Shown here piece after piece: positions 1 through 64,000 of a stretch of 64,000 bases of DNA. Position 1 is the first letter of the stretch. Each line of letters starts with the position of its first letter. This stretch comes from Chloroflexota bacterium (GTDB taxonomy: Bacteria; Chloroflexota; Anaerolineae; JAAYEA01). Below the pieces are notes generated by a model that saw nothing but the letters and a program-made list of their open reading frames with translations, searched no databases and was not told where the DNA came from. The stretch is taken from positions 1 to 64,000 of the forward strand of contig JAIOAV010000001.1 in the NCBI GenBank assembly GCA_019873665.1. The letters are read 5' to 3'. A program made the position numbers and the translations under genes.

Positions 1-19
1 GACAAAGATGCGTTTTCAT

Positions 20-39
20 GGTAGCATTGAATTGCTACC
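20..39 (+). promoter_or_regulatory. Short hairpin in the leader of the first gene
   Basis: GGTAGCA (20-26) and TGCTACC (33-39) can form a 7-bp stem with a 6-base loop about 60 bases before the first gene. No U-tract follows. It may be the end of an upstream unit or a 5' UTR element. No -10/-35 pair could be assigned in bases 1-97. Confidence 0.3.
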
Positions 40-97
40 TCAGCTCGTATCTGGCATCTGGAGATGACAGATGGACAGAAGAGAACGGAGGAAGAAT

Positions 98-3000
98 ATG
101 TCTCGAAAACTTCACAGAAAAGCAACGTTCCCTCGAGCGCTGGCGGTAGCATGCCTCGTCGCGATGATCTTTGGGTTGTTTGCGCCTGCGCTGCCCGCAT
201 CCGCCCAGCAAGGCCTCGCCTTCAATACCCTGCGCATCTATGGGTTGGAAGAGGAAGGTGAGGGCTTGCCGGAAAAGACGGCTGGCCTGGCGGGTGCAAC
301 CGATCAGCTGACGGGGCTGGTGGTTGAGGATCCACCGTACACCGATCCGCGAGCGCCCTTCTTGCCACAGCACGAGCAGGCGCCCGAGATGGACTCGGTA
401 ACGTGGAACCCTGTTTGGATGTACGAGAACCAGACCTTTGACGAGAACCAGGCCAAGGGGCTGTACGACAAGATCTTTGCTGGCACCCTGAACGCTTCGG
501 AAAAGGTTTGGCTTCGCGAGTGGTATGAGCCCAACCATTGGGACAAGGACCTCAACGCCAACAGCATCCAAGACGCCCCCGACGAGCAGTATCCGGCCAT
601 CATGCAAGAGTACACCTACATGCTGATGGAGCCCAAGCTCGATACGGACAAGCCGGAACCAGCGTGGGGTCGCGTTGGCGACACCAGCTTTGTGTTTCCC
701 GTGGGCATGCGCGCGTCCGACCTGTTCAATGGCTCTGGCTTTGTCGACACCTCCTCCGACAATGCCCGCTACGGATACGGTCTGACCAGCCTCGACGCCA
801 ACTTTGACGGTATCCCCGATATCGTGTATGTCGAGAGCGAGCTGACCCTCTTTGCGGAAACGGAGATCGCGGCCGATTTCGACGGCGATGGTGTGCTGGA
901 TCCTCTGGATCGGGACACGACGCCGCTCAACGGCAACGAGCTGGCCGTGCTGCGCCTCAATTCCATTCCGGTGGCCCGGGGTGGCTATATTCAGTTCCTC
1001 GATCATATGGTGCAGTTGCGCGATGTCTTTGATGACAGCGTGCTGCTGGACATCTACTATCTGGGTGACATCGTGCCGCGTCGTTTCAACCGCTCTGTCA
1101 CACTCTATACCCGTGACATGGCGCTGGCGGGCACTGATGGTCCTGCCCAGGTGATCACCTCAGTGCGCAACGGCGGCACCGGCACCAACATGTGCAACTT
1201 CCCCACCGGTCCCTGGTTCGTCTACCTGGCGAGCGTGGATACGGTCGAGGAAAGCGCCCGCCTGATGTTGGGCCGCGCGCTCGGCAACACCTTCTCTGGC
1301 ATGGAAGATCGGCCCTATAGCAAGGATGTGCGTCCGGGCGATCCCTGGTTCCTGAAGCGGTTCTATGTGGATGGGCACGAGTACAATGTTACAGCCCTCT
1401 ACACCCGCAACGGCGCCAACATCGAATACGCCTATCGTTGCGCGAATGGCAATGGCCCGGCGAGCTGCGATCTGGACTGCAACGATGATCGTCGCATTGA
1501 CCTGCTCGGCCCGGCGGATCCCACCGAGTTCGAGTTCATCACGCTGCGCACGCCGATCCCCAAGGTGCCGACCCGCATCGAGCAGCATTCAGTTACGCTG
1601 CAGCACTATCTGCCGTTGGACTATCTCTCGATGCTGCCGCCTTATAACTATGAGCACTATATCTTTGCCGACGTGCAGGAGATCAGTGCGTTCGCCACGA
1701 GCTATAGCTGGGTGGACTTTATCGGCCCGTTGATCGGCCCGGTCCCGCCTGTCCTGCAGAAGCATGGTCCCTACCCGTATGTGGTTGAGACCAGCGCTCG
1801 GCGGACGGTCTACACCGATATCCGCGAGATGCGTCACTTCTATGTGCGCGAGCTGCCGAACCCGCAGTTCAGGGGCCAGCTCCTCGAGCTATACGCTGAG
1901 GATCTGGGAGTGTACCCAGAGGCCGAGTACTGGTATGCAGAGCGCTTCGAGGTGCTGCCGAACCAGTACACCGAGCTCGTCTTTCCGGATATCAGCGAGA
2001 CGAGGACCGGCGCCAGAACGCCTGACCTCTACTTGCTGACCAGCGCCTTCTGGGCGCCGCAGGCGGACTACCGGCTCTGGATCCAGGATCAGTCCTCTCC
2101 CATCATCTGGACAGGTGATCGCGTCAAGTTCTGGTATGACCCGCACACCGGCGGCAAAAAGTACAAGGATGATCAGGGCGTCCGCATCTATGGCCGCGGC
2201 AACGAAACCGCCGGCGACCGGAGCGCCACTGATCCGGTGATCTCTGCGCCGGTTGAGGTTCCGCCGTACACCGACCCATATGCGCCCTTCAACCCGAAGA
2301 ACGCGCAGGCGCCGGTGAAGGATATCCTGACCTTCAACCCGATCTATATGGATGAGGAGCATCACGGCCAAGAGCTGCTGAGCAACCTCTACCACTCGAT
2401 CTCGGTGGAGGAAGGGGATGCCCGTGAGAAGGTCTTCTTCCGGATGTGGTATGAGCCCGAGTATGTAGACAAGATCTTGCGCACCAACCCTCTGGTTCAG
2501 TACACGTTCCCGGCGTTGATGCAAGAGTTCACCTACATGTTCGTGGATACCAACGGCGTCGTGGGGAATCCCACGCATGGCCAGCCTGGCACGAGCCACT
2601 TTATCTTCCCGATCGGCACGCGAGCGGAGCAACTCCCTGCGCCGATCGACGCCGAGCTGCCGAACTCGCTGATCCCGAGCTGCGGCTATGGCCTGACGAC
2701 CTTCGATTCGGACTTTGATGGACAAGAGGATATCGTTACCATCCACAGTGAGCAGAGCCTGGCGGCGATGACCGGCGTGGGCGCTGACTTTGACGGTAAC
2801 GGCTCCATTGACCAGCTCATGTCCGCGGAAGGCGTGGCGGCTGGTGGTGCGCTCAATGGCGAAGAGCTGGTGATCTTTGCCGTCGAGAACATCACGCTGC
2901 GCCGTGGCGAGAGCGCTATGTTCCTGGATCACATGGTGACCCTGGAGAACGTGACGCCGAACGGTGCGGAGCTCCAGTTCTGGTACACGGGCGGAGGCCT

Positions 3001-5305
3001 CCACAGCTATGCGGGCGGGGTCTACTCGCTCCATCCCGACAAGATCGGCCTCGCTGGCCTCTATGGCGTGCGCGACATGGCGATCGTCACTCGCACTCGC
3101 GTCCGCCGCATCGCGGCCGGGCAGTCGAACCTTGGCCAGACGGACGGCGCCTGGTTCGCCTGGGTGCAGGCCATCAATACCACGGCGCCCGCGCGGGAGA
3201 CCGTGAACCTGGTGATCGGCCGCGCCCTCGGGGCGACGCATTCGGCCATTGATAATGGCGCGGCGCAGCATGACATGGCGCAGGGCGATCCTTGGTACCT
3301 GAAGCGCTTCTTCGTGGATGGACACGAGTACAATGTCGTGGCGATCCGCGTGCTGCCGGCTGATGTGGTGAACCCCGGTGATGAAGACTGGGAGTTCAAG
3401 TACATCACCATCCGCACGCCGGTCCCCAAGGTGAACTTTGTCAACACGCAGGATTCGCAGAAGCTGGAAGGCTACTTCCGCGGCGACGATCCGATCTGCG
3501 GTGATACGAGCATCATCTCTGTCATGCCGCCGTTCAACTATGAGCACACGATCGTGCGCGATATCCAGGCGGAGCAGACGGAGGATTGCGTGGGCGACCT
3601 GGTCTTTAACCGGCCGCCGCTGGTGATCCGCATCACGGACGAGTCTCGCGAGCCGCAGTTCTTTGGCGAGCTAAAAGAGCTGCTGTATATGACCGGGACG
3701 CTGTCGTCGCCAGTGTGGAGCGTCGAGCAGTTCAACACGCTGCCCGATCAGTACACGGAAGTGCAGTTGCCGCCTGGTGAGCTGTACCACCTGACGCTGG
3801 ACTGGACGACCGATGAGATCGAGATGGCGGACTGGGAATACGAGTCGTGCAGCATCACCACGACGCTGCCGGCGATGGAAGATCCCATGCGCGTCCAGTT
3901 CTGGTATGACCCGACCGACCCATATGACATCTATGTCAATGATGAAGTCGTCGAGTGCCTAGGTGTGACGGTGCGCGGTGTGGTGCACGCGTACAGCGGC
4001 GCCTGCCATGCCACGCACTATATCATCACTGCCGAAGGCGCGACGCTCTACATCTTTGACTCCACGGGTCTGCTGGGGCAGTATGTCGGGCGTGATGTAA
4101 CACTCACCGGCTGCTGCTACGATACCGTGGTATGCGAGCCCGGCATCGAGGTCACTGATCCGGGCGACATCATCCCGCACGCTCCGGCCACGGCGACGCC
4201 GACCCGCACGCCGACGACCGGGCCTACCGCAACCCACACGCCAACGCCGACCCGCACGGCCACGCAGCCGACGGTGCCGGTGAGCGCGACGCCAACGGTG
4301 ACGGGCACGCCGGTAACTGGCGCGACCCCGACGCCGCAGGCAGGCAAGGGCCACATCTCGGGTGTCGTTCGCCTCGAGGGGCGCATGAACCATGCAGGTA
4401 CAACGGTCTCGGTGCCGAGTGTGCCCGGCGCCAACGCGGTAACCGATGCCAGTGGTTGCTTTACGATCTATAACGTGCCCGCTGGCACCTACACGGTCGT
4501 GGCCAAGATCAGCCGCTACCTCTTCTCGCAGAAGAGCGATGTGGTCGTGAACGCTGGTGGAACCACGACGCTGCCGGAGGTGGTGCTGCGCGGTGGTGAT
4601 GCGAACGACGACAACGTCGTTGATATCTTTGACCTGGTGATCCTGGGCCTGGCCTACAACAGCACGCCCGCCGACCCGGATTGGGACGCTCGCGCTGACA
4701 TCAACAATGACAACGCGGTGAACCTGTGGGATTTGGTGCTGGTTGGCACGAACTACAACCGCACTGCACCCACCAGCTGGTCTATCCTCTCGCTCACCAA
4801 GGCATCCAAGACGGCGCTGGAAGCGGCGCAGGCCCGACTGGCCGTCGTCGAGGATAGCGGTGATCTCGTGGTGGAGGTGCGTGTCAGCAAGGCGACGCAA
4901 CTGTACGGTGCCGAGTTCGAGCTCTCCTTCGATCCCAGCGTCCTGGTCGTGCGCGACGCCGATCTAGGACAGGCCGGGGTGCAAATCGAGGGTGGCGACC
5001 TCTTTGCGGCGGACAGCGCCTTTGTCATCGAGAACAGCGCGGATAACACCAAGGGCATCGTCCGGTACGCACTGACGCTGCTGCGGCCCGCTGAGCCAGT
5101 GAGTGGCGAAGGCGTGGTGGCGCGCATCCGCTTCCGTGCTCGCGCCGAGAAGAAGGCGATGGTGAGCATGCCGTATCTCAGCCTCTACAGCAAAGCAACG
5201 GAAAGCGTGCAGGAGATCACCGGAGTGCGGCTGCTCGTCAACATACCGGCCAAGTTCGACAAGGAACTGACGCCTCCGATGCTGCTGAAAGGCGCAAACC
5301 AGTAG
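98..5305 (+). CDS. Secreted multidomain protein with duplicated core, dockerin-like and cohesin-like domains
   Basis: Secreted protein of 1735 residues; no enzymatic role can be named. The start at 98 is preferred to an in-frame ATG at 71 because GGAGG (87-91) lies six bases before it. Residues 1-38 are a Sec signal peptide. Two diverged copies of a unit of about 640 residues follow (about 79-715 and 722-1350). Each opens with PPYTDP and later carries LKRF-VDGHEYNV and FWYDP phrases. A Thr/Pro linker (about 1362-1416) leads to a carboxypeptidase-regulatory-like beta-sandwich (about 1418-1498), a pair of dockerin-type calcium loops (DANDDN and DINNDN, about 1499-1555) and a cohesin-like domain (about 1570-1720). 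Having both interaction modules suggests an assembling or structural surface protein. The domain calls come from motif recognition. The duplicated core matches no family I can name. Confidence 0.8.
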   Translation: MSRKLHRKATFPRALAVACLVAMIFGLFAPALPASAQQGLAFNTLRIYGLEEEGEGLPEKTAGLAGATDQLTGLVVEDPPYTDPRAPFLPQHEQAPEMDSVTWNPVWMYENQTFDENQAKGLYDKIFAGTLNASEKVWLREWYEPNHWDKDLNANSIQDAPDEQYPAIMQEYTYMLMEPKLDTDKPEPAWGRVGDTSFVFPVGMRASDLFNGSGFVDTSSDNARYGYGLTSLDANFDGIPDIVYVESELTLFAETEIAADFDGDGVLDPLDRDTTPLNGNELAVLRLNSIPVARGGYIQFLDHMVQLRDVFDDSVLLDIYYLGDIVPRRFNRSVTLYTRDMALAGTDGPAQVITSVRNGGTGTNMCNFPTGPWFVYLASVDTVEESARLMLGRALGNTFSGMEDRPYSKDVRPGDPWFLKRFYVDGHEYNVTALYTRNGANIEYAYRCANGNGPASCDLDCNDDRRIDLLGPADPTEFEFITLRTPIPKVPTRIEQHSVTLQHYLPLDYLSMLPPYNYEHYIFADVQEISAFATSYSWVDFIGPLIGPVPPVLQKHGPYPYVVETSARRTVYTDIREMRHFYVRELPNPQFRGQLLELYAEDLGVYPEAEYWYAERFEVLPNQYTELVFPDISETRTGARTPDLYLLTSAFWAPQADYRLWIQDQSSPIIWTGDRVKFWYDPHTGGKKYKDDQGVRIYGRGNETAGDRSATDPVISAPVEVPPYTDPYAPFNPKNAQAPVKDILTFNPIYMDEEHHGQELLSNLYHSISVEEGDAREKVFFRMWYEPEYVDKILRTNPLVQYTFPALMQEFTYMFVDTNGVVGNPTHGQPGTSHFIFPIGTRAEQLPAPIDAELPNSLIPSCGYGLTTFDSDFDGQEDIVTIHSEQSLAAMTGVGADFDGNGSIDQLMSAEGVAAGGALNGEELVIFAVENITLRRGESAMFLDHMVTLENVTPNGAELQFWYTGGGLHSYAGGVYSLHPDKIGLAGLYGVRDMAIVTRTRVRRIAAGQSNLGQTDGAWFAWVQAINTTAPARETVNLVIGRALGATHSAIDNGAAQHDMAQGDPWYLKRFFVDGHEYNVVAIRVLPADVVNPGDEDWEFKYITIRTPVPKVNFVNTQDSQKLEGYFRGDDPICGDTSIISVMPPFNYEHTIVRDIQAEQTEDCVGDLVFNRPPLVIRITDESREPQFFGELKELLYMTGTLSSPVWSVEQFNTLPDQYTEVQLPPGELYHLTLDWTTDEIEMADWEYESCSITTTLPAMEDPMRVQFWYDPTDPYDIYVNDEVVECLGVTVRGVVHAYSGACHATHYIITAEGATLYIFDSTGLLGQYVGRDVTLTGCCYDTVVCEPGIEVTDPGDIIPHAPATATPTRTPTTGPTATHTPTPTRTATQPTVPVSATPTVTGTPVTGATPTPQAGKGHISGVVRLEGRMNHAGTTVSVPSVPGANAVTDASGCFTIYNVPAGTYTVVAKISRYLFSQKSDVVVNAGGTTTLPEVVLRGGDANDDNVVDIFDLVILGLAYNSTPADPDWDARADINNDNAVNLWDLVLVGTNYNRTAPTSWSILSLTKASKTALEAAQARLAVVEDSGDLVVEVRVSKATQLYGAEFELSFDPSVLVVRDADLGQAGVQIEGGDLFAADSAFVIENSADNTKGIVRYALTLLRPAEPVSGEGVVARIRFRARAEKKAMVSMPYLSLYSKATESVQEITGVRLLVNIPAKFDKELTPPMLLKGANQ

Positions 5306-5391
5306 ACAGCCGACTGCGAGCATCGTGAGGATAGCTCCTCCGCTACGAACAGGTAACGTGTAGCTCGACGGGCACACGATGGATAGCAGGT

Positions 5392-5431
5392 GTCGGGCAG
5401 GGCTCGGGCAAAAGCCTGGGCCCTGCCTGAC
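5392..5431. terminator. GC-rich hairpin after the first gene
   Basis: GTCGGGCAGGGC (5392-5403) and GCCCTGCCTGAC (5420-5431) form a long stem, with a further small GGC/GCC stem inside. There is no clear U-tract, so intrinsic termination is uncertain. The rest of 5306-5600 shows no convincing gene. The region just before 5601 carries the ribosome binding site GGAGGGAGAAGG. Confidence 0.4.
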
Positions 5432-5600
5432 GAGCACAAGTCGTCAATCCAGTACCTTACCATATGATGTCTGGCGAGTGCATACCCACAGAGCCAAGGA
5501 GACCACGTGCGCGTGTGGACTAGCTTTATCCCCCCAGATCCTGCGGCTGCTCACGTGGGTATGTGAAGGTTATCTGTTCTACCCAGAAGGAGGGAGAAGG

Positions 5601-6758
5601 ATGAAGGTGAGGCGTATGAGTTGGGCAAAAGCGATTAGCGTCGGCATCGTGATGGTGCTCTTGCTGGGCATGCTTCCAGCAGCCAGCATGGCGAATGGAA
5701 CCACAGTCATGGTTCAGCCGGGCTCGGATAGCATCGCGGTGGGAGGCACCACCACAGTCAGTGTCAGAATCGAGGGGGTTACCGATCTGTATGGTGCTGA
5801 AGTCCACATGACTTTCAGCCCCAGCATCGTCCAGGTGGTAGATGCTGACGGCAACTCGGGCAATGGCGTTCAGGTCGCCGCTGGCGATATCTTTGCCGGC
5901 AAGAACGCTTTCAATGCGCTGAATGCGGTCAACAACGGCACTGGCACGATCGACTATGCGATCTCGCTCCTCGGTGAACCGGCTGGCATTACCGGTGCCG
6001 GCAATCTGTTCACTATTACCTTCCGTGGCGTAGCGCCCGGACTGAGCGCGGTGGCGTTCTCGACCGTCCTGCTGGCCTCGCGCGCCGGTGGTCAGATCTC
6101 GGCCAGCTCCGTTAACGGTGCTGTCACGGTGACTGGCGCTCCCCCGGCGACAGCAACACCAACCAGCCCTGCGGCCACCGCAACGGCGACCTCCCCTGCC
6201 GCCACAGCAACGGCTACAGCTACCTCGATCCCCGGCACGGTCTGCACCTATGTCGTGCAGTGGGGCGACACGCTCTATCGTATCGCCCTCCGCTATAACA
6301 CGACGGTGAGCCATCTTGTCACGCTGAACGGCCTGGCGAACCCGAACTATATCCGCGCGGGCATGACGTTGAAAGTGCCCTGCGTGACCCCTGTGACGCC
6401 GGTGCCTGTCACGCCAGTGCCGGGCACGTGCAGTGGCGTCATCTACACCGTGGTCAGCGGCGACACACTTTCCAGCATCGCTCGCCGCTACGGGGTGACG
6501 CTCTCGGCCATCCTGGCGGCCAATTATATCCCGAACCCCAACTACATCTGGGTCGGGCAGAAAATCTGCATCCCTGGTGTGAGTGGACCGACCGTCACGC
6601 CGCAGCCAGGATGCCGCGCGTACTATACGGTGCTGCCGGGCGATACCCTGTTGGGCATCGCGGCCAAGTTCGGCACAACCTACTGGGCAATTGCTATCGC
6701 CAACAACATCCCCAACCCGAACTTGATCTTTGCTGGCCGCACTCTCTGTATCCCGTAA
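5601..6758 (+). CDS. Secreted cohesin-like protein with three LysM domains
   Basis: A 385-residue exported protein. ATG 5601 is chosen because GGAGGGAGAAGG lies immediately upstream and residues 1-30 then form a clear signal peptide. Residues about 31-180 are a cohesin-like beta-sandwich (LYGAEVHMTFSPSIVQVV and a GDIFAG turn resemble the cohesin domain of the previous gene). A Thr/Ala/Pro linker follows. Three LysM repeats lie at about 213-261, 279-325 and 337-385, each with a GDTL motif and a paired NPN-I-G ending. Cysteines flank the repeats and may form disulfides. LysM domains bind N-acetylglucosamine polymers such as peptidoglycan, so the protein probably fixes a cohesin-like receptor to the wall. 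The anchoring role is inference. Confidence 0.85.
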   Translation: MKVRRMSWAKAISVGIVMVLLLGMLPAASMANGTTVMVQPGSDSIAVGGTTTVSVRIEGVTDLYGAEVHMTFSPSIVQVVDADGNSGNGVQVAAGDIFAGKNAFNALNAVNNGTGTIDYAISLLGEPAGITGAGNLFTITFRGVAPGLSAVAFSTVLLASRAGGQISASSVNGAVTVTGAPPATATPTSPAATATATSPAATATATATSIPGTVCTYVVQWGDTLYRIALRYNTTVSHLVTLNGLANPNYIRAGMTLKVPCVTPVTPVPVTPVPGTCSGVIYTVVSGDTLSSIARRYGVTLSAILAANYIPNPNYIWVGQKICIPGVSGPTVTPQPGCRAYYTVLPGDTLLGIAAKFGTTYWAIAIANNIPNPNLIFAGRTLCIP

Positions 6759-6810
6759 CGCTAGTCGTTGCAGCGGACAAGGGAACCACAGCCCATAGTA
6801 TCTCGGCCAA

Positions 6811-6844
6811 GAGGGCTATTGGGGGCGCGTCCCCAATAGCCCTC
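6811..6844. terminator. Long perfect hairpin between two cohesin genes
   Basis: GAGGGCTATTGGGG (6811-6824) and CCCCAATAGCCCTC (6831-6844) form a perfect 14-bp stem with a 6-base loop. No U-run follows, so it may end or stabilise the upstream transcript rather than act as a classical terminator. Confidence 0.5.
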
Positions 6845-6890
6845 GGCATTCATCCCCCTTTGCCATACCTTTTGTCCGGAGAAATCGTGC

Positions 6891-9230
6891 ATGATAAAAG
6901 CTAGGGCATGCTCTCCTCTGACCGTCATCCTGCTCGCTCTGCTGCTGCTACAGCCTTTGTTGAGCCAAGCTGCCGCCGCACCATCGCGCGACGCGTCGCT
7001 GGCGCAGATCGCCAAAGTCAGCATCCAGCCGGCTGTCCAGAGCGTCATGGTGGGGCAGGATGTCTTTGTAGAGGTCGTGATTGAGGATGTGGTGGATCTG
7101 TTCGGCCTTCAGATCGCATTGCAGTTCTGGCCCGAATACGTGATCGTGCCAGAGGATTTCGACGCGATGCCATTGGTGGATGGCATTCAAATCGAGGGGG
7201 GACAGATCTTTGGTGGCCGCCCCATCTTTGAAGCGCCTCTGGTGGAGAATATTGCCGACAATGAGGCGGGCGAGGTGCGCTATTCTACGGGTTTGATGGG
7301 CCGTCCGGGCGTGTCTGGCAGCGGCGTTCTCATGCGCGTCAAGTTCCGGGGCGTTCAGGTGGGTGCCACATCCCTGCTCCTGAGCAAAGTTAGGCTGGTG
7401 AACTCTGCCACACAGGAGATCAGCGTGTTGGTACAATCGGGCGGCGCGATAGACGTCGTGGCAGCGGGACCGACATGGACTACCACTCCGACCACGACGC
7501 TGACGCCGACACGAACGCCAACGGGGACTAATACGGTGGGTGCGACGCCGACCCCCACGCTGACCGGGACGGCGACACGCACAGCGACAGTGACCAACAC
7601 GGCCACCGTGACGCGCACACCTACGCTGACGCCGACGCCAACGGTTTCGCCGACGCCGACCGTCTCGCCCACGCCGACAGCCACCCTTGTCAAAAGCGTG
7701 CAGATGCGACTGGACCCCGCGACGGACAATGTGATCGTTGACGAGATCTTTCCCTTGCAGATTCGCATTGACGCAGGATCGCAACCTGTGGATGCCGCCA
7801 AGGCGCGGCTTGACTTTGATCCCGCGTTGCTGCAGATCGTCAACAGCGATGGCTCTCCCGCCAGTGCGATCGTGCCGGGCAGCGACCTCGGCAACGTCGT
7901 CGAGAACAGTGTGGATAACGTTGCCGGCAAGATCAACTATCAGGCGAATGTGTCTGCCGCACCCTACCCGATGGGGACCTTTGTGCTGGCGACGGTGTGG
8001 GTTCGAGCCCTCGCTCCCACCGCCGGGACGGTCATCTTCTTTAGCAGCGCTGCCCCGCGGGAAAGCGATGTGCTGTTTCGTTACACCAGCGTGCTTTTGG
8101 CCACACACCCGGCCACTATAGTGATCAGCGCCACCGGCCCCACGCGCACGCCCTCCCATACGCCGACAATCACGGTGACGTCCACAGTGACAGCGACATC
8201 TCCGGCGACAGCGACGCCCACGGCGACTTGGACGCCAACCCGCACGGCTATGCCAACGGCCAGCGCCAGCCCGACGGTGACGGCGACGCCCAGCCGAACC
8301 CGGACCGCCACCCCCACTCCGCGTCCCTGGTCTGGCAAGACCCACTTGCCGCTGGTCACCAATCTCTACCCGCTACCGCCGACTCCCACGCCCACCGCGA
8401 CCGCGACAGCCACACGTACGCCAACGCGCACGGCGACGCCTACCAGTACACCGACCCATACGGCGACATCTACGGCGACGGCCACTGCGACGGCCACTGA
8501 CACCGAGACGCCGACCGGCACCCCGACGATCACTCACACGCCGACGGTTACGCGCACTGCTACGGCTACGGCGACGCCGACGAACACTCTTACGCCAAGC
8601 CACACGCCGACGGTCACGCACACGCCGAGCATCACGCCGACGCCGACGATCACCAGCACTGGCACACCGACGCCCACCCGTCCTCCGATTGAGCAGCTTG
8701 TGGTGGACCCAGGGTTTGAGCAACACAGCCCCGCATGGGTGATCCCGCCAGATAGCACCTACCCAGCGGCGTACGCCAGCGAGCGCCAGCATGAAGGGGT
8801 GTGGTCCATGCGAGCGGGTATCGTTTATGGGCCGGACCAGTATAGCACCTCGGCGTTCCAGCAGACGATCACGCTGCCGTCGGACCTGCGCTCGGCGATT
8901 TGCCGCTTCTACTACTTCCCGATCACCAATGATGTGGATGGCGACCATCAGGCGTTCATGGTCATACAGGATGGCACAATCTATCCGGGCTGGCAATATC
9001 TGAGCAACGAGCGGTGGTGGAAGCTCTCCGAGTTCGGCCTGTTACACTGGGCGGGCAAGACGATCACGCTCCGCTTCCAGGTATTCAACGATGGCGACGG
9101 CAAGACCACAGCCATGTACGTGGACGATGTACAGGTGATCGTCGAGCGTTGGGGAAGCACAGCGCCAGAGGTGATCCATCTCAGTCGCGATGCGAGCGGG
9201 CTGGGACCGGGGTTGGTGCTGAAGAGATAG
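6891..9230 (+). CDS. Secreted protein with two cohesin-like domains, Thr/Pro linkers and a C-terminal beta-sandwich
   Basis: A 779-residue secreted protein. Residues 1-28 are a signal peptide. A first cohesin-like domain spans about 38-190, with DLFGLQIALQFWPEY and a GGQIFGG turn. A Thr/Pro linker reaches about 265. A second, more diverged cohesin-like domain lies at about 268-413 (DAAKARLDFDPALLQIV). A second linker of nearly 190 residues follows, interrupted near 480-497 by KTHLPLVTNLYP. The last 180 residues start LVVDPGFEQ and resemble a carbohydrate-binding jelly-roll (FQQTITLP, ITLRFQVFNDGDGKTTAMYVDD segments). The linker DNA is a run of imperfect ACG-CCG repeats. It is probably a cell-surface or matrix scaffold; ligands are unknown. 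Confidence 0.8.
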   Translation: MIKARACSPLTVILLALLLLQPLLSQAAAAPSRDASLAQIAKVSIQPAVQSVMVGQDVFVEVVIEDVVDLFGLQIALQFWPEYVIVPEDFDAMPLVDGIQIEGGQIFGGRPIFEAPLVENIADNEAGEVRYSTGLMGRPGVSGSGVLMRVKFRGVQVGATSLLLSKVRLVNSATQEISVLVQSGGAIDVVAAGPTWTTTPTTTLTPTRTPTGTNTVGATPTPTLTGTATRTATVTNTATVTRTPTLTPTPTVSPTPTVSPTPTATLVKSVQMRLDPATDNVIVDEIFPLQIRIDAGSQPVDAAKARLDFDPALLQIVNSDGSPASAIVPGSDLGNVVENSVDNVAGKINYQANVSAAPYPMGTFVLATVWVRALAPTAGTVIFFSSAAPRESDVLFRYTSVLLATHPATIVISATGPTRTPSHTPTITVTSTVTATSPATATPTATWTPTRTAMPTASASPTVTATPSRTRTATPTPRPWSGKTHLPLVTNLYPLPPTPTPTATATATRTPTRTATPTSTPTHTATSTATATATATDTETPTGTPTITHTPTVTRTATATATPTNTLTPSHTPTVTHTPSITPTPTITSTGTPTPTRPPIEQLVVDPGFEQHSPAWVIPPDSTYPAAYASERQHEGVWSMRAGIVYGPDQYSTSAFQQTITLPSDLRSAICRFYYFPITNDVDGDHQAFMVIQDGTIYPGWQYLSNERWWKLSEFGLLHWAGKTITLRFQVFNDGDGKTTAMYVDDVQVIVERWGSTAPEVIHLSRDASGLGPGLVLKR

Positions 9231-9241
9231 GATCCCGAAAA

Positions 9242-9277
9242 CCAATTGCCCCCACCCGGACAGGTGGGGGCAATTGG
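9242..9277. terminator. Perfect 15-bp hairpin between converging genes
   Basis: CCAATTGCCCCCACC (9242-9256) pairs perfectly with GGTGGGGGCAATTGG (9263-9277), leaving a 6-base loop. It fills the gap between two converging genes and probably ends transcription from both sides, although no U-tract is present. Confidence 0.6.
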
Positions 9278-10093
9278 CTATGGTGCGGCGGCGCGGCAGC
9301 GCCACCATCTTTCGGCAGCGACCAGCACCGGCACACCCATAACGAAGGGCGCAATGATCACCAGCGCAGGCGGCCCACCAACCAGCAAGTCGGAACAGAG
9401 CATGGCCCCGTATGCCACAAGGGGCAACCCGGCAGCGGCATGGCTCGTGGCGCTGATCGGTGGCGGCATGCGCCACTCGTAGAGGCTATAGGCCAGGTAC
9501 ACCGTCACGGTCGTCAGCATCCATCCGGCAAAGTTGCACGCCGGAATGCCAAAGTAGGGTCCGCCTTCCTCCCATATCCATGCCTGGACATTTGACGCCG
9601 ACAGGATCGGGTCAATGACCAGATCCCACGCCGTCATCACAGCGCCGCTCAGCAGCGCCAGCCATATCACGCCGCCCAGGGTCCCGCCGCTGCCGTAAGG
9701 TCGCCCTCGCGAGATCAGATTGGCGATCACATAGCTGGGGTAGATCATCATGAACCAGGCGAGCGGGATGAGCGCCGGCACATAGCCCACCTTGGGGCCA
9801 AGCACGTCAGTGTAGTGGTAAGCGCCATAGACCCACCCGGTCGCCACGCCCACTTGCTCATATCCCCATGAGATGATTGCCGTCAGGGCGAAAAAGAGGA
9901 GAGCGTGTCGCGTGCCCAGCGCATACGCGGCATGAAGCAGGGAGAAGAGCAGCAGAAAGAGCGTCAGCGCGTGGATGTTGCCAAAGAAAGCCGGCAGAGG
10001 AGTATAAGGCAGCAGAGAAAGGCGCAGCACGGCCTCGTAGAGAAAGATCGCCAGACAGATGACGGCAAGCGCCAACGCGGTGCGCCGAGCCAT
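9278..10093 (-). CDS. CruF-like carotenoid biosynthesis membrane protein (DUF422 family)
   Basis: A 271-residue integral membrane protein with about seven hydrophobic segments. The stretch ISWGYEQVGVATGWVYGAYH followed by Y-T-D and LGPKVGYVPALIPLAWFMM is typical of the DUF422/CruF family. Known members hydrate the psi-end of gamma-carotene or bisanhydrobacterioruberin, and others are uncharacterised. AGGAGG lies just before the ATG. It starts 31 bases after the GH42 gene and is likely the last gene of the same minus-strand operon. No other carotenoid gene is visible, so the precise substrate cannot be given. Confidence 0.7.
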   Translation of the reverse strand: MARRTALALAVICLAIFLYEAVLRLSLLPYTPLPAFFGNIHALTLFLLLFSLLHAAYALGTRHALLFFALTAIISWGYEQVGVATGWVYGAYHYTDVLGPKVGYVPALIPLAWFMMIYPSYVIANLISRGRPYGSGGTLGGVIWLALLSGAVMTAWDLVIDPILSASNVQAWIWEEGGPYFGIPACNFAGWMLTTVTVYLAYSLYEWRMPPPISATSHAAAGLPLVAYGAMLCSDLLVGGPPALVIIAPFVMGVPVLVAAERWWRCRAAAP

Positions 10094-10124
10094 GTACGCC
10101 TCCTGTCGCTGTGGCGCAGGGCAT

Positions 10125-12245
10125 CTAGGGAGAGATCAAGATGGCCAGGCCGCCCGGCGTCAGCTCCAGATCGAACTCGTCGCCATGCCCGCCGTGGCGC
10201 ACCTCGATCCGCTTGTCGCTCCAGAGGTCATCCCAGTGATCACTTACCTGATAGTGGGCAGGCATCTGCACCAGAACACGTGCGGTGGTGTGGGACGGGT
10301 TGAACAGGAAGAATAACCGTCGCGCTCCTGCCAGGCCGGTGCGCCATGTGATGTTGCCCTCGCCGCCGCTCTGTTCCACCTGGATATCTGGCCATGCGCC
10401 AGCATCGCGGCAAAGCGCTGCCACGAACGGCACGAATCCGGGATTCACCTCATCGCCGAAGGCAGCCCATGTGCCCAGGGCATAGGCCACACCCTTGCCG
10501 TAGGGGACCTGGACCAGCAGCGGTTCGCCATCGTGATCCACGCCCAACACAACGCCCGCTGTGCCCTCCCACGGCGTCAGTGCCCATCCGGTGGGCACAC
10601 CGATGCCCCACGCTTCGCTCCAGCCTCCTGCTTCGCCGACGTGTTTGCGATGTCGCTCGCGTAGCCCAAAGGCGTGCACAAAGGGGCGATCGCAGCCGGT
10701 GTAATGAAAGAACCCCTGCTCGTCCCACGCCTGAGTCCACGCCTCAAAGAACACCTTCCCGCCTTTAGCCACGTAACCCAGCAGGCGCTGCTGCTCCTCC
10801 GCACTAATCACCACCGCCTCCGGCATGAGCAACAGCTTCAGGTGATCGAGCGAGTCGAGATGGTGCGACTCGACGACCTCATACGGAATGCCCAGACCCT
10901 CCAGCGCCCGCGCGTAGCGCAAGAAGGCGCTGCCCATTTTGAGCGTATGACCATAGATGGACCAATCCACGATCTGGGTCTCTGGCGTGTACAGGAGGCC
11001 AACGGTAGTCCGATCCGGCTGGTAGGCGTCCAGCAGGTCGCCGTGGCGGGCGAGGATCTCGCCGGTGCGGCGCATGTGCGCCAGGCGATCCTCTGCCATC
11101 CCGTCATCGCCGATGATGCCGAAGCCGGACGATTCCGCGGCAAAGACCTCGTCCCGCCAGCACCAGAAGATGACCGCCTTGGCGCCGCGGCTATAGCCGT
11201 TCCAGACCCAGCGCTGTTGCTGCTGTCCCGATACAGGGCTGCCAAAGGTCAGGCCGATATTGGATTGGCCCCCTTGTAGCTCGGACAGCCAATGGGGTTT
11301 GCCGCCTGCCGCCGAGCGGACGCATTCGATGCGGATGCCAATGTCGGCATCGGCGAACTCGGCGCCCCCCCAGTTGGGAAAGTGGGAACTGCCATAGCCG
11401 TCGAGGTTGTCGGCGTTGAACCAATCGTTGCCTCGCGTGGTGGGCAGCTCGTAGGAGCGGCCGCGCGGCATCGCCGTGGGCGCGCCGCAGTGTGCCAGGA
11501 TGGGGTGGCGTGGGTCGCTCTCGCGGATTGCCTCGGCGCGCCAGCGACAGGTCTCTGCCGCCCGCCATGAGAGGAAATCTGCCCAGGCAAAGGTGTCAGT
11601 GTAGAGCGGGATGGCGTGACCCTCCCCGCCGGGCGTCTTGGGCGGGAAGACATCGCTCCACGACATGTAGCGGCGCTGCCAGGCGCGATTCAGGCCATCC
11701 AGGTCGCCGTAGCGTTGTTTGAGAAAGGCGCGATAGGCAGCCAGCGTGTGCTCGCAGAAGCATACGTAGGCATCGGCGCTGACCATCCAGCGCAACTCGT
11801 TCCAGCAGTCCCAGCCGACCAGGTTGTCCGCTGTGGCGTAACGGCTGGCAATCGTCCGCATGAAATCGGTCATAGCCTTGCGCAGCCCGAGATGGTCAGT
11901 GCAGCCACCGGGCGTCAGTCCGACATTACACTCCTGACGCAGCGTGGAAACGACGCGCTGCCCGGTGTGGTCCACCAGCGCCGCATCTGGGAAAACGCGT
12001 GGCGTCCAGAAGGGCATGATCTCACCCACGGTGCTGAGCACGACCTTGAGGCCGCGCTTGCCTGCCTCCTCGATGAGGGCGTCATAATCATCAAAGAGGT
12101 ACTTGCCCGGCTCCGGCTCAATCCAGCCCCAGCAGGCCCAGAGCTGCAAGCCATCCAGCCCTGCCGCCTTCATTCCGTCCAGATCCTCTTTCCACCAACG
12201 CTGATGTGGAAACGGCGGTCGGTAATACTGCGTCGCCAGCAACAT
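10125..12245 (-). CDS. GH42-type beta-galactosidase
   Basis: A 706-residue glycoside hydrolase of clan A, family GH42 by appearance. It has no signal peptide, so it is probably cytoplasmic and acts on imported oligosaccharides. The start at 12245 is preferred to an upstream in-frame ATG at 12281 because AGGAGGA lies just ahead of it. The N-terminal TIM barrel opens with QYYRPPFP and DGLQLWACWGWIEPEPG. The acid/base Glu is expected in WDCWNELRW (Glu about 150) and the nucleophile in WLSELQGG (Glu about 322). A beta-galactosidase trimerisation-like domain follows (about 400-600), then a small beta-domain. It lies between the flavoprotein and CruF-like genes of a probable operon. Substrate specificity within GH42 cannot be read from sequence. 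Confidence 0.85.
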   Translation of the reverse strand: MLLATQYYRPPFPHQRWWKEDLDGMKAAGLDGLQLWACWGWIEPEPGKYLFDDYDALIEEAGKRGLKVVLSTVGEIMPFWTPRVFPDAALVDHTGQRVVSTLRQECNVGLTPGGCTDHLGLRKAMTDFMRTIASRYATADNLVGWDCWNELRWMVSADAYVCFCEHTLAAYRAFLKQRYGDLDGLNRAWQRRYMSWSDVFPPKTPGGEGHAIPLYTDTFAWADFLSWRAAETCRWRAEAIRESDPRHPILAHCGAPTAMPRGRSYELPTTRGNDWFNADNLDGYGSSHFPNWGGAEFADADIGIRIECVRSAAGGKPHWLSELQGGQSNIGLTFGSPVSGQQQQRWVWNGYSRGAKAVIFWCWRDEVFAAESSGFGIIGDDGMAEDRLAHMRRTGEILARHGDLLDAYQPDRTTVGLLYTPETQIVDWSIYGHTLKMGSAFLRYARALEGLGIPYEVVESHHLDSLDHLKLLLMPEAVVISAEEQQRLLGYVAKGGKVFFEAWTQAWDEQGFFHYTGCDRPFVHAFGLRERHRKHVGEAGGWSEAWGIGVPTGWALTPWEGTAGVVLGVDHDGEPLLVQVPYGKGVAYALGTWAAFGDEVNPGFVPFVAALCRDAGAWPDIQVEQSGGEGNITWRTGLAGARRLFFLFNPSHTTARVLVQMPAHYQVSDHWDDLWSDKRIEVRHGGHGDEFDLELTPGGLAILISP

Positions 12246-12305
12246 GACGGCTCCTCCTGTGTACGCCAAGGTGCCAGCCACGAAGGGCTGGCACCATATG
12301 TTCGT

Positions 12306-14135
12306 TTATGCTCCCGATAGCGGCACGGGTGTCCGCACTATCGTCTCGATCCGCTCTCCTGACCGCCGCAGCATAATGTAGCGTTGCCACGCTTCGTCGG
12401 CGGGTAATGGCTCCAGGTCGCCAAAGCGGGCGAACATCAGGTGCGGGCCGCGGCTTTCGGGGCGCTCTCGCGCCGCAGCGACGACCAGACGACCGCAGGT
12501 GAGCGCGTTAGCGGTCTCCACCGCGTAGGCCAGTCCCTTGTCGTCCACCCTGATCCCCTGGTCAGCAAGGGCATCCAGCTTGGCCAGGCCCTCGTCCAAC
12601 CGCTCCCGCACCCGCACCACGCTGGCGATATCAGACATAATCTTCTGAATGGTATGGCGCGCCTCGGTGGCGGGCAGCGATTCCGGCCCACCCTTGAACG
12701 CCTGCAACCAGGCGATGGCCTCCTGTCGGCCTGTCTGGCTGATATCGGGCCACCGTTTCGTCGCCGCGGCGTCGGTCGCTGCGCTCTCGCCGGCGATCTT
12801 GCCAAACACCTGACTATCCAGCAGCGCATTGCCGCCAGGGCGGTTCGCGCCGTGCTGTCCGCCCGCTGTCTCGCCAGCGGCAAAGAGGCCATCCACGGTC
12901 GTGTCGCCACGCGTGCGTATCTTGACGCCGCCCTGGAAATGCTGGATGGCCGGTGCGATCTCCACCCGGTCGCCCGCGGCAAGGTCAATCCCTCGCTCCG
13001 CCAGCCAGCGCACCACCTGCGGATTGATGGCGACCAGCCGCCGCAGCGGGCTGCCCGCGATCGCGGGATCTACCCAGTCAAGGCTCTTGGCGTCGTTATA
13101 CCAGCGCAGCACCCTTTCCTCCAGCTCACTCGGTTCGAGCCCCATGGGATTGGCGCTGTAATCGAGATAGACCCGCCGTCCCGCTGCCAGCTCATAGTAG
13201 ACAGCGATATCAATGACGTGCGACGGCTCCTGGTACGAGACGGGCCAGCTCGCGCCCTTGGCGAAGAGCACGGTGTAGATCCGCCCCCAGCTCGTCCCGG
13301 CGGGAAAGTAATCCGGTAGGAACTCGCGCCCGTCGCTATTCACCAGGCGGGGCAACGCGCGCATCATCGAGCCGGAGCAGGCCAGCTTGGTGGCGACGGA
13401 GGAGAGGCCGATCTGGATGAACTCCATATTGACCAGCTCCGCGCCGCGCCGGAACGCCATGGCATAGCCATCGCCGGTGCATTCCGGTGGAAAGACATTC
13501 ACCGCGTACGCTTGCCCCGCGCCGCCGGTGGCCAGCACCACCGCCTTGGCATGAATCACGCTGACATCGCCGGACTGCTCGTCCACCACCAGCGCCCCGG
13601 CGACCCGATTCCCTCGCGCCGCCGGGATCAGCTCGGCGACCAACGTGTGCTCGCGCAATGCGATGTCGCGCTGCTGGACCTGTGTTACCAGTGCTGCTTC
13701 GATATGATTCGCCGTGTACGGGCCGGTGTAGCAAGCGCGGGCATACTTGGAGCCGTCGGTAACGAACTGGTCCACCGTGCCATCGGCGCGCCGCACAAAG
13801 GGCACGCCCCAGCGATCGAGGTCGGCAAAGCGGTCAGCGGCGTTTCGCGCCAGGATTTCGGCCAGGTCGCCATCAGACACATACCCGCCGATGCGGTAGA
13901 TGTCGTCGGCGTGATAGCGCCACGCCTCTGGCTCTGCCGGTTCGGTCGTGGCCAACGTGGCATGGAAGGCCATGCGATCGGAGCAGGCAGTGGCGGTAAC
14001 GCCGCTGCGCCCCAGCGTCCCTTTGGTCGCCACCAGCACGCGCAGCTCCGGCTGCGCCTCGTTGGCGGCGATCGCTGCGCGAAGCGCCGCGCCACCACTC
14101 CCCACGATCAACACATCACAACGATCCTCTTGCAT
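12306..14135 (-). CDS. FAD-dependent oxidoreductase of the fumarate reductase / L-aspartate oxidase type
   Basis: A 609-residue flavoprotein. The ATG at 14135 follows AAAGGAGG. The N-terminal dinucleotide-binding motif is VLIVGSGGAALRAAIAA, followed by the KGTLGRSG segment typical of the family. Near the C-terminal third, GGQHGANRPGGNALLDSQVFG matches the conserved FAD/active-site region. The His-Pro-Thr motif normally found after MEF-Q in succinate dehydrogenase, fumarate reductase and aspartate oxidase is replaced by IGLSS, so the substrate is probably not fumarate, succinate or aspartate. There is no Tat or Sec signal, so it is cytoplasmic. It lies 49 bases after a zinc alcohol dehydrogenase and 60 bases before a GH42 enzyme, suggesting oxidation of a sugar-derived compound. 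That role is inference. Confidence 0.75.
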   Translation of the reverse strand: MQEDRCDVLIVGSGGAALRAAIAANEAQPELRVLVATKGTLGRSGVTATACSDRMAFHATLATTEPAEPEAWRYHADDIYRIGGYVSDGDLAEILARNAADRFADLDRWGVPFVRRADGTVDQFVTDGSKYARACYTGPYTANHIEAALVTQVQQRDIALREHTLVAELIPAARGNRVAGALVVDEQSGDVSVIHAKAVVLATGGAGQAYAVNVFPPECTGDGYAMAFRRGAELVNMEFIQIGLSSVATKLACSGSMMRALPRLVNSDGREFLPDYFPAGTSWGRIYTVLFAKGASWPVSYQEPSHVIDIAVYYELAAGRRVYLDYSANPMGLEPSELEERVLRWYNDAKSLDWVDPAIAGSPLRRLVAINPQVVRWLAERGIDLAAGDRVEIAPAIQHFQGGVKIRTRGDTTVDGLFAAGETAGGQHGANRPGGNALLDSQVFGKIAGESAATDAAATKRWPDISQTGRQEAIAWLQAFKGGPESLPATEARHTIQKIMSDIASVVRVRERLDEGLAKLDALADQGIRVDDKGLAYAVETANALTCGRLVVAAARERPESRGPHLMFARFGDLEPLPADEAWQRYIMLRRSGERIETIVRTPVPLSGA

Positions 14136-14184
14136 TAAAAACCTCCTTTGCATCATTCATAAACCGCGCCATGTTCGAATGAGC

Positions 14185-15285
14185 CTACGATTCTGGCACC
14201 AACACGGCTTTGAGCACGTTGCGTTCTTCGAGCGCCTGCAATGCCCGGTCTGCCTCATGGAGCGGGAAGCGGTGCGTGATCATGGCGTCAAAGGGAAAGC
14301 GCCCGCTCAATACCAGCTCCACCGCCTGGAAGAAATGCGATGTGTCGCTGACCCATGTCCCTTGCAGCCGCACGTTCTTGCGCACTACGTCTTCATAGAT
14401 GGCGATCGGCACATCGCCCACCGGCACAGCCGCGCCCGGCAAGGCGTACACTCCGCCCGGTGCCACCCATTTGATCCCCTCGGCGATGGCAGCGGGCGCA
14501 CCGGAACACTCGATCACCTGCGTCGCGCCGCGCCCGTACGTCAGGGCGTGGATCTCGGCGCGGCGGCTCTCTGCTGTCCCGACATCGGCCATCATCAGGT
14601 GCGTCGCGCCGAAGCGCCTTGCCACTTCCAGCTTCCAGGCGCTGCGCTGCGTGCCGACGACGATGGCGGTAGCCGCGCCGCGTGCCACGGCAAACGCCAA
14701 TGCAAAGAGGCCCAGCGGGCCGGGCCCCTGCACGATCACCTGATCCCCCAGACGGATGCCGGACGCCTCGACGGCGTGCGCGGCGGTGGCACCGGAGCAA
14801 CTGGCAGCGACCAGTTGCGCTGGATCTATCCCTTCCGGCAGGATAAGCACATTAGTTCCCGGCAGCAGGTGGATATACTCGGCATATCCGCCCAGCAGAT
14901 GGGGCGGTTCGGCAGAGGACAGGTTGATGCCATACACGCGGCGGTGTGGACAGAGGTAAGGCTTTTTGCGCACGGTGCAATAGTAGCACGCGCCGCAGGT
15001 GACGCCGCGATCCCAGGCGATCAGGTCGCCTTCCCGCAGTATCTGCCCCATGATGTCCCGCTTTTCGCCACCCAGCGCCACCACACGCCCCACTGCCTCA
15101 TGCCCCAAGATAATCGGCAGCGGCGTGCGCGGGTCCTCTCCCTTCCACATGTGCAGGTCCGACCCACAGATGCCTGCCACGGCGATGCGCACCAGCACGC
15201 CGCCGGGCGTGGGCGGGAGCACCTCGAACTCGCGCCACGCCAGTGGCCGGCGGAAGGCTTCCAGGACTGCAGCGTAACCTCTCAT
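14185..15285 (-). CDS. Zinc-dependent medium-chain alcohol dehydrogenase
   Basis: A 366-residue member of the MDR superfamily. The start at 15285 gives the usual N-terminus (MRGYAAVLEAFRRPLAWREF) with GAGAGGG just upstream; longer readings run into the promoter. A GICGSDLHMW motif supplies the catalytic zinc Cys and GHEAVGRV the His and Glu. The structural zinc lobe is CGACYYC followed by a fourth Cys at KPYLCPH. The Rossmann motif is VIVQGPGPLGLFALAFAVA. The family oxidises alcohols, polyols or threonine with NAD(P); the substrate is unknown. It is the first gene of a minus-strand operon with a flavoprotein, GH42 and CruF-like protein, and its promoter is at 15362-15390. Confidence 0.85.
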   Translation of the reverse strand: MRGYAAVLEAFRRPLAWREFEVLPPTPGGVLVRIAVAGICGSDLHMWKGEDPRTPLPIILGHEAVGRVVALGGEKRDIMGQILREGDLIAWDRGVTCGACYYCTVRKKPYLCPHRRVYGINLSSAEPPHLLGGYAEYIHLLPGTNVLILPEGIDPAQLVAASCSGATAAHAVEASGIRLGDQVIVQGPGPLGLFALAFAVARGAATAIVVGTQRSAWKLEVARRFGATHLMMADVGTAESRRAEIHALTYGRGATQVIECSGAPAAIAEGIKWVAPGGVYALPGAAVPVGDVPIAIYEDVVRKNVRLQGTWVSDTSHFFQAVELVLSGRFPFDAMITHRFPLHEADRALQALEERNVLKAVLVPES

Positions 15286-15361
15286 ATCCCTCTCAGCACC
15301 TGATCTATTCGCGATGCGCCAGCGGCCTGCTGCCAGCGGGAAAGGATCACTTCGCTGCGGC

Positions 15362-15390
15362 ATTATACGACAGAGGGTATAGTGTGGCAA
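15362..15390 (-). promoter_or_regulatory. Sigma-70 type promoter for the alcohol dehydrogenase operon
   Basis: Read on the minus strand, TTGCCA (15385-15390) is separated by 17 bases from a perfect TATAAT (15362-15367). The expected start of transcription is about 70 bases before the chosen start codon. Confidence 0.65.
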
Positions 15391-15407
15391 GCGTGTACCC
15401 GGCATGT

Positions 15408-15436
15408 TTGCCAGACGCTCACGATCAAGCTACAAT
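15408..15436 (+). promoter_or_regulatory. Sigma-70 type promoter for the small cohesin/dockerin gene
   Basis: TTGCCA (15408-15413), a 17-base spacer and TACAAT (15431-15436) point rightwards, back-to-back with the alcohol dehydrogenase promoter. The translation start follows about 80 bases after the expected transcription start. Confidence 0.55.
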
Positions 15437-15523
15437 GCGGGGGCGTTAACATACGCAGCCTGTGGCGGGTGCGCCCCGCTCGCCAGCGCTGCACCACCCT
15501 TTCGGCTCGCGAGGTTCTGCACC

Positions 15524-16519
15524 ATGACAGATCTTCGGAACAGGCGAACGAACGCTGCCCGCGCCTGGTCTGTGGCTGGGGCTGCGTCTCTCTGCATCTT
15601 GATCTGCGCCGCGTTGGGCGCCGCAGCCTCTGCCGTCACGGTAGTCCTGACACCGGCTACTGTCATCGTCTCGCCTATGAACACCTTTGGTGTGGAAGTG
15701 ATGTTGCGTACCGGCAGCCAGCCGGTAGATGGCGTGCAAGTCTATCTCACTTATGACCCCGCAGTGCTGCAGGTCTTGAGCGCTACCCCCGACGCAACAG
15801 CATTGCCCATCGAGATATTGCCCCCGGCGTGGGATAATGCCACGGGCGCGCTGGCCTATGCTGCCGGCATATTGAGCGAGCCTGCCCCCTCCGGCGACTT
15901 GCGTGTGCTGACCATTCGCTTCCGGGCGCTATCGCCGCATCCGGGCAGTACTATCGCTTTTGCCACCGCAGACCCTGCCCGCACCACCAAGGTATCGTAC
16001 AGCGGCGCGATCTTGGCGGCGAACCTCACACCGAGCGTCGTAACGGTCGTGTCAGCCACTCCAACGCCGACCTCTACGCCCCCTACGACTACGGCCACCG
16101 TATCCGGGCGGGTAGTGCTGCAGGGCCGCAGCGACCACAGCGGCGCTCTGGTGTGTGTCGGCGGGCTCTCCACGACCACCGATGCCAGCGGTGTCTATGC
16201 CTTGTCTCCCGTGCCCGGCAGCTACGGGGTGACTGTGTCGCTGGGCGGATACCTGTCCGCCACGTGCCCTGGTGTTGTGGCCAGAGCGGGCGCGACGACC
16301 CAGCTAACGGAGGTAACGCTTCTGGCCGGGGATGTGGACGGCGATTGCCAGATCGGCCTCTTTGACTTGGTGGTGCTGGGCGCGCGATTCAACCAGTTGC
16401 CGCCTGCGCCGCCGCCGCATCTGGATCTGAACGCTGACGGCGCGTTGAATATCCTCGATGTGGTGCTTTTGGCCGGCAATTACGGACGCTTCTGCCCCAA
16501 TCCCTGGGCGTGTCCGTAA
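15524..16519 (+). CDS. Small secreted protein with cohesin-like, carboxypeptidase-regulatory-like and dockerin-like domains
   Basis: A 331-residue exported protein. ATG 15524 gives a basic N-terminus and a signal peptide (about residues 1-37); the ribosome binding site is weak. Residues about 38-185 are cohesin-like (DGVQVYLTYDPAVLQVL). A short Thr/Pro linker leads to a carboxypeptidase-regulatory-like sandwich (about 192-270, SGRVVLQGRSDHSGALVCV). The final 60 residues hold two dockerin-type calcium loops (DVDGDCQIGLFDL and DLNADGALNILDV). The order sandwich-then-dockerin repeats the tail of the protein at 98-5305, although there the cohesin-like domain follows the dockerin. It could bridge partners by offering one cohesin and one dockerin. 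Which cohesin binds which dockerin cannot be told. Confidence 0.8.
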   Translation: MTDLRNRRTNAARAWSVAGAASLCILICAALGAAASAVTVVLTPATVIVSPMNTFGVEVMLRTGSQPVDGVQVYLTYDPAVLQVLSATPDATALPIEILPPAWDNATGALAYAAGILSEPAPSGDLRVLTIRFRALSPHPGSTIAFATADPARTTKVSYSGAILAANLTPSVVTVVSATPTPTSTPPTTTATVSGRVVLQGRSDHSGALVCVGGLSTTTDASGVYALSPVPGSYGVTVSLGGYLSATCPGVVARAGATTQLTEVTLLAGDVDGDCQIGLFDLVVLGARFNQLPPAPPPHLDLNADGALNILDVVLLAGNYGRFCPNPWACP

Positions 16520-16549
16520 CGATGGCCGGTTGGGTGCGAGTCCGGCGAG

Positions 16550-19500
16550 ATGAGGGATATGGCCGATAATCCCGCAACACCATTGACACAGCCAATCTTG
16601 CGGTTTACCAGGCCGTTCTGGCGCGCCAGCGCGGAGCGACTCTATCGCGGCCGCCTGCGCGCTATGCTGGAGGCGCAACTTGCGCCGACGCAGGCACTGG
16701 CGCAGGTTTGCCCGCTTTTGGGCCCGGGACAGGCGGCGGTCATGGTGGGGAGCGACCGATTCGCAGCGGTACGCTATCTGGCGCGCGGTCCGCGACTGGT
16801 GTTGCTGGGCGAGGCTGGCGCCGGCAAGACCACGCTGCTGCGGGCCGCCGCGCTGGCGCTGGCCAGCGACCCCGTCGGCCTGTTGCCGGTGTTCGCCTCG
16901 CTTGGCACCTACCGTGGCGGCGACCCGGTCGCCTTTCTGCGGGGCAAGGTGGCTATCGCGGAATCGCGGCTCGCGACGTTGGTGGAGCGTTTCCTGCGCA
17001 CTGGCGAGGCGGTCTTCTTTCTGGATGGCGCGGACGAGATCCCGACGGATGAGCGGGAGGCTGCGCGCCGCGCCTGGCTCGCCTTGATAGAAAAGTACCC
17101 TCGGGCGCGCGTGATCGTGGCGACCGGCTTGCTAGAGGCTGAGCTGTGGACCCACCTCTCTGCATCTCCACTAACTGTGGCGCGGATCGTGCCGGTGCCG
17201 CGCCATCAGGTGGCGGCGGTGGCCGAGTCGTGTCCATCGCTGGCGGATGCTGCCCTGCTCGCTGCCGACCCAGATGCCTGGCGCACACGTCTCTTTCTGG
17301 CGCTCTATGTGGCGCAGAGTCAACGCGGCGTGCCGCCGGCATCGTCAAACCGCGCACTCTTGCTGCGCGACTGGATCGTCCTCCAATCGCCGGATTCCGT
17401 ACAGCGGTGGGAGTTGGCCACCCTGGCGCGGCAGATGCTGCCGGAGCGCGTGTTCGCCGCAAATGGGGGCTTGGAGGCCTTGCTCCTGGCGGCGCCGGAC
17501 GGCTCGGGCGACTGGCGTACGTTTTCCTCCCCCTGGGTGCAGGATGCGCTGGCAGCGACCGCGCTGGTTGAGATGGACGAGGAAAGCCTGCCGCTGGCCA
17601 AGCGCGTGGCGCAGATCGCCTGGTGGCGGCCCACCGCGCTGCAGGCTGCACTCGCCACGCCCGAGAGATGCGCGCAGATGGTGCGTCGGATTCTCGGCGT
17701 GGGTGGGGATCGTGCCATCCTGTTGGCGCTGGCGTGTGCGGCGCTGCATCCCGCTGCGCCACAGGCGACCGAGGCGGTGCGCGACGCGCTATGGCGACGC
17801 ATGGCGCGCGAGGGATTGACCGGACACTGGGAGGATGCCAGCGCGCTGCAAGAGGTGGCCGGGCCCGCGGCGGTGCAGTGGATTGCCGACACGATGGCCG
17901 TGGCCAGCGGGGTGCAGCAGGCACAGCTCAATGCCCTGCTCGGCGACATCGGCGGCCTGGTGGCCGCCGAGTGGCTGGCCACACGTGGGCTGGATGATGC
18001 GCGGGAGCTGCTCGCCGTTACAGCCAGCCGCGCTCTCGAAGGGATGGAGGGAGAGGCCGCGCTGGCTCTTGTAGCTCGCCTGCACGATCCCAAAGCAGAG
18101 ATTCGCGACAGGGCGATAGACATCCTCGTCCGGATCGGCGCGCCCGCCGTGGGCGCGCTGATGACGCAGCTCTATCGCGGCCCGGAAGAGACGCGGGTTC
18201 TCGCCGCGACGGTTCTGGCGCGCATTGGCGCCTTTGCCGTGGATGCGCTCTTTGCCGTCTTGCGGCAGCAGAACGAGGAGGTGCGCGGTGCCGCACGCCT
18301 GGCGCTCCACCAGATGAAAGATCACTCGGCGATCCCTTTTCTCGCTGCCGGAGTGGAAGATGCGCATCCCCTCGTGCGGCAGGAAGCCATCTTGGCGCTG
18401 GGGCGGCTCGGCGGTGAGGAGATGCTGCCTTACCTGTTGCGTGGCCTGCGCGATGATGCCAAAGAAGTGCGCCTGGCCGCTCTCTCCGCCTTTACCGAGC
18501 CGACGGTGCTGCGCGCCGTTCCCGTGCTGGTGCAACTCCTGCGCGATCCGGACAGCGTCGTCCGCCAACGGACGGTGGCGCTTTTGCAGGGCGTTGGTCC
18601 GGCCGTGATTGAGCCGCTGCTGGTCGAATTCCAGGACTATAACTGGGACGCACCCGGCGCGCCCACCACTGTCATCTCAGGTATTGGTCCGCCAGTCATC
18701 ACTCCGCTCTCCAGCGTCCTGTTGGATCGGCGCTGGCGCATGCGACGTGCGGCGGCCAAGGCGCTGCAATGGATACCGCATCCCCAGACGGTGTCGGCGC
18801 TGGCGATGGCGCTGCAAGACCGAGACGCGAACGTGCGTGAGGCGGCTGCACGGGCCTTGGGGCAGATTCGGCGGCCAGAAGGGGCAGCGCCGCTCATGTC
18901 GGCGCTGCGCGACCGCAGCGCGACAGTGCGCCGTGCGGCGGCGTGGGCGCTGGGCGAGCTGGAGCTGCGACCAAGTAGCGGCCTCCTCTCGCTGGCTCAG
19001 GCGCTGATTGCTGCCTTGCGCGACCGCGATAGCGAGGTCCGTGAGGCGGCAGTGCGGGCGCTGGGCAAGATTGGACGCCCCGCCGTGCCGCCTCTACTGG
19101 AGGCGCTGCGCTCGCGGCAGGCGCAACGCTCTCGCCCCATGATCATCGCCGCGCTCAAGGAGATCGCCGATCGCAGCGCCGTGCCGGCGTTGCTAGAGGC
19201 GCTCGCCAATACCGATTGGCATGTGCGCCAAGCAGCGGCCGAGGCGTTAGGGGAGATCGGAGACACGCGTGCCATTGAGCCGCTGGTGCGAACAATGGGC
19301 GATCGGCATGACGGGCCGCGTTGGGCGGCAGTGGATGCGCTGGCTAAGCTTGGCGCGCCAGCGGTTCCGGCGCTCATCGAGGCGCTAGGCGTTACCGAAT
19401 GGCGTCTCCGCTGGGCTGCGGTTACTGCGCTGGGCAAGATCGGCGAGCCGGCGGTATTGCCCCTATTGCAGCTTTTGGCGAGTGGTGGTCAGGAAGTGCG

Positions 19501-19696
19501 TTGGGCGGCGGAAGCGGCTCTGGCGCAGACGGGCGAGATCGCCGTGCCCGCGCTCACCCGCGCCCTGCGCAGCGCGCAGCCGGGCCTGCGCACTGCTGCC
19601 GCCGAGACCCTCGCTCAGATAGATTCGCCATTAGCGCAGGAAGCGCTCGCCAAGTACCAGTCCAGTAGTTGGTCGCGGCAGGGGCGGCGTGAGTGA
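16550..19696 (+). CDS. NACHT/STAND-like ATPase with a long HEAT-repeat array
   Basis: A 1048-residue protein with no signal peptide or membrane segment. The P-loop LLGEAGAGKTTLL lies near residue 87 and the Walker B-like VFFLDGADEIP near 155, the arrangement of NACHT/STAND NTPases. From about residue 505 to the C-terminus it is built of HEAT-like (PBS-lyase type) repeats of about 31 residues, with recurring VREAA-RALG-IG-P-A-P-L patterns. STAND proteins are regulated switches used in signalling, transcription control or phage defence; here no effector domain is recognisable. Either of two in-frame ATGs (16550 or 16559) could be the start, with no strong ribosome binding site. It stands alone after the cohesin/dockerin gene, and a converging gene follows. 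Confidence 0.75.
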   Translation: MRDMADNPATPLTQPILRFTRPFWRASAERLYRGRLRAMLEAQLAPTQALAQVCPLLGPGQAAVMVGSDRFAAVRYLARGPRLVLLGEAGAGKTTLLRAAALALASDPVGLLPVFASLGTYRGGDPVAFLRGKVAIAESRLATLVERFLRTGEAVFFLDGADEIPTDEREAARRAWLALIEKYPRARVIVATGLLEAELWTHLSASPLTVARIVPVPRHQVAAVAESCPSLADAALLAADPDAWRTRLFLALYVAQSQRGVPPASSNRALLLRDWIVLQSPDSVQRWELATLARQMLPERVFAANGGLEALLLAAPDGSGDWRTFSSPWVQDALAATALVEMDEESLPLAKRVAQIAWWRPTALQAALATPERCAQMVRRILGVGGDRAILLALACAALHPAAPQATEAVRDALWRRMAREGLTGHWEDASALQEVAGPAAVQWIADTMAVASGVQQAQLNALLGDIGGLVAAEWLATRGLDDARELLAVTASRALEGMEGEAALALVARLHDPKAEIRDRAIDILVRIGAPAVGALMTQLYRGPEETRVLAATVLARIGAFAVDALFAVLRQQNEEVRGAARLALHQMKDHSAIPFLAAGVEDAHPLVRQEAILALGRLGGEEMLPYLLRGLRDDAKEVRLAALSAFTEPTVLRAVPVLVQLLRDPDSVVRQRTVALLQGVGPAVIEPLLVEFQDYNWDAPGAPTTVISGIGPPVITPLSSVLLDRRWRMRRAAAKALQWIPHPQTVSALAMALQDRDANVREAAARALGQIRRPEGAAPLMSALRDRSATVRRAAAWALGELELRPSSGLLSLAQALIAALRDRDSEVREAAVRALGKIGRPAVPPLLEALRSRQAQRSRPMIIAALKEIADRSAVPALLEALANTDWHVRQAAAEALGEIGDTRAIEPLVRTMGDRHDGPRWAAVDALAKLGAPAVPALIEALGVTEWRLRWAAVTALGKIGEPAVLPLLQLLASGGQEVRWAAEAALAQTGEIAVPALTRALRSAQPGLRTAAAETLAQIDSPLAQEALAKYQSSSWSRQGRRE

Positions 19697-19738
19697 TGAG
19701 CCTGATGTGGGCCCCGGCTTCCCACCCGGTGGGAGATC

Positions 19739-22546
19739 CTACGGCTGAGGCGTCGCCGTCAGGACTGGCAGGGTGATGAGCGTAGGGCCGGACGCTGGCG
19801 TGCTGGCCGGCGCTGTTGGCGTCGCCGTCTCGGTGGGCGCCGGCTCTGGTGTCACCGTGTCAGTCGGCGTTACCGGCAGGATCACCAGCGTTGGACCGAC
19901 GGCCGGTGCAGGCGTTGGCGTTTCGGTGGGTGTTGCGATATCCGTTGGCGTTGGCGACGGCGTGAGCGATGCAGTGGGCGATGGTGATGCCGTAGGCGTT
20001 GGCGAGCCGGTCAGCGTCGTGGTGGGCGTCGGCGCCTCGTTATAGACATAAACACGCACCCGGGCCTCTGCCACCTGCCCTTTGCGATTGACTACCTGCA
20101 CGCGGAGGGTGTGTGGCCCGTTCGTCAGATGACGCGTATCCCAGAGCCCGAGGATTGCGGCTTCCACCTGCATAGTGGAGGCGGACGGTATATGGCCCCA
20201 CCCGTGCGGGTCATGTGAGACCCCATATTCCAGCACGTAATGACTGAAATTGCTGATCACCGCTGTGCCCTGCACCGCAACGATGCCTCCAACTGTCTGC
20301 CCTTCTGCCGGATAGATGATCTGCAAGTGCAACCCTTCTGTATGCACCGAGCAGCGATCCACCGGCGGCTGGACAAAGCCTTGCGCCTCCGCCCACTGGC
20401 GATAGGCAAGAGGGAACACCGTGAGGTGTCGGTGCTCCACCTGATCTGGCGGGCAGAACTCTGTGGCGAGCTCGCCGCTCACCCTGCAGACGCCCACCAC
20501 GGTGTGTACCGGGCAGCTCTCGCTCGGCACTGCCTCCTCCAGAAAGAGATCAGTGCGCGCCGGCGGGCAATCTTCGGTGCGTGGATGACCGGAAATGGGG
20601 CAGACCGGCACCGATACGATGCCGGGTGGCATCTCGAAATCGCGCGTCGGCCGTCCGGCTAGTGCTGCCTCCATAAAGTTGTGCCATATGGGGCCCGCGC
20701 CGCGCACGCCGGTAACGCTCGCCATGGGCGAGCCGTCCGAGTTTCCCACCCATACGCCGGCCACCAGATCAGGTGTATAGCCAATCACCCATGAATCGCG
20801 ATAGTCGTCTGTCGTGCCGGTCTTGGCTGCTGCCGGACGGGAGAGCATCAGCGCGTTCTGCGCGCCGTAAGCAGGCGTGCGTGCCTCGTTGTCCGACAAG
20901 ATGTCGGTGATCAGGTAAGCCCTACGCGCGTCCAACACACGCTCAGCGCGCTTTGGCTGGCTCTTCAGGTCGAAAAGTACCGTGCCATTATAGTCGATAA
21001 CGCGCAGGATCGGCTGCGGGGAGACCAGCAGCCCTTGGTTGGCAAAAGCCGCGTAGGCGCCCACCATCTCCAGCAGCGTCACCTCACCCCCGCCAAGCAC
21101 CAGGGAGAGGCCATAGTCGGTGCGGTTGAGGGAGCGGATGCCCAGACGCTGCGCCATTTCCAGTGCCGCCGGCAATCCCAGCTCATAGAGCGTCTGCACC
21201 GCCGGAATGTTATAGGAACAGGCCAGCGCCTGCCGCACGGAGACCGGCCCATGTTCCTTTCGGTCGTAGTTCACCGGCACATACGGCGGGTTGTTCCCGT
21301 TCGGGTATTCGGTGCGTACATCCATTACCATCGTCGCCGGGTTCCAGCCTCGCTCAAATGCGGCGGCATAAACCACCGGCTTGATAGTAGAGCCGGGCTG
21401 GCGCGGCTGCAGCGTTACGTTGACCTGGCCAGCGATCGTCTCATCGAAAAAGTCTACACTGCCCAGCATTGCCAGTATCTCGCCGCTTTGGGGATCCATC
21501 GCCAGCACCGCGGCATTCGTCGCCTTTTGTGCCTTGAGGGTGGCGATATGTTCGCGCGCGGCCTTTTCCGCTGCCATCTGCATGGAGAGATCGAGCGTAG
21601 TATATACCTGCAGGCCGCTACGATACAGGCCCGTGCCATACTGCTGCTCCAGGAGCTGGCGCACATACATCACAAAGTGCGGCGCTTTGATCTCGTACAC
21701 CTGCGGCCGCAGATTCAGAGGCTCAGCGCGTGCCCGGTCCGCCGTCTCGGCGGTGATGTACCCCTCGCGCACCATCAAATCCAACACGACGGAGCGGCGT
21801 GAAAGGGCTGCGTCTGGATGTAGATACGGATCCCACAGCACAGCCGACTGTGGCAATCCCGCCAGGAGCGCCGCCTCCGCCAGCGTTAGGTCCTGCACCT
21901 GCTTGCCGAAATACGTCTCCGCTGCCGCGCCGATCCCGTATGCCAGATTGCCATAGTAGATCTCGTTCAGGTAGATTTCCAGGATCTGATCTTTGGAATA
22001 ACGCCGCGTGATCTCGGCAGCCAGGATCGCCTCTTTGATTTTGCGATCCAGCGTCTGCTCGCGTGTGAGATAAAAGCTCTTGGCGAGCTGCTGCGTGATG
22101 CCGCTGGCGCCGGACACGATCTCCCCCTCGGTGATGTTGTAGTAGAGAGCGCGGGCGATCGCAAAAGGGTCAAAACCGGGGTTGCGGAAGAACGTGCGGT
22201 CTTCTGTGGCCACTGTGGCCCAGATAAGCGTCTGCGGGATATCCTCGATGGACACCATCGTGCGCCGTCCACCGGTCGGGTCTATCACCTCGTAGAGCAG
22301 CGCTCCGTTGCGATCATAGATCTTGGTGCTCTTGAATGTCGCTGAGCGGGCCAACAGATCATCCGGCGAGGGCAGGTCGCGGGCAATGGACATATAACCG
22401 ACGACCAGCGCGACAGTGCCCAGCAGCAGGATCAGGACGGTGAGCACTGCGGCCCACATGATGCTGCTGAGATAGTAGGCGGTATCGAACGAGGCACTGC
22501 GCCGCGGCTTGGCTGCGCGCTTGTTGGTGTAGGAGTACCCTGACAA
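19739..22546 (-). CDS. Class A penicillin-binding protein (glycosyltransferase/transpeptidase) with Ig-like and Thr/Pro tail
   Basis: A 935-residue bifunctional peptidoglycan synthase. The TTG start at 22546 is supported by GAGGAAGG nine bases ahead. One transmembrane helix spans about 29-52. The glycosyltransferase domain has the catalytic Glu in ATEDRTFF (Glu115) and the QQLAKSF motif. The transpeptidase domain has the Ser nucleophile in QPGSTIKP (about 386), SYN, and KTGT (about 575). After it comes a Cys-containing segment (about 640-740), a penicillin-binding C-terminal Ig-like domain (about 745-835) and a Thr/Pro-rich tail of about 95 residues. The enzyme polymerises lipid II and crosslinks stem peptides outside the membrane. 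The tail may reach into the wall or carry glycans; that is inference. Confidence 0.92.
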   Translation of the reverse strand: MSGYSYTNKRAAKPRRSASFDTAYYLSSIMWAAVLTVLILLLGTVALVVGYMSIARDLPSPDDLLARSATFKSTKIYDRNGALLYEVIDPTGGRRTMVSIEDIPQTLIWATVATEDRTFFRNPGFDPFAIARALYYNITEGEIVSGASGITQQLAKSFYLTREQTLDRKIKEAILAAEITRRYSKDQILEIYLNEIYYGNLAYGIGAAAETYFGKQVQDLTLAEAALLAGLPQSAVLWDPYLHPDAALSRRSVVLDLMVREGYITAETADRARAEPLNLRPQVYEIKAPHFVMYVRQLLEQQYGTGLYRSGLQVYTTLDLSMQMAAEKAAREHIATLKAQKATNAAVLAMDPQSGEILAMLGSVDFFDETIAGQVNVTLQPRQPGSTIKPVVYAAAFERGWNPATMVMDVRTEYPNGNNPPYVPVNYDRKEHGPVSVRQALACSYNIPAVQTLYELGLPAALEMAQRLGIRSLNRTDYGLSLVLGGGEVTLLEMVGAYAAFANQGLLVSPQPILRVIDYNGTVLFDLKSQPKRAERVLDARRAYLITDILSDNEARTPAYGAQNALMLSRPAAAKTGTTDDYRDSWVIGYTPDLVAGVWVGNSDGSPMASVTGVRGAGPIWHNFMEAALAGRPTRDFEMPPGIVSVPVCPISGHPRTEDCPPARTDLFLEEAVPSESCPVHTVVGVCRVSGELATEFCPPDQVEHRHLTVFPLAYRQWAEAQGFVQPPVDRCSVHTEGLHLQIIYPAEGQTVGGIVAVQGTAVISNFSHYVLEYGVSHDPHGWGHIPSASTMQVEAAILGLWDTRHLTNGPHTLRVQVVNRKGQVAEARVRVYVYNEAPTPTTTLTGSPTPTASPSPTASLTPSPTPTDIATPTETPTPAPAVGPTLVILPVTPTDTVTPEPAPTETATPTAPASTPASGPTLITLPVLTATPQP

Positions 22547-22674
22547 AAGACAATACCTTCCTCAAGTGTGTGGTAGAGACGTGACAAACGCTGGCTTTAT
22601 GCTGCAACGCTGGCCACGCCTCTGTAACCATTCTCAAGACGTTGGCGCACCTTGCGAGGTTCCCATCAGCGCGG

Positions 22675-23370
22675 CTACCAATCGGCGTATGGCACCTGCT
22701 CTACCGTCAGAGTGCCCTTGTTATCCAGCAGCGCCAGCCACTGCGGCCCATCGCAGACATTGACGATCTTGGCCCATTGGTAGGCATCGTTGCGCACATA
22801 GCGATTCTTGAGCGTCAAGGCGCCTTGCAGGCGCTCCAAAAGACGCGAGATGCGGCGACTGCGGTTCTCCTCCGGGTCGCTGCCGACAAAGAACGAGTCG
22901 AGAAAGATCAACTTGACCTTCGGCTGGCGTAGGTCCGCATAGGCCAACACACGCCGGTCGGCCATGAACAGCGTGCCCAGCAGCCAGCGCACCGCTGGCT
23001 CTTTATCTGGCCAGAGCGAGTGGCTCTGGATAAAGATGCGCTGCCCGCGCCAGAAAGCCAGCTCTCCCAGGAGATCTGTCGTCCGCAACATGACCTTATC
23101 TGGAGGCGGCCCCTGCATGGGCAGCTCGTCCAACAACGCGACATGCGGGTAGCCGGTGGGCTGGTCCGGCGCCAACGCCACACGCGAACGATTGGCAATC
23201 TCCTCAGCGATCTCCAGTGCTGTCTTGGCGCCGCCGCGCAGCAAGAACATCACCCGCTCGCCCGACATGGTATGTTCCGGAATGCCCAACATGTAGTGTA
23301 GGTCAATCCCCAAAAAGCGATTCAGGTTGCTCAGAACGTCAGTGTCCCAATCCCACTCCGACTCGGACAC
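22675..23370 (-). CDS. Uncharacterised 231-residue protein
   Basis: No family recognised. A GTG start at 23370 follows GGGAGG with a six-base gap, so translation is credible. The protein is soluble-looking, acidic at the N-terminus (EWDWDTD), and contains GGAKTALEIAEEIANRSR, a hydrophobic strand KVKLIFLDSFFVGSDPEENRS and a basic helix RRISRLLERLQGAL. Codon use resembles its neighbours. It lies 55 bases after the CapA-like gene and 128 bases before the penicillin-binding protein gene, all on the same strand. The alternation of predicted helices and strands with an FLDSFFVG strand is mildly NTPase-like, but no complete P-loop is present. Confidence 0.7.
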   Translation of the reverse strand: MSESEWDWDTDVLSNLNRFLGIDLHYMLGIPEHTMSGERVMFLLRGGAKTALEIAEEIANRSRVALAPDQPTGYPHVALLDELPMQGPPPDKVMLRTTDLLGELAFWRGQRIFIQSHSLWPDKEPAVRWLLGTLFMADRRVLAYADLRQPKVKLIFLDSFFVGSDPEENRSRRISRLLERLQGALTLKNRYVRNDAYQWAKIVNVCDGPQWLALLDNKGTLTVEQVPYADW

Positions 23371-23425
23371 GCCATACCTCCCTTGCTCAAACTCTTCTTG
23401 GATAGAGTCGCCCCTCGCGGCCCTC

Positions 23426-25105
23426 CTAGCGGGATGCGGCGCGCTGGCTTAGTCCATAGATGTCGTCCAAGATACGCCGCGCGTCGTCGGCTGATGGCAG
23501 GGCCGGCCTGCCATAACCCACGATCACCATCGGTGTCAGCTCGATCTGGCGCACGCCGCGCCGGTCCAGCCGCAGCATCGCGATGGCGGTGTCGGTGCTC
23601 AACTCTTGATCAAAGACGAAATTCCCCGTGCTATAGAGGATTACGCCCTCGCCATAGAATTCGATCGGCTGCCACGTGTGCGAATGATGCCCCAGCACTA
23701 ACGATGCCCCCGCATCTATCGCGGCACGCGCCGCCGCGCGCTGGAATTCACTGGGATTGTACAGATATTCGTACCCCGCATGGAGCGCGACGATCACCTG
23801 GTCTACCTCGCGCCTGGCTGCGGCTACCGCGGCGGAAATCGTCTCGATCTCTGCCCAGGCGATTCCCGGCTGATCGGCCGTGGCGACAAACTCGGTCCCC
23901 TGAAAAGTGCCAATGCTTTCAGGCGGATAGCGCGCAAAGGCGAGGAACGCCAGGCGCACTCCCTTGACGCTCATTACCACGGGTGCTAGCGCCTCCTGCT
24001 CGTTCCGGCCCGCGCCAATGCCGCGAATTCCCATCATCTCCAGCAGGCGCAGCGTGTCGTAAAAGGCGATCGGGCCATAGTCCAGAATATGATTATTCGC
24101 CAGGGTCACCAGATTCAGCCCCGCGCGACGCAACGCCAGGGCCGTCTCTGGTGGGGCGCGGAACACAAAGTATTTGTCCGCCGGCTCGCCGCGCGTCGAA
24201 ATGACGCACTCTAGGTTCCCTATGGCAATATCCGCTGCCTGCAGGATCGGCGCGGCATCTGCGAAGGGATAGGATGCGCCAAAGCGCCGCACCGAATCCG
24301 CCACGTCGCGCGCCAGCATGATGTCGCCTACAGCGGCGATGGTGATCTCCTCCACCGGCAGCGGCTGCTCGGCACGCAGGAAGGCGGCCAGCGTCGCGGC
24401 GACCTCTGAGTTGCCGACGTCGGGTGTCGCCAGTACCGCATGCGCGTAACGTAATGGATAGGCGCTTTCGGTGGGATGGCATCCCTCCACGCGCAGCGCT
24501 CGCACCCACGGCCGTACAGCTTCGTAGGGCAACAACGCCAGTTGCGCGCCGGAGTGCGCTCCCGTCAGCCAGGCCGCCATCAACGGCCATTCTTGTATCG
24601 CCGGCTCTGACAGTCCCAACAACCGCCGCGGTAATGGGTCGAAGGTAACGACCTGCGTGATCCCCAGCGCGGCGCGCGTCGCCGCGTCTCCTTGCAGCAA
24701 CGCCCGCAGCGCCGCCAGCGAGATCGCCTCCAGTGGTACGGAGAAGGGCACCACCGCCGCCAGCGACTCCTGCCGATAGGGGAAGGCCTCCACGCCCGCC
24801 AGCGGAAAGACGCCCCTGTAGAGCGCCAGATCGGCGCTCCCCGCCTGCAGCGCCGCCAGCGCCGCCGTGTCATCCGATACAGGGACGATCTCGCATGGCC
24901 AGTCGGGATACGACCGCGCAAAGCGCGACAGCGCCGCGGTTATCTCTGCGCCGGCAGGCACCGCCAGCCGCCAGGTGTGCGGCCCCGGTGCGCTGGCAGC
25001 GGGCGATGCGTGGCCGAAAAACAGCGCCCAGATCAGGAGTGTGGCCGCCATCGGCCCGCACCACCATCTGAGGCCGCACACGCCCGCGTGACGAGTTGCT
25101 CTCAA
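23426..25105 (-). CDS. Exported fusion of a solute-binding-like domain with a CapA-type metallophosphatase-like domain
   Basis: About 559 residues. The TTG at 25105 has GGGAGAGA seven bases upstream and yields a good signal peptide ending near SPAASA; ATG 25051 is an alternative. Residues about 40-290 look like a type-2 periplasmic binding domain of the phosphate/molybdate kind (LAVPAGAEITAALSRFA, GSADLALYRG). From about 300 the protein is CapA/PgsA-like: AVGDIMLARDV, IGNLECVIST, LANNHILDYG, VVALHAGYEY, LGHHSHTWQP and YSTGNFVFDQ. These motifs carry the expected Asp, Asn and His metal ligands of the calcineurin-like fold. CapA proteins take part in polyglutamate capsule synthesis, and many homologues have unknown roles. 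It probably acts outside the membrane. The fusion partner suggests ligand sensing or capture. Confidence 0.78.
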   Translation of the reverse strand: MRATRHAGVCGLRWWCGPMAATLLIWALFFGHASPAASAPGPHTWRLAVPAGAEITAALSRFARSYPDWPCEIVPVSDDTAALAALQAGSADLALYRGVFPLAGVEAFPYRQESLAAVVPFSVPLEAISLAALRALLQGDAATRAALGITQVVTFDPLPRRLLGLSEPAIQEWPLMAAWLTGAHSGAQLALLPYEAVRPWVRALRVEGCHPTESAYPLRYAHAVLATPDVGNSEVAATLAAFLRAEQPLPVEEITIAAVGDIMLARDVADSVRRFGASYPFADAAPILQAADIAIGNLECVISTRGEPADKYFVFRAPPETALALRRAGLNLVTLANNHILDYGPIAFYDTLRLLEMMGIRGIGAGRNEQEALAPVVMSVKGVRLAFLAFARYPPESIGTFQGTEFVATADQPGIAWAEIETISAAVAAARREVDQVIVALHAGYEYLYNPSEFQRAAARAAIDAGASLVLGHHSHTWQPIEFYGEGVILYSTGNFVFDQELSTDTAIAMLRLDRRGVRQIELTPMVIVGYGRPALPSADDARRILDDIYGLSQRAASR

Positions 25106-25181
25106 ATTCGTGATCTCTCCCACACTCTCAAGCAATATAGCCGAGTTTGCCGTTCGGCAGGCGCCAGAAGCGCCCATGCGG

Positions 25182-25210
25182 ATTATAGCATGACCAGACC
25201 ATCCAACCAA
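25182..25210 (-). promoter_or_regulatory. Promoter for the CapA-like gene
   Basis: On the minus strand TTGGTT (25205-25210) and a perfect TATAAT (25182-25187) are 17 bases apart. It lies just after the S4-protein gene and gives a leader of about 70 bases. Confidence 0.6.
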
Positions 25211-25221
25211 AACAGGCCGCC

Positions 25222-25427
25222 CTATTCTCCTGATAGCTGCACGATGACCGTCTTGCCGCCCACCGTGACGCGGTCGCCCGCCACCAGCTTGTGGCTGCGA
25301 CGCGTCTCCACCACGCCGTTCACCATCACCTCGCCCGCCTGGATGATCACCTTCGCCTGGCCGCCAGTGCCGACTAACCCTTGGAACTTCAGGAACTGAT
25401 CCAGTCGAATAGTCTTGTGCGCTTCTG

Positions 25428-25431
<4 letters not shown>
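25222..25431 (-). CDS. Small S4-domain RNA-binding protein
   Basis: A 69-residue protein consisting of one S4 RNA-binding domain: IRLDQFLKFQGLVGTGGQAK, then a GEVMVNG turn, and V-GDRV. This matches the YbcJ/YaaA group of stand-alone S4 proteins, which bind structured or ribosomal RNA. Its ATG overlaps the stop codon of the helicase gene upstream by four bases (ATGA), which indicates translational coupling. It is the last gene of a five-gene minus-strand operon with the helicase and DNA ligase. A promoter for the next gene begins right after it. Confidence 0.85.
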
Positions 25432-30633
<5,202 letters not shown>

Positions 30634-30706
30634 TGCAGCAGATGCCTCCTTGTGTGGCGCGAGCCAAGGTCATGGCTCAGATCAAGATGTCTGGTGGGGG
30701 AAGGTG

Positions 30707-31888
30707 TTAAGGCGCGCCGTCGCGCTGAGCGCGGATCCGTTGCAGCGTTGCCGCGATCTGCGCGATGTGCTCCGATGTATGCTCCGACACATCCAGTGTT
30801 TCCAAAAGCCGGCGATACAGCCCCTTGTGTGCCACCAGAGATGGGCGCAACGAGGCAAAGAGCGCTAACGTCTCAGCCTGATCCTGCGCGAAACGATCCA
30901 GCAGGCGCGACAGGGTGTCGGTGCGAGACATGGCAGCGGCCAAAGCCTCTGGCAAGATAGCCGGATTGCCCTTGGGCGAATTGTCCCAGCCGTGCATGAT
31001 CATCTGGTACAGGCGATAGTGCAAGTGGCGCTCGTAGAGCGAGAGATGCGCCAGGATTTCCTTGACCGACCACTCGTCCGGTGTGGGCCTGCGGCCTGCC
31101 TCCGCTTCGGTGGTGCCGCGCAGCGTGTCGGACAAGATACGCTGCATCTCAATCTGGCGGTTTCGCATCCCCGCCAGCAGGCTGCGTGCATCCCGCATCC
31201 GCTCCGAGCGCGGCAGCGCGCCGAGCACCACATCCACCGACTCTTGCACGCCCTGTCGCAAGATCATCAGCGTTACCTGATCACCCGGCAAATACGCCTC
31301 TAGCGCTTTCACCAGCGAGGCGTAGCCGTCCACGAACTCGTCATCAATCGCCAGTATGACGTCGCCGCGTTGCACCTGGCGCATATCACCGCCGCTGCCT
31401 TCGAGAATCTCTAAGACCTGGATGCCGCCGCCTTCTGCCAGGCTCCAGCGGATGCCCAGGCAAGCGCGTTGGGCCTGGCGCAAATCAATCCCCGTCTCCA
31501 ACACCGATTCGAGGTTCGTCAGGCCGTGTTCCCAGCGACGGCCGCATCGCTGCAGAAAGCGCATGACCTCGCCTGTCGCGCCCTCCATGGTGTGGCGCAC
31601 CTGCACCTGCACATTTCCAGCGGTTGCCTGCAGCGATACCGTCACGCGGCTCTCTGCCGGGGCATCGGCGGCGCGCCAGACAAGAGCGATACGGACTGGC
31701 GTTATCTCCAGATAGGAGCCATCCACGCGGTAACCATCTTTCCAGCGTAGCCAGTAGCGGCCATTGGGCACGGGACGGCTATAGGCGTCATCGCAGAACC
31801 ACTCGCGCCAGCCACGTGCGGTGGTAAAGGCGTCAGCTACCTGCTCTAGCGTCGTCTGGATCTGGCGTTGCTGGATCACCTCTGGCAC
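30707..31888 (-). CDS. Three-domain fusion: SRPBCC (AHSA1-like), PDZ and DinB-like
   Basis: A 393-residue protein with no signal peptide. The GTG at 31888 (VPEVIQQRQIQ) is chosen because it follows GGGGG and begins the domain correctly; in-frame extension upstream would cross the promoter. Residues 1-125 resemble an AHSA1/START-like SRPBCC fold (VADAFTTARGWREWFCDD). Residues about 145-235 are a PDZ domain (LGIRWSLAEGGGIQVLEI, VQRGDVILAIDDEFV). Residues about 250-390 are a DinB-like four-helix bundle (PDEWSVKEILAHLSLYERHL with a His that could bind metal). DinB-like enzymes often are thiol-dependent transferases. This order is unusual. It opens a five-gene operon ending with ligA, the helicase and the S4 gene. 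Confidence 0.75.
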   Translation of the reverse strand: MPEVIQQRQIQTTLEQVADAFTTARGWREWFCDDAYSRPVPNGRYWLRWKDGYRVDGSYLEITPVRIALVWRAADAPAESRVTVSLQATAGNVQVQVRHTMEGATGEVMRFLQRCGRRWEHGLTNLESVLETGIDLRQAQRACLGIRWSLAEGGGIQVLEILEGSGGDMRQVQRGDVILAIDDEFVDGYASLVKALEAYLPGDQVTLMILRQGVQESVDVVLGALPRSERMRDARSLLAGMRNRQIEMQRILSDTLRGTTEAEAGRRPTPDEWSVKEILAHLSLYERHLHYRLYQMIMHGWDNSPKGNPAILPEALAAAMSRTDTLSRLLDRFAQDQAETLALFASLRPSLVAHKGLYRRLLETLDVSEHTSEHIAQIAATLQRIRAQRDGAP

Positions 31889-31963
31889 ATGAGACCCCCT
31901 GGCTCTGTCTGACGGAGCAGGCGAGTTGCCTCTCGCCCTGCGCAAGAACACGCCTTTACTGTC

Positions 31964-31992
31964 AATATAGCACAAACGTCCGAAAACGCCAA
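31964..31992 (-). promoter_or_regulatory. Promoter for the SRPBCC-PDZ-DinB / SH3 / ligA / helicase / S4 operon
   Basis: On the minus strand TTGGCG (31987-31992) is 17 bases from TATATT (31964-31969). It is divergent from the rpsT promoter, and the genes on this strand have no large gap down to 25222. Confidence 0.6.
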
Positions 31993-32034
31993 GAGCGCGA
32001 TTGGCGCTGCGCCCTCCCGACGGCGCAGCGCAAT

Positions 32035-32062
32035 TTGACAAATCGGTCGTTTCAGCTATCAT
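32035..32062 (+). promoter_or_regulatory. Promoter for rpsT and perhaps the his genes
   Basis: A perfect TTGACA (32035-32040) and TATCAT (32057-32062) are 16 bases apart. No second promoter was found between rpsT and the his leader, so this one may also serve the his operon through the attenuator. Confidence 0.65.
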
Positions 32063-32104
32063 ATACGAGTTGAGTACGTGGTGTTTCAGAAAGGAGATCC
32101 CAGC

Positions 32105-32389
32105 TTGGCGAACCTAAAGTCCGCACTGAAGAGAATCCGACAGGACCGCAAGCGCACGTTGCGCAATAGCGCTATCCGCTCTCGCGCCAAGACGTATGTC
32201 AAAAAAGTCAACCGGCTGCTCGCTGCGGGTCGTGTTGAAGAGGCAGCCATGGCGGCGCGGCAAGCCGCGAGCGCGCTGGATTCGGCGGTGGTCAAGGGCG
32301 TTATCCACAGCAACAATGCCGCCCGTCGCAAGTCTCGCCTCATGAAAAAGGTGAATGCGGCGCAGTCCTCCACGACCGCGCCTCGATAA
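32105..32389 (+). CDS. rpsT: Ribosomal protein bS20
   Basis: A 94-residue basic helical protein that binds 16S rRNA in the small subunit. The start is a TTG at 32105, set by AAAGGAG eight bases before it and by the normal N-terminus ([13 protein letters not shown]). The helical body has the family's [15 protein letters not shown] and the conserved [19 protein letters not shown] near the C-terminus. Length is normal. It is followed by the His-codon leader with no separate terminator visible before 32575. rpsT start codons are non-ATG in several bacteria, where S20 regulates its own translation; that is background, not shown here. Confidence 0.95.
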
Positions 32390-32423
32390 GCTGCTACCAG
32401 TAACGAAGGGGGTCGGGCAACAA

Positions 32424-32546
32424 ATGGATGTCAACCGCAGGATCGGGCGGCAGAATGTGATGCGCTGCTATGCGGTATGTCCCCTTGCCACGATGCTGTT
32501 CGCATATCATCATCATAAGCGTCGGATGAATCGGGTCGGGGCCTAG
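32424..32546 (+). CDS. Candidate his-operon leader peptide with three consecutive His codons
   Basis: A short frame of 40 codons from ATG 32424 to TAG 32544-32546; an internal ATG at 32493 would give 17 residues (MLFAYHHHKRRMNRVGA). GAAGGGGG lies 11 bases before 32424. CAT CAT CAT occupies 32508-32516. The stop codon lies in the loop of a small GGGCC/GGCCC hairpin (39-43 and 48-52 of the 32500 series). A strong terminator and hisZ follow. The position, the His run and the terminator are those of a classical leader peptide, but a run of three His codons is shorter than in enteric hisL, and translation is unproven. Confidence 0.5.
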   Translation: MDVNRRIGRQNVMRCYAVCPLATMLFAYHHHKRRMNRVGA

Positions 32547-32609
32547 CGGCCCGCGATATTTCCGGTTCATCCACAAAGACTAGTGACGAACTAGTCTTTT
32601 TTGTTTTTT
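32524..32609 (+). promoter_or_regulatory. Candidate his attenuator: leader hairpin followed by intrinsic terminator
   Basis: GGATGAATCGG (32524-32534) pairs with CCGGTTCATCC (32562-32572), enclosing the GGGCC/GGCCC hairpin. Directly after it AAAGACTAGT (32575-32584) pairs perfectly with ACTAGTCTTT (32590-32599) over a GACGA loop and is followed by runs of T up to 32609. This is a textbook rho-independent terminator, ending 22 bases before the hisZ GTG. It would stop rpsT transcripts and could act as the his attenuator. No clear antiterminator partner for the terminator arm was found by eye. Confidence 0.65.
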
Positions 32610-32630
32610 GATACCTTGGGAGTGAGGTTT

Positions 32631-33908
32631 GTGAACGGGCGATATCACTGGGACAAGCAATTGCCAGACGGCGTGGCCGATCTTTTCTATGCCGAAGCAG
32701 CCCGCAAACGGGCTGCGGAGGAGCGGTTGCGTCAGGTGTTCTTCTCTTACGGCTATACTGAGATCATACCGCCGACCTTTGAGCATTACGAGAGCCTGGC
32801 CACAGAAGCGGGGGCGCAATTGCAGGAGGAGATGTACCGGTTCTTCAGCCGGGAAGGTCGCACGCTGGCTTTGCGCGCCGACATGACGATCCCGATCGCG
32901 CGCATCGTCGGCACCAAGCTATACGACCAGCCGCTGCCGCTGCGCTTCTGCTACTATGCCGCTAATGTGTTTCGCCATGAAGAGCCGCAGGCGGGCCGCC
33001 GCCATGAGTTCACGCAGGCGGGCGTGGAGTTGATCGGCGCCGCGGGGGAGCAGGCGGATGCTGAAGTGATGGTCTTGCTGGTGGAGGCGCTGCAAAAGCT
33101 GAGCCTGCGCGATTTTCGCATCAGTCTCGGCCAGGCGGCCTTCTTCAAGGCCCTGGTGCGCGAGTCGCCCATCTCTGCGGAGACGATGGCGCTCTTGTGG
33201 CAGGCGATTGACGCGAAGGATGATGTTACGTTGCGCCGCTTGGTGGCAAGCCTGGAGCTGCCCGCAGGCAAGGCGGCAGTCTTGGCAGCTCTGCCACAGC
33301 TCCAGGGGGGCGCGGATGTGCTGGACCGCGCCGACCGGCTCTCGCTGGAGCCAGCGGCGCGCGCTGCAGTGCGAAACCTGCGCCGCGTGTACGAGCTGCT
33401 TGACGCGGCGGGCGTCGCCGGCCACGTGCGATTCGATCTGGCCCAGGTGCGCGGCATGGATTACTATACTGGCATTCTCTTTCAGGTTTTTGTGCCGGGG
33501 CTTGGCTTTCCCGTCTGTAGCGGTGGCAGATATGATAACCTGATCGCACACTTTGGCGCCGATCTGCCTGCGGTGGGTTTTGCCATGGGCGTGGAGCGGC
33601 TGCTGCTGGCGCTGGAGGCGCAGGGCGTGAATCTGCCGGTGGATATCGCGCCGCATGTCATCGTGGCGGGGCGACCATGGGCCGAAAGCATACGCCTCGC
33701 CGCCCATGCGCGCCGCCGTGGGCTGCGCGTCGAGCTGGAGCTGGCCGCCCGCAGCGGGGAAGACCTGATCCGCTATGCGGTGGCCAGGGAGGCGCGCTAT
33801 GTGTTGTCCAGAGCCGACGAGGGATGCTGGCGCGTCTGGCAGGGCGGCGCAGAAAAGGCCTATGCGCTGGATGATCTTCTGGAGGAGATGACGCATTGGA
33901 GCGCTTGA
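32631..33908 (+). CDS. hisZ: ATP phosphoribosyltransferase regulatory subunit HisZ
   Basis: A 425-residue histidyl-tRNA-synthetase paralogue. Short-form HisG needs HisZ for activity and for histidine feedback, and the short HisG lies directly downstream. The GTG at 32631 follows GGAGTGAGG; the frame is open further back but into the terminator. Class II motifs are present in synthetase-like form: DLFYAEAARKRAAEERLRQV, the FRHEEPQAGRRHEFTQAGVE motif 2 region and RGMDYYTGILFQVF. A reduced C-terminal domain remains. A true hisS is possible, but the His-leader, the operon and short HisG favour HisZ. It overlaps hisG by 13 bases. Confidence 0.88.
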   Translation: MNGRYHWDKQLPDGVADLFYAEAARKRAAEERLRQVFFSYGYTEIIPPTFEHYESLATEAGAQLQEEMYRFFSREGRTLALRADMTIPIARIVGTKLYDQPLPLRFCYYAANVFRHEEPQAGRRHEFTQAGVELIGAAGEQADAEVMVLLVEALQKLSLRDFRISLGQAAFFKALVRESPISAETMALLWQAIDAKDDVTLRRLVASLELPAGKAAVLAALPQLQGGADVLDRADRLSLEPAARAAVRNLRRVYELLDAAGVAGHVRFDLAQVRGMDYYTGILFQVFVPGLGFPVCSGGRYDNLIAHFGADLPAVGFAMGVERLLLALEAQGVNLPVDIAPHVIVAGRPWAESIRLAAHARRRGLRVELELAARSGEDLIRYAVAREARYVLSRADEGCWRVWQGGAEKAYALDDLLEEMTHWSA

Positions 33909-34567
33909 CGGTGGCATTGCCCAAGGGACGGTTGCTCGGCCGGGCGCGGGAGATGTTGCGGCTTCTGGCTTGCCCTGACCTCGACCTGCACGACGACTCG
34001 CGCAAGCTGGTGTATGAGGATCGCTCCGGCCAGTGGCGGTTCATCCTTGCTAAAGCGGGAGATGTGCCGATCTACGTGGAGCATGGCGCGGCGGACGCCG
34101 GGATCGTGGGTCTGGATGCCCTGCGCGAGTCGGGGTGCGATGTGTATGCGCCGTTGCCGCTGGGGTTTGGCCGCTGCCGCATCGTGCTGGCCGCGCCGCA
34201 GGCGCGCGCCGAGCAGTCGCAGCACCACAGCCTCCGTTTGCAGACGGGACTGCGCATCGCCACCAAATATCCGCGTATCGCCCGCACCTATTTCCTGGAG
34301 CGTGGCATCTCGGTGGAGGTAATCGGCCTGAGCGGATCGGTGGAGCTGGCCCCCGCCGTGGGCCTTGCAGACCTGCTGGTGGATATCGTGGATACCGGCA
34401 CGACCTTGCGAGAGAATGACCTGGTGGAGATCGAGGAGCTGATGCGCTCCGAGGCGTATCTGATCGTGAATCGCGCCAGTTATGTGCTGCGGAGCGAGCG
34501 CATCAAGGCGCTGATCAGTGGGCTGGCAGAGCTGTGCGCGGCGGCCACGCCCGTCGCGCGCTCGTAG
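33896..34567 (+). CDS. hisG: ATP phosphoribosyltransferase, short form HisG
   Basis: A 223-residue catalytic subunit performing the first step of histidine synthesis, joining ATP and PRPP. It lacks the C-terminal regulatory ACT-like domain of long HisG. The TTG start at 33896 lies eight bases after GGAGGAG, inside the end of hisZ. Recognisable motifs are [33 protein letters not shown] and the PRPP-binding [13 protein letters not shown]. Function depends on HisZ. Confidence 0.96.
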
Positions 34568-34584
34568 CGCGAGAGGAGAGACGA

Positions 34585-35988
34585 ATGGACCTGATTCGCA
34601 TCTATGCCGGCGAAAGCGGCCCGCAGAGCGTGGCTGTCGCCCAACGCTCCATCCTGCGGCGCGTCCCGCCCGACGAGTTCACGGTGCCGCCCCGTGTGCA
34701 GGATGGTATCCGGCGCATCTTTGGCGAGGCATTATCGGCGGACGAAGTGGTGCGGCGCATCCTGGCAGATGTGCGGCAGCGGGGAGACGCGGCAGTGTGC
34801 GAGTGGACGGCGCGCATTGATGGTGTGGATCTGGCCGCGTGCGGCCTGGGGATCGAGGTCGCTCGGGCCGAGTGGGAGGCAGCGCGCCGTCAGATCGCCC
34901 CGGAGCTGGTGGCGGCGCTGGAACTGGCTGCCGAACGCATCCGCGCCTTTCACGCCCGCCAGCCCATTTCTTCCTGGATTGATGTGCGAATGGGCGGCAC
35001 GTTGGGACAGATGGTGCGCCCGCTGCAACGTGTGGGGCTCTATGTCCCCGGTGGCACCGCGCCGCTCCCTTCGTCACTGCTCATGGCTGCCATCCCGGCG
35101 CGCGTCGCGGGCGTGGAGGAGATCGTCGCAACCACGCCGCCCCGCCGGACCGATGGGCACATCTCGCCTGTCATCCTCGCCGCCGCTGCTATCGCCGGCG
35201 TGGATCGGGTTTTCGCCATCGGCGGCGCGCAGGCGATCGGCGCGCTCGCATATGGCACCGCGACCGTGCCGCGCGTGGACAAGATCTGCGGGCCTGGCAA
35301 CCTTTTCGTAACGCTCGCCAAACGGCAGGTCTTTGGCCTCGTCGGCATAGATGGCCTCCCCGGCCCGACCGAGACGCTGATCATCGCCGACGATGCAGCG
35401 GATGCGGAAAACGTGGCTGCCGATCTGCTGGCGCAGGCGGAGCATGACGTGATGGCGTCGGCGATCCTTTTGACCCCATCCCGCGCGCTGGCCGAGCGTG
35501 TGCAGGCGGCGGTCGCGGCCCAGTTCGCCCGCCTGGATCGGCAAGAGATCATGTCCGTCTCGCTGGCGGAGCGCAGCGGCATCATCGTCGTACGCGATGT
35601 GGCGGAGGCGCTGCGGCTGGCCAACGAGTACGCGCCGGAGCATCTCTGCCTGGACGTGCGCGACCCGTGGCGCTACCTGGATCAGGTGCGCAACGCCGGC
35701 GGTGTCTTCTTAGGGGGTATCTCCTGCGAGGTGTTGGGTGATTATGTGTCCGGCCCCAGCCACATCATGCCGACGGCGGGGACGGCGCGCTTTGCCTCGC
35801 CGCAGAATGTGGCTGACTTTGTCAAGATCACGAGCGTGGTGGGCCTGAATGAGGAGCAGGCTTCCCGGTTGGCGCCGGCGGCGGCGCGCATTGCAGAGGC
35901 GGAAGAACTGACGGCGCATGCGGCGGCGGCGCGACGGCGCGCGGTGGCAGCGATGGCGTCGGATAGCGACAAAGGGGAGGGGATGTGA
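34585..35988 (+). CDS. hisD: Histidinol dehydrogenase
   Basis: A 467-residue zinc enzyme catalysing the last two oxidations of histidine synthesis, from histidinol to histidine with NAD. ATG 34585 is chosen because GAGAGGAGAG lies just upstream, and an earlier ATG at 34534 lies inside hisG. Motifs include [38 protein letters not shown] and the late [15 protein letters not shown] carrying zinc-site His. It is slightly longer than the usual 430 residues because of N- and C-terminal extensions. Its TGA overlaps the hisB start. Confidence 0.96.
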
Positions 35989-36578
35989 TGGACAGGCGAC
36001 AGGCGAGTGTGCGGCGCGCGACGCGCGAGACGACGGTCGAGCTGATCCTGGGTCTGGATGGGAGCGGCGCTTATGATATCGCCACCGGTGTGCCGTTCCT
36101 CGATCACATGCTGGCGCACCTGGCCACACACGGCCTGCTGGACCTGGATGTGCACGCCAGCGGCGATATCGCCGTGGACGATCACCACACAGTGGAGGAC
36201 ATCGGCATCACGCTGGGGCAGGCCATCCGAGAGGCGGTGGGCGATAAGAAGGGAATCTGGCGCTATGGCAGCGCGCTTCTGCCGATGGACGAGGCGCTGG
36301 TGGAAGTGGCGCTGGACCTTTCCGGGCGGGGCTTTTGTCAGTGCGATGTCATCTTTCCCACCGCCAAGATCGGCGACTTTGACACCGAGCTGGTGCCCGA
36401 GTTCCTGCGCGCGCTGGCGATGAATGCCGGCCTGACGCTGCACGTGCGGCTCTTGTCCGGCAAGAACAGCCACCACATCGCCGAGGCGGTCTTCAAGGCG
36501 CTGGGACGGGCGTTGCGGCAGGCCGTGGCCGCCGATCCGCGTCGGCCTGATATCCCATCCACGAAGGGTGTCCTGTGA
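35988..36578 (+). CDS. hisB: Imidazoleglycerol-phosphate dehydratase HisB (monofunctional)
   Basis: A 196-residue manganese enzyme that dehydrates imidazole-glycerol phosphate. It is the single-domain type; no HAD phosphatase domain is fused. Metal-binding motifs are FLDHMLAHLATHG and DDHHTVEDIGI, with the second pair near SHHIAEAVFKALGRAL. The ATG at 35988 overlaps the hisD stop (TGATG); a GTG one codon earlier is possible. A purine-rich AAAGGGGAGGGG precedes it. Its stop overlaps the hisH start. Confidence 0.96.
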   Translation: MDRRQASVRRATRETTVELILGLDGSGAYDIATGVPFLDHMLAHLATHGLLDLDVHASGDIAVDDHHTVEDIGITLGQAIREAVGDKKGIWRYGSALLPMDEALVEVALDLSGRGFCQCDVIFPTAKIGDFDTELVPEFLRALAMNAGLTLHVRLLSGKNSHHIAEAVFKALGRALRQAVAADPRRPDIPSTKGVL

Positions 36579-37192
36579 TCGCTATCATTGACTATGGTAT
36601 GGGAAACCTGCACAGTGTGGCCAAGGCATTCGAAAAAGCCGGGGCCGAGACTGCCATCGTACCCCGTGCGGAGGAGTTGCGCGGGACGGAGGCGATCGTG
36701 TTGCCGGGAGTGGGGGCCTTTGGGCAGGGGATGGCGAATCTGCGAGCGCGCGGCTTTGTCCCAGCGATCCACGAGACGGTGGCGGCGGGTATACCCCTGA
36801 TCGGCATCTGCCTCGGCCTCCAGCTTCTCTTTGCCGAAAGCGAGGAGATGGGAGCACACCGTGGCTTGGGGCTTTTCCCGGGGCGCGTGCGTCGCCTGCC
36901 CAAGCCGCTGCGCGTGCCGCATGTCGGCTGGAATCAGATCCATCCCGTGCGTCCCTCGCCGCTGCTGGCAGGGATCGCCGACGGCAGCTATGCGTATTTC
37001 GTGCATTCTTACTATGCCGATCCCGCCGATACGTCGCTGGTGCTGGCGACGACCGATTATGGCTTCGATTTCGCGTCGGTGGTGGGCCGCGACCGCATCT
37101 ATGGCCTGCAATTCCACCCGGAAAAGAGCCAGGCGGTTGGCCTGCGCATCCTGCAGAACGTAGTGCAGAGCCTGAAGCGAGGCGCGCCATGA
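36575..37192 (+). CDS. hisH: Imidazole glycerol phosphate synthase, glutaminase subunit HisH
   Basis: A 205-residue class I glutamine amidotransferase that supplies ammonia to HisF. The nucleophile is Cys79 in [10 protein letters not shown], and the rest of the triad is His181 and Glu183 in FHPEKSQ. Translation starts at a GTG that overlaps the hisB TGA by four bases (GTGA), and the gene ends in an ATGA overlap with hisA. This tight packing is expected to keep subunit amounts matched. Confidence 0.96.
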
Positions 37193-37944
37193 TCATCTAT
37201 CCCGCGATAGACCTGCGACATGGGCGCTGTGTGCGGCTGCGGCAGGGGCGCAAGGAGGATGAGACTGTCTATGGTGATGATCCGGTAGTGGTGGCGCGCC
37301 GCTGGGCGGCAGCCGGCGCGACGTGGCTGCATGTGGTGAACCTGGATGGCGCGTTTGGCGAACTGGCGGGCGCGGAGGGCGATGAGCTGCCGCCTAGCCT
37401 CCGGGCACTGCGCGAGATCGCGGTGGCAGTGGCGCTGCCGATCCAGTTTGGCGGCGGCCTGCGTTGCTGGGAGGATATCGTGCGCGCCATGGCGCTGGGG
37501 GCGCATCGTATCATCCTGGGCACGGCGGCGTTGGAGAATCCGGCACTGCTCAGCCAGGCATTGGCTGCCTATGGCCCGGGGCGTGTCGCCGTCGCGCTCG
37601 ATGCCCGCGACGGGGTGGTGGTGACGCATGGCTGGGAAACGACATCCACGTTGCAGGCGGATGTGGTGGGGCGACGGATGCACGCGCTGGGCGTGGAGCA
37701 CGTGGTATATACTGATGTCTCCCGCGACGGCATGTTGAGTGGGGTGAATGTGGCGGCAACGGTGGCGCTGGCGGCAGCGACGGGATTGCGCGTCATTGCC
37801 TCCGGCGGCGTCGCCACGCTGGCCGAGATTCGGGAGCTGAAGGCGCACGCGGCGGATGGGATCGAGGGCATCATCGTGGGTCGCGCGCTCTATACCGGGG
37901 ATATCGCATTAGCCGACGCGCTGCGCGTTGCAGAGGAGGCCTGA
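37189..37944 (+). CDS. hisA: ProFAR isomerase HisA
   Basis: A 251-residue TIM-barrel enzyme that opens the ring of phosphoribosyl-formimino-AICAR phosphate. Motifs are the N-terminal [14 protein letters not shown] with catalytic Asp, the phosphate-binding QFGGGLR and ASGGVATL loops, and [10 protein letters not shown] with the second catalytic Asp. Its ATG overlaps the hisH stop. A PriA-like dual HisA/TrpF activity cannot be excluded, but this is not an actinobacterial context. Confidence 0.95.
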
Positions 37945-37946
37945 AC

Positions 37947-38726
37947 ATGCTGGCAAAACGCATCATCCCGTGCCTGGACATCAAAGACGGCCGGGTGGTC
38001 AAGGGCGTCAATTTCGTCAACCTGCGCGATGCGGGCGATCCCGTCGAGCAGGGAATGATCTATGACCGTGAGGGGGCGGATGAGCTGGTGTTTCTCGACA
38101 TCACCGCCACCTACGAGCAGCGCGACACCGTCATTGATGTGGTGCGGCGCGTGGCCGAATCGGTTTTCATCCCCTTCACGGTCGGCGGTGGCATCCGCAC
38201 TGTGGACGACATGCGCGCCATCCTGCTGGCGGGGGCGGACAAGATCTCCATCAATAGCGCGGCGGTCAGGACGCCGGGGCTGATCACGGCGGGCGCGGAG
38301 CGGTTCGGCACGCAATGCGTGGTCGTTGCCATAGACGCCAAACATGTTGGCGTCAGGCCGGGGATCCCCTCTGGTTGGGAAGTGTACATCAGCGGCGGGC
38401 GGATCGCGACGGGACTGGATGCGATCGCCTGGGCGCAGGAGGCGGAGCGGCGCGGCGGTGGGGAGATCCTGCTGACCAGCATGGATCGCGACGGGACGCA
38501 GGATGGCTATGACCTGCCGCTGACAAAGGCAGTGGCGGACGCGGTTTCGATCCCGGTGATCGCATCCGGCGGCGCGGGCAAGCTGGAGCACTTTGCGGAG
38601 GTGCTGACGGATGCGGGAGCCAGCGCCGCGCTGGTGGCGACGCTGTTTCACTATCGCCAGTTGACGGTCTCTGATGTCAAGCGCTATCTGGCGCAGCGGG
38701 GCATCCCGGTGCGGCTCGCGTCATAG
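37947..38726 (+). CDS. hisF: Imidazole glycerol phosphate synthase, cyclase subunit HisF
   Basis: A 259-residue TIM barrel that, with HisH, closes the imidazole ring and releases AICAR. The N-terminus [20 protein letters not shown] with catalytic Asp, the [13 protein letters not shown] loop, and [15 protein letters not shown] with the second Asp are all standard. It starts two bases after hisA and ends 14 bases before hisI. Confidence 0.97.
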
Positions 38727-38740
38727 AGAAGAGGGGGCGT

Positions 38741-39379
38741 ATGGACGAGATGATGCCTGTGCGGTGGGATGCGCAGGGGCTGGCACCGGTCGTGGTGCAG
38801 GACGCCAAGACAAAAGAGGTGCTGATGGTGGCGTATGCCAATGCGGACGCGTTGCAGCGCACGCTGGAGACGGGCGATGCTCACTTCTGGAGCCGGAGCC
38901 GTGGCTCGCTCTGGCGCAAGGGTGAGACCTCTGGCAGCACGCAGCGCGTGCGGGAGGTGCGTTACGACTGCGATGGCGATGCGCTTCTATACCTTGTGGA
39001 ACCGGCAGGCCCCGCCTGCCACACCGGCGCGCGGAGCTGCTTCTACCGCACTCTGGCCACACCGGCGGGCGGGTCGGCGACCTTCACACTCGCTGACCTG
39101 ATGGCGTTGCTCCAGGATCGCAAGATACACCCGCAGGAGGGGTCCTATACTTGCTCCCTCCTGGCGGCGGGCGAAAACCGCATCCTGAAAAAGGTGGCGG
39201 AGGAGGCCGCTGAGGTGGTGATCGCCACGCTGGGCGAGGGGCGAGAGCGGCTCATCTCTGAGGTGGCCGACCTGATTTATCACACGGTGGTGCTTCTCGT
39301 GCAGCAGGGGATCACATGGGACGAGATCGAGGCGGAGCTGGCGCGGCGGCACGGCGCGCTGCCGCGTCGTGCCGGATAA
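38741..39379 (+). CDS. hisI: Bifunctional phosphoribosyl-AMP cyclohydrolase / phosphoribosyl-ATP pyrophosphatase HisIE
   Basis: A 212-residue fusion performing steps two and three of the pathway. The N-terminal cyclohydrolase (about 1-115) has [20 protein letters not shown], a metal-binding DCDGD and the zinc-site CHTGARSCF. The C-terminal MazG-like pyrophosphatase (about 120-205) has a [13 protein letters not shown] helix and [13 protein letters not shown]. The ATG follows GAAGAGGGGG. It is the last his gene here; hisC and histidinol phosphatase do not follow. Confidence 0.96.
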
Positions 39380-39435
39380 GTCCGCGCAGGCGCATCATCC
39401 GGCTCAACGGAAAGGCTGATTTAAGCGCGCCTTTT
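39371..39435 (+). terminator. Weak terminator-like hairpins after the his operon
   Basis: GCCGGAT (39371-39377) can pair with ATCCGGC (39397-39403), and AAAGGC (39411-39416) with GCCTTT (39429-39434) before TT. Neither is a strong stem, so the end of the his transcript is uncertain. Confidence 0.35.
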
Positions 39436-39559
39436 CGCTGATGACAGCCGGAGGCGAATGCGCTATACTGGCGGTTGACTCACGTCGCATGGGGCAGACT
39501 CGCCGCTGGTTCGCCCGGGGGAGAACAGTGGGGACATCTGCCGGGAAGGGTAGGGGATC

Positions 39560-39852
39560 ATGGCCATCGCCAGGCAATTGCCCGCTCGTCAGCGCATCCG
39601 CAAAGCGCTGCTGCTCGTGTCTTTTCTGCTTTTGCCGGTTACGCTCTACTATTTCTCGCCTGTGCTCATCCTCGGCGGCGCATATGAGGGTGTGAGCAAT
39701 GGCAGCTTTCTCGTATTTGGGCTGATGTTCCTGGGCGCGCTCTTCGTGGGGCAGCTATGTGTGGCTGGGTATGCCCGGTGGGTGGCCTGCAGGAGCGGGC
39801 CGCGCTGATCAACGATCGGCGCGTGGGGCGTCGCCTCCAGCTCATCAAGTGA
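39560..39852 (+). pseudogene. Decayed NapH-like 4Fe-4S polyferredoxin membrane protein
   Basis: The intact 5' part from ATG 39560 encodes two hydrophobic segments (RKALLLVSFLLLPVTLYYFS, and FLVFGLMFLGALFVGQL) like the start of NapH-type 4Fe-4S membrane proteins. At about 39754-39759 an extra TG shifts the frame and the simple reading ends at 39808 after 82 residues. Removing two bases restores CGWVCPVGGLQERAALINDR, the signature Cys cluster of that family. That frame then stops at TGA 39850-39852, where IKW is expected; AIW follows the stop. The rest of the gene, including the ferredoxin-type clusters, is missing. I see three lesions: frameshift, nonsense and 3' loss. The family assignment is from memory of its conserved start. 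Confidence 0.65.
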
Positions 39853-39907
39853 GCTATCTGGCCCGCAAGACCTCGCGCCATGGTGCATCTGTCAGTCTCG
39901 CGCTGGC

Positions 39908-39936
39908 TTGACAGAATTGCCCTTTTGCGCTAGACT
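39908..39936 (+). promoter_or_regulatory. Promoter for peptide deformylase
   Basis: TTGACA (39908-39913), a 17-base spacer and TAGACT (39931-39936) lie about 45 bases before the def start codon. Confidence 0.65.
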
Positions 39937-39979
39937 CTGCGTGCAACAGGGCTTCCGGGGATAGAAAGCGAGGGCGTTA

Positions 39980-40525
39980 GTGGCGGTGCGGCAGATTCTG
40001 GTGATTGGCGATGAACGCCTGCGCCAGAAAGCGAAAAGAATCACGCGTTTTGATGAGAGTCTGAAGACCCTCATTGATGATATGCTGGAGACGATGCACG
40101 AGGCCAACGGGCTTGGGTTGGCGGCAACGCAGGTCGGCGTGCCACTCCGTGTGGCAGTGATCGAGACACCGGAGGAAAGGGACGAGAATGGCACGATTAC
40201 TCGCCCCAAGAAGACGTATATCCTCTGTAACCCGGAGATCATCAAGCGTAGTGGCGAAGAGATAATGGAAGAGGGTTGTCTCTCTGTCCCAGGCTATGCA
40301 GGAAGGGTGCTGCGGGCTACCGATGTGCTGGTCAAGGCGCGCAACGCGCAGGGGCGCGAGGTGCGCTACCGGGGGAGTGGCCTGCTGGCGCAGGCTTTCC
40401 AGCATGAGCTAGATCATCTGGATGGCGTGCTCTATGTAGATCACATCCAGAATCCCGAAGACCTCTGGCAGCTATCCAGGGAAGAAGAGCCCGAGGAAGA
40501 GTTCGAAGAAGAGCAAGAGATGTAG
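39980..40525 (+). CDS. def: Peptide deformylase
   Basis: A 181-residue metalloenzyme that removes the formyl group from new polypeptides. All three motifs are present: GLGLAATQ (44-51), EGCLSVP with metal ligand Cys100, and QHELDH with ligands His142 and His146 and catalytic Glu143. It starts at GTG 39980 after a GAGGG. The C-terminus is a long acidic tail rich in Glu. It has its own promoter and a strong terminator. Confidence 0.96.
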   Translation: MAVRQILVIGDERLRQKAKRITRFDESLKTLIDDMLETMHEANGLGLAATQVGVPLRVAVIETPEERDENGTITRPKKTYILCNPEIIKRSGEEIMEEGCLSVPGYAGRVLRATDVLVKARNAQGREVRYRGSGLLAQAFQHELDHLDGVLYVDHIQNPEDLWQLSREEEPEEEFEEEQEM

Positions 40526-40540
40526 CCTTCGGTGCCAGCC

Positions 40541-40579
40541 AAAGCCCCGATCCGCCATGGCGGATCGGGGCTTCTTTTT
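40541..40579. terminator. Intrinsic terminator after def, shared with the converging aldolase gene
   Basis: AAGCCCCGATCCGCC (from 40542) pairs with the CGGATCGGGGCTT arm (40561-40573) and is followed by CTTTTTG. The stem is long and GC-rich. On the opposite strand it is followed by TTT, so it may work both ways. Confidence 0.85.
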
Positions 40580-40597
40580 GTCTGCAACTCTTGTCGG

Positions 40598-41377
40598 CTA
40601 TACCTGGACGCTCTCGCGCAAAGTCTGCAAGCCCGCCTTGGCGGCGCCCATCATCATATGCAGCGGCGTGCTCCAGGTGATCATGCGCATCCCCTGCTTC
40701 ATCCAATACTGCAGGATCTCAATGCTCCCGATATGCATTCCGGCCACGACGCCGTGTCGCTGGCAGCTATCTACTACCTTCTGCACACTTTCCACCAGAA
40801 GCGGGTGCGTCATCTGGTCTGGAATGCCGAGTGACAGGGAGAGATCATTCGGGCCGATCAGCGCCACATCCACGCCTGGCACCGACAGTAGATCGTCAAT
40901 GCAATCAATCGCCTCTTTCAGCTCAATCTGCAAGATGGTCAGGTTTTCCTCATTGGCCTGCCGTACGAAATCGGCCACTGGCTCGGCGTGATAGTCGCTA
41001 TGCCCCTTGAGCACGGAAGCCCCACGCTGACCAAAGGGCGGGTACTTGACCGATTGCACGATGAACTCAACCTGCTCCCGCGACCTGATACGCGGGATCA
41101 TCAAGCCTTGCGCGCCGGCGTCCAGCGGGCGCGACATCAGGTGATATTGCGCGTCCGGCACGCGCACCAGCGGCGTGATGCCGGCAAGCCGCGCCACGCG
41201 GCAGAGAGTATCCACATGCTCAATGGTGTAAGGGCCATGTTCCATGTCAATGAACATAAAGTCAAAACCCACCTCCGCCAGGATATTGGCGATGGCGGGC
41301 ATGCGAAAGTCGGCAATCATCGTGCCAAAGACGGTCTCCCCTCGCTTGAGGGCGCGCTTCACCTTGTTGGGTCTCAC
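40598..41377 (-). CDS. HpcH/HpaI-family aldolase
   Basis: A 259-residue class II pyruvate aldolase-like TIM barrel. The GTG at 41377 is preferred to an ATG at 41401 because AGAGAGGAG lies just before it. Family features are GETVFGTMIADF, DFMFIDMEHGPYT (with the metal-ligand Glu), RVPDAQYHLMSRPLDAGAQG with a conserved Arg, and VPGVDVALIGPNDLSLSLG near the C-terminus. Known relatives split 2-keto-3-deoxy sugars, 4-hydroxy-2-oxoheptanedioate or citramalyl-type compounds. It is the last gene of the minus-strand run, 60 bases after a 2-hydroxyacid dehydrogenase, so a short acid- or sugar-catabolic pathway is possible. Confidence 0.85.
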   Translation of the reverse strand: MRPNKVKRALKRGETVFGTMIADFRMPAIANILAEVGFDFMFIDMEHGPYTIEHVDTLCRVARLAGITPLVRVPDAQYHLMSRPLDAGAQGLMIPRIRSREQVEFIVQSVKYPPFGQRGASVLKGHSDYHAEPVADFVRQANEENLTILQIELKEAIDCIDDLLSVPGVDVALIGPNDLSLSLGIPDQMTHPLLVESVQKVVDSCQRHGVVAGMHIGSIEILQYWMKQGMRMITWSTPLHMMMGAAKAGLQTLRESVQV

Positions 41378-41437
41378 GTGTCTCTCCTCTCTCTCTGTCA
41401 TGATCGCGATGCGATCGCGATTGATCGGATAACAGGC

Positions 41438-42424
41438 TCACCGACGCGCAACGCGCCTTGGCCGCTCCCATACCTCGGGGTTGGCCATGAAACGCGGCTT
41501 GTCGCCGCGCAGCGCCGCCAGCATCTCTTCCGCTACAGTAACGCCCATCTTGAGGAGGCCATCGGCAGTGCCGCTGGCAATATGTGGCGTAACGACGACA
41601 TTATCCAGCTCCAGAAGCGGGTGTGGGAAGGGGATCGGCTCCTGCGCGTACACGTCAATCCCCGCGCCACGAATGCGCCTGGCGCGCAGCGCCGCCAGTA
41701 GCGCCTCTTCATCCACGACCGGTCCCCGCGAGGTGTTGATCAGGAATGCGCTCGGCCGCATCATGGCCAGTTGCGCCGCGCCGATCATGCCCCGTGTCTC
41801 GTCGTTCAGCGGCGTATGCAGCGTAACGACATCCGCCTCGCGCAGGACGCTCTCCAGAGTCGGGCGCAACGTCACATCCAGCGCCGCCGCGCGCTCCGGC
41901 AAGATGTATGGGTCGTAGGCGATCACCTTCATGTGTAGCCCGCGCCCGCAGATTTCCGCCACGCGACCACCGATGCGTCCCAGGCCGACAATGCCCAGCG
42001 TCTTGCCCATCAGCTCGACGCCGACGAGCCCCCGTCGCCCGGCCCATCCGGCGCGCCGTATCGCGGCATCGCCGCTGCGCACATCTTTGGCTAACGCCAT
42101 GATCAGGGCCACGGCGTGTTCGGCGGTGGACTCGGTGGGCGCGTCCGGCGTATAGACGGCGATAACGCCCTGCGCCGTGGCGCCGGCCAGGTCTATGTTG
42201 TCCACTCCCACGCCCGGGCGACCCACCGCCTCCAGCGTCGGCGCGCTGCGCATCAGCGCCTCGGTAACGGGCAGGGACGAAGAGACGATGAGGCCGTGCA
42301 CTCCATCGCGCATGATCTCGATCACCCGTGCGTGATCGGTGATCGGCCCGATGACCTCCACCTCCTGTTGCAGAAGGCGGACGCCCTCCTCGGGGATCGG
42401 CATCTCCAGCAGGACCTTCTTCAA
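41438..42424 (-). CDS. D-isomer specific 2-hydroxyacid dehydrogenase (phosphoglycerate dehydrogenase-like)
   Basis: A 328-residue NAD-dependent dehydrogenase of the SerA type, without the C-terminal ACT domain. The TTG start follows AGGAGGAGGG. The Rossmann motif is TLGIVGLGRIGGRVAEI, the catalytic Arg lies in INTSRGPVVDE, Glu in AQEPIP and His in VVTPHIASGT. The specificity motif GRPGVGVDNIDL resembles phosphoglycerate dehydrogenase, but hydroxypyruvate or other 2-hydroxyacids are equally possible. It starts four bases after the MazG-like gene stop and precedes an HpcH/HpaI aldolase. Confidence 0.85.
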   Translation of the reverse strand: MKKVLLEMPIPEEGVRLLQQEVEVIGPITDHARVIEIMRDGVHGLIVSSSLPVTEALMRSAPTLEAVGRPGVGVDNIDLAGATAQGVIAVYTPDAPTESTAEHAVALIMALAKDVRSGDAAIRRAGWAGRRGLVGVELMGKTLGIVGLGRIGGRVAEICGRGLHMKVIAYDPYILPERAAALDVTLRPTLESVLREADVVTLHTPLNDETRGMIGAAQLAMMRPSAFLINTSRGPVVDEEALLAALRARRIRGAGIDVYAQEPIPFPHPLLELDNVVVTPHIASGTADGLLKMGVTVAEEMLAALRGDKPRFMANPEVWERPRRVARR

Positions 42425-42428
42425 CGCA

Positions 42429-42776
42429 CTACCCTCCTCCTTGTTCTCCCTCTGGCGCGCGCCGCTGATAACGGTCGTGGTCGCGCGTTCGATACTTTTC
42501 CATCATCTGCGCAAAGCTGCTTTCCAGATCAATCCCTTCACGATTCGCCATGCAGATCAGGGCAAAGATGATGTCGCAGATCTCGACTCCCAGCTCTTGC
42601 GGCGCTTCCGTGTCCTTCTTGGGCTTGTCGCCATAGAGGTGGTTGAGGAGGCGCGCCAGTTCGCCCACCTCTTCTGTGACCCGTGCCAGGTTCGACAGCG
42701 GCGGCCAGTAGCCGCCGCCGAATTGCTGTATCCACTCGTCTACGGTCTGTTGCCAATCGCGGATCGTCTGTGCCAT
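42429..42776 (-). CDS. MazG-like nucleotide pyrophosphohydrolase
   Basis: A 115-residue all-helical NTP pyrophosphatase of the dUTPase/MazG clan. The ATG at 42776 follows AAGGAG; a TTG six codons upstream is possible. The metal site appears in RVTEEVGELARLLNHLYGDK and GVEICDIIFALICMA (E-x-x-E and E/D-x-x-D patterns). It probably removes non-canonical nucleotides. It lies 14 bases after prmC. Confidence 0.85.
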   Translation of the reverse strand: MAQTIRDWQQTVDEWIQQFGGGYWPPLSNLARVTEEVGELARLLNHLYGDKPKKDTEAPQELGVEICDIIFALICMANREGIDLESSFAQMMEKYRTRDHDRYQRRAPEGEQGGG

Positions 42777-42790
42777 GCGCTTTCGCTCCT

Positions 42791-43687
42791 TCAAGCGTGT
42801 GTGGGTGCGAGATGCACCGCCAAGACGCGATCCAGGCCGCTGAAATCGGGGTGCAGTCGCACGTTGGCGCGTGGGAACGCATCCTCCGCCAGTCTCCGCG
42901 CTGCCGGCCCTTGCCGCGCGCCGATCTCCAGCAGGATCGCGCCGCCCGGCAGCAAGTAGTCGCCCGCCTGCGATAGCAACCGTCGGATGAGGTCCATCCC
43001 GTCCGGCCCGCCGGCCAGCGCCATCGCTGGCTCATAGTGCCGAATCTCCGGGCTCAGCTCATCCCATTCATCTGCCGCCACATATGGCAGGTTCGCGACG
43101 ATACAGTGCACGCGCCGCTCCAGCGGCGCCAGCAGGTCGCCGCCACGCCATATCACGCGCTCCTCTGCGCCCAGCCGTGTGCTGTTGATCGCCGCGACGG
43201 CTAGCGCCTCGGTTGACAGGTCCAGCCCGTACACGATCGCCTGTGGCCACTCCAGCGCGATGGTGATGGCGATAATGCCGCTGCCGGTGCCGACATCGGC
43301 CACGTAGCATGGATCGGCGGGCAGGGAGCGCAGATATGCCAGCGCCAGCTCCACCAAATGCTCGGTCTCGGGACGCGGGATCAATACGCGGCGATCCACA
43401 TAGTAGTTGCGTCCATAGAACTCGCGGTGGCCGGTGATGTACGCCAACGGCTCCCGGGCGGCGCGCCGTTGCATCAGCACATCGAACGCGGTTTGCTGCG
43501 CGGGCGTCAGGCGCGTGTCGCCATGTGCGTAGAGGTGGCGACGGGCGCATTGCAGGGCATGCGCCAATAATAGCTCGGCGTCCAGACGTGGCTCGGCACA
43601 GCCGCTGTCGCTCAGTACATGCGTGGCGCGCCGCAGGGCCGCGACGACGGTGGTTCTCTCACTCGCGTCGTTGCGCGGTGGTATCAT
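42791..43687 (-). CDS. prmC: Release factor glutamine methyltransferase PrmC (HemK)
   Basis: A 298-residue SAM-dependent enzyme that methylates the Gln of the GGQ motif in peptide release factors; its substrate gene prfA lies nine bases upstream. The N-terminal helical domain contains LAYITGHREFYG, and RVLIPRPETEHLVELAL follows. The SAM-binding motif is VADVGTGSGIIAITIA. The catalytic motif reads NLPYV rather than the usual NPPY. Start ATG 43687 has a weak ribosome binding site, consistent with coupling to prfA. Confidence 0.93.
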   Translation of the reverse strand: MIPPRNDASERTTVVAALRRATHVLSDSGCAEPRLDAELLLAHALQCARRHLYAHGDTRLTPAQQTAFDVLMQRRAAREPLAYITGHREFYGRNYYVDRRVLIPRPETEHLVELALAYLRSLPADPCYVADVGTGSGIIAITIALEWPQAIVYGLDLSTEALAVAAINSTRLGAEERVIWRGGDLLAPLERRVHCIVANLPYVAADEWDELSPEIRHYEPAMALAGGPDGMDLIRRLLSQAGDYLLPGGAILLEIGARQGPAARRLAEDAFPRANVRLHPDFSGLDRVLAVHLAPTHA

Positions 43688-43695
43688 CGGCTCGT

Positions 43696-44790
43696 TCAGG
43701 CGGCGGAGCGCGCCGTCTGCGCCAGGCCGGCGGCTTGCAGTCGCTCGGCCTGCTCCCTTTCAATCAGCGCGTCAATGAACTCGTCCAGATCGCCCAACAA
43801 CACCTGTTCTAGGCGGTAGCTGGACATGTTGAGGCGATGATCTGTGACCCGACTCTGTGGAAAGTTATAGGTGCGGATCTTCTCGCTGCGCTCGCCTGTG
43901 CCCACTTGAGAACGCCGTGCCTCTTCCAGATCGGCCTGGCGCTTTTCCTCCTCCATGGCATACAGACGGGCGCGCAGAACGGCCATCGCCCGGATGCGGT
44001 TCTGTAGCTGCGAGCGTTCGCTTTCGCACGATACGACGATGCCGGTTGGCAAGTGCGTGATGCGAATCGCGGTCGAGTTCTTCTGCATGTGCTGACCGCC
44101 CGGGCCAGAGGAGCGGTAAACATCCACCCGCAGATCATCCGGGTTGATGTCCACTTCGACTTCGTCTACCTCGGGCAAGACAGCGACAGTAGCCGTCGAG
44201 GTGTGAATGCGGCCGCTTGACTCGGTGATCGGCACGCGCTGCACGCGGTGCACGCCACTCTCGAATTTCAGACGGGAGTAAGCGCCACGGCCACTGATCT
44301 GAAAGATGATCTCCTTAAAGCCGCCCACGCCGGTCTCGTTGGTGCTGATCACCTCGGTCTTCCAGCCGTGGTTTTCAGCGTACCGTGCATACATGCGGTA
44401 GAGGTCAGCGGCAAAGAGGCCCGCCTCGTCGCCGCCGGCGCCGGCGCGGATCTCGATGATGACGTTCTTGCTATCGTTGGGGTCCTTGGGGACCAACATG
44501 AGGCGCAGCTCGTCTTCCAACGCGGCCTGCCGCTGCTCCAGAGAGGCAGCCTCCTCCGCGGCCATCTCTCTGAGCTCCTCGTCCTCGCTCTCGCGCAACA
44601 TCTCGCGGGTGGCTTCCAGCTCAACTCGCACCTTCTTCAGCGTGCGGTACTTGTCCACTATCTCGCTGATGTCTGCCTGCTCCTGGGCATATTGCCGTAG
44701 CTTGTCCGGATCGGTTGCCACCGCCGGATCAGCCATCAGCAGGTTCAGTTGCTCGTAGCGCGCCTCGATCAGCGCAAGGCTATCTTCCAT
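43696..44790 (-). CDS. prfA: Peptide chain release factor 1
   Basis: A 364-residue factor that ends translation at UAA and UAG. The peptidyl-tRNA hydrolysis motif GGQ lies at 231-233 in [14 protein letters not shown]. The codon-reading motif is PIT (187-189, in [14 protein letters not shown]) rather than the RF2-type SPF, which identifies RF1. The N-terminal coiled-coil domain and [14 protein letters not shown] are standard. It is followed closely by prmC, which modifies it. Confidence 0.97.
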
Positions 44791-44814
44791 CGCTGTTCAC
44801 TCCGTCCAACATGA

Positions 44815-44841
44815 AAGCCCCTCGATCACGCCAAGGGGCTT
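44815..44841. terminator. Hairpin between mreB and prfA
   Basis: AAGCCCCT (44815-44822) and AGGGGCTT (44834-44841) form an 8-bp stem. On the minus strand only TCATG follows, so termination would be partial at best. It may separate the mreB and prfA transcripts. Confidence 0.4.
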
Positions 44842-44932
44842 GACTCTCACTTGCTCTGCCCGACACGCGGTCGGGAACTCCCATTCTATCTGAGCGCCGG
44901 GCTTCTCCACCCGGCTTCCCCTATCCGGCGCT

Positions 44933-45937
44933 TTACAGCGACGGGAGGAATCGCTGCAACGTCTCATAGTTCTCCAGCGCCTTGCCCGCGCCTAGCGCCA
45001 CACAGGCTATCGGGTTCTCTGCCACATGGCATGGCACGCGGGTCTCTTTTGTCAGGAAGCGGTCCAGATTTCGCAATAGCGCGCCGCCGCCCGTCATCAC
45101 CATACCACAGTCAATGATATCCGATGCCAGCTCAGGCGGCGTCCGCTCCAGCACGGAGCGCACCGTCAGGGCGATGTTGGCAAGTGGTTCGGCCAGCGCT
45201 TCGGTGACCTCTTGCGAGGTGATCTCGATGGTGCGCGGCAGACCAGCCACCTGATCGCGCCCCCGCACTTCCATGCGCAGCTCCTCTTCCAAGGGCAGCG
45301 CGCTGCCGATCTCGATCTTGATCGTCTCCGCAGTCTGGTCGCCGATCAGCAGGTTGTACTTGCGGCGGATATACGCGGCAATCGCCTCATCCATCTTGTT
45401 GCCGCCGATGCGCACCGAGTTGGCCACCACGACGCCATTCACCGAGATCACTGCGGCCTCGCTGGTGCCGCCGCCCACGTCCACGATCATATTCCCGGTA
45501 GGTGTGTCTATTGGCATGCCGGCACCCAACGCCGCGGCCAGCGGCTCCGGGATGAGATAGGCGGCTTTGCCGCCCGCTTGCACCGCGGCATCATGCACAG
45601 CGCGGCTTTCCACGCTGGTTACCCCCACCGGCACGCTGATCATGATCTCTGGCTTGAACAGACGGAATCGCCCGCATACTTTTTGGATAAAGTAGCGGAG
45701 CATCGCCTCAGTAACCACGTAATCCGCGATCACACCATCCCGCATGGGGCGTGTTACCTCGATGGTGTCGGGTGTGCGGCCCAACATCTGTCGCGCCTCT
45801 TCGCCAACTGCGACGATGCGATTGTCCTTGACGGAGATAGCAACTACCGAGGGCTCTTGCAGGACGATCCCTTTCCCTCGCACGTATACCAGCACACTGA
45901 CAGTCCCTAGATCGATGCCGATCTGCCTTTCAAACAT
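44933..45937 (-). CDS. mreB: Rod-shape protein MreB (actin-like)
   Basis: A 334-residue actin-family ATPase that guides lateral wall synthesis at the membrane. The ATG at 45937 follows GGGAGG; an upstream in-frame start is less likely. Phosphate-binding motifs are [18 protein letters not shown] and [15 protein letters not shown], with the adenosine loop [13 protein letters not shown] near the C-terminus. No mreC or mreD adjoins it; it is embedded with murA, which makes the first wall precursor. This points to a rod- or filament-shaped cell. Confidence 0.95.
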
Positions 45938-45984
45938 TGATCCTCCCAAGCCTCATCCTACAGGGATCAGGCGCGAATACGCAA

Positions 45985-47247
45985 CTAGTCCTCGGCGGAA
46001 ACTCGTCGGATGGCCGCTCCCAGACTCTGCAACTTGCTATCCAGCCTCTCATACCCCCGGTCTATATAGCGCACGTTTTCGATCTCGGTGGTACCCTCGG
46101 CAGCCAGCCCGGCCAGCACCACTGCCGCGCCAGAGCGGATATCCAGTGCTTGCACCGGCGCGCCCTTCAGCGGCGTGGGCCCCTGAATCACGGCGGTTTG
46201 TCCCTTGACTCTGATGTGAGCTCCCATTTTACGCAATTCCTGCGCATATGCCAAACGGTCATCATACATCGTCTCGTGAATGAGACTTTCGCCGTTGGCT
46301 TGTGTCAGCAGCGAGCCGATGGGAGCTTGCAGGTCGGTGGGAAAGCCTGGATAGGGAAAAGTGCGGATATCTACTGCCGAAAAACCAGAGCCAGCGGCAA
46401 CCGCGTAGCTGTCCTTGTCCGCGTTGACGACGGCGCCCAGCTCCAGGAGCTTGCTCGTCAGCGCACCCAGATACTGCGCCAGCCGGCTGCGCAGAACGAT
46501 CTTGCCGCCGGTGATCAGTGCCGCCAGGGCGAACGTGCCCCCCTCCAGCCGGTCTGGCATGATGTGGTACGCCACGCCGTGCAGTCGCTTCACTCCCTCA
46601 ATCTGGATGATGCCGGTGCCCGCTCCCGAAATGCGTGCGCCCATGGCGTTGAGCATATTTGCCAGATCAACTACCTCTGGCTCAACCGAGGCGTTCTCAA
46701 TGATCGTCGTGCCGGACGCCAGGCATGCCGCCATCATCAGGTTTTCAGTGCCGGTGTGGCTGGGATAATCCAGCGTCATCCGGTGGCCGCTAAGACGGCC
46801 GGACTGGATGACATAATCCCCGTTGAGCTGCTGGAGGGAGGCATCCATCATCTGAAAGCCCTTCAGGTCCACGCTCACCGGGCGGGTGCCGATGGCGCAG
46901 CCGCCCGGGTGTGGCGCGCGCGCCTCCCCAAAGCGCGCCAAGAGTGGCCCAACCACCAGAAAGCTAGCGCGAAAGCGGGTGGCGAGCTCATCATCCACAT
47001 GGAACGATCGGACGGCGTCGGCACGAATCAGCAGGCTGTGGTCTCCTTCCCAAGTTACTGAGACACCCAGCCTGCGCAGCACCTCGGTCATGAGCTTCAC
47101 GTCCTCTATGCGAGGGACATTCTCCAGAAAGCACTCCTCTGACGTCAGGAGTGCAGCAGCGATGATCGGCAAGGCGGCGTTCTTGGCTCCTTTGACGCGG
47201 ATCTCCCCTTCGAGTCGCCGACCCCCTTCGATGATCAGTCTGTCCAT
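45985..47247 (-). CDS. murA: UDP-N-acetylglucosamine 1-carboxyvinyltransferase MurA
   Basis: A 420-residue enzyme that transfers enolpyruvate to UDP-GlcNAc, the committed step of peptidoglycan synthesis. The catalytic Cys117 is present in GGCAIGTRP, the residue attacked by fosfomycin. Family motifs include KGAKNAALPIIAAALL, LEGGTFALAALITGG and the FPTDLQAP loop. It lies 47 bases upstream of mreB on the same strand. Confidence 0.97.
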   Translation of the reverse strand: MDRLIIEGGRRLEGEIRVKGAKNAALPIIAAALLTSEECFLENVPRIEDVKLMTEVLRRLGVSVTWEGDHSLLIRADAVRSFHVDDELATRFRASFLVVGPLLARFGEARAPHPGGCAIGTRPVSVDLKGFQMMDASLQQLNGDYVIQSGRLSGHRMTLDYPSHTGTENLMMAACLASGTTIIENASVEPEVVDLANMLNAMGARISGAGTGIIQIEGVKRLHGVAYHIMPDRLEGGTFALAALITGGKIVLRSRLAQYLGALTSKLLELGAVVNADKDSYAVAAGSGFSAVDIRTFPYPGFPTDLQAPIGSLLTQANGESLIHETMYDDRLAYAQELRKMGAHIRVKGQTAVIQGPTPLKGAPVQALDIRSGAAVVLAGLAAEGTTEIENVRYIDRGYERLDSKLQSLGAAIRRVSAED

Positions 47248-47283
47248 ATTCCTTCACACCGTCTGCTTTGCTCGCCTAGCGCC

Positions 47284-48765
47284 CTAGTTCGCACCTGCTG
47301 GCCTCTGTGCCAGTTCCAGCGCACGTTGGTAGACCAATGCGTATTTTCGCGCCGATGCATCCCACGAGAAATCGGCTTGCATGTTCCTGAGCTGCAGCTT
47401 GCGCCAGATGTCCTTGTACTTGAACGTCTCCAGCGCACGGACGACCGTGGCAAAGAGCGCCCAGCGATCGTAATTGTGGAACGTGAACCCGTTTCCCTCG
47501 CCGGTGCGCGGATCGTAATCCGTGACGGTATCCGCTAGGCCGCCAGTGGCCCGCACGAGCGGGATGGCGCCATAGCGCATGGCGATAAGTTGGCTGGTGC
47601 CACACGGCTCCACGCGGGAGGGCATCAGATAGACGTCCACTCCGCCGTAGATCTTATGACTCAGCCCCGCGTTGAACGTCAGAAAGACCGCTGCTTTGCG
47701 AGGGAATGCCTGTGTGATCTTCAGAAACATCTCGTGGTAGTGCTGGTCGCCCGTGCCGAGAAGCACGAATTGCACGTCCAGATCGAGTATATGATCCACG
47801 ACCTCGCCCAGGATATCAAACCCTTTCTGGTCGTTGAGGCGCGATACCATGCCGATCAGTGGAATGTCCGGATCCTGGGGCAGATTGGCCTCTCCCTGCA
47901 ACGCCAGCTTGTTTTTCACCCGTTGGTCCAGACGCTCCAGGTCGTAGTTGACGGCCAAGTACTTGTCGGTAGCGGGATCTAACAAGTCGTAGTCAATGCC
48001 GTTCAGAATGCCAAAGAGGCGATCCCGCCGCTCGCGCAGGATGGGATCCAGACGCTCGCCATACTCGGGCGTGAGGATCTCTTTGGCATATGTCTCGCTG
48101 ACGGTCGTGATGGCGTCGGCAAAGTAGATGCCGCGCGCCATCAGGTCCACTACCTCGGCCAAGTCGGCCATTTCCGGGTGGTACATAAAGCCATATTCGT
48201 CAATACCGGCAATCTCCAAGACGCGATAACCAAAGATGCCCTGGTACGCTAGGTTATGGATCGTATAGACCGAGGCGATACGCGCAAAGAAGGGATGGTC
48301 GCGGTAGACTGTCTCCAGCCAGTTGGGGATGATGGCGGTCTGCCAGTCGTGGCAGTGGACGATATCCGGCTGCCAGCCGAGCTGCGGCAGCATCTCGAGG
48401 GCGGCGCGACAGAAAAAGATGAACCGCTCGGCATCGTCGGGATACATATAAATGCCATCGCGGTCATAGTACTTGGCGTTCTCTACCATATAGACCGGGA
48501 TATCGTCGCCGATAGTAGCCCGAGAAATGCTGGCATTCTCGGTGCGGCTATCCATCGGCACCGGGAAGGGTGGTAGCACCTCCTGGAGGCCAAACTGGGT
48601 GGGATCGATCCGACCATAGCGAGGCATGGCCACACGCACATCATGTCCCAGCGCTTTGAGCGCCTTCGGCAGCGCCCCTGCCACATCAGCCAATCCGCCG
48701 GTTTTGGCAAAAGGCACACATTCTGCAGCGAGTAGCAGAATCTTGAGGGGTCGGTCACCTTGCAT
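47284..48765 (-). CDS. glgA: Glycogen synthase GlgA
   Basis: A 493-residue GT5 enzyme that extends alpha-1,4-glucan from ADP-glucose. ATG 48765 follows AGGAGAG. The sugar-nucleotide binding KTGGLADV is at residues 21-28; VHCHDWQTAIIP, GMVSRLNDQKGFDI and PSRVEPCGTSQL with the catalytic Glu pair region are as in the family. No glgB, glgC or glgP is in the window. It sits among wall and translation genes. Confidence 0.96.
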   Translation of the reverse strand: MQGDRPLKILLLAAECVPFAKTGGLADVAGALPKALKALGHDVRVAMPRYGRIDPTQFGLQEVLPPFPVPMDSRTENASISRATIGDDIPVYMVENAKYYDRDGIYMYPDDAERFIFFCRAALEMLPQLGWQPDIVHCHDWQTAIIPNWLETVYRDHPFFARIASVYTIHNLAYQGIFGYRVLEIAGIDEYGFMYHPEMADLAEVVDLMARGIYFADAITTVSETYAKEILTPEYGERLDPILRERRDRLFGILNGIDYDLLDPATDKYLAVNYDLERLDQRVKNKLALQGEANLPQDPDIPLIGMVSRLNDQKGFDILGEVVDHILDLDVQFVLLGTGDQHYHEMFLKITQAFPRKAAVFLTFNAGLSHKIYGGVDVYLMPSRVEPCGTSQLIAMRYGAIPLVRATGGLADTVTDYDPRTGEGNGFTFHNYDRWALFATVVRALETFKYKDIWRKLQLRNMQADFSWDASARKYALVYQRALELAQRPAGAN

Positions 48766-48831
48766 ATATCGCTCTCCTGATGAGCGTGGCGCCGTGCAGC
48801 GACACGCGATCGGTTCCCGATCGAGAAAGGT

Positions 48832-49023
48832 TTACTCCCAACTGATGATCCAGACACACAGCCCGGCAACGATCACGCTGATCACTGTCAGTGCCAGGCG
48901 TTGCATGGGCAGCAGCGCGGCGTCCCGCGATGCCCACAAAAAGATGGCCACCATGCCAATGGAGAGTGCGAGCCAAGCGCTCAGCAACGGATGCGCTTCC
49001 AGCAAACGTTTGAGAAAGGCCAT
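48832..49023 (-). CDS. Small two-helix membrane protein
   Basis: A 63-residue protein of unknown function. The ATG follows GGGAGGAGG. Two hydrophobic segments (about 12-30 and 42-60) are joined by a short loop with Arg and Asp; the ends are charged. It lies 66 bases before glgA and 235 bases after coaE. The 235-base stretch 49024-49258 shows no further gene. Confidence 0.6.
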   Translation of the reverse strand: MAFLKRLLEAHPLLSAWLALSIGMVAIFLWASRDAALLPMQRLALTVISVIVAGLCVWIISWE

Positions 49024-49258
49024 GCGTCCTCCTCCCGTGTTTCACGCCGCCAACCGGAGAGGTATCCGCGACAACGCCCTGATTTGCAGACGCTGCGCCG
49101 AGACTATCCGTTCCCACGACGCTCACGGCGTAGCACCTTGTGATAACGCAATCAGCGGCGACGGGGCGGCATAATGCATGCGGGGAATCATCTCAGACGC
49201 GCAGGCTGCCTCCGTTCCCCCGGCGGTGGCGCGTGGAACGCCTCATAGTTTACCAGAA

Positions 49259-49927
49259 TCAGCCCTTTTTGTCCAGAGAGTGGACAAGGCTCTGCCACGC
49301 CTTCTCCACCTGCTGCCACGTCTCCTGGAGCGTGCCGCCGTTGTCTATCACCACATCTGCCAGGGCGACTTTGGCGCTGGCGGGCGGCTGCGCGTGAATG
49401 CGTCGCTCGGCCTCGGCTGCGCTCAAGCCGCGCTGCTGCACCAGTCGCGCTTTCTGCACGGCTTCTGGCGCGGTAACCACCCATAACGCATCGTACTTCT
49501 CGGCCATGCCGGACTCGATGAGCTTGATCGCCTCTACCACGGCGACCGTACCGGCGCAGCCGGCAGAGGCTGCGATCTCATCTAGCGTCTGTTCCACTGC
49601 GACGACCACCGCGGGATGCACTAACGCTTCCAGCCTGGAGAGCGCCCGTGGGTCCGCGAAAACGATCGTGCCCAGCTTGGCGCGGTCAATTTCGCCGTCG
49701 GCTCGCAAGATATCCCGCCCAAATTCGGCGACGATGGCCGCATGTACCGATGTGCCGGCGCACATCGCTTGATGCGCGACTTGGTCAGCGTCTATGACGT
49801 GCGCGCCGAGGCATCCCAGCATCCGCGCGACGCTGCTCTTGCCGGTGGCAATGTTGCCCGTCAATCCGATCACATAGAGTCTAGCTCTGCGCCTGGCCGA
49901 TCTCGGCCCAGATGGCGAGTTTTTCAT
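49259..49927 (-). CDS. coaE: Dephospho-CoA kinase
   Basis: A 222-residue P-loop kinase that completes coenzyme A by phosphorylating the 3' hydroxyl of dephospho-CoA. The P-loop is GLTGNIATGKS (21-31), followed by HVIDADQVAHQ and the lid region LVQQRGLSAAEAERRI. The ATG at 49927 has GAGGAG four bases before it but lies 47 bases inside the ABC-F gene. A GTG at 49873 would start exactly at the domain and remove the overlap, so the first 18 residues are uncertain. Confidence 0.92.
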   Translation of the reverse strand: MKNSPSGPRSARRRARLYVIGLTGNIATGKSSVARMLGCLGAHVIDADQVAHQAMCAGTSVHAAIVAEFGRDILRADGEIDRAKLGTIVFADPRALSRLEALVHPAVVVAVEQTLDEIAASAGCAGTVAVVEAIKLIESGMAEKYDALWVVTAPEAVQKARLVQQRGLSAAEAERRIHAQPPASAKVALADVVIDNGGTLQETWQQVEKAWQSLVHSLDKKG

Positions 49928-51788
49928 ATAGCTCCTCTTCGGCGGCAGCGTATGCCAGACCCAATTCGCGCACGCGCTCCATCTCCTGCGCCGCGCTGGC
50001 GTCGGTCAGCGCGGCCTCCAGCTCGCTCAGACGGTGCTCCAACCGGGAGATCGCCTCCTCCAGCTCTAGCGCCTGCCGTGCTCGTTTGCGCTCCTCGTAT
50101 CGGTTGGGCCGCGCGACGGCATCTCGCTGCGGCTCTCGCTTGGCCTCTGGGGCGCACACGGCAGCGGCCAGCGCTTCCGCCTCTTCCTGCGCTCGCTGCT
50201 CCACATAATCGGAATAGTTCCCCTTATACGAGCGCAACTTGCCATCGGCGATCACCCACATATGGGTGGCAATGGCGTCTATGAAGTAACGATCGTGCGA
50301 GACGAATAGGATGGTACCATTAAAGTCGAGCAGAACTTGCTCCAAGATCTCTTGTGAGGCGATATCCAGATAGTTCGTCGGCTCATCCAGCAACAGCAGA
50401 TTCGCGCCGCGCAATGTCAGCTTGGCCAGCGCGATCCGCCCGCGTTCGCCGCCGCTCAGCGCGCTCAGCGGCTTGAAGACGTCGTCGCCAGTAAAGAGAA
50501 AGCGCGCCAAGAAGTTCCGCGCCTCGGCGAGCGGCAGGTTCTTGACCGACAGGATCTCTTCCAGGACCGTGTTCTCGAGGTTCAAGTCCTCATGCCCCTG
50601 GGCAAAATACCCGACCTTGACGCTGCCGCCCAGCCGGATCGTTCCCGCCAGCGGCGCGATCTGGCCGAGGATCGTCTTGAGGAAGGTGGTCTTCCCCGAT
50701 CCGTTAGGGCCTAACAGCGCCACGCGTTGTTGCCGTCGCAGCAAGAGATCGCCTGCCGTAAAGAGGACATGCGCGCCCGATGTAGCATCCGCCGGGAAGC
50801 CGACCACAAGATCGTCGGTCATGAGCACGTCGTTGCCGGATCGAAAGGCAGCCTTTAGGGCGAGATGCAGCTTGCGCTCCTCCTGCGGCCGCTCCACCCG
50901 CTCCATCCGCTCCAGACGCCGCAGCCGACCGCGCGCCTCCTTCGAGCGCTGTCCCGCCTTGTAGCGGCGGATGAAATCCTCTGTCTTGGCGATCATCTCC
51001 TGCTGACGCTCATACTCGGTCCAGCGGCGAGCGACGCGATCGGCGCGCTGTTCCAGATAGTGGCTATAGTTGCCGTTGTATTGGTCAAGCCGGCCGAAGG
51101 ACAGCTCCCACACGCGGTTGGCGACGGTGTCCAAAAAGTAGCGATCGTGTGAGACAACGATCAGGCTCTGTGGCCACTCTTGCAGGTATTTCTCTAGCCA
51201 CTCGATGGCTGACAGGTCTAGGTGATTCGTCGGCTCGTCGAGGAGCAAGAATTGCGGGTCCTGCAACAAGAGCTTGGCCAGCAGGGCGCGCGTCTTTTGC
51301 CCGCCGCTCAGGATGGCGATGGGCTTGTCGAAATCCTCTGGAGCGAAACCGAGGCCGTTCAACACCCGCTGGATGCGCAGCTCGTACTCGTAGCCGCCTT
51401 CCAGCTCAAAGCGCTCCAGCGCTTTGCCATATCGCTCCAGCAGCTCTGGCGTGGCCTCTCGGCTCATCTTCTCTTCCATGTGGCGGAGTTCGGCCCGTTG
51501 CGCCTGCAGCGGCTGAAAGATCTCCAGCAGCTCCTGATACAACTTCTGTTCGGAGGCAAAGGTCGCCTGCTGCGGCAGATAGCCGATGCGCAGGTTCTTC
51601 GCTCGGGTGACACTGCCGCTATCCGGCGCCTCAAGGCCGCAGAGGATGCGCAAGAGCGTCGTCTTGCCGACGCCATTTGGCCCAATCAACGCGATCTTGT
51701 CGCCGTGGTTCACCTCGAAGGAGAGATCCGAGAAGAGGTCTTGCGCGGCAAAGTATTTGCTTAGGGATTCCGCTACCAGTATGGCCAT
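49881..51788 (-). CDS. ABC-F family ATPase (ribosome-associated type)
   Basis: A 635-residue protein with two ATPase domains and no membrane segments. The first Walker A is GPNGVGKT (about 36-43), with LSGGQ and LLLDEPTNHLD. The second is GPNGSGKT (about 357-364), with LSGGE and LLLDEPTNYLD. The charged linker between them (about 240-320) is the P-site tRNA interaction motif of ABC-F proteins, and a C-terminal coiled coil occupies about 540-635. Such factors act at the ribosome in translation control or antibiotic protection. ATG 51788 begins the first domain, without an obvious ribosome binding site. Confidence 0.92.
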   Translation of the reverse strand: MAILVAESLSKYFAAQDLFSDLSFEVNHGDKIALIGPNGVGKTTLLRILCGLEAPDSGSVTRAKNLRIGYLPQQATFASEQKLYQELLEIFQPLQAQRAELRHMEEKMSREATPELLERYGKALERFELEGGYEYELRIQRVLNGLGFAPEDFDKPIAILSGGQKTRALLAKLLLQDPQFLLLDEPTNHLDLSAIEWLEKYLQEWPQSLIVVSHDRYFLDTVANRVWELSFGRLDQYNGNYSHYLEQRADRVARRWTEYERQQEMIAKTEDFIRRYKAGQRSKEARGRLRRLERMERVERPQEERKLHLALKAAFRSGNDVLMTDDLVVGFPADATSGAHVLFTAGDLLLRRQQRVALLGPNGSGKTTFLKTILGQIAPLAGTIRLGGSVKVGYFAQGHEDLNLENTVLEEILSVKNLPLAEARNFLARFLFTGDDVFKPLSALSGGERGRIALAKLTLRGANLLLLDEPTNYLDIASQEILEQVLLDFNGTILFVSHDRYFIDAIATHMWVIADGKLRSYKGNYSDYVEQRAQEEAEALAAAVCAPEAKREPQRDAVARPNRYEERKRARQALELEEAISRLEHRLSELEAALTDASAAQEMERVRELGLAYAAAEEELYEKLAIWAEIGQAQS

Positions 51789-51827
51789 ATCAGGAACACT
51801 CGCTAAACGTGTGCATCGCCAACCCGC

Positions 51828-51856
51828 ATTATACCATATCCCGCCATATGCCACAA
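51828..51856 (-). promoter_or_regulatory. Promoter for the ABC-F/coaE genes
   Basis: On the minus strand TTGTGG (51851-51856), a 17-base spacer and a perfect TATAAT (51828-51833). The expected transcript begins about 30 bases before the start codon, giving little room for a ribosome binding site. Confidence 0.65.
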
Positions 51857-51857
51857 C

Positions 51858-51886
51858 TTGGGGGAACGCCAGTTCCGCACTATAAT
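51858..51886 (+). promoter_or_regulatory. Promoter for the 117-residue membrane protein
   Basis: TTGGGG (51858-51863), a 17-base spacer and a perfect TATAAT (51881-51886). It is divergent from the ABC-F promoter, with the -35 elements two bases apart. Confidence 0.6.
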
Positions 51887-51918
51887 GGGCTCAGCATCGT
51901 GGCGACAGGGGGCAGCAC

Positions 51919-52272
51919 ATGCAGCGAAACCTGTTTCTGTCCATCCTTTTAGCGGCGGTTGGCTGGGTGGTGTTGGCGTATTTCACGCACGAGTACGCCC
52001 CTACAACGCTCACTGCTATCGGGTTTCTCGCCCTGCTTTGGCCTACTGCCACAGCCACGCTGACGCCACCGCTTTATGTGGTTAGGCGGCGTTTCTTTCG
52101 GGGAGACGCGCGCGCCCATTTCGGCGCGGCACTGCGTGAGGGAGGGCTGCTAGCGTCGCTGCTGGTGATCTGGGGTGTCTTGAGCCTGATCGGCGCGCTC
52201 AACTGGATCGCGATGCTGATCATGCTCGGAGTGGTGATCTTGCTGGAGGCGCGCCTGTTGTTGCGCCATTGA
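51919..52272 (+). CDS. Small membrane protein of unknown function
   Basis: A 117-residue protein with about four hydrophobic helices (7-24, 31-48, 76-92, 94-113) and a basic loop (VRRRFFRGDARAHFG) in the middle. The start is supported by CAGGGGG. No family recognised. It has its own promoter and converges with the beta-propeller gene. Confidence 0.75.
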   Translation: MQRNLFLSILLAAVGWVVLAYFTHEYAPTTLTAIGFLALLWPTATATLTPPLYVVRRRFFRGDARAHFGAALREGGLLASLLVIWGVLSLIGALNWIAMLIMLGVVILLEARLLLRH

Positions 52273-52282
52273 GCGGTGCTGA

Positions 52283-53590
52283 TCAATGCTGTCCGTGACG
52301 GAAGAGAAGGGGCAGCCGCATACGATATGACATGAGTGGCGCGTGGCTGCTATAATAGATCTCCCAGTTGCCGCCATCCACGCGCTGGGACCAGGCCGCG
52401 TGCACCTGGCTTTCCGCGTCGGCACCCAGCGTTACATCCGCTACGCCCGCGGCGTCACGGGCAACATCTGGGCCGGCTTGCCAGTCGAATAGCGCCAGCC
52501 GCCACATGTAGGGCAGGCGACGCAGCTCGTCCCAGGCGACATGTGGCGTGCCCTCGGCATCCACGATGATCGTGGGCAGATAGCTGCTCGACTCGCCCGA
52601 GGAGAGTGCCTGCTGCTTTGACCAGCGTAGGCTCGTCCCCATTGAATAGTAGATCTCATCCTCTTCGCCGACAAGCTCCTCCCACACCAGATGCGCTACG
52701 CCGTGATCATCAACCGCCATTGCCGCGATCGTCGAGTGGTTGGCGCTATCGGAGACATTCTCTGGCAACGTCCAGGTAACACGGTTCCACTGTGTATGGT
52801 AGATCTCGTAAGGAGTCTCCAGATCGTCGCGATCCTGCCACGCGATGTGGATGATGTCATCTCCGCCGATGGCGATGGTGGAGACGGTGCCCCGCCCCTG
52901 CGGCACCGGCTGGTTGATCCAGAAAGTGCCAGTCCAGACGCCATAGTAGATGACATTATAGCCGAGCGAGTTGTCGGTCCAGGTTACATACAGCGTGTTG
53001 TACGAATCCACGGCGATATCCGGGATAGCGGAGACGCCGCTGGTGTTGGAGACATTCACCGGCAAAGTCCAAAAGGCACCATTCCACCGGCAATAGTAGA
53101 TGTCATAGTTGCCGCGAAACTCGTTCACCAAGACGACGTGCACGATACCGTTGTGGTCAATAGCGATGGCGGGCTGTTCGCCTGTGGCGATGCGCAATGG
53201 TGTGGACCACGACTCGCCGCGGCGATAGCTGTGAAAGATGTAGCGCCCGTCCTCCCAGACAATGTGGACTGTCCCTTGCTGATCCACTGCCAGCGCCGGG
53301 AGTCGGGAATCGCTTGCTGTGCCCGAGATGTTGATCGGCTCGCTCCAGGAAAGAGGGGCTTGAGGGTTTGCGGAGTCTGGTGTCTGCTTCAGGGTAGGAG
53401 AGGCTGGCGAGTCCCAGGCAAACAGAGCCTGGAGTGGCGACAAGGGCGGCCACCCGGCGACGGCTCGCACCGAGGCATGCCGCAATTGAGCGAGGGCTAA
53501 AGACGAAAACATCCCGCCACTCAGGACAGCAAGGACAAGGATCGCGAGCCACAGGATGAGTTTCAAGCCAAAGAGGACCCTTACACTCAC
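52283..53590 (-). CDS. Secreted beta-propeller-like repeat protein
   Basis: A 435-residue exported protein. The GTG start follows GAGGAGA and gives a signal peptide or anchor (about 1-34). From about 75 to 420 it has six or seven repeats with the pattern D-x-G-x-(V/I)-H-(V/I)-x-W followed by IYY and a W-S/T-x-P strand, as in sialidase-like or BNR-type propellers. No catalytic residues can be assigned, so binding is more likely than hydrolysis. The C-terminus MRLPLLFRHGQH resembles a motif frequent at the ends of exported Chloroflexota proteins. It is downstream of the sigma/DUF5666 genes. Confidence 0.75.
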   Translation of the reverse strand: MSVRVLFGLKLILWLAILVLAVLSGGMFSSLALAQLRHASVRAVAGWPPLSPLQALFAWDSPASPTLKQTPDSANPQAPLSWSEPINISGTASDSRLPALAVDQQGTVHIVWEDGRYIFHSYRRGESWSTPLRIATGEQPAIAIDHNGIVHVVLVNEFRGNYDIYYCRWNGAFWTLPVNVSNTSGVSAIPDIAVDSYNTLYVTWTDNSLGYNVIYYGVWTGTFWINQPVPQGRGTVSTIAIGGDDIIHIAWQDRDDLETPYEIYHTQWNRVTWTLPENVSDSANHSTIAAMAVDDHGVAHLVWEELVGEEDEIYYSMGTSLRWSKQQALSSGESSSYLPTIIVDAEGTPHVAWDELRRLPYMWRLALFDWQAGPDVARDAAGVADVTLGADAESQVHAAWSQRVDGGNWEIYYSSHAPLMSYRMRLPLLFRHGQH

Positions 53591-53657
53591 TCTTCTCCTC
53601 TCTGGGTCAGCAGGGTTGAGAAAAGAGCCGGCGGCACATGGCGAGCGACACGGCGCG

Positions 53658-54683
53658 CTAACCGGCGCGCGACAGGCGGATCCGCAGTGCTAGCAGCGAC
53701 TGATCTGCCCGTTGGATGGCAAGGATATCCGCATACGCGCCGACGATGGCCGGAGCGCGGCTCTCGTCCACAAAGGTGTTGGCATCCACGCAGATCGTCT
53801 GAACGCCGGCTGGCGTCTGGATCTGCCATGTTGCCGACGTGATGGCGATGACCTGGCCGCTGAGACGCACCTCTTGTGCGGGGTTGACATCCTCTACCAA
53901 GATGAAGGAAGCATCCACGGACCCATCGTTCCGATAGACACCGCTAACCTCGGCCGTCAGCCCTACATGTCCCTGGCGTGGGATCTGGGCGCCGGCGATC
54001 CAGACCTTGACCCCTGCCACCAGCCACCACGTCTCATGGATCTCCTCGATAATCCCCTCGAACTCGACCAATTGCGCTGCCGTATCCGGCGCCAGCGCGG
54101 CGATCCGACTGGCAATCACCACCCCGTTGGCTTGCAGTTCGCCGATCACCTGGGCGACGTGGCCCACGCGCAGTTCTCCTTCCACTGACGTGTTTTTCGT
54201 CTTGAGGACTGTCGTGCCGCTGACTACCAGTTGAATGATGTCATCGGCTTGTGCCTGCACGCTTTCGATCACGCCGCGGAACTCGACGGCGGTGGCGCCA
54301 ATGGGCGCCAAGCGGACGGCCACTGACTCGGCCAGCAGGGGCAGGTTCTCGCGGTGCAGGGCGGTGATGCGTCCCCAGTCTCCTACGACCGGCACGTAAC
54401 CCTCCGGCGTGATGACCGTGGCGTCGTTTACCATCACCTGGACGCCGGCCACCTCCCACATCGTGCCCTCTTTCTGGGGTGTGATCCGCGTGATGTACCC
54501 TTCGAACCGCACCTTGACGGGACGTACCTCCAGCAGGCGTTGGGTGTGTGGCGGAGTGGGCGCTTCGGACTGTGCTACGGGATGGATGTTCATCCGCTCC
54601 CCTCCCGCTGCCTCGCCTGTTGATCCTGGCAAGAGGAATAGACAGATCAAGAGGAGCGAGATCAGCGACTTGCACAGCTTCAT
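53658..54683 (-). CDS. Secreted DUF5666-repeat protein
   Basis: A 341-residue exported protein. The ATG at 54683 follows GAGGAGG and starts a signal peptide (about 1-26). The mature part contains four repeats of about 65-70 residues with the pattern V-F-G-x-I-x-x-I, then W-x-V-x-G-x-x-V and V-G-x-x-A-x-V, typical of DUF5666. Function of the domain is unknown. The transmembrane protein encoded 55 bases upstream has the same repeats, so the two may pair or compete. Confidence 0.78.
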   Translation of the reverse strand: MKLCKSLISLLLICLFLLPGSTGEAAGGERMNIHPVAQSEAPTPPHTQRLLEVRPVKVRFEGYITRITPQKEGTMWEVAGVQVMVNDATVITPEGYVPVVGDWGRITALHRENLPLLAESVAVRLAPIGATAVEFRGVIESVQAQADDIIQLVVSGTTVLKTKNTSVEGELRVGHVAQVIGELQANGVVIASRIAALAPDTAAQLVEFEGIIEEIHETWWLVAGVKVWIAGAQIPRQGHVGLTAEVSGVYRNDGSVDASFILVEDVNPAQEVRLSGQVIAITSATWQIQTPAGVQTICVDANTFVDESRAPAIVGAYADILAIQRADQSLLALRIRLSRAG

Positions 54684-54738
54684 AGAGTTCCTCCTCAAGC
54701 GCCGCCGGCCAACCGGCGCGTGTTGACAGAGCACTGCT

Positions 54739-56580
54739 CTATTTCCCCCAAGAGTCTCCAGTGAACAGGCTAGGTGGCGTGCCTCGCGGCAAGGCGGTCT
54801 TGGTCTGTACCGGCAGGGATGGTTGCGCCGGGGGCATCTGAGTCGTCCCTGGGTTCGCGGAGCTGACGGTAGCCGTGGCTGGCGGCGTCGCGGTTGGCGG
54901 CTGTATGGCAGTCGGCCACGGCGTAGGGGTCGGTAGCGGCGTGTCGGTCGGCGAGGGGGTGGGCGGCTGATATACGCGAATCCAGCGCGCGATCAGCGTG
55001 CCGTCCGGCTTGAGCACCGCTTCGATCTCGGCAATCCCACCGACAACCGGTGTCCCTTCGATCCGCGTCTCCGGCGTGATCAGCAGCGTGCGGCCATCCA
55101 CGATCCACTGATCGGCGGCGACGCTTTCGATGGTCCCCTCGAATTGCACGACGATGATCGGTTCGATCACCCTGATAAAGGTGGCGACGAGCGCCCCGGA
55201 CGGGTACTTGAGCGCACGCACCTGAGCGACCCAGCCGATGACCGGCGCGCCTTCGATGACTGTGGTGTTGACGATGCGCACCGTATTGCCGCCGATGATC
55301 CACTCGGCCTCGCTAAATAATTCGATGATGCCCTGGAACTCGTATCCTTCTGGCGGGCGTTCCGCCGGGCGCTCGATGATGATCTCCAGCGCCAGCAGCG
55401 AGCCGTCATCCCGCCGCACGGCGATCACGCGGGCCCAGGCACCCACTTCGGCTGCTCCGCCGCGCTTGTCAATCACCGTATTCCCATCTATCCAGATGAG
55501 CTGACCGCCGACCTCCCACGAATTGGGCTCAATGCGGCTGATGGAGCCTTCCACCTGCAGCTTGATGATGCGCACTGGTGTGGATGTATGGGTCGGCTTG
55601 AGCGTCGGGCTAGGCGTCTGCGTCCGCGTGCGTGTGGATGTAGGCTCTGGCGTAGCGGTTCTGGTGCGCGACGCCGTCGGCGTGAGCGTGGCCGTTGGTT
55701 CTGGTGGCTTGGTTGGCCAGAGCGTGTCCGTCGCCGTGGGCAGCGGGGTCATGGTAGGTGGCAGGGTGGCGGTGGCCACCGGCAGCGCCGTGGCAGTGGC
55801 AGGAATCGAGGTGGGCGTTGGCAGCGTGATGCTGACCGTCGGCGTTGGCTGGACCTCCACCTTGTCAACGAGGACCGTGCCGTCTGGCAGCGTCTTGCCC
55901 ACGATCTCGACCTTGACACCATCGGCAAAGCTCTCATCCTGCCCGATGTTGCTGGGCACGGTTACCGTTACTCCGTTGATGAGCCATGTGCCCTCGGAGA
56001 TGCGCTCGATAGTGCCTTTGAACTCGACCTGCGCGGAACGTCCTTCGCGCAGCAGTATCTTGGTCTCCTCGATGCGGCGCGCCTCCAGCTCTTGTTGCAG
56101 CTCCAGCTTGCTCTCCTGATCAAATGTTAGCCAGAGGATGACGCGCTCGCGCACCAGCTTGACCGAATAGAGCGGGTCGCCGGGCACGCTGCGCGCAGAG
56201 GCCACCCACGCGCCGCCGCCCAAGAAGACGACTACGAGGGCAATCGTGACCGCTGCTGTGGCGAGGCCACGCTTCAGGAGGCCAAATGCCCGCAGAAGGC
56301 CTTCTTGCCAGGGCACCGGGGTAGCAGATGGCGTGCGCTTCTCCATCTGGGCTTGCTGCATGGCAGCAGCCTGCGCCAAGAAGCGCTCGCGGCCAGCGGC
56401 TATCGCCTGGGCGCTGCGCGGTGGCACCGGCCGCAATGCACGTAGTTGCCACGCCAATTGCAGCGCCGGCCTCAGCTCCGCCGCTGCCTCAGGGTGTTCG
56501 GAGAGACACCTTTCGATGTCTTTCTCTTCTTTTATCTGTGCAAGACACTCGTCCAGTAAGGACGCCAAGTCTCGGCTCAC
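54739..56580 (-). CDS. Transmembrane DUF5667/DUF5666 protein, likely partner of the ECF sigma factor
   Basis: A 613-residue protein. It starts at a GTG directly after the sigma-factor stop, with AAGGAG eight bases ahead. Residues 1-95 are cytoplasmic and helical (a plausible sigma-binding region), and one transmembrane helix spans about 106-128. A DUF5667-like motif GDPLYSVKLVRERVIL follows. Outside are a first DUF5666-like repeat (FKGTIERISEGTWLINGVTV), a Thr/Pro linker (about 240-335), three more repeats (about 338-535) and a Pro/Thr-rich tail. The topology is like RsgI-type anti-sigma factors, but the N-terminal domain is not a recognised anti-sigma fold, so that role is inference. Confidence 0.78.
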   Translation of the reverse strand: MSRDLASLLDECLAQIKEEKDIERCLSEHPEAAAELRPALQLAWQLRALRPVPPRSAQAIAAGRERFLAQAAAMQQAQMEKRTPSATPVPWQEGLLRAFGLLKRGLATAAVTIALVVVFLGGGAWVASARSVPGDPLYSVKLVRERVILWLTFDQESKLELQQELEARRIEETKILLREGRSAQVEFKGTIERISEGTWLINGVTVTVPSNIGQDESFADGVKVEIVGKTLPDGTVLVDKVEVQPTPTVSITLPTPTSIPATATALPVATATLPPTMTPLPTATDTLWPTKPPEPTATLTPTASRTRTATPEPTSTRTRTQTPSPTLKPTHTSTPVRIIKLQVEGSISRIEPNSWEVGGQLIWIDGNTVIDKRGGAAEVGAWARVIAVRRDDGSLLALEIIIERPAERPPEGYEFQGIIELFSEAEWIIGGNTVRIVNTTVIEGAPVIGWVAQVRALKYPSGALVATFIRVIEPIIVVQFEGTIESVAADQWIVDGRTLLITPETRIEGTPVVGGIAEIEAVLKPDGTLIARWIRVYQPPTPSPTDTPLPTPTPWPTAIQPPTATPPATATVSSANPGTTQMPPAQPSLPVQTKTALPRGTPPSLFTGDSWGK

Positions 56581-57129
56581 CTATATAGCTCCTTGCTCCG
56601 TCAGAACACGCCGCAGCGCATCCAGCGCGCGGTGTTGCAGCGATTTGATCGCCCCCTCGGTCTTGCCCATAATATCCGCGATCTCCATGTTGCTCATCCC
56701 CTCAACAAACTTGAGCAGGACCACCTGTCCCTGCTCTGGGGTGAGCTGCGAGACGGCCCGGCGCAACTGGGCTTGGGTCAAGACGACATCCAGCGATTTA
56801 ACCGGATCGCCACCAGTGGTCACCAAGCGCTCGTCCAGCGGAAACTCGCTGTCCCGCCGCCAGCTACGGTAATGGTCAACCACGACATTGTGGGCGATGC
56901 GATAGAGCCAGCCCGAGAAAGAGGTGCGCCAGAGTTTGTCCGACCGGATCGCCTCCAGCATCTTGGTAAAAACGGACGCCGTCAGATCCTCGGCCAGATG
57001 GGCATCGCCGACCCTGCGGTATATGTAGTTATAGATACGCGTGGAATAGCGGTCGTAGATGTTCCCCAGAGCATGGGCATCGTACTTGCGCGCTCGTTCC
57101 AGCAATGCCCAGTCGTCATTAGAAAGCAA
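56581..57129 (-). CDS. ECF-type RNA polymerase sigma factor
   Basis: A 182-residue sigma-70 family protein with regions 2 and 4 only. Region 2 includes YDRYSTRIYNYIYRRVGD and FSGWLYRIAHNVVVDHYR. Region 4 includes LTPEQGQVVLLKFVEGMSN and IADIMGKTEGAIKSLQHRAL, the -35-binding helix-turn-helix. The TTG start at 57129 follows AGAGG; the precise start is not certain. It is translated immediately upstream of a membrane protein that is its likely regulator. Target promoters are unknown. Confidence 0.92.
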   Translation of the reverse strand: MLSNDDWALLERARKYDAHALGNIYDRYSTRIYNYIYRRVGDAHLAEDLTASVFTKMLEAIRSDKLWRTSFSGWLYRIAHNVVVDHYRSWRRDSEFPLDERLVTTGGDPVKSLDVVLTQAQLRRAVSQLTPEQGQVVLLKFVEGMSNMEIADIMGKTEGAIKSLQHRALDALRRVLTEQGAI

Positions 57130-57460
57130 GCAAGCGCCTCTTTCTTGTTCTAGATGACGGGAAAGGCTTGGGAAAGATACGCTTTCCCGGGCGATCCTCG
57201 CGGCACTTGACGTAATGTAACGGTCTGGCGGACGTCATGAAAGCACGATCTTTCTCTTCTTCCCATCATAGGATAAGGGAGATCAGGTGTCAAATGCCAG
57301 ACGGGACGTGGGTGAGTACAACGAGCGCAACAATCGGGGGAATCGTTACGCCGGTAACCGGCAAGGATTAACCTTGCCTCACGCGTGATGCATATCCGTT
57401 TCCGTTGCAGGCATTCTACGCAGCAATCGCCAGAAGTCAAGGCCGCATTTGCGTTTTCGG
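57130..57460. other. Intergenic region between the sigma-factor gene and comEA
   Basis: About 330 bases without a convincing gene. It must contain the promoter of the sigma-factor operon on the minus strand; no clear -10/-35 pair was seen, though a GTTACATTACGTCAAG stretch (minus strand, around 57205-57220) could hold an autoregulated ECF site. Small open frames on both strands lack ribosome binding sites. Confidence 0.4.
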
Positions 57461-57489
57461 TTGTCTTTCTCGTCAGGGGTGTGTATAAT
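57461..57489 (+). promoter_or_regulatory. Promoter for comEA
   Basis: TTGTCT (57461-57466), a 17-base spacer and a perfect TATAAT (57484-57489), about 30 bases before the comEA ATG. Confidence 0.7.
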
Positions 57490-57518
57490 TGGGGCAAGAG
57501 CGGCGCAGGAGGCACGGC

Positions 57519-58100
57519 ATGTCCGAGTGGCTGGAACGCTATCGCGGCTACATCTTGCTACAGATCGTAAACGTCGCCCTGGTCGGTGTGCTGTGGTTTT
57601 GCTTGCGCCGCCCGGCGCCTGTGGTGATGATGGTGCAGACGCCTGTGCCCACGCCGATGACGCCCACTCCGGCTATGGTGCGCGTCTATGTGTGCGGCGC
57701 GGTTGCCCGGCCCGATGTCTATTCCGTGCCGCGTGATGCCATCGTGAAGGACGCGCTGCTCGCCGCGGGGGGGACCACTGCAGCGGCAGACCTGACGCGC
57801 ATCAATCTGGCGCTGCCGGTGCAGGATGGCGACCAGATCTACGTGCCGGCAGCGGGAGATGAGACGGCCGGCGCATCAGTTGCGTCGCCAACGCGGGCCG
57901 CTGGCAGCAAGATCAATATCAACAAGGCGAGTTACGAAGAACTGCTGACGCTGCCAGGAATTGGGGAGACGTACGCGCGGCGCATCATCGAGTATCGCAA
58001 GAAGAATGGCCCTTTTGCTCGCGTAGAGGACCTGCAAAATGTGGAGGGGATCGGCGCCGCCACGGTGGAGCGGCTTCGCAGCTTGATCACGCTGCAGTAG
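57519..58100 (+). CDS. comEA: ComEA-like DNA-binding protein
   Basis: A 193-residue membrane-anchored protein for DNA uptake in natural transformation. ATG 57519 follows AGGAGG. One transmembrane helix (about 12-30), a Pro/Thr stretch, an SLBB-type domain (about 50-115; VYVCGAVARPDVYSVP) and a C-terminal helix-hairpin-helix pair (about 130-193; INKASYEELLTLPGIGETYA and VEGIGAATVERLRS). This is the ComEA arrangement, in which the tail binds double-stranded DNA outside the membrane. Confidence 0.9.
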   Translation: MSEWLERYRGYILLQIVNVALVGVLWFCLRRPAPVVMMVQTPVPTPMTPTPAMVRVYVCGAVARPDVYSVPRDAIVKDALLAAGGTTAAADLTRINLALPVQDGDQIYVPAAGDETAGASVASPTRAAGSKININKASYEELLTLPGIGETYARRIIEYRKKNGPFARVEDLQNVEGIGAATVERLRSLITLQ

Positions 58101-58155
58101 AGTGGCTGGTAACGGCTGGAGGGGGCAGAGATCAGAGCAAGCGCAAAGGAGCAAG

Positions 58156-58422
58156 ATGAAACTCACAGTGTTCTTTATCGGAGTGCTGATCGTGCTGGTG
58201 GGGCTGTCGCTGTTGGTGTCGGCACGGATCGAAGAAATGCGCGACAAGGGCGAGCCGATCGGCCCAGCAGGCTGGGCCGTGCTCTTTGAGGCGCTGGCCG
58301 ATTTGTGGGGACAGATCATGGGAAGCGTGGCGCAGGAGTATCGCATCGGCCTGACGGTGCTGATCATTGGCGTGGTGGTGATGGTGCTGCCGATCGCTTG
58401 GCCACCTTTTCAGCGCGCCTGA
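58156..58422 (+). CDS. Small two-helix membrane protein
   Basis: An 88-residue protein of unknown function. ATG 58156 follows AAAGGAG. Hydrophobic helices occupy about 4-22 and 66-84, separated by a soluble segment of about 40 residues with many acidic residues. It probably shares the comEA transcript, starting 55 bases after it. Confidence 0.7.
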   Translation: MKLTVFFIGVLIVLVGLSLLVSARIEEMRDKGEPIGPAGWAVLFEALADLWGQIMGSVAQEYRIGLTVLIIGVVVMVLPIAWPPFQRA

Positions 58423-58458
58423 GGGTGCGTCGCGCGGGTCTGCCCGCGACGATCGGAT

Positions 58459-58487
58459 TTGACATCATCCTGCTCTTGTGCTATACT
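58459..58487 (+). promoter_or_regulatory. Promoter of the lysW operon
   Basis: A perfect TTGACA (58459-58464), a 17-base spacer and TATACT (58482-58487). It is the strongest promoter match in the window. The transcript would begin near 58495, just before the Arg/Lys leader peptide. Confidence 0.8.
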
Positions 58488-58518
58488 TGCCTTGATTTGA
58501 TCGTTACGGAGTCATCAA

Positions 58519-58602
58519 ATGGCGTGTTCTCTCGTCAACCTGATCGTGCGACGACGAAAGCCGGCTCTTGTCCTGGAGGGGCTTGACTTCGCCGCTGATT
58601 AG
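58519..58602 (+). CDS. Candidate Arg/Lys-rich leader peptide of the lysW operon
   Basis: A 27-codon frame from ATG 58519 to TAG 58600-58602, with CGGAG eight bases ahead. Codons 11-14 are CGA CGA CGA AAG (Arg-Arg-Arg-Lys, 58549-58560), preceded by MACSLVNLIV and followed by PALVLEGLDFAAD. CGA is a rare-type Arg codon in GC-rich genomes, which would sharpen stalling. It lies between a consensus promoter and a GCCGGC terminator-like structure before lysW. Expression is inferred from position and codon content. Confidence 0.6.
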   Translation: MACSLVNLIVRRRKPALVLEGLDFAAD

Positions 58603-58675
58603 GCGCGCCATGATAGTGCTTTTGTGATATCAGCCGGCCTCTCTGGACTCGATATGAGACAGCGAGCCGGCTTTT
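58557..58675 (+). promoter_or_regulatory. Candidate transcription attenuator of the lysW operon
   Basis: Three segments share GCCGGC. Segment 1 AAAGCCGGCTC (58557-58667 minus 100, that is 58557-58567) overlaps the last Arg and Lys codons. Segment 2 AGCCGGCCTC is at 58632-58641. Segment 3 GAGCCGGCTTT is at 58664-58674 and runs into TTTTCATTT. Segments 1 and 3 are perfect 11-base complements; 2 can pair with 1 or with 3 over seven bases. Pair 2:3 with the U-rich tail resembles a terminator. Mutually exclusive pairing next to Arg codons indicates attenuation, but the sign of the response cannot be decided by eye. Confidence 0.6.
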
Positions 58676-58702
58676 CATTTGTTTGTATGAGGAGGAAACA
58701 AG

Positions 58703-58867
58703 ATGGCAGAGTGTCCAGAGTGTGCTGCCGAGATCCAGCTCAGCGATGACGTTGAGGAAGGGGAGATCATCATCTGTGCCGAATGTGGCGTCGAGCTGGA
58801 GGTTGTCTCGCTCGATCCGGTTGTGCTGGAGATGGCGCCCGAGGAAGCGGAGGACTGGGGCGAGTAG
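58703..58867 (+). CDS. lysW: Amino-group carrier protein LysW
   Basis: A 54-residue acidic zinc protein. Cys4, Cys7, Cys25 and Cys28 form two CxxC knuckles (MAECPEC and CAEC). It ends in EDWGE, whose terminal Glu side chain is joined to the amino group of alpha-aminoadipate or glutamate. The carrier protects that amine and presents intermediates to the following enzymes by its acidic surface. GAGGAGG precedes the ATG. It is the first structural gene of the operon, before lysX. Confidence 0.97.
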
Positions 58868-58882
58868 CGCCCGGAGGCCAGG

Positions 58883-59731
58883 ATGAAAATCGCGGTTCTC
58901 CTCTCGCGCCTGCGCGTGGAGGAAAAGATGATCTTTCAGGCGCTGCGTGAGCGCGGGGTGGACTTTCAACGCATTGACGATGAGGCGCTGGCATTCGCGG
59001 CGACGAGCGGCGGCTGGGCCGATTCGTATGACGTGGTCTGGTGCCGCTCGCTCAGCCACACGCGCGCGCTGTACGCCCTCAGCATCCTCAATGGCTGGGG
59101 CGTCAAGACCGTCAACACGTACGACGTGATCAACACCTGTGGGGACAAGATCCTCACCACCATGGCGTTGACCAGGGCGGGCATCCCCTCGCCGCGGACC
59201 GTCGTGGCGCTTGGCCCTGACGCGGCACTGGCAAGTATGGAGCAGATGGGATATCCGGTGGTGCTCAAGCCGGCGGTTGGCTCATGGGGGCGTTTGCTCG
59301 CGCGCGTGAACGACCGGGATGCTGCCGAGGCGTTGATCGAGCACAAGCAGACGCTGGGCGGGTATCAGCATTCGGTCTTTTACATTCAGGAGTACATTGA
59401 CAAGCCGCAACGCGACATCCGCGCCATAGTCGTGGGTGACGAGACGATCTGCGCCATCTATCGCCAATCGCCGCATTGGATCACCAACACGGCGCGTGGC
59501 GGCGAGGCGGTTCTCTGTTCCCTGACGTCCGAGCTGAGCGAGCTTGCCGTGCGTGCGGCACAGGCCGTGGGCGGCGGCATCGTGGCTGTGGACATCCTGG
59601 AGGCGCCGGACGGGCGGCTGTTGGTCAATGAGGTCAATCACACGCCCGAGTTCCACGGCGCGATCACCGTGGCGCAGACCGACATCCCCGGCAAGATGAC
59701 AGATTACGTCTTGCGTGTGGCGGCATCCTGA
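58883..59731 (+). CDS. lysX: LysW ligase (LysX/ArgX), ATP-grasp family
   Basis: A 282-residue RimK-like ATP-grasp enzyme that joins an amino acid to the C-terminal Glu of LysW. ATP-binding parts include [33 protein letters not shown] and [13 protein letters not shown] with metal-binding Glu and Asn. The substrate-side segment reads [10 protein letters not shown]; the NTA motif (202-204) is, as I recall the literature, linked to alpha-aminoadipate recognition, whereas glutamate-specific ArgX enzymes differ there. Specificity therefore leans to lysine synthesis or dual use. It follows lysW by 15 bases. Confidence 0.92.
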
Positions 59732-59781
59732 GTCCCCGGCAGTGCCGGACATCTGGGCACATACTTTCTGGAGGGAGCAAC

Positions 59782-60813
59782 ATGCAAGTGGCCATTGCCG
59801 GAGCTTCCGGCTATGCGGGAGGCGAGTTACTGCGCCTTCTGCTGTCTCATCCGCAGGTAACGGTGGCCGCGGCCACCTCGGAGCGTTCGTTCGGCCAGCC
59901 GGTCCACATGCTGCATCCGAACCTGCGTGGGCGCACCGATTTACAATTCATCCGTTTGCAGGACCTGCCCAAGGTAGATGTCCTTTTTGTGGCCTTCCCG
60001 CATGGCCAGGTGGCACCGCGCATCGAGCAATTTGCCAGCGTGGCGGAGCGCATCGTTGATCTGAGTGCAGACTTTCGCTTGCGCAGAGCGTCGGACTATA
60101 CCAGGTGGTACGAGTGGGAGCATCCCGCGCCGGTGTGGCTTAACAAGTTTGTCTATGGCTTGCCGGAGCTTCATCGCGAGGAGCTGCGCGACGCCAGATA
60201 CGCCAGCGGCGTCGGCTGTAATGCTACAGTGCTTAACCTCGCCCTGTGGCCGCTTTACCGCGCCAAGCTTGTGGAGATGACGGTGAGCGAGGTCAAGGTG
60301 GGCTCTTCCGAGGGCGGCAATGAGGCAACTCCTGCCTCGCACCATCCGGAGCGCTCCCATGTGGTCCGTTCCTACGCGCCGACCACGCATCGGCATCTCG
60401 CCGAGCTGGAGCAGGAGCTGGGTTTTGGCGACAAGCCCAACATCCATCTGTCCCTGACCTCTGTCGAGCTGGTGCGCGGCGCGCTGGGCACGTCCCACTG
60501 TTTCTTGCGGCAGAACCTGCAAGAGCGCGACATCTGGAAGCTGTATCGGGAGGCATACGCCAACGAGCCGTTCATCCGCATCGTCAAGGTGCGACGCGGC
60601 ATCTATCGCTACCCTGAGCCCAAGATACTGGCCGGCTCCAACTACTGCGACATCGGCTTTGAGCTGGAGGAGGGAAGCAACCGGCTGGTGGTGATCTCGG
60701 CGCTGGACAACCTGATGAAAGGCGCAGCGGGGACAGCGGTGCAGGCGATGAACGTCATGTGCGGTTTCCCGGAAACGATGGGGCTGGATTTCCCCGGCCT
60801 ACATCCGATTTAG
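59782..60813 (+). CDS. lysY: LysW-gamma-phosphate reductase (LysY/ArgC)
   Basis: A 343-residue NADPH-dependent reductase of the ArgC fold acting on the phosphorylated LysW-bound intermediate. The NADP motif is VAIAGASGYAGGELLRLL and the catalytic Cys is Cys146 in SGVGCNATV. The SSEGGNEATPASHHPERSH segment is like the LysY branch that accepts carrier-bound substrates. The ATG at 59782 follows GGAGGG. ArgC activity in arginine synthesis is expected from the same protein if the pathway is shared. Confidence 0.92.
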   Translation: MQVAIAGASGYAGGELLRLLLSHPQVTVAAATSERSFGQPVHMLHPNLRGRTDLQFIRLQDLPKVDVLFVAFPHGQVAPRIEQFASVAERIVDLSADFRLRRASDYTRWYEWEHPAPVWLNKFVYGLPELHREELRDARYASGVGCNATVLNLALWPLYRAKLVEMTVSEVKVGSSEGGNEATPASHHPERSHVVRSYAPTTHRHLAELEQELGFGDKPNIHLSLTSVELVRGALGTSHCFLRQNLQERDIWKLYREAYANEPFIRIVKVRRGIYRYPEPKILAGSNYCDIGFELEEGSNRLVVISALDNLMKGAAGTAVQAMNVMCGFPETMGLDFPGLHPI

Positions 60814-60830
60814 AAGAAGCGAGGCACGCG

Positions 60831-61634
60831 ATGATCGTTGTCAAGGTGGGCGGAGGCGAAGGGATCGGCTTTGGCGCGCTGACGGAGGATGTGGCTGCGT
60901 TGGCCCAGCAGGGGAGCCAGTTGGTGCTGGTGCACGGTGGCTCGCATGAGACGAACGTAATCTCAACGGCGTTGGGCAAGCCGCCGCACTTTGTTACCTC
61001 CGTTTCCGGCTATGAGAGCCGCTTTACGGATCGCGAGACGCTGGAGATCTTTGCCATGGTGGTGGCGGGCAAGGTGAACAAGCTGCTGGTGGAGCAGTTG
61101 CAGCAAAAGGGCGTGAACGCGGTGGGCCTCTCCGGTGCGGATGGCCGTCTTCTGGAGGGCAAGCGCAAGGAGGTGCTCAAGATCGTGGAGGATGGCAAGC
61201 GTAAGGTGCTGCGCGGCGACTGGAGCGGTATGCCGGAGCGCGTGAACACTGGCCTGATCACGCTGCTTTTGCAGAACGGCTATTCGCCGGTGATCGCGCC
61301 GCTGGCCATCAGCGACGCGGGCGAGCTGCTGAATGTGGACGCTGATCGCGTGGCAGCGATGGTGGCGACGGCGCTGCGCGCCGACACGCTCATCTTGCTC
61401 TCTAACGTCCCCGGGCTTTTGGCCAAGTTCCCCGATCCGAACTCGCTTGTCCGCCAGTTGCCGCGCAACCGACTGGAGGATGGGCTGCAGGCGGCGCAAG
61501 GGCGGATGAAAAAGAAGATCCTGGGCGCCAGCGAGGCGTTGGATGGCGGCGTAGGTAAGGTGATCATCGCGGATGCCCGCGTCGCGTCGCCCATCAGCAA
61601 GGCTCTGGCTGGAGAGGGCACGGTGATCCAGTGA
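60831..61634 (+). CDS. lysZ: LysW-bound amino acid kinase (LysZ/ArgB)
   Basis: A 267-residue amino-acid kinase that phosphorylates the side-chain carboxylate of LysW-aminoadipate or LysW-glutamate. ATG 60831 gives the usual MIVVKVGGGEGIGF start. Other features are LVHGGSHETNVIS, AVGLSGADGRLLEGKRKE, VIAPLAISDAGELLNVDADR and the C-terminal MKKKILGASEAL. It lies 17 bases after lysY and overlaps lysJ by four bases (GTGA). Confidence 0.93.
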   Translation: MIVVKVGGGEGIGFGALTEDVAALAQQGSQLVLVHGGSHETNVISTALGKPPHFVTSVSGYESRFTDRETLEIFAMVVAGKVNKLLVEQLQQKGVNAVGLSGADGRLLEGKRKEVLKIVEDGKRKVLRGDWSGMPERVNTGLITLLLQNGYSPVIAPLAISDAGELLNVDADRVAAMVATALRADTLILLSNVPGLLAKFPDPNSLVRQLPRNRLEDGLQAAQGRMKKKILGASEALDGGVGKVIIADARVASPISKALAGEGTVIQ

Positions 61635-62812
61635 GCCAGATGCCGCATTCCAACCAAGAGATCGTCGAGCTGGAGAACCGTTATACCAGCGGCCTCTATA
61701 ACAAGCGGCCCATCGCGCTAGTGCGCGGTGAGGGCGCACACGTATGGGACGCCGATGGCCGCGAGTACATTGACTGCGTGGGCGGCCATGGCGTCGTCAA
61801 CGTCGGGCACTGCAATCCAGACGTGGTGCAGGCGATCTGCGAGCAGGCCAAGACGATGATCACCTGTCCGCCGAGCTTTCCCAACGACAAGCGCGCTCTG
61901 CTGATGGCAGAGCTGATCCGCATCGCGCCCTTCCCGGCGGAGCGCGTCTTCCTGTGCAATTCCGGCACCGAGGCGGTGGAAGCTGCCCTCAAGTTCGCGC
62001 GGCTGGTGACGGGGCGCAAGGGGATCATCGCCACGAAGAACGCCTTTCATGGCCGAACCTTTGGCGCGCTCTCCGCTACATGGAACGTCGAATACCGCCG
62101 CCCCTTTGAGCCGCTGGTGCCGGGGTTTTTGCATGTTACCTACGGCGATACGACGGCGCTTGCCGAAGCCATAACCGACGACACCGCTGCCGTCATTCTG
62201 GAGGTGGTGCAGGGTGAAGGCGGCGTTCGTCCCGGGGACGGGGCATACCTGCGGCAGGCGCAGGAGCTCTGCCGCGAACATGGCGCACTGCTGATCATAG
62301 ATGAGGTGCAGACCGGCTTTGGCCGCACGGGCCGCATGTTCGCGTCCGAGTACTATGGGCTGGAGCCTGACTTGATGTGTGTGGCCAAGTCCATCGCCGG
62401 CGGTGTGCCGATGGGCGCGGTGCTGATGGGCGCCCGCGTGGGCGAGCTGCAGAGCCAGACTCATGGCACAACTTTTGGTGGCAACCCGCTGGCGTGCGCG
62501 GCGGCGTTGGCAGCCATTCGCTACATCGAGACGCACCACCTGCCGCAGCGCGCGGCGGAGCTGGGCGCTTATTTCATGGACAAGCTGCGCGCGTTGGACC
62601 GGCCGCTGATCCGAGAGGTGCGCGGGTTGGGGCTAATGGTGGGCGTGGAGCTCAAGCAGCGCGCAGCCGGCTATCTGGCCAAGTTGATGGATGCTGGCGT
62701 GCTGGCGCTGCCCGCCGGCCCCATCGTGCTGCGCTTCCTGCCGCCGCTGGTCATCTCGCGGGAGGACCTTGACACGGTCGTAAAGGTGGTGGGGGATGTC
62801 CTCGCTCAGTAG
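61631..62812 (+). CDS. lysJ: LysW-aminoadipate semialdehyde / ornithine-type aminotransferase (LysJ/ArgD)
   Basis: A 393-residue class III PLP aminotransferase. The PLP Lys is Lys253 in [14 protein letters not shown], with Asp224 in [18 protein letters not shown]. It converts carrier-bound semialdehyde to LysW-lysine or LysW-ornithine. Translation begins at a GTG overlapping the lysZ stop. Its end overlaps lysK by 17 bases. Confidence 0.94.
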
Positions 62813-63845
62813 GCAAGATGAGGTAACGCTGCTGCGGGAGATGCTGGAGATCTACAGCCCTTCTGGCGAGGAGGAAGAGATCTCCAATTATCTCTATACC
62901 CGCTTTCGCGGCCTCGGCTTTCACACGTATCAGGACGGCGTGGGCAATGTGGTGGGCATGGCCGGCAGCGGCGACCAGGAGGTGATTCTGCTCGGCCACA
63001 TGGACACGGTGGGTGGGTTCCTGCCGGTCAAGGAGGCGCATGGCAGTCTGTACGGGCGAGGGGCGGTGGATGCCAAAGGCCCTCTGGCGGCGTTCGTGGC
63101 TGCCGCCGTGCGCGTCGCGCCGGTGATCAACAAGCGGGTTGTAGTGATCGGCGTCGTGGAAGAGGAGACATCGTCGCGGGGCGCGCGGGCGCTGCTGAGC
63201 AACTTTGCCCCAGACTATGTGGTGATCGGCGAGCCGAGCGGCTGGGAGCACATCACGCTGGGCTACAAGGGGCGCATTCTGGTGCGCTATCGCCTCTCAT
63301 CGCGTGTGCGGCACAGCTCGGCGGAGGGGCCTTCCGCCTCGGAGCGCGCAGTCGAGTTCTGGAATCGGCTCCGCGCCTATGCCGATGAGGTGAATGGCGG
63401 ACGGCGCTGGCACTTTGACACGCTCGATCCGTTCCTGCGGCGGCTGACTTCCAGTGACGGCGACTTTGCAGAAGAAGTGGTGATGGATATCACCATGCGC
63501 ACCCCGCTCGATCTGGATGTGGCGGCGCTGAAGGATCGGATGCGTTCCTGGGCCGGCGAGGCAGCTGTTGGCTTCAGCGGCGAGGATCAGGCCTTCAAAG
63601 CGGACAAGAACACGCCGCTGGTGCGCGCCTTCCTGAAAGCGATTCGCAGCCAGGGCGGCAAGCCGCTTTTCAAGCTCAAACTCGGCACTTCGGATATGAA
63701 CACTGTGGCGCCGGTGTGGCGCTGCCCCATCATCGCCTACGGCCCCGGCGATTCCACGCTGGATCACACGCCGGAAGAGGCGATCGAGCTGGAAGCGTAC
63801 GAGCGCGGCATCACCATCCTGGAGCAGGCTTTGCTGAACCTGTAG
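62796..63845 (+). CDS. lysK: LysW-lysine/ornithine hydrolase (LysK/ArgE type), M20 family
   Basis: A 349-residue metallopeptidase that releases lysine or ornithine from LysW. The metal and catalytic residues are His68 and Asp70 in LLGHMDTVGG, Asp92 in GRGAVDAKGPL, and Glu123/Glu124 in VVEEETSSRGA. The late GDSTLDHTPEE holds the last ligand His. The ATG lies inside the lysJ end. The gene ends 25 bases before a terminator, closing the operon. Confidence 0.94.
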   Translation: MSSLSRQDEVTLLREMLEIYSPSGEEEEISNYLYTRFRGLGFHTYQDGVGNVVGMAGSGDQEVILLGHMDTVGGFLPVKEAHGSLYGRGAVDAKGPLAAFVAAAVRVAPVINKRVVVIGVVEEETSSRGARALLSNFAPDYVVIGEPSGWEHITLGYKGRILVRYRLSSRVRHSSAEGPSASERAVEFWNRLRAYADEVNGGRRWHFDTLDPFLRRLTSSDGDFAEEVVMDITMRTPLDLDVAALKDRMRSWAGEAAVGFSGEDQAFKADKNTPLVRAFLKAIRSQGGKPLFKLKLGTSDMNTVAPVWRCPIIAYGPGDSTLDHTPEEAIELEAYERGITILEQALLNL

Positions 63846-63869
63846 CCATCGCGGCCACGAAACTCGATG

Positions 63870-63896
63870 AGGCGCATCAAGCGATGCGTCTTTTTC
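63870..63896 (+). terminator. Intrinsic terminator of the lysW operon
   Basis: GGCGCATC (63871-63878) pairs with GATGCGTC (63883-63890) with one G-U pair and an AAGC loop, followed by TTTTTC. Confidence 0.8.
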
Positions 63897-63914
63897 GTGT
63901 CTGTCGGATTCGGC

Positions 63915-63920
63915 TATAAT
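63915..63920 (+). promoter_or_regulatory. -10 element of the last gene
   Basis: A perfect TATAAT at 63915-63920, 26 bases before the last ATG. The -35 region is poor (TTTTCG overlapping the terminator U-tract). Confidence 0.4.
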
Positions 63921-63946
63921 CGCGCAGCAGATGCAGAGGCGGTGGT

Positions 63947-64000
63947 ATGAACCTGATCTGGCTGGCGGTCGCCTGGGTGTCGGGCATGCTCCTGGAGACG
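63947..64000 (+). CDS. Start of a membrane protein, possibly ComEC (partial)
   Basis: Eighteen codons (MNLIWLAVAWVSGMLLET) from ATG 63947 after GAGGCGG, running off the window. The hydrophobic start with a Gly in the first helix resembles the N-terminus of ComEC/Rec2 DNA-uptake channels. Too little is present for a firm assignment; comEA lies 6 kb upstream. Confidence 0.35.
   Translation, partial: MNLIWLAVAWVSGMLLET

Follow-up and report, generated by a model that had tools for sequence, protein, structure and literature searches.

In clostridia, anchoring scaffoldins bear type II cohesins that receive dyads formed by an X-module and a dockerin. Cellulosome attachment itself is described, in the available passages of PMC9012536, as relying on SLH or sortase anchors; type II cohesins are distinguished by a crowning helix that lies between their strands 6 and 7, and the fold of the X-module resembles domain II of carboxypeptidase D (PMC5141474, in the part concerned with these modules). 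The same part of PMC5141474 describes Clostridium thermocellum CipB (Cthe_1806), a protein of 2177 aa that comprises unknown modules and ends in an X-module and a type II dockerin, and proteins with S-layer and dockerin domains are reported for most ANME-2c genomes (PMC9012536). Concerning Chloroflexota, the excerpted text of PMC4877987 states that neither cohesin nor dockerin was identified in five Anaerolineae genomes plus strain UNI-1, and the excerpts of PMC13319060 and PMC12488501 describe the envelope of a relative as layered, including a protein layer and a PilO-LysM protein, cohesins being unmentioned therein. How the Chloroflexota envelope is constructed and how it is used as an anchoring platform are presented as a live question in the excerpt of PMC13319060.

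We analyzed a window of 64,000 nucleotides from a Chloroflexota bacterium (the whole stretch, i.e. positions 1 to 64,000 of contig JAIOAV010000001.1), which contains an open frame, ORF2, running from the ATG at 5601 to a stop at 6758 (Table 1). The motif AAGGAGGG, which ends 6 bases 5' of this ATG, was rated a good ribosome-binding site; a scan for promoters and terminators near ORF2 gave matches at chance level only. The protein consists of a signal peptide, read from the sequence as a hydrophobic stretch followed by ASMA-NG, one cohesin, a low-complexity Thr/Pro/Ala linker and three LysM repeats, the last of which forms the C-terminus, and it lacks a catalytic domain. PF01476 scores 172.7 bits on ORF2, against a curated cut-off of 20.9, over three stretches. 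The fusion of one cohesin to three LysM repeats in a single protein, as claimed by the first-pass annotation, is thus borne out by PF01476, a PDB profile search and the AlphaFold model.

Table 1. Coordinates of ORF1–ORF4 and of their domains in the window
Feature	Position	Strand	Basis
ORF1, 1744-aa secreted protein UNIT-UNIT-X-dockerin-cohesin, presumed partner of ORF2	71..5305	+	Pfam
ORF1 first UNIT (~600 aa), no known family	227..2173	+	AlphaFold, pLDDT 82.9, pTM 0.88
ORF1 second UNIT, ~33% identical to the first	2177..3943	+	identity to first UNIT
ORF1 X-module-like domain (Pfam CarboxypepD_reg)	4355..4588	+	Pfam, PDB profile
ORF1 dockerin, group A	4595..4744	+	two calcium-loop motifs, DANDDNVVDIFD and DINNDNAVNLWD
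ORF1 C-terminal cohesin, group 1	4847..5212	+	Pfam, cohesin profile, tree
Ribosome-binding-site-like AAGGAGGG	5587..5594	+	read from sequence
ORF2, secreted cohesin–LysM x3 protein, predicted anchor, 385 aa	5601..6758	+	ORF, Pfam, PDB profile, AlphaFold
ORF2 cohesin, aa 33–179 (approx.), group 1	5697..6137	+	profile, structure, tree
ORF2 LysM repeat 1	6249..6380	+	PF01476, 58.3 bits
ORF2 LysM repeat 2	6444..6575	+	PF01476, 69.5 bits
ORF2 LysM repeat 3	6624..6755	+	PF01476, 58.1 bits
ORF3, secreted, two cohesins, weak MAM-like C-terminal match	6891..9230	+	Pfam, cohesin profile
ORF3 first cohesin, group 1	7017..7442	+	cohesin profile, tree
ORF3 second cohesin, group 2	7704..8045	+	cohesin profile, tree
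ORF4: cohesin, X-module-like domain, dockerin	15404..16519	+	Pfam, cohesin profile
ORF4 cohesin	15641..15970	+	
ORF4 dockerin	16325..16471	+	

PF00963, when run on the ORF2 cohesin domain alone, gave no match even at an E-value of 10. A profile built from an alignment of 23 relatives (A1) matched type II cohesins in the PDB, led by 3l8q (E 1.2e-12), which comes from ScaB, an adaptor scaffoldin of Acetivibrio cellulolyticus. The 13 PDB matches of profile A5, built on the tree-defined group 1 cohesins (see below), are without exception cohesins, either from A. cellulolyticus ScaB or from C. thermocellum anchoring proteins. In the AlphaFold model of ORF2 (mean pLDDT 79.6), the domain folds into a confident β-sandwich, with a pLDDT of 85–97 in most ten-residue blocks and of 78 in one. 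The best 50 rows of its structural alignment are all cohesins, the top match being 4uyp_A (Z 17.4, 1.9 Å over 134 residues), and Foldseek likewise retrieved cohesins with the ORF2 model, save a LysM protein ranked first. Type I cohesins match the model as well as type II cohesins, or slightly better, and no helix of four residues or more, hence no crowning helix, is predicted between aa 33 and 179. The domain is therefore a cohesin with a type II-like sequence, which we do not call a type II cohesin because only its sequence is nearest to type II, its structure being tied between types I and II and the crowning helix being absent from the model.

The LysM region of ORF2 has as its best single PDB match 4b8v, the chitin-binding fungal effector Ecp6 (1.4e-22), with bacterial peptidoglycan LysM proteins close behind (LytE 8i2e, 4uz2 and 4xcm). 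The best-supported reading is that the LysM array serves as a predicted non-covalent wall anchor for the cohesin, because (i) the SLH domain PF00395 has no match in the genome, in a scan where four of 14 control genomes were positive; (ii) the window carries a gene for a bifunctional penicillin-binding protein (19739–22546), implying that peptidoglycan is synthesized and available; (iii) a hydrophobic C-terminal tail replaces the LysM repeats in relatives. Two sortases are encoded in the genome, but the C-terminus of ORF2 is a LysM repeat. Six cysteines lie in the LysM region, one pair around each repeat, a pattern shared by the family mate of this species. Among 14 cohesin proteins with three LysM repeats (one per genome), four have six cysteines, four have none and the remaining six have 1, 1, 2, 9, 9 and 9, which rules out conserved disulfides as a family trait. 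The extracellular disulfides suggested by the first-pass annotation are possible, although these cysteines vary between relatives; the disulfides, if formed, would be a local refinement, given that four of the 14 relatives do without cysteine.

Relatives of the ORF2 cohesin were sought in 396 genomes of the class and found in 145 of them, 70 of which were examined at their best one or two loci each. In this sample, which was ordered by similarity and hence biased toward ORF2, a cohesin and LysM share a single open frame in 33 of the 70 genomes, a cohesin is accompanied by a hydrophobic C-terminal segment and no LysM in 14 (the segment being defined by a 19-residue mean hydropathy of at least 1.9 inside the last 70 residues), and neither feature was seen with the cohesin in 23, including G186, where runs of N lie between the cohesin and an overlapping LysM frame. 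The hydrophobic tail probably spans the membrane. At the level of the phylum, a whole-protein search was swamped by LysM-only proteins and the cohesin profile was used instead: it matched in 33 of 400 sampled genomes. Thirty loci from these 33 genomes, considered with flanks of 1.5 kb so that frames may be cut, contained three fusions, all in the class of ORF2; none was present in the 20 loci from other classes, and five of these 20 show the hydrophobic C-terminal segment. The first-pass annotation had envisaged that the architecture might prove both common and already characterized: common it is within the class, and no characterization was found in the open-licence papers searched, which describe no natural cohesin–LysM protein (subscription papers may mention one).

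ORF1, immediately upstream, carries an X-module followed by a dockerin whose two calcium loops can be read as DANDDNVVDIFD and DINNDNAVNLWD. This part of the protein matches A. cellulolyticus ScaA (4wi0, E 3.8e-12; 4u3s, 7.4e-12) and C. thermocellum CipA (2b59, E 1.2e-10), the matches spanning the X-module plus the dockerin. The tandem UNITs occupy residues 54–1292 of ORF1. A giant protein of ~1,600–1,900 aa with two UNITs, an X-module, a dockerin and a cohesin precedes the cohesin–LysM protein in 11 genomes. More specifically, the cohesin-based search recovered 12 UNIT loci, of which 11 show a UNIT-UNIT-(cohesin)-dockerin-cohesin gene followed by a cohesin–LysM x3 gene, a selected count since these loci came from a search with the ORF2 cohesin; the two open frames are separated by -74 to 228 bp. 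In the twelfth locus (L083), a two-cohesin gene stands in place of the cohesin–LysM gene.

An independent search, in which the UNIT alignment was run against named genomes, yielded 29 loci, nearly all with tandem copies, whose records are labeled Chloroflexi, Chloroflexota, Anaerolineae, Anaerolineales, Ardenticatenales, Caldilineae or simply bacterium. A cohesin–LysM gene is present in seven of them, downstream of the UNIT gene in six, all on contigs that match genomes already counted above, and upstream in one; within more than 3 kb of sequence downstream of the UNIT, L177, L185, L188 and L195 have no such gene. Two loci (L175 and L180) associate a LysM x3 neighbor without recognized cohesin with a UNIT protein without recognized dockerin, and the remaining ones have other or truncated neighborhoods. 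Note that the upstream gene, at L171:3-1085 (+), also encodes a cohesin and three LysM repeats. As for the LysM x3 proteins of L175:13023-15338 (+) and L180:4741-7164 (+), about four repeated domains replace the cohesin, and the UNIT proteins beside them end in a domain that looks similar to these repeats. The joint lack of a recognized dockerin and of a recognized cohesin speaks for the pairing of the two proteins, but both dockerin-less loci, being near relatives, probably reflect one event.

The genome as a whole contains 13 dockerins and 20 cohesins detected by the profile, versus six by Pfam, so that standard annotation probably misses such cohesin–dockerin systems. In trees built on the 20 cohesin segments and on the 13 dockerins, six cohesins form group 1 (support 0.982), namely those of ORF2 and ORF1, the first of ORF3, and those of C80, C166 and C40, and the dockerins split (support 0.981) into group A, with five members having a long inter-loop linker (ORF1, ORF4, C12, C26 and C80), and group B, with eight members having a short inter-loop linker and a DFSLLR-like motif. 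Type II dockerins of cellulosomes sit on cohesin-bearing proteins, and the proteins of four of the five group A dockerins also bear cohesins. The group 2 cohesin profile matched ScaB more weakly in the PDB, as well as scaffoldin cohesins of the type I kind, and one group B X-dockerin matched the clostridial dyads much more weakly (1.8e-4). Altogether, the system recalls a two-tiered cellulosome, in which cargo binds the scaffold and the scaffold binds the wall, but it carries a different cargo: the domains borne by dockerin proteins are of the papain-family peptidase, CAP, CBM96, PPC-like and Ig-like kinds. Unusual cargo is exemplified by a dockerin-bearing papain-family peptidase (L076:5759-7756, +) and a dockerin-bearing CAP protein (L073:4590-6242, +). 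The same genome encodes a large secreted scaffoldin of 2989 aa (L069:664-9630, -) with Ig-like repeats (Big_1/Invasin_D3), an X-module, a dockerin and nine cohesin matches. In the window, ORF4 is directly followed by a gene (16550–19696, +) whose 1048-aa product combines a NACHT NTPase domain with HEAT repeats.

We consider it likely that ORF2 is the wall anchor of a non-cellulosomal cohesin–dockerin surface system. ORF2 would be exported by means of its signal peptide, judging from its sequence; its three LysM modules would, as expected from their family, attach it non-covalently to the peptidoglycan of the producing cell; and its cohesin would act as a socket for X-dockerin proteins, foremost the upstream giant ORF1. 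We infer this pairing from the homology with clostridial type II cohesin/X-dockerin pairs and from synteny; sequence by itself does not fix it, because five other cohesins of group 1 and four other dockerins of group A exist in the genome. The missing crowning helix and the UNIT loci that have no cohesin–LysM gene also weigh against this reading. The C-terminal cohesin of ORF1 and the nearby cohesin–dockerin proteins may then chain further components onto the surface.

Could the cohesin of ORF2 be a mere Ig-like spacer devoid of a dockerin partner? Noncellulosomal cohesin folds can lack a known partner, and the fact that Pfam misses this cohesin also speaks for a spacer, but the genome has 13 dockerins, one of them encoded next door, and both the cohesin profile and the X-dockerin point to known binding pairs, which makes this explanation quite improbable. 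Somewhat less so, yet still unlikely, is the possibility that the LysM repeats bind foreign or sheath GlcNAc polymers (chitin, foreign peptidoglycan), ORF2 being a secreted adhesin that links cells to one another or to a surface, with its cohesin providing the connection to the dockerin proteins of the cell. The rank of Ecp6 among the LysM matches and the description of digester Anaerolineae as aggregating rather than attached to cellulose, in the excerpted text of PMC4877987, are in keeping with such an adhesin; however, the bacterial peptidoglycan proteins follow Ecp6 closely, and the hydrophobic tail that replaces LysM in relatives fits attachment to the producing cell.

The first-pass annotation placed ORF2 among cellulosome anchors, a framing which, contrary to the wall-anchor part of its interpretation, is not supported. 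An anchoring scaffoldin of a true cellulosome would account for the clostridial-type sequences of the cohesin and of the X-dockerin as well as for the 2989-aa protein, with its dockerin and nine cohesin matches. Yet a Pfam scan (E 0.01) of all 13 dockerin proteins, including an 88-aa fragment on C2, revealed no catalytic domain of a glycoside hydrolase, in an assembly that is 91.5% complete, comprises 185 contigs and may lack some enzymes; the related signals are a sub-cut-off match to Glyco_hydro2_C5, an Ig-like domain, in C79 and a CBM96 in C116. With SLH domains absent too, we regard a true cellulosome as very improbable and reject it.

The preferred reading, in which ORF2 anchors a surface system to the wall, raises the question of what ORF1 contributes with its UNITs. 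Foldseek returned no match to the UNIT model at an E-value of 0.001 or better, and the UNIT alignment, run as a profile against the PDB, gave nothing convincing. A slower structural aligner ranked the Methanosarcina S-layer structure 3u2g first (Z 7.1, 4.2 Å over 121 residues) and 3u2h third (Z 5.2) of 999 chains compared, scores that fall within the noise range stated for the tool. PF07752 (DUF1608, the Methanosarcina kind of S-layer) exceeds its cut-off in none of the 12 UNIT genomes; the one sub-cut-off match (E 0.18) falls inside a UNIT protein, at residues 198–234 of the UNIT of the window, where the structural match to 3u2g (206–390) begins, a hint only, as the profile positions have no assigned place in the chain numbering and Asp and Gly abound in this stretch. 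It is conceivable, and we put it forward tentatively, that in members of the Anaerolineae the UNIT protein forms an S-layer-like lattice coat held through its X-dockerin in cohesin–LysM proteins that are embedded in the peptidoglycan, with its terminal cohesin displaying dockerin proteins; the displayed cargo might then be peptidases, CAP and carbohydrate-binding proteins. If so, a lock of the cellulosome type would tether an S-layer, with LysM replacing SLH. Note that the NCBIfam S-layer label NF052345 (Kustd1514 family), which appears on ORF1 and ORF4, was discarded as S-layer evidence because the match is far below cut-off, covers only the linker and the X-module-like domain, and recurs at 25 places in the genome.

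If the wall-anchor reading holds, the lock of the cellulosome, a type II-like cohesin and an X-dockerin, builds a cell surface instead of digesting cellulose, and does so in a large, mostly uncultured group where LysM repeats and a hydrophobic tail are interchangeable anchors; the ORF1–ORF2 locus would then be a testable candidate for the question of envelope anchoring in Chloroflexota. Among described proteins, the LysM-anchored autolysins and spore proteins such as LytE and SafA have a LysM array of the same family as ORF2, which differs from them in having no catalytic domain and in carrying a cohesin. Like CipB, ORF1 is large and secreted, with undescribed modules and an X-dockerin in its C-terminal region; unlike CipB, it carries a ~600-aa unit in two copies and, beyond the dockerin, one more cohesin. 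The cohesin–dockerin proteins of ANME archaea are likewise non-cellulosomal, with scaffoldin-like cohesin arrays and dockerin, and some combine an S-layer domain with a dockerin, but they are archaeal, a LysM anchor being unmentioned in section 32 of PMC9012536. A further parallel is provided by the clostridial anchoring scaffoldins (C. thermocellum SdbA and others; ScaB, ScaD and ScaF of A. cellulolyticus), which are the nearest PDB sequence relatives of the ORF2 cohesin and, like ORF2, oppose a surface-attached cohesin to X-module-dockerin dyads. Compared to them, ORF2 is anchored by three LysM repeats and not by SLH or sortase, its cohesin is shorter and has no crowning helix in the model, and its genome yielded no dockerin-bearing glycoside hydrolase. 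In conclusion, the predicted cohesin–LysM wall anchor, for which we found no description in the papers searched and which occurs in many relatives, is probably a variant on known cohesin–dockerin anchoring.

Follow-up and report, generated by a model that had tools for sequence, protein, structure and literature searches.

Predicted attenuation of a LysW operon by an arginine-codon leader in Chloroflexota

Telling which product a LysW operon serves, be it lysine, arginine or both, is a persistent difficulty in annotation, and the 64,000-nucleotide stretch of DNA from a Chloroflexota bacterium that was analysed here (the window) contains such an operon. The codons of a leader peptide provide evidence on the product that is independent of the enzymes, and at this locus the two lines of evidence are concordant. 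The initial annotation had described, upstream of lysW, a promoter, a leader ORF containing CGA CGA CGA AAG, three mutually complementary GCCGGC segments and a U-rich tail, followed directly by a complete LysW pathway. All of these elements were recovered (Table 1), with the lysW ATG at 58703 and lysX, Y, Z, J and K behind it. The operon sits between comEA (window 57489-58100) and comEC (L173 6948-9329, after lysK). The promoter (58459-58487) matches the consensus at 11 of 12 positions and has a TG before the -10 element, shuffling giving an expectation of 0.3 such sites per 1.2 kb, and a GGAG Shine-Dalgarno-like motif is located approximately 7 nt upstream of the leader ORF. A scan of both strands of the window for a triple-codon leader ORF together with a region 2 and a terminator revealed only one further site, on the minus strand at 24809, whose ORF is much longer. 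In our interpretation, the leader responds to the supply of charged tRNA-Arg and thereby regulates the arginine (ornithine) branch of the LysW pathway, acting as a ribosome-mediated transcription attenuator of the classical kind; we assign this reading a probability of about 0.88. The parts of the attenuator, their conservation in relatives, the match between codons and enzyme, and the predicted sign were obtained by computation, and from these we infer its operation in the cell.

Table 1. Positions in the window of the leader elements and of the LysW operon genes.
Feature	Position	Strand	Basis or remark
Promoter, sigma-70-type TTGACA-17-TATACT, extended -10 TGTGCTATACT	58459..58487	+	Motif scan; kept in L008
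Shine-Dalgarno-like CGGAG of leader ORF	58507..58511	+	Sequence; inference
Leader peptide ORF, 84 bases, MACSLVNLIVRRRKPALVLEGLDFAAD	58519..58602	+	ORF and comparison with relatives; translation predicted
Region 1, 5' side of the 1:2 hairpin hiding region 2 without a stalled ribosome	58539..58562	+	Minimum-energy fold
Control codons CGA CGA CGA (Arg)	58549..58557	+	Third CGA begins 14-15 nt before region 2
GCCGGC segment 1 AAAGCCGGCTC	58557..58567	+	Real, not conserved
AAG (Lys) codon, possible second control codon	58558..58560	+	Absent in L008
Region 2 GUCCUGGAGGGGCU, 5' side of antiterminator, just 3' of the CGA codons	58570..58583	+	Folding and comparison
GCCGGC segment 2 AGCCGGCC	from 58632	+	
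Region 3 AGCCGGCCTCTCTGGAC, partner of region 2 (antiterminator) or region 4 (terminator)	58632..58648	+	
Region 4, 3' arm of intrinsic terminator	58664..58672	+	Folding and L008
GCCGGC segment 3 GAGCCGGCTTT	58664..58674	+	
U-rich terminator tail TTTTCATTTGTTTG	58671..58684 (start approximate)	+	Sequence
lysW, carrier protein ending EDWGE	58703..58867	+	
lysX homologue, ArgX type	58883..59731	+	PEFHGA signature
lysY/argC homologue	59782..60813	+	
lysZ, [LysW]-aminoadipate/glutamate kinase	60831..61634	+	Only copy in genome assembly
lysJ/argD homologue	61631..62812	+	
lysK, [LysW]-lysine/ornithine hydrolase	62796..63845	+	

The leader RNA folds better than shuffled sequences (z -2.56), and the same holds for the duplex formed by region 2 (z -3.8). 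In the minimum-energy fold of the free RNA, regions 1 and 2 form a protector hairpin that spans 58539-58603 and includes the control codons. Regions 3 and 4 form a terminator hairpin (58632-58672; -21.5 kcal/mol by folding), which a simple terminator scan missed because its loop is long and exceeds the loop limit of the scan. The competing 2:3 pair joins GUCC(U)GGAGGGGCU at 58570-58583 with GGCCUCUCUGGAC at 58636-58648 through 13 pairs and one bulge. These alternatives were compared by masked folding, in which a ribosome was placed at a given codon and the RNA was taken as made up to 58650-58660. With the ribosomal A site at the third CGA (58555), the 2:3 pair had a P of 0.90-0.95 until arm 4 was made. 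The corresponding values were 0.61-0.66 with the ribosome at AAG, 0.5-0.8 at the second CGA, and 0.04-0.12 at the first CGA, where region 2 is hardly exposed. Without a ribosome, P was 0 for the 2:3 pair and 0.86 for the 3:4 terminator. Folding with ribosomes at the Arg codons or the stop had been suggested in the initial annotation, whose two-state model left the sign of the response unclear and which therefore guessed that a third structure or a trans factor might be involved. Region 2 supplies the missing structure and the sign is no longer unclear; in the masked-folding model it is that of a classical attenuator, a stall being predicted to yield the antiterminator and the free RNA the terminator. 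The antiterminator and the terminator are mutually exclusive in silico and stalling favours the former, an intrinsic terminator precedes the first gene, and the leader ORF has tandem codons for what appears to be the product of the operon, each of these being a mark of an attenuator. The full-length RNA at equilibrium favours the terminator even with a stalled ribosome, and the switch therefore needs a kinetic order in which the 2:3 pair forms first.

With arginine plentiful, the ribosome would pass the CGA codons, region 2 would be covered or folded onto region 1, and regions 3 and 4 would form the terminator, so that transcription would end before lysW. With charged tRNA-Arg in short supply, the ribosome would stall at CGA CGA CGA and cover region 1; region 2 would then pair with region 3, and RNA polymerase would read into lysW-argX-lysY-lysZ-lysJ-lysK. 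Only one copy of lysZ is present, which thus probably also serves a separate lysine operon; for this reason, the AAG beside the CGA triplet may bring in control by lysine as well.

The switch proposed in the initial annotation was a different one, in which the GCCGGC segments 1, 2 and 3 (58557, 58632 and 58664) compete and a perfect pair of segments 1 and 3 is the alternative to the terminator. The complementarity of these two segments is real (11/11 bp), and the pair forms in silico with the ribosome on the stop codon (P 0.87-0.94). For this ribosome position the model gives the 1:2 or 1:4 pairs of the earlier proposal and not the 3:4 pair, as the stop is situated 17-30 nt beyond region 2, and termination would therefore depend on ribosome release and the 1:2 fold. 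However, a 1:3 pair would favour readthrough at plentiful arginine, which is the wrong sign, and the nearest relative lacks it. The comparison of the window's own leader was made with this one close relative, L008 (the same stretch as L005), from the only other genome of the family that was compared (G001) and with a LysX 75% identical to that of the window. Upstream of its lysW, L008 keeps the TTGACA...TGTGCTATACT promoter, a GTG-started leader ORF of 29 codons, MHSIACVAIRRSRSSSSSSPEEEIVSSCD, with CGA CGA TCC CGA, and the terminator AGCCGGCC-CTCTGGACT...GAGCCGGCT-ATTTT. No GCCGGC occurs in its leader ORF; segment 1 thus is not conserved in a relative that keeps all else. Instead, its leader has retained AGUCCGGAGG, which is complementary to CCUCUGGACU of the terminator arm, and the window shows this relation as well. 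The other leaders use a region 2 placed past the control codons, and a switch based on the 1:3 pair is quite improbable. Retention of the hairpin with loss of the leader codons, which had been named beforehand as an outcome speaking against attenuation, was not seen, since L008 keeps the hairpin and the Arg codons, though not AAG. What stands of the earlier proposal is attenuation through the leader codons, strongly supported by comparison for Arg and only perhaps extending to Lys, and what falls is the 1:3 pair as its switch.

A total of 133 different stretches upstream of lysW was collected from genome contigs and by searching 396 genomes of the same class, and these were screened with a detector that is blind to codon content and relies on a terminator, a complementary region 2, and an ORF picked by its start codon and Shine-Dalgarno sequence. 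The screen yielded 41 strong candidate leaders, and leaders of this kind are found in relatives, mainly Chloroflexota, before approximately 35 lysW operons. Among the 12 codons before region 2 in the 41 leaders, Lys accounted for 17.8% in frame versus 2.0 and 1.6% in the two alternative frames. Clusters of Lys were present in frame in 21 of 41 leaders versus 1 and 1 in the other frames, and Arg clusters in 20 of 41 versus 13 and 5, the count of the +1 frame being inflated by AAG runs. The region-2 duplex was better than all 20 dinucleotide shuffles in 28 of the 41 leaders, and combining region 2 with region 3 of other leaders gave p <=0.05 in 8/41, this swap test being weak because many leaders share a TCTGGA:TCCAGA core. 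The control codons are located approximately 11-30 nt before region 2. For 34 curated leaders, the expected number of 2:3 pairs was 10.2 for a ribosome stalled at the last control codon, fell to 0.97 when it was placed on the stop, and was 5.2 in RNA free of ribosomes; pairing under stalling exceeded that at the stop in 31 of the 34, and the masked-folding simulation was flat for several leaders (L068, L070, L086 and L034). A 1:2 protector hairpin, CGAAACTCCC...GGGAGTTTCG, was found in one lineage, and regions 1 and 2 are invariant within the lineage with the RNSRRAR peptide. GC-rich leaders fold well by chance and some detector matches (L149, L012, L156 and L162) look fortuitous, as might be the case if the locus were only a GC-rich intergenic stretch with an accidental or leftover ORF and hairpins; however, independent lineages share this design, their codons and spacing being in agreement, and this explanation is hardly credible. 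Outside the Chloroflexota, two Planctomycetota stretches (L054 and L056) have Lys-rich leader ORFs (peptides ALKKLNGKEK and FKSSKLKVDRR), a terminator and a region 2 before lysW.

The choice among Arg codons is strongly biased in these leaders. CGA makes up 37 of the 69 control Arg codons (54%) versus 3.5% in genes of the same loci, an enrichment whose pooled p value (1e-29) is too small because several leaders are close relatives and the lineages thus are not independent; the excess is shown separately by the window pair, the RNSRRAR lineage and L154. In the window, all codons of the leader's Arg triplet are CGA (3/3), compared with 4.3% of the Arg codons in the operon genes. Such an excess fits sensing by decoding speed. 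It bears on the possibility that the attenuator is real and responds to its nascent peptide or to a ligand, such as arginine or ornithine on the ribosome in an SpeFL-type arrest, and not to tRNA-Arg charging. Consistent with arrest, one lineage shows good conservation of the RNSRRARxKRS core, and enterobacteria have a leader ORF linked to arginine (PMC6386406). Between lineages, however, the peptides differ widely and only codon identity is kept, the exchange of Lys for Arg follows the enzyme, and the preference for a rare codon points to decoding speed, which together make a peptide or ligand signal unlikely. Lysine riboswitches and T-boxes control amino-acid genes elsewhere. Chloroflexi do have T-boxes (PMC3766115), and a metabolite-binding RNA, a T-box or a regulator protein (e.g., ArgR) might in principle act on the leader, with the ORF being incidental. 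A search for Rfam leader families, T-boxes and the lysine riboswitch found nothing in the window that reached the gathering score, and in the leader a threshold of E up to 10 brought up chance matches only. Control of this type would leave the codon excess and the position of region 2 unexplained and is very unlikely.

The reading as a tRNA-Arg attenuator agrees with the type of the LysX homologue. ArgX has a Gly where LysX has an Asn (PMC10433800), and in an alignment to solved structures the window enzyme has the signature PEFHGA, like Sulfolobus ArgX (StArgX; PEFKGF) and unlike Thermus LysX (TtLysX; MEFKNS). This signature, at residues 258-260, marks the enzyme as a putative glutamate-type ArgX; an NTARGG motif near residue 204 was considered as an alternative signature and discarded, being identical in both types. 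In a tree of 166 LysX proteins, the window enzyme falls within an ArgX clade of 28 rows (96% support). This clade contains an enzyme of every curated Arg-leader operon as well as lysX genes adjoining argH (L010, L015 and L077), whereas the enzymes of all 21 Lys-leader operons lie outside of it, and for operons with a single lysX one change of leader type is needed on the tree. When an automatic rule was applied, a Gly-type ArgX was encoded behind 15 of 18 Arg leaders, the three exceptions being weak detections, and solely an Asn-type LysX behind 19 of 19 Lys leaders (leader versus signature, p 9e-8), a match that comprises few independent events, namely one deep split in the LysX tree and about six genomes with both types. 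Many Arg-leader operons carry LysX and ArgX in tandem and have leaders with both Arg and Lys codons (RRARAKRS). A third signature, with HT instead of RN (LysX) or HG (ArgX), was observed at 19 loci that form one group (e.g., L023, L032, L113 and L142), mostly without a detected leader at lysW.

Another contig of the window's genome (assembly 91.5% complete, 6% contamination) carries a lysine operon whose products we take, from recognition of the sequences and with the equivalents in G330 and G173 examined, to be homocitrate synthase, homoaconitase, homoisocitrate dehydrogenase, LysW, LysX and LysK. It lies behind its own attenuator with the leader peptide ...QQGKKPRR. ArgJ was absent in 10 of 10 genomes checked and lysZ was single-copy in all 10; therefore, arginine most likely is made through the LysW pathway, and the lysZ of the window probably is common to the pathway of the separate lysine operon. 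The upstream regions of homocitrate synthase (9 copies in 8 genomes) were searched afterwards as a check. Lys-codon leaders were found before 7 of the 9 copies, one of them weak (G000 on two contigs, G001, G302 (weak), G330, G173 and G186), with GKKP in those of both G000 and G001. The leader in G044 is mixed (QKPRPKQ), and no Lys leader was found upstream of homocitrate synthase in G364. In G000, G001, G173, G186 and G330, the ArgX operon has an Arg leader and the lysine operon a Lys leader; G364 likewise carries both types, with the Lys leader on lysW-lysX-lysK. In this group, arginine operons thus have leaders with arginine codons and lysine operons have leaders with lysine codons, so that the leader indicates the product of the operon. 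As an even bet, the LysW pathway of the Chloroflexota would be run by a matched pair of attenuators, with Arg leaders on operons of ArgX and the shared enzymes (lysY, Z and J) and Lys leaders, sometimes two in tandem, on operons for aminoadipate synthesis and LysX. Mixed leaders (RRRK, RRARAKR) would read both amino acids since the shared enzymes serve both products, and the codons would thus report the substrate of LysX or ArgX, enzymes that otherwise look alike. Such an arrangement would give each product a sensor of its own, forming a natural pair in a pathway with shared enzymes.

The design resembles the proteobacterial attenuators (trp, his, leu, thr, ilv and phe) in its leader peptide with tandem codons for the product, its 1:2, 2:3 and 3:4 alternatives and its U-rich intrinsic terminator, but differs in using Arg or Lys control codons, in its occurrence in Chloroflexota and in acting on LysW operons. 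The lysine cluster of Thermus thermophilus reportedly is attenuated by a leader peptide with lysine codons (said to be the work of Tsubouchi and others, J Biol Chem 2005). This too would be attenuation of LysW-pathway genes, compared here by description only, and the window operon differs from it in being of arginine type and in using CGA codons. The view of the initial annotation that attenuation of a LysW operon had not been described hence needs qualification, while the specificity for Arg looks new. To our knowledge, no Arg-codon attenuation of a biosynthetic operon has been described, and we know of attenuators outside the Proteobacteria and a few Gram-positive lineages only as a poorly charted group. 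The mechanism itself thus is already known; what looks new is its specificity for Arg, its occurrence in this lineage and the pairing of Arg with Lys leaders. A survey from 2013 names only His, Leu, Thr, Trp, Ile/Val and Phe attenuators (PMC3766115). Two consecutive Arg codons sense arginine in the orf34/SpeFL leader ORF of speF in Salmonella and E. coli (PMC6386406), but this leader controls ornithine decarboxylase via Rho, RNase G and the ribosome-binding site and not via an intrinsic terminator. For carAB of Pseudomonas aeruginosa, an arginine/pyrimidine gene, PMC4997734 cites work on a leader peptide that possibly acts by attenuation; likened here by description only, this leader differs from that of the window in being attributed to pyrimidine control.

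Several further features were observed upstream of homocitrate synthase. In G364 (L188), this region contains a tandem array of the short repeat GGATGGCGATCCGCTTCGAGCCTGG. A promoter-proximal terminator precedes the Lys attenuator on the minus strand, 250-340 nt before homocitrate synthase (L183/L007, G000 contig 32; also L185), and is present in both genomes of the family. In G000 the 5' part of this terminator, GCTAGCTCAGGGTAGAGC, resembles the D-arm of a tRNA; ARAGORN finds no tRNA in the leader on contig 32, and this candidate was rejected. The two homocitrate synthase copies on G000 contigs 32 and 177 (L184 and L192) are 94% identical and have near-identical leaders, possibly because the assembly mixes strains. 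The homocitrate synthase genes of G330 and G173 are each preceded by two Lys-codon attenuators in tandem (L178 8760-9146 and L189), each with its own leader ORF and terminator, and the leader peptides are ..KKPDR and ..KKNKCSKPD, and MKKPDR and DKKCKRFMPD, respectively.
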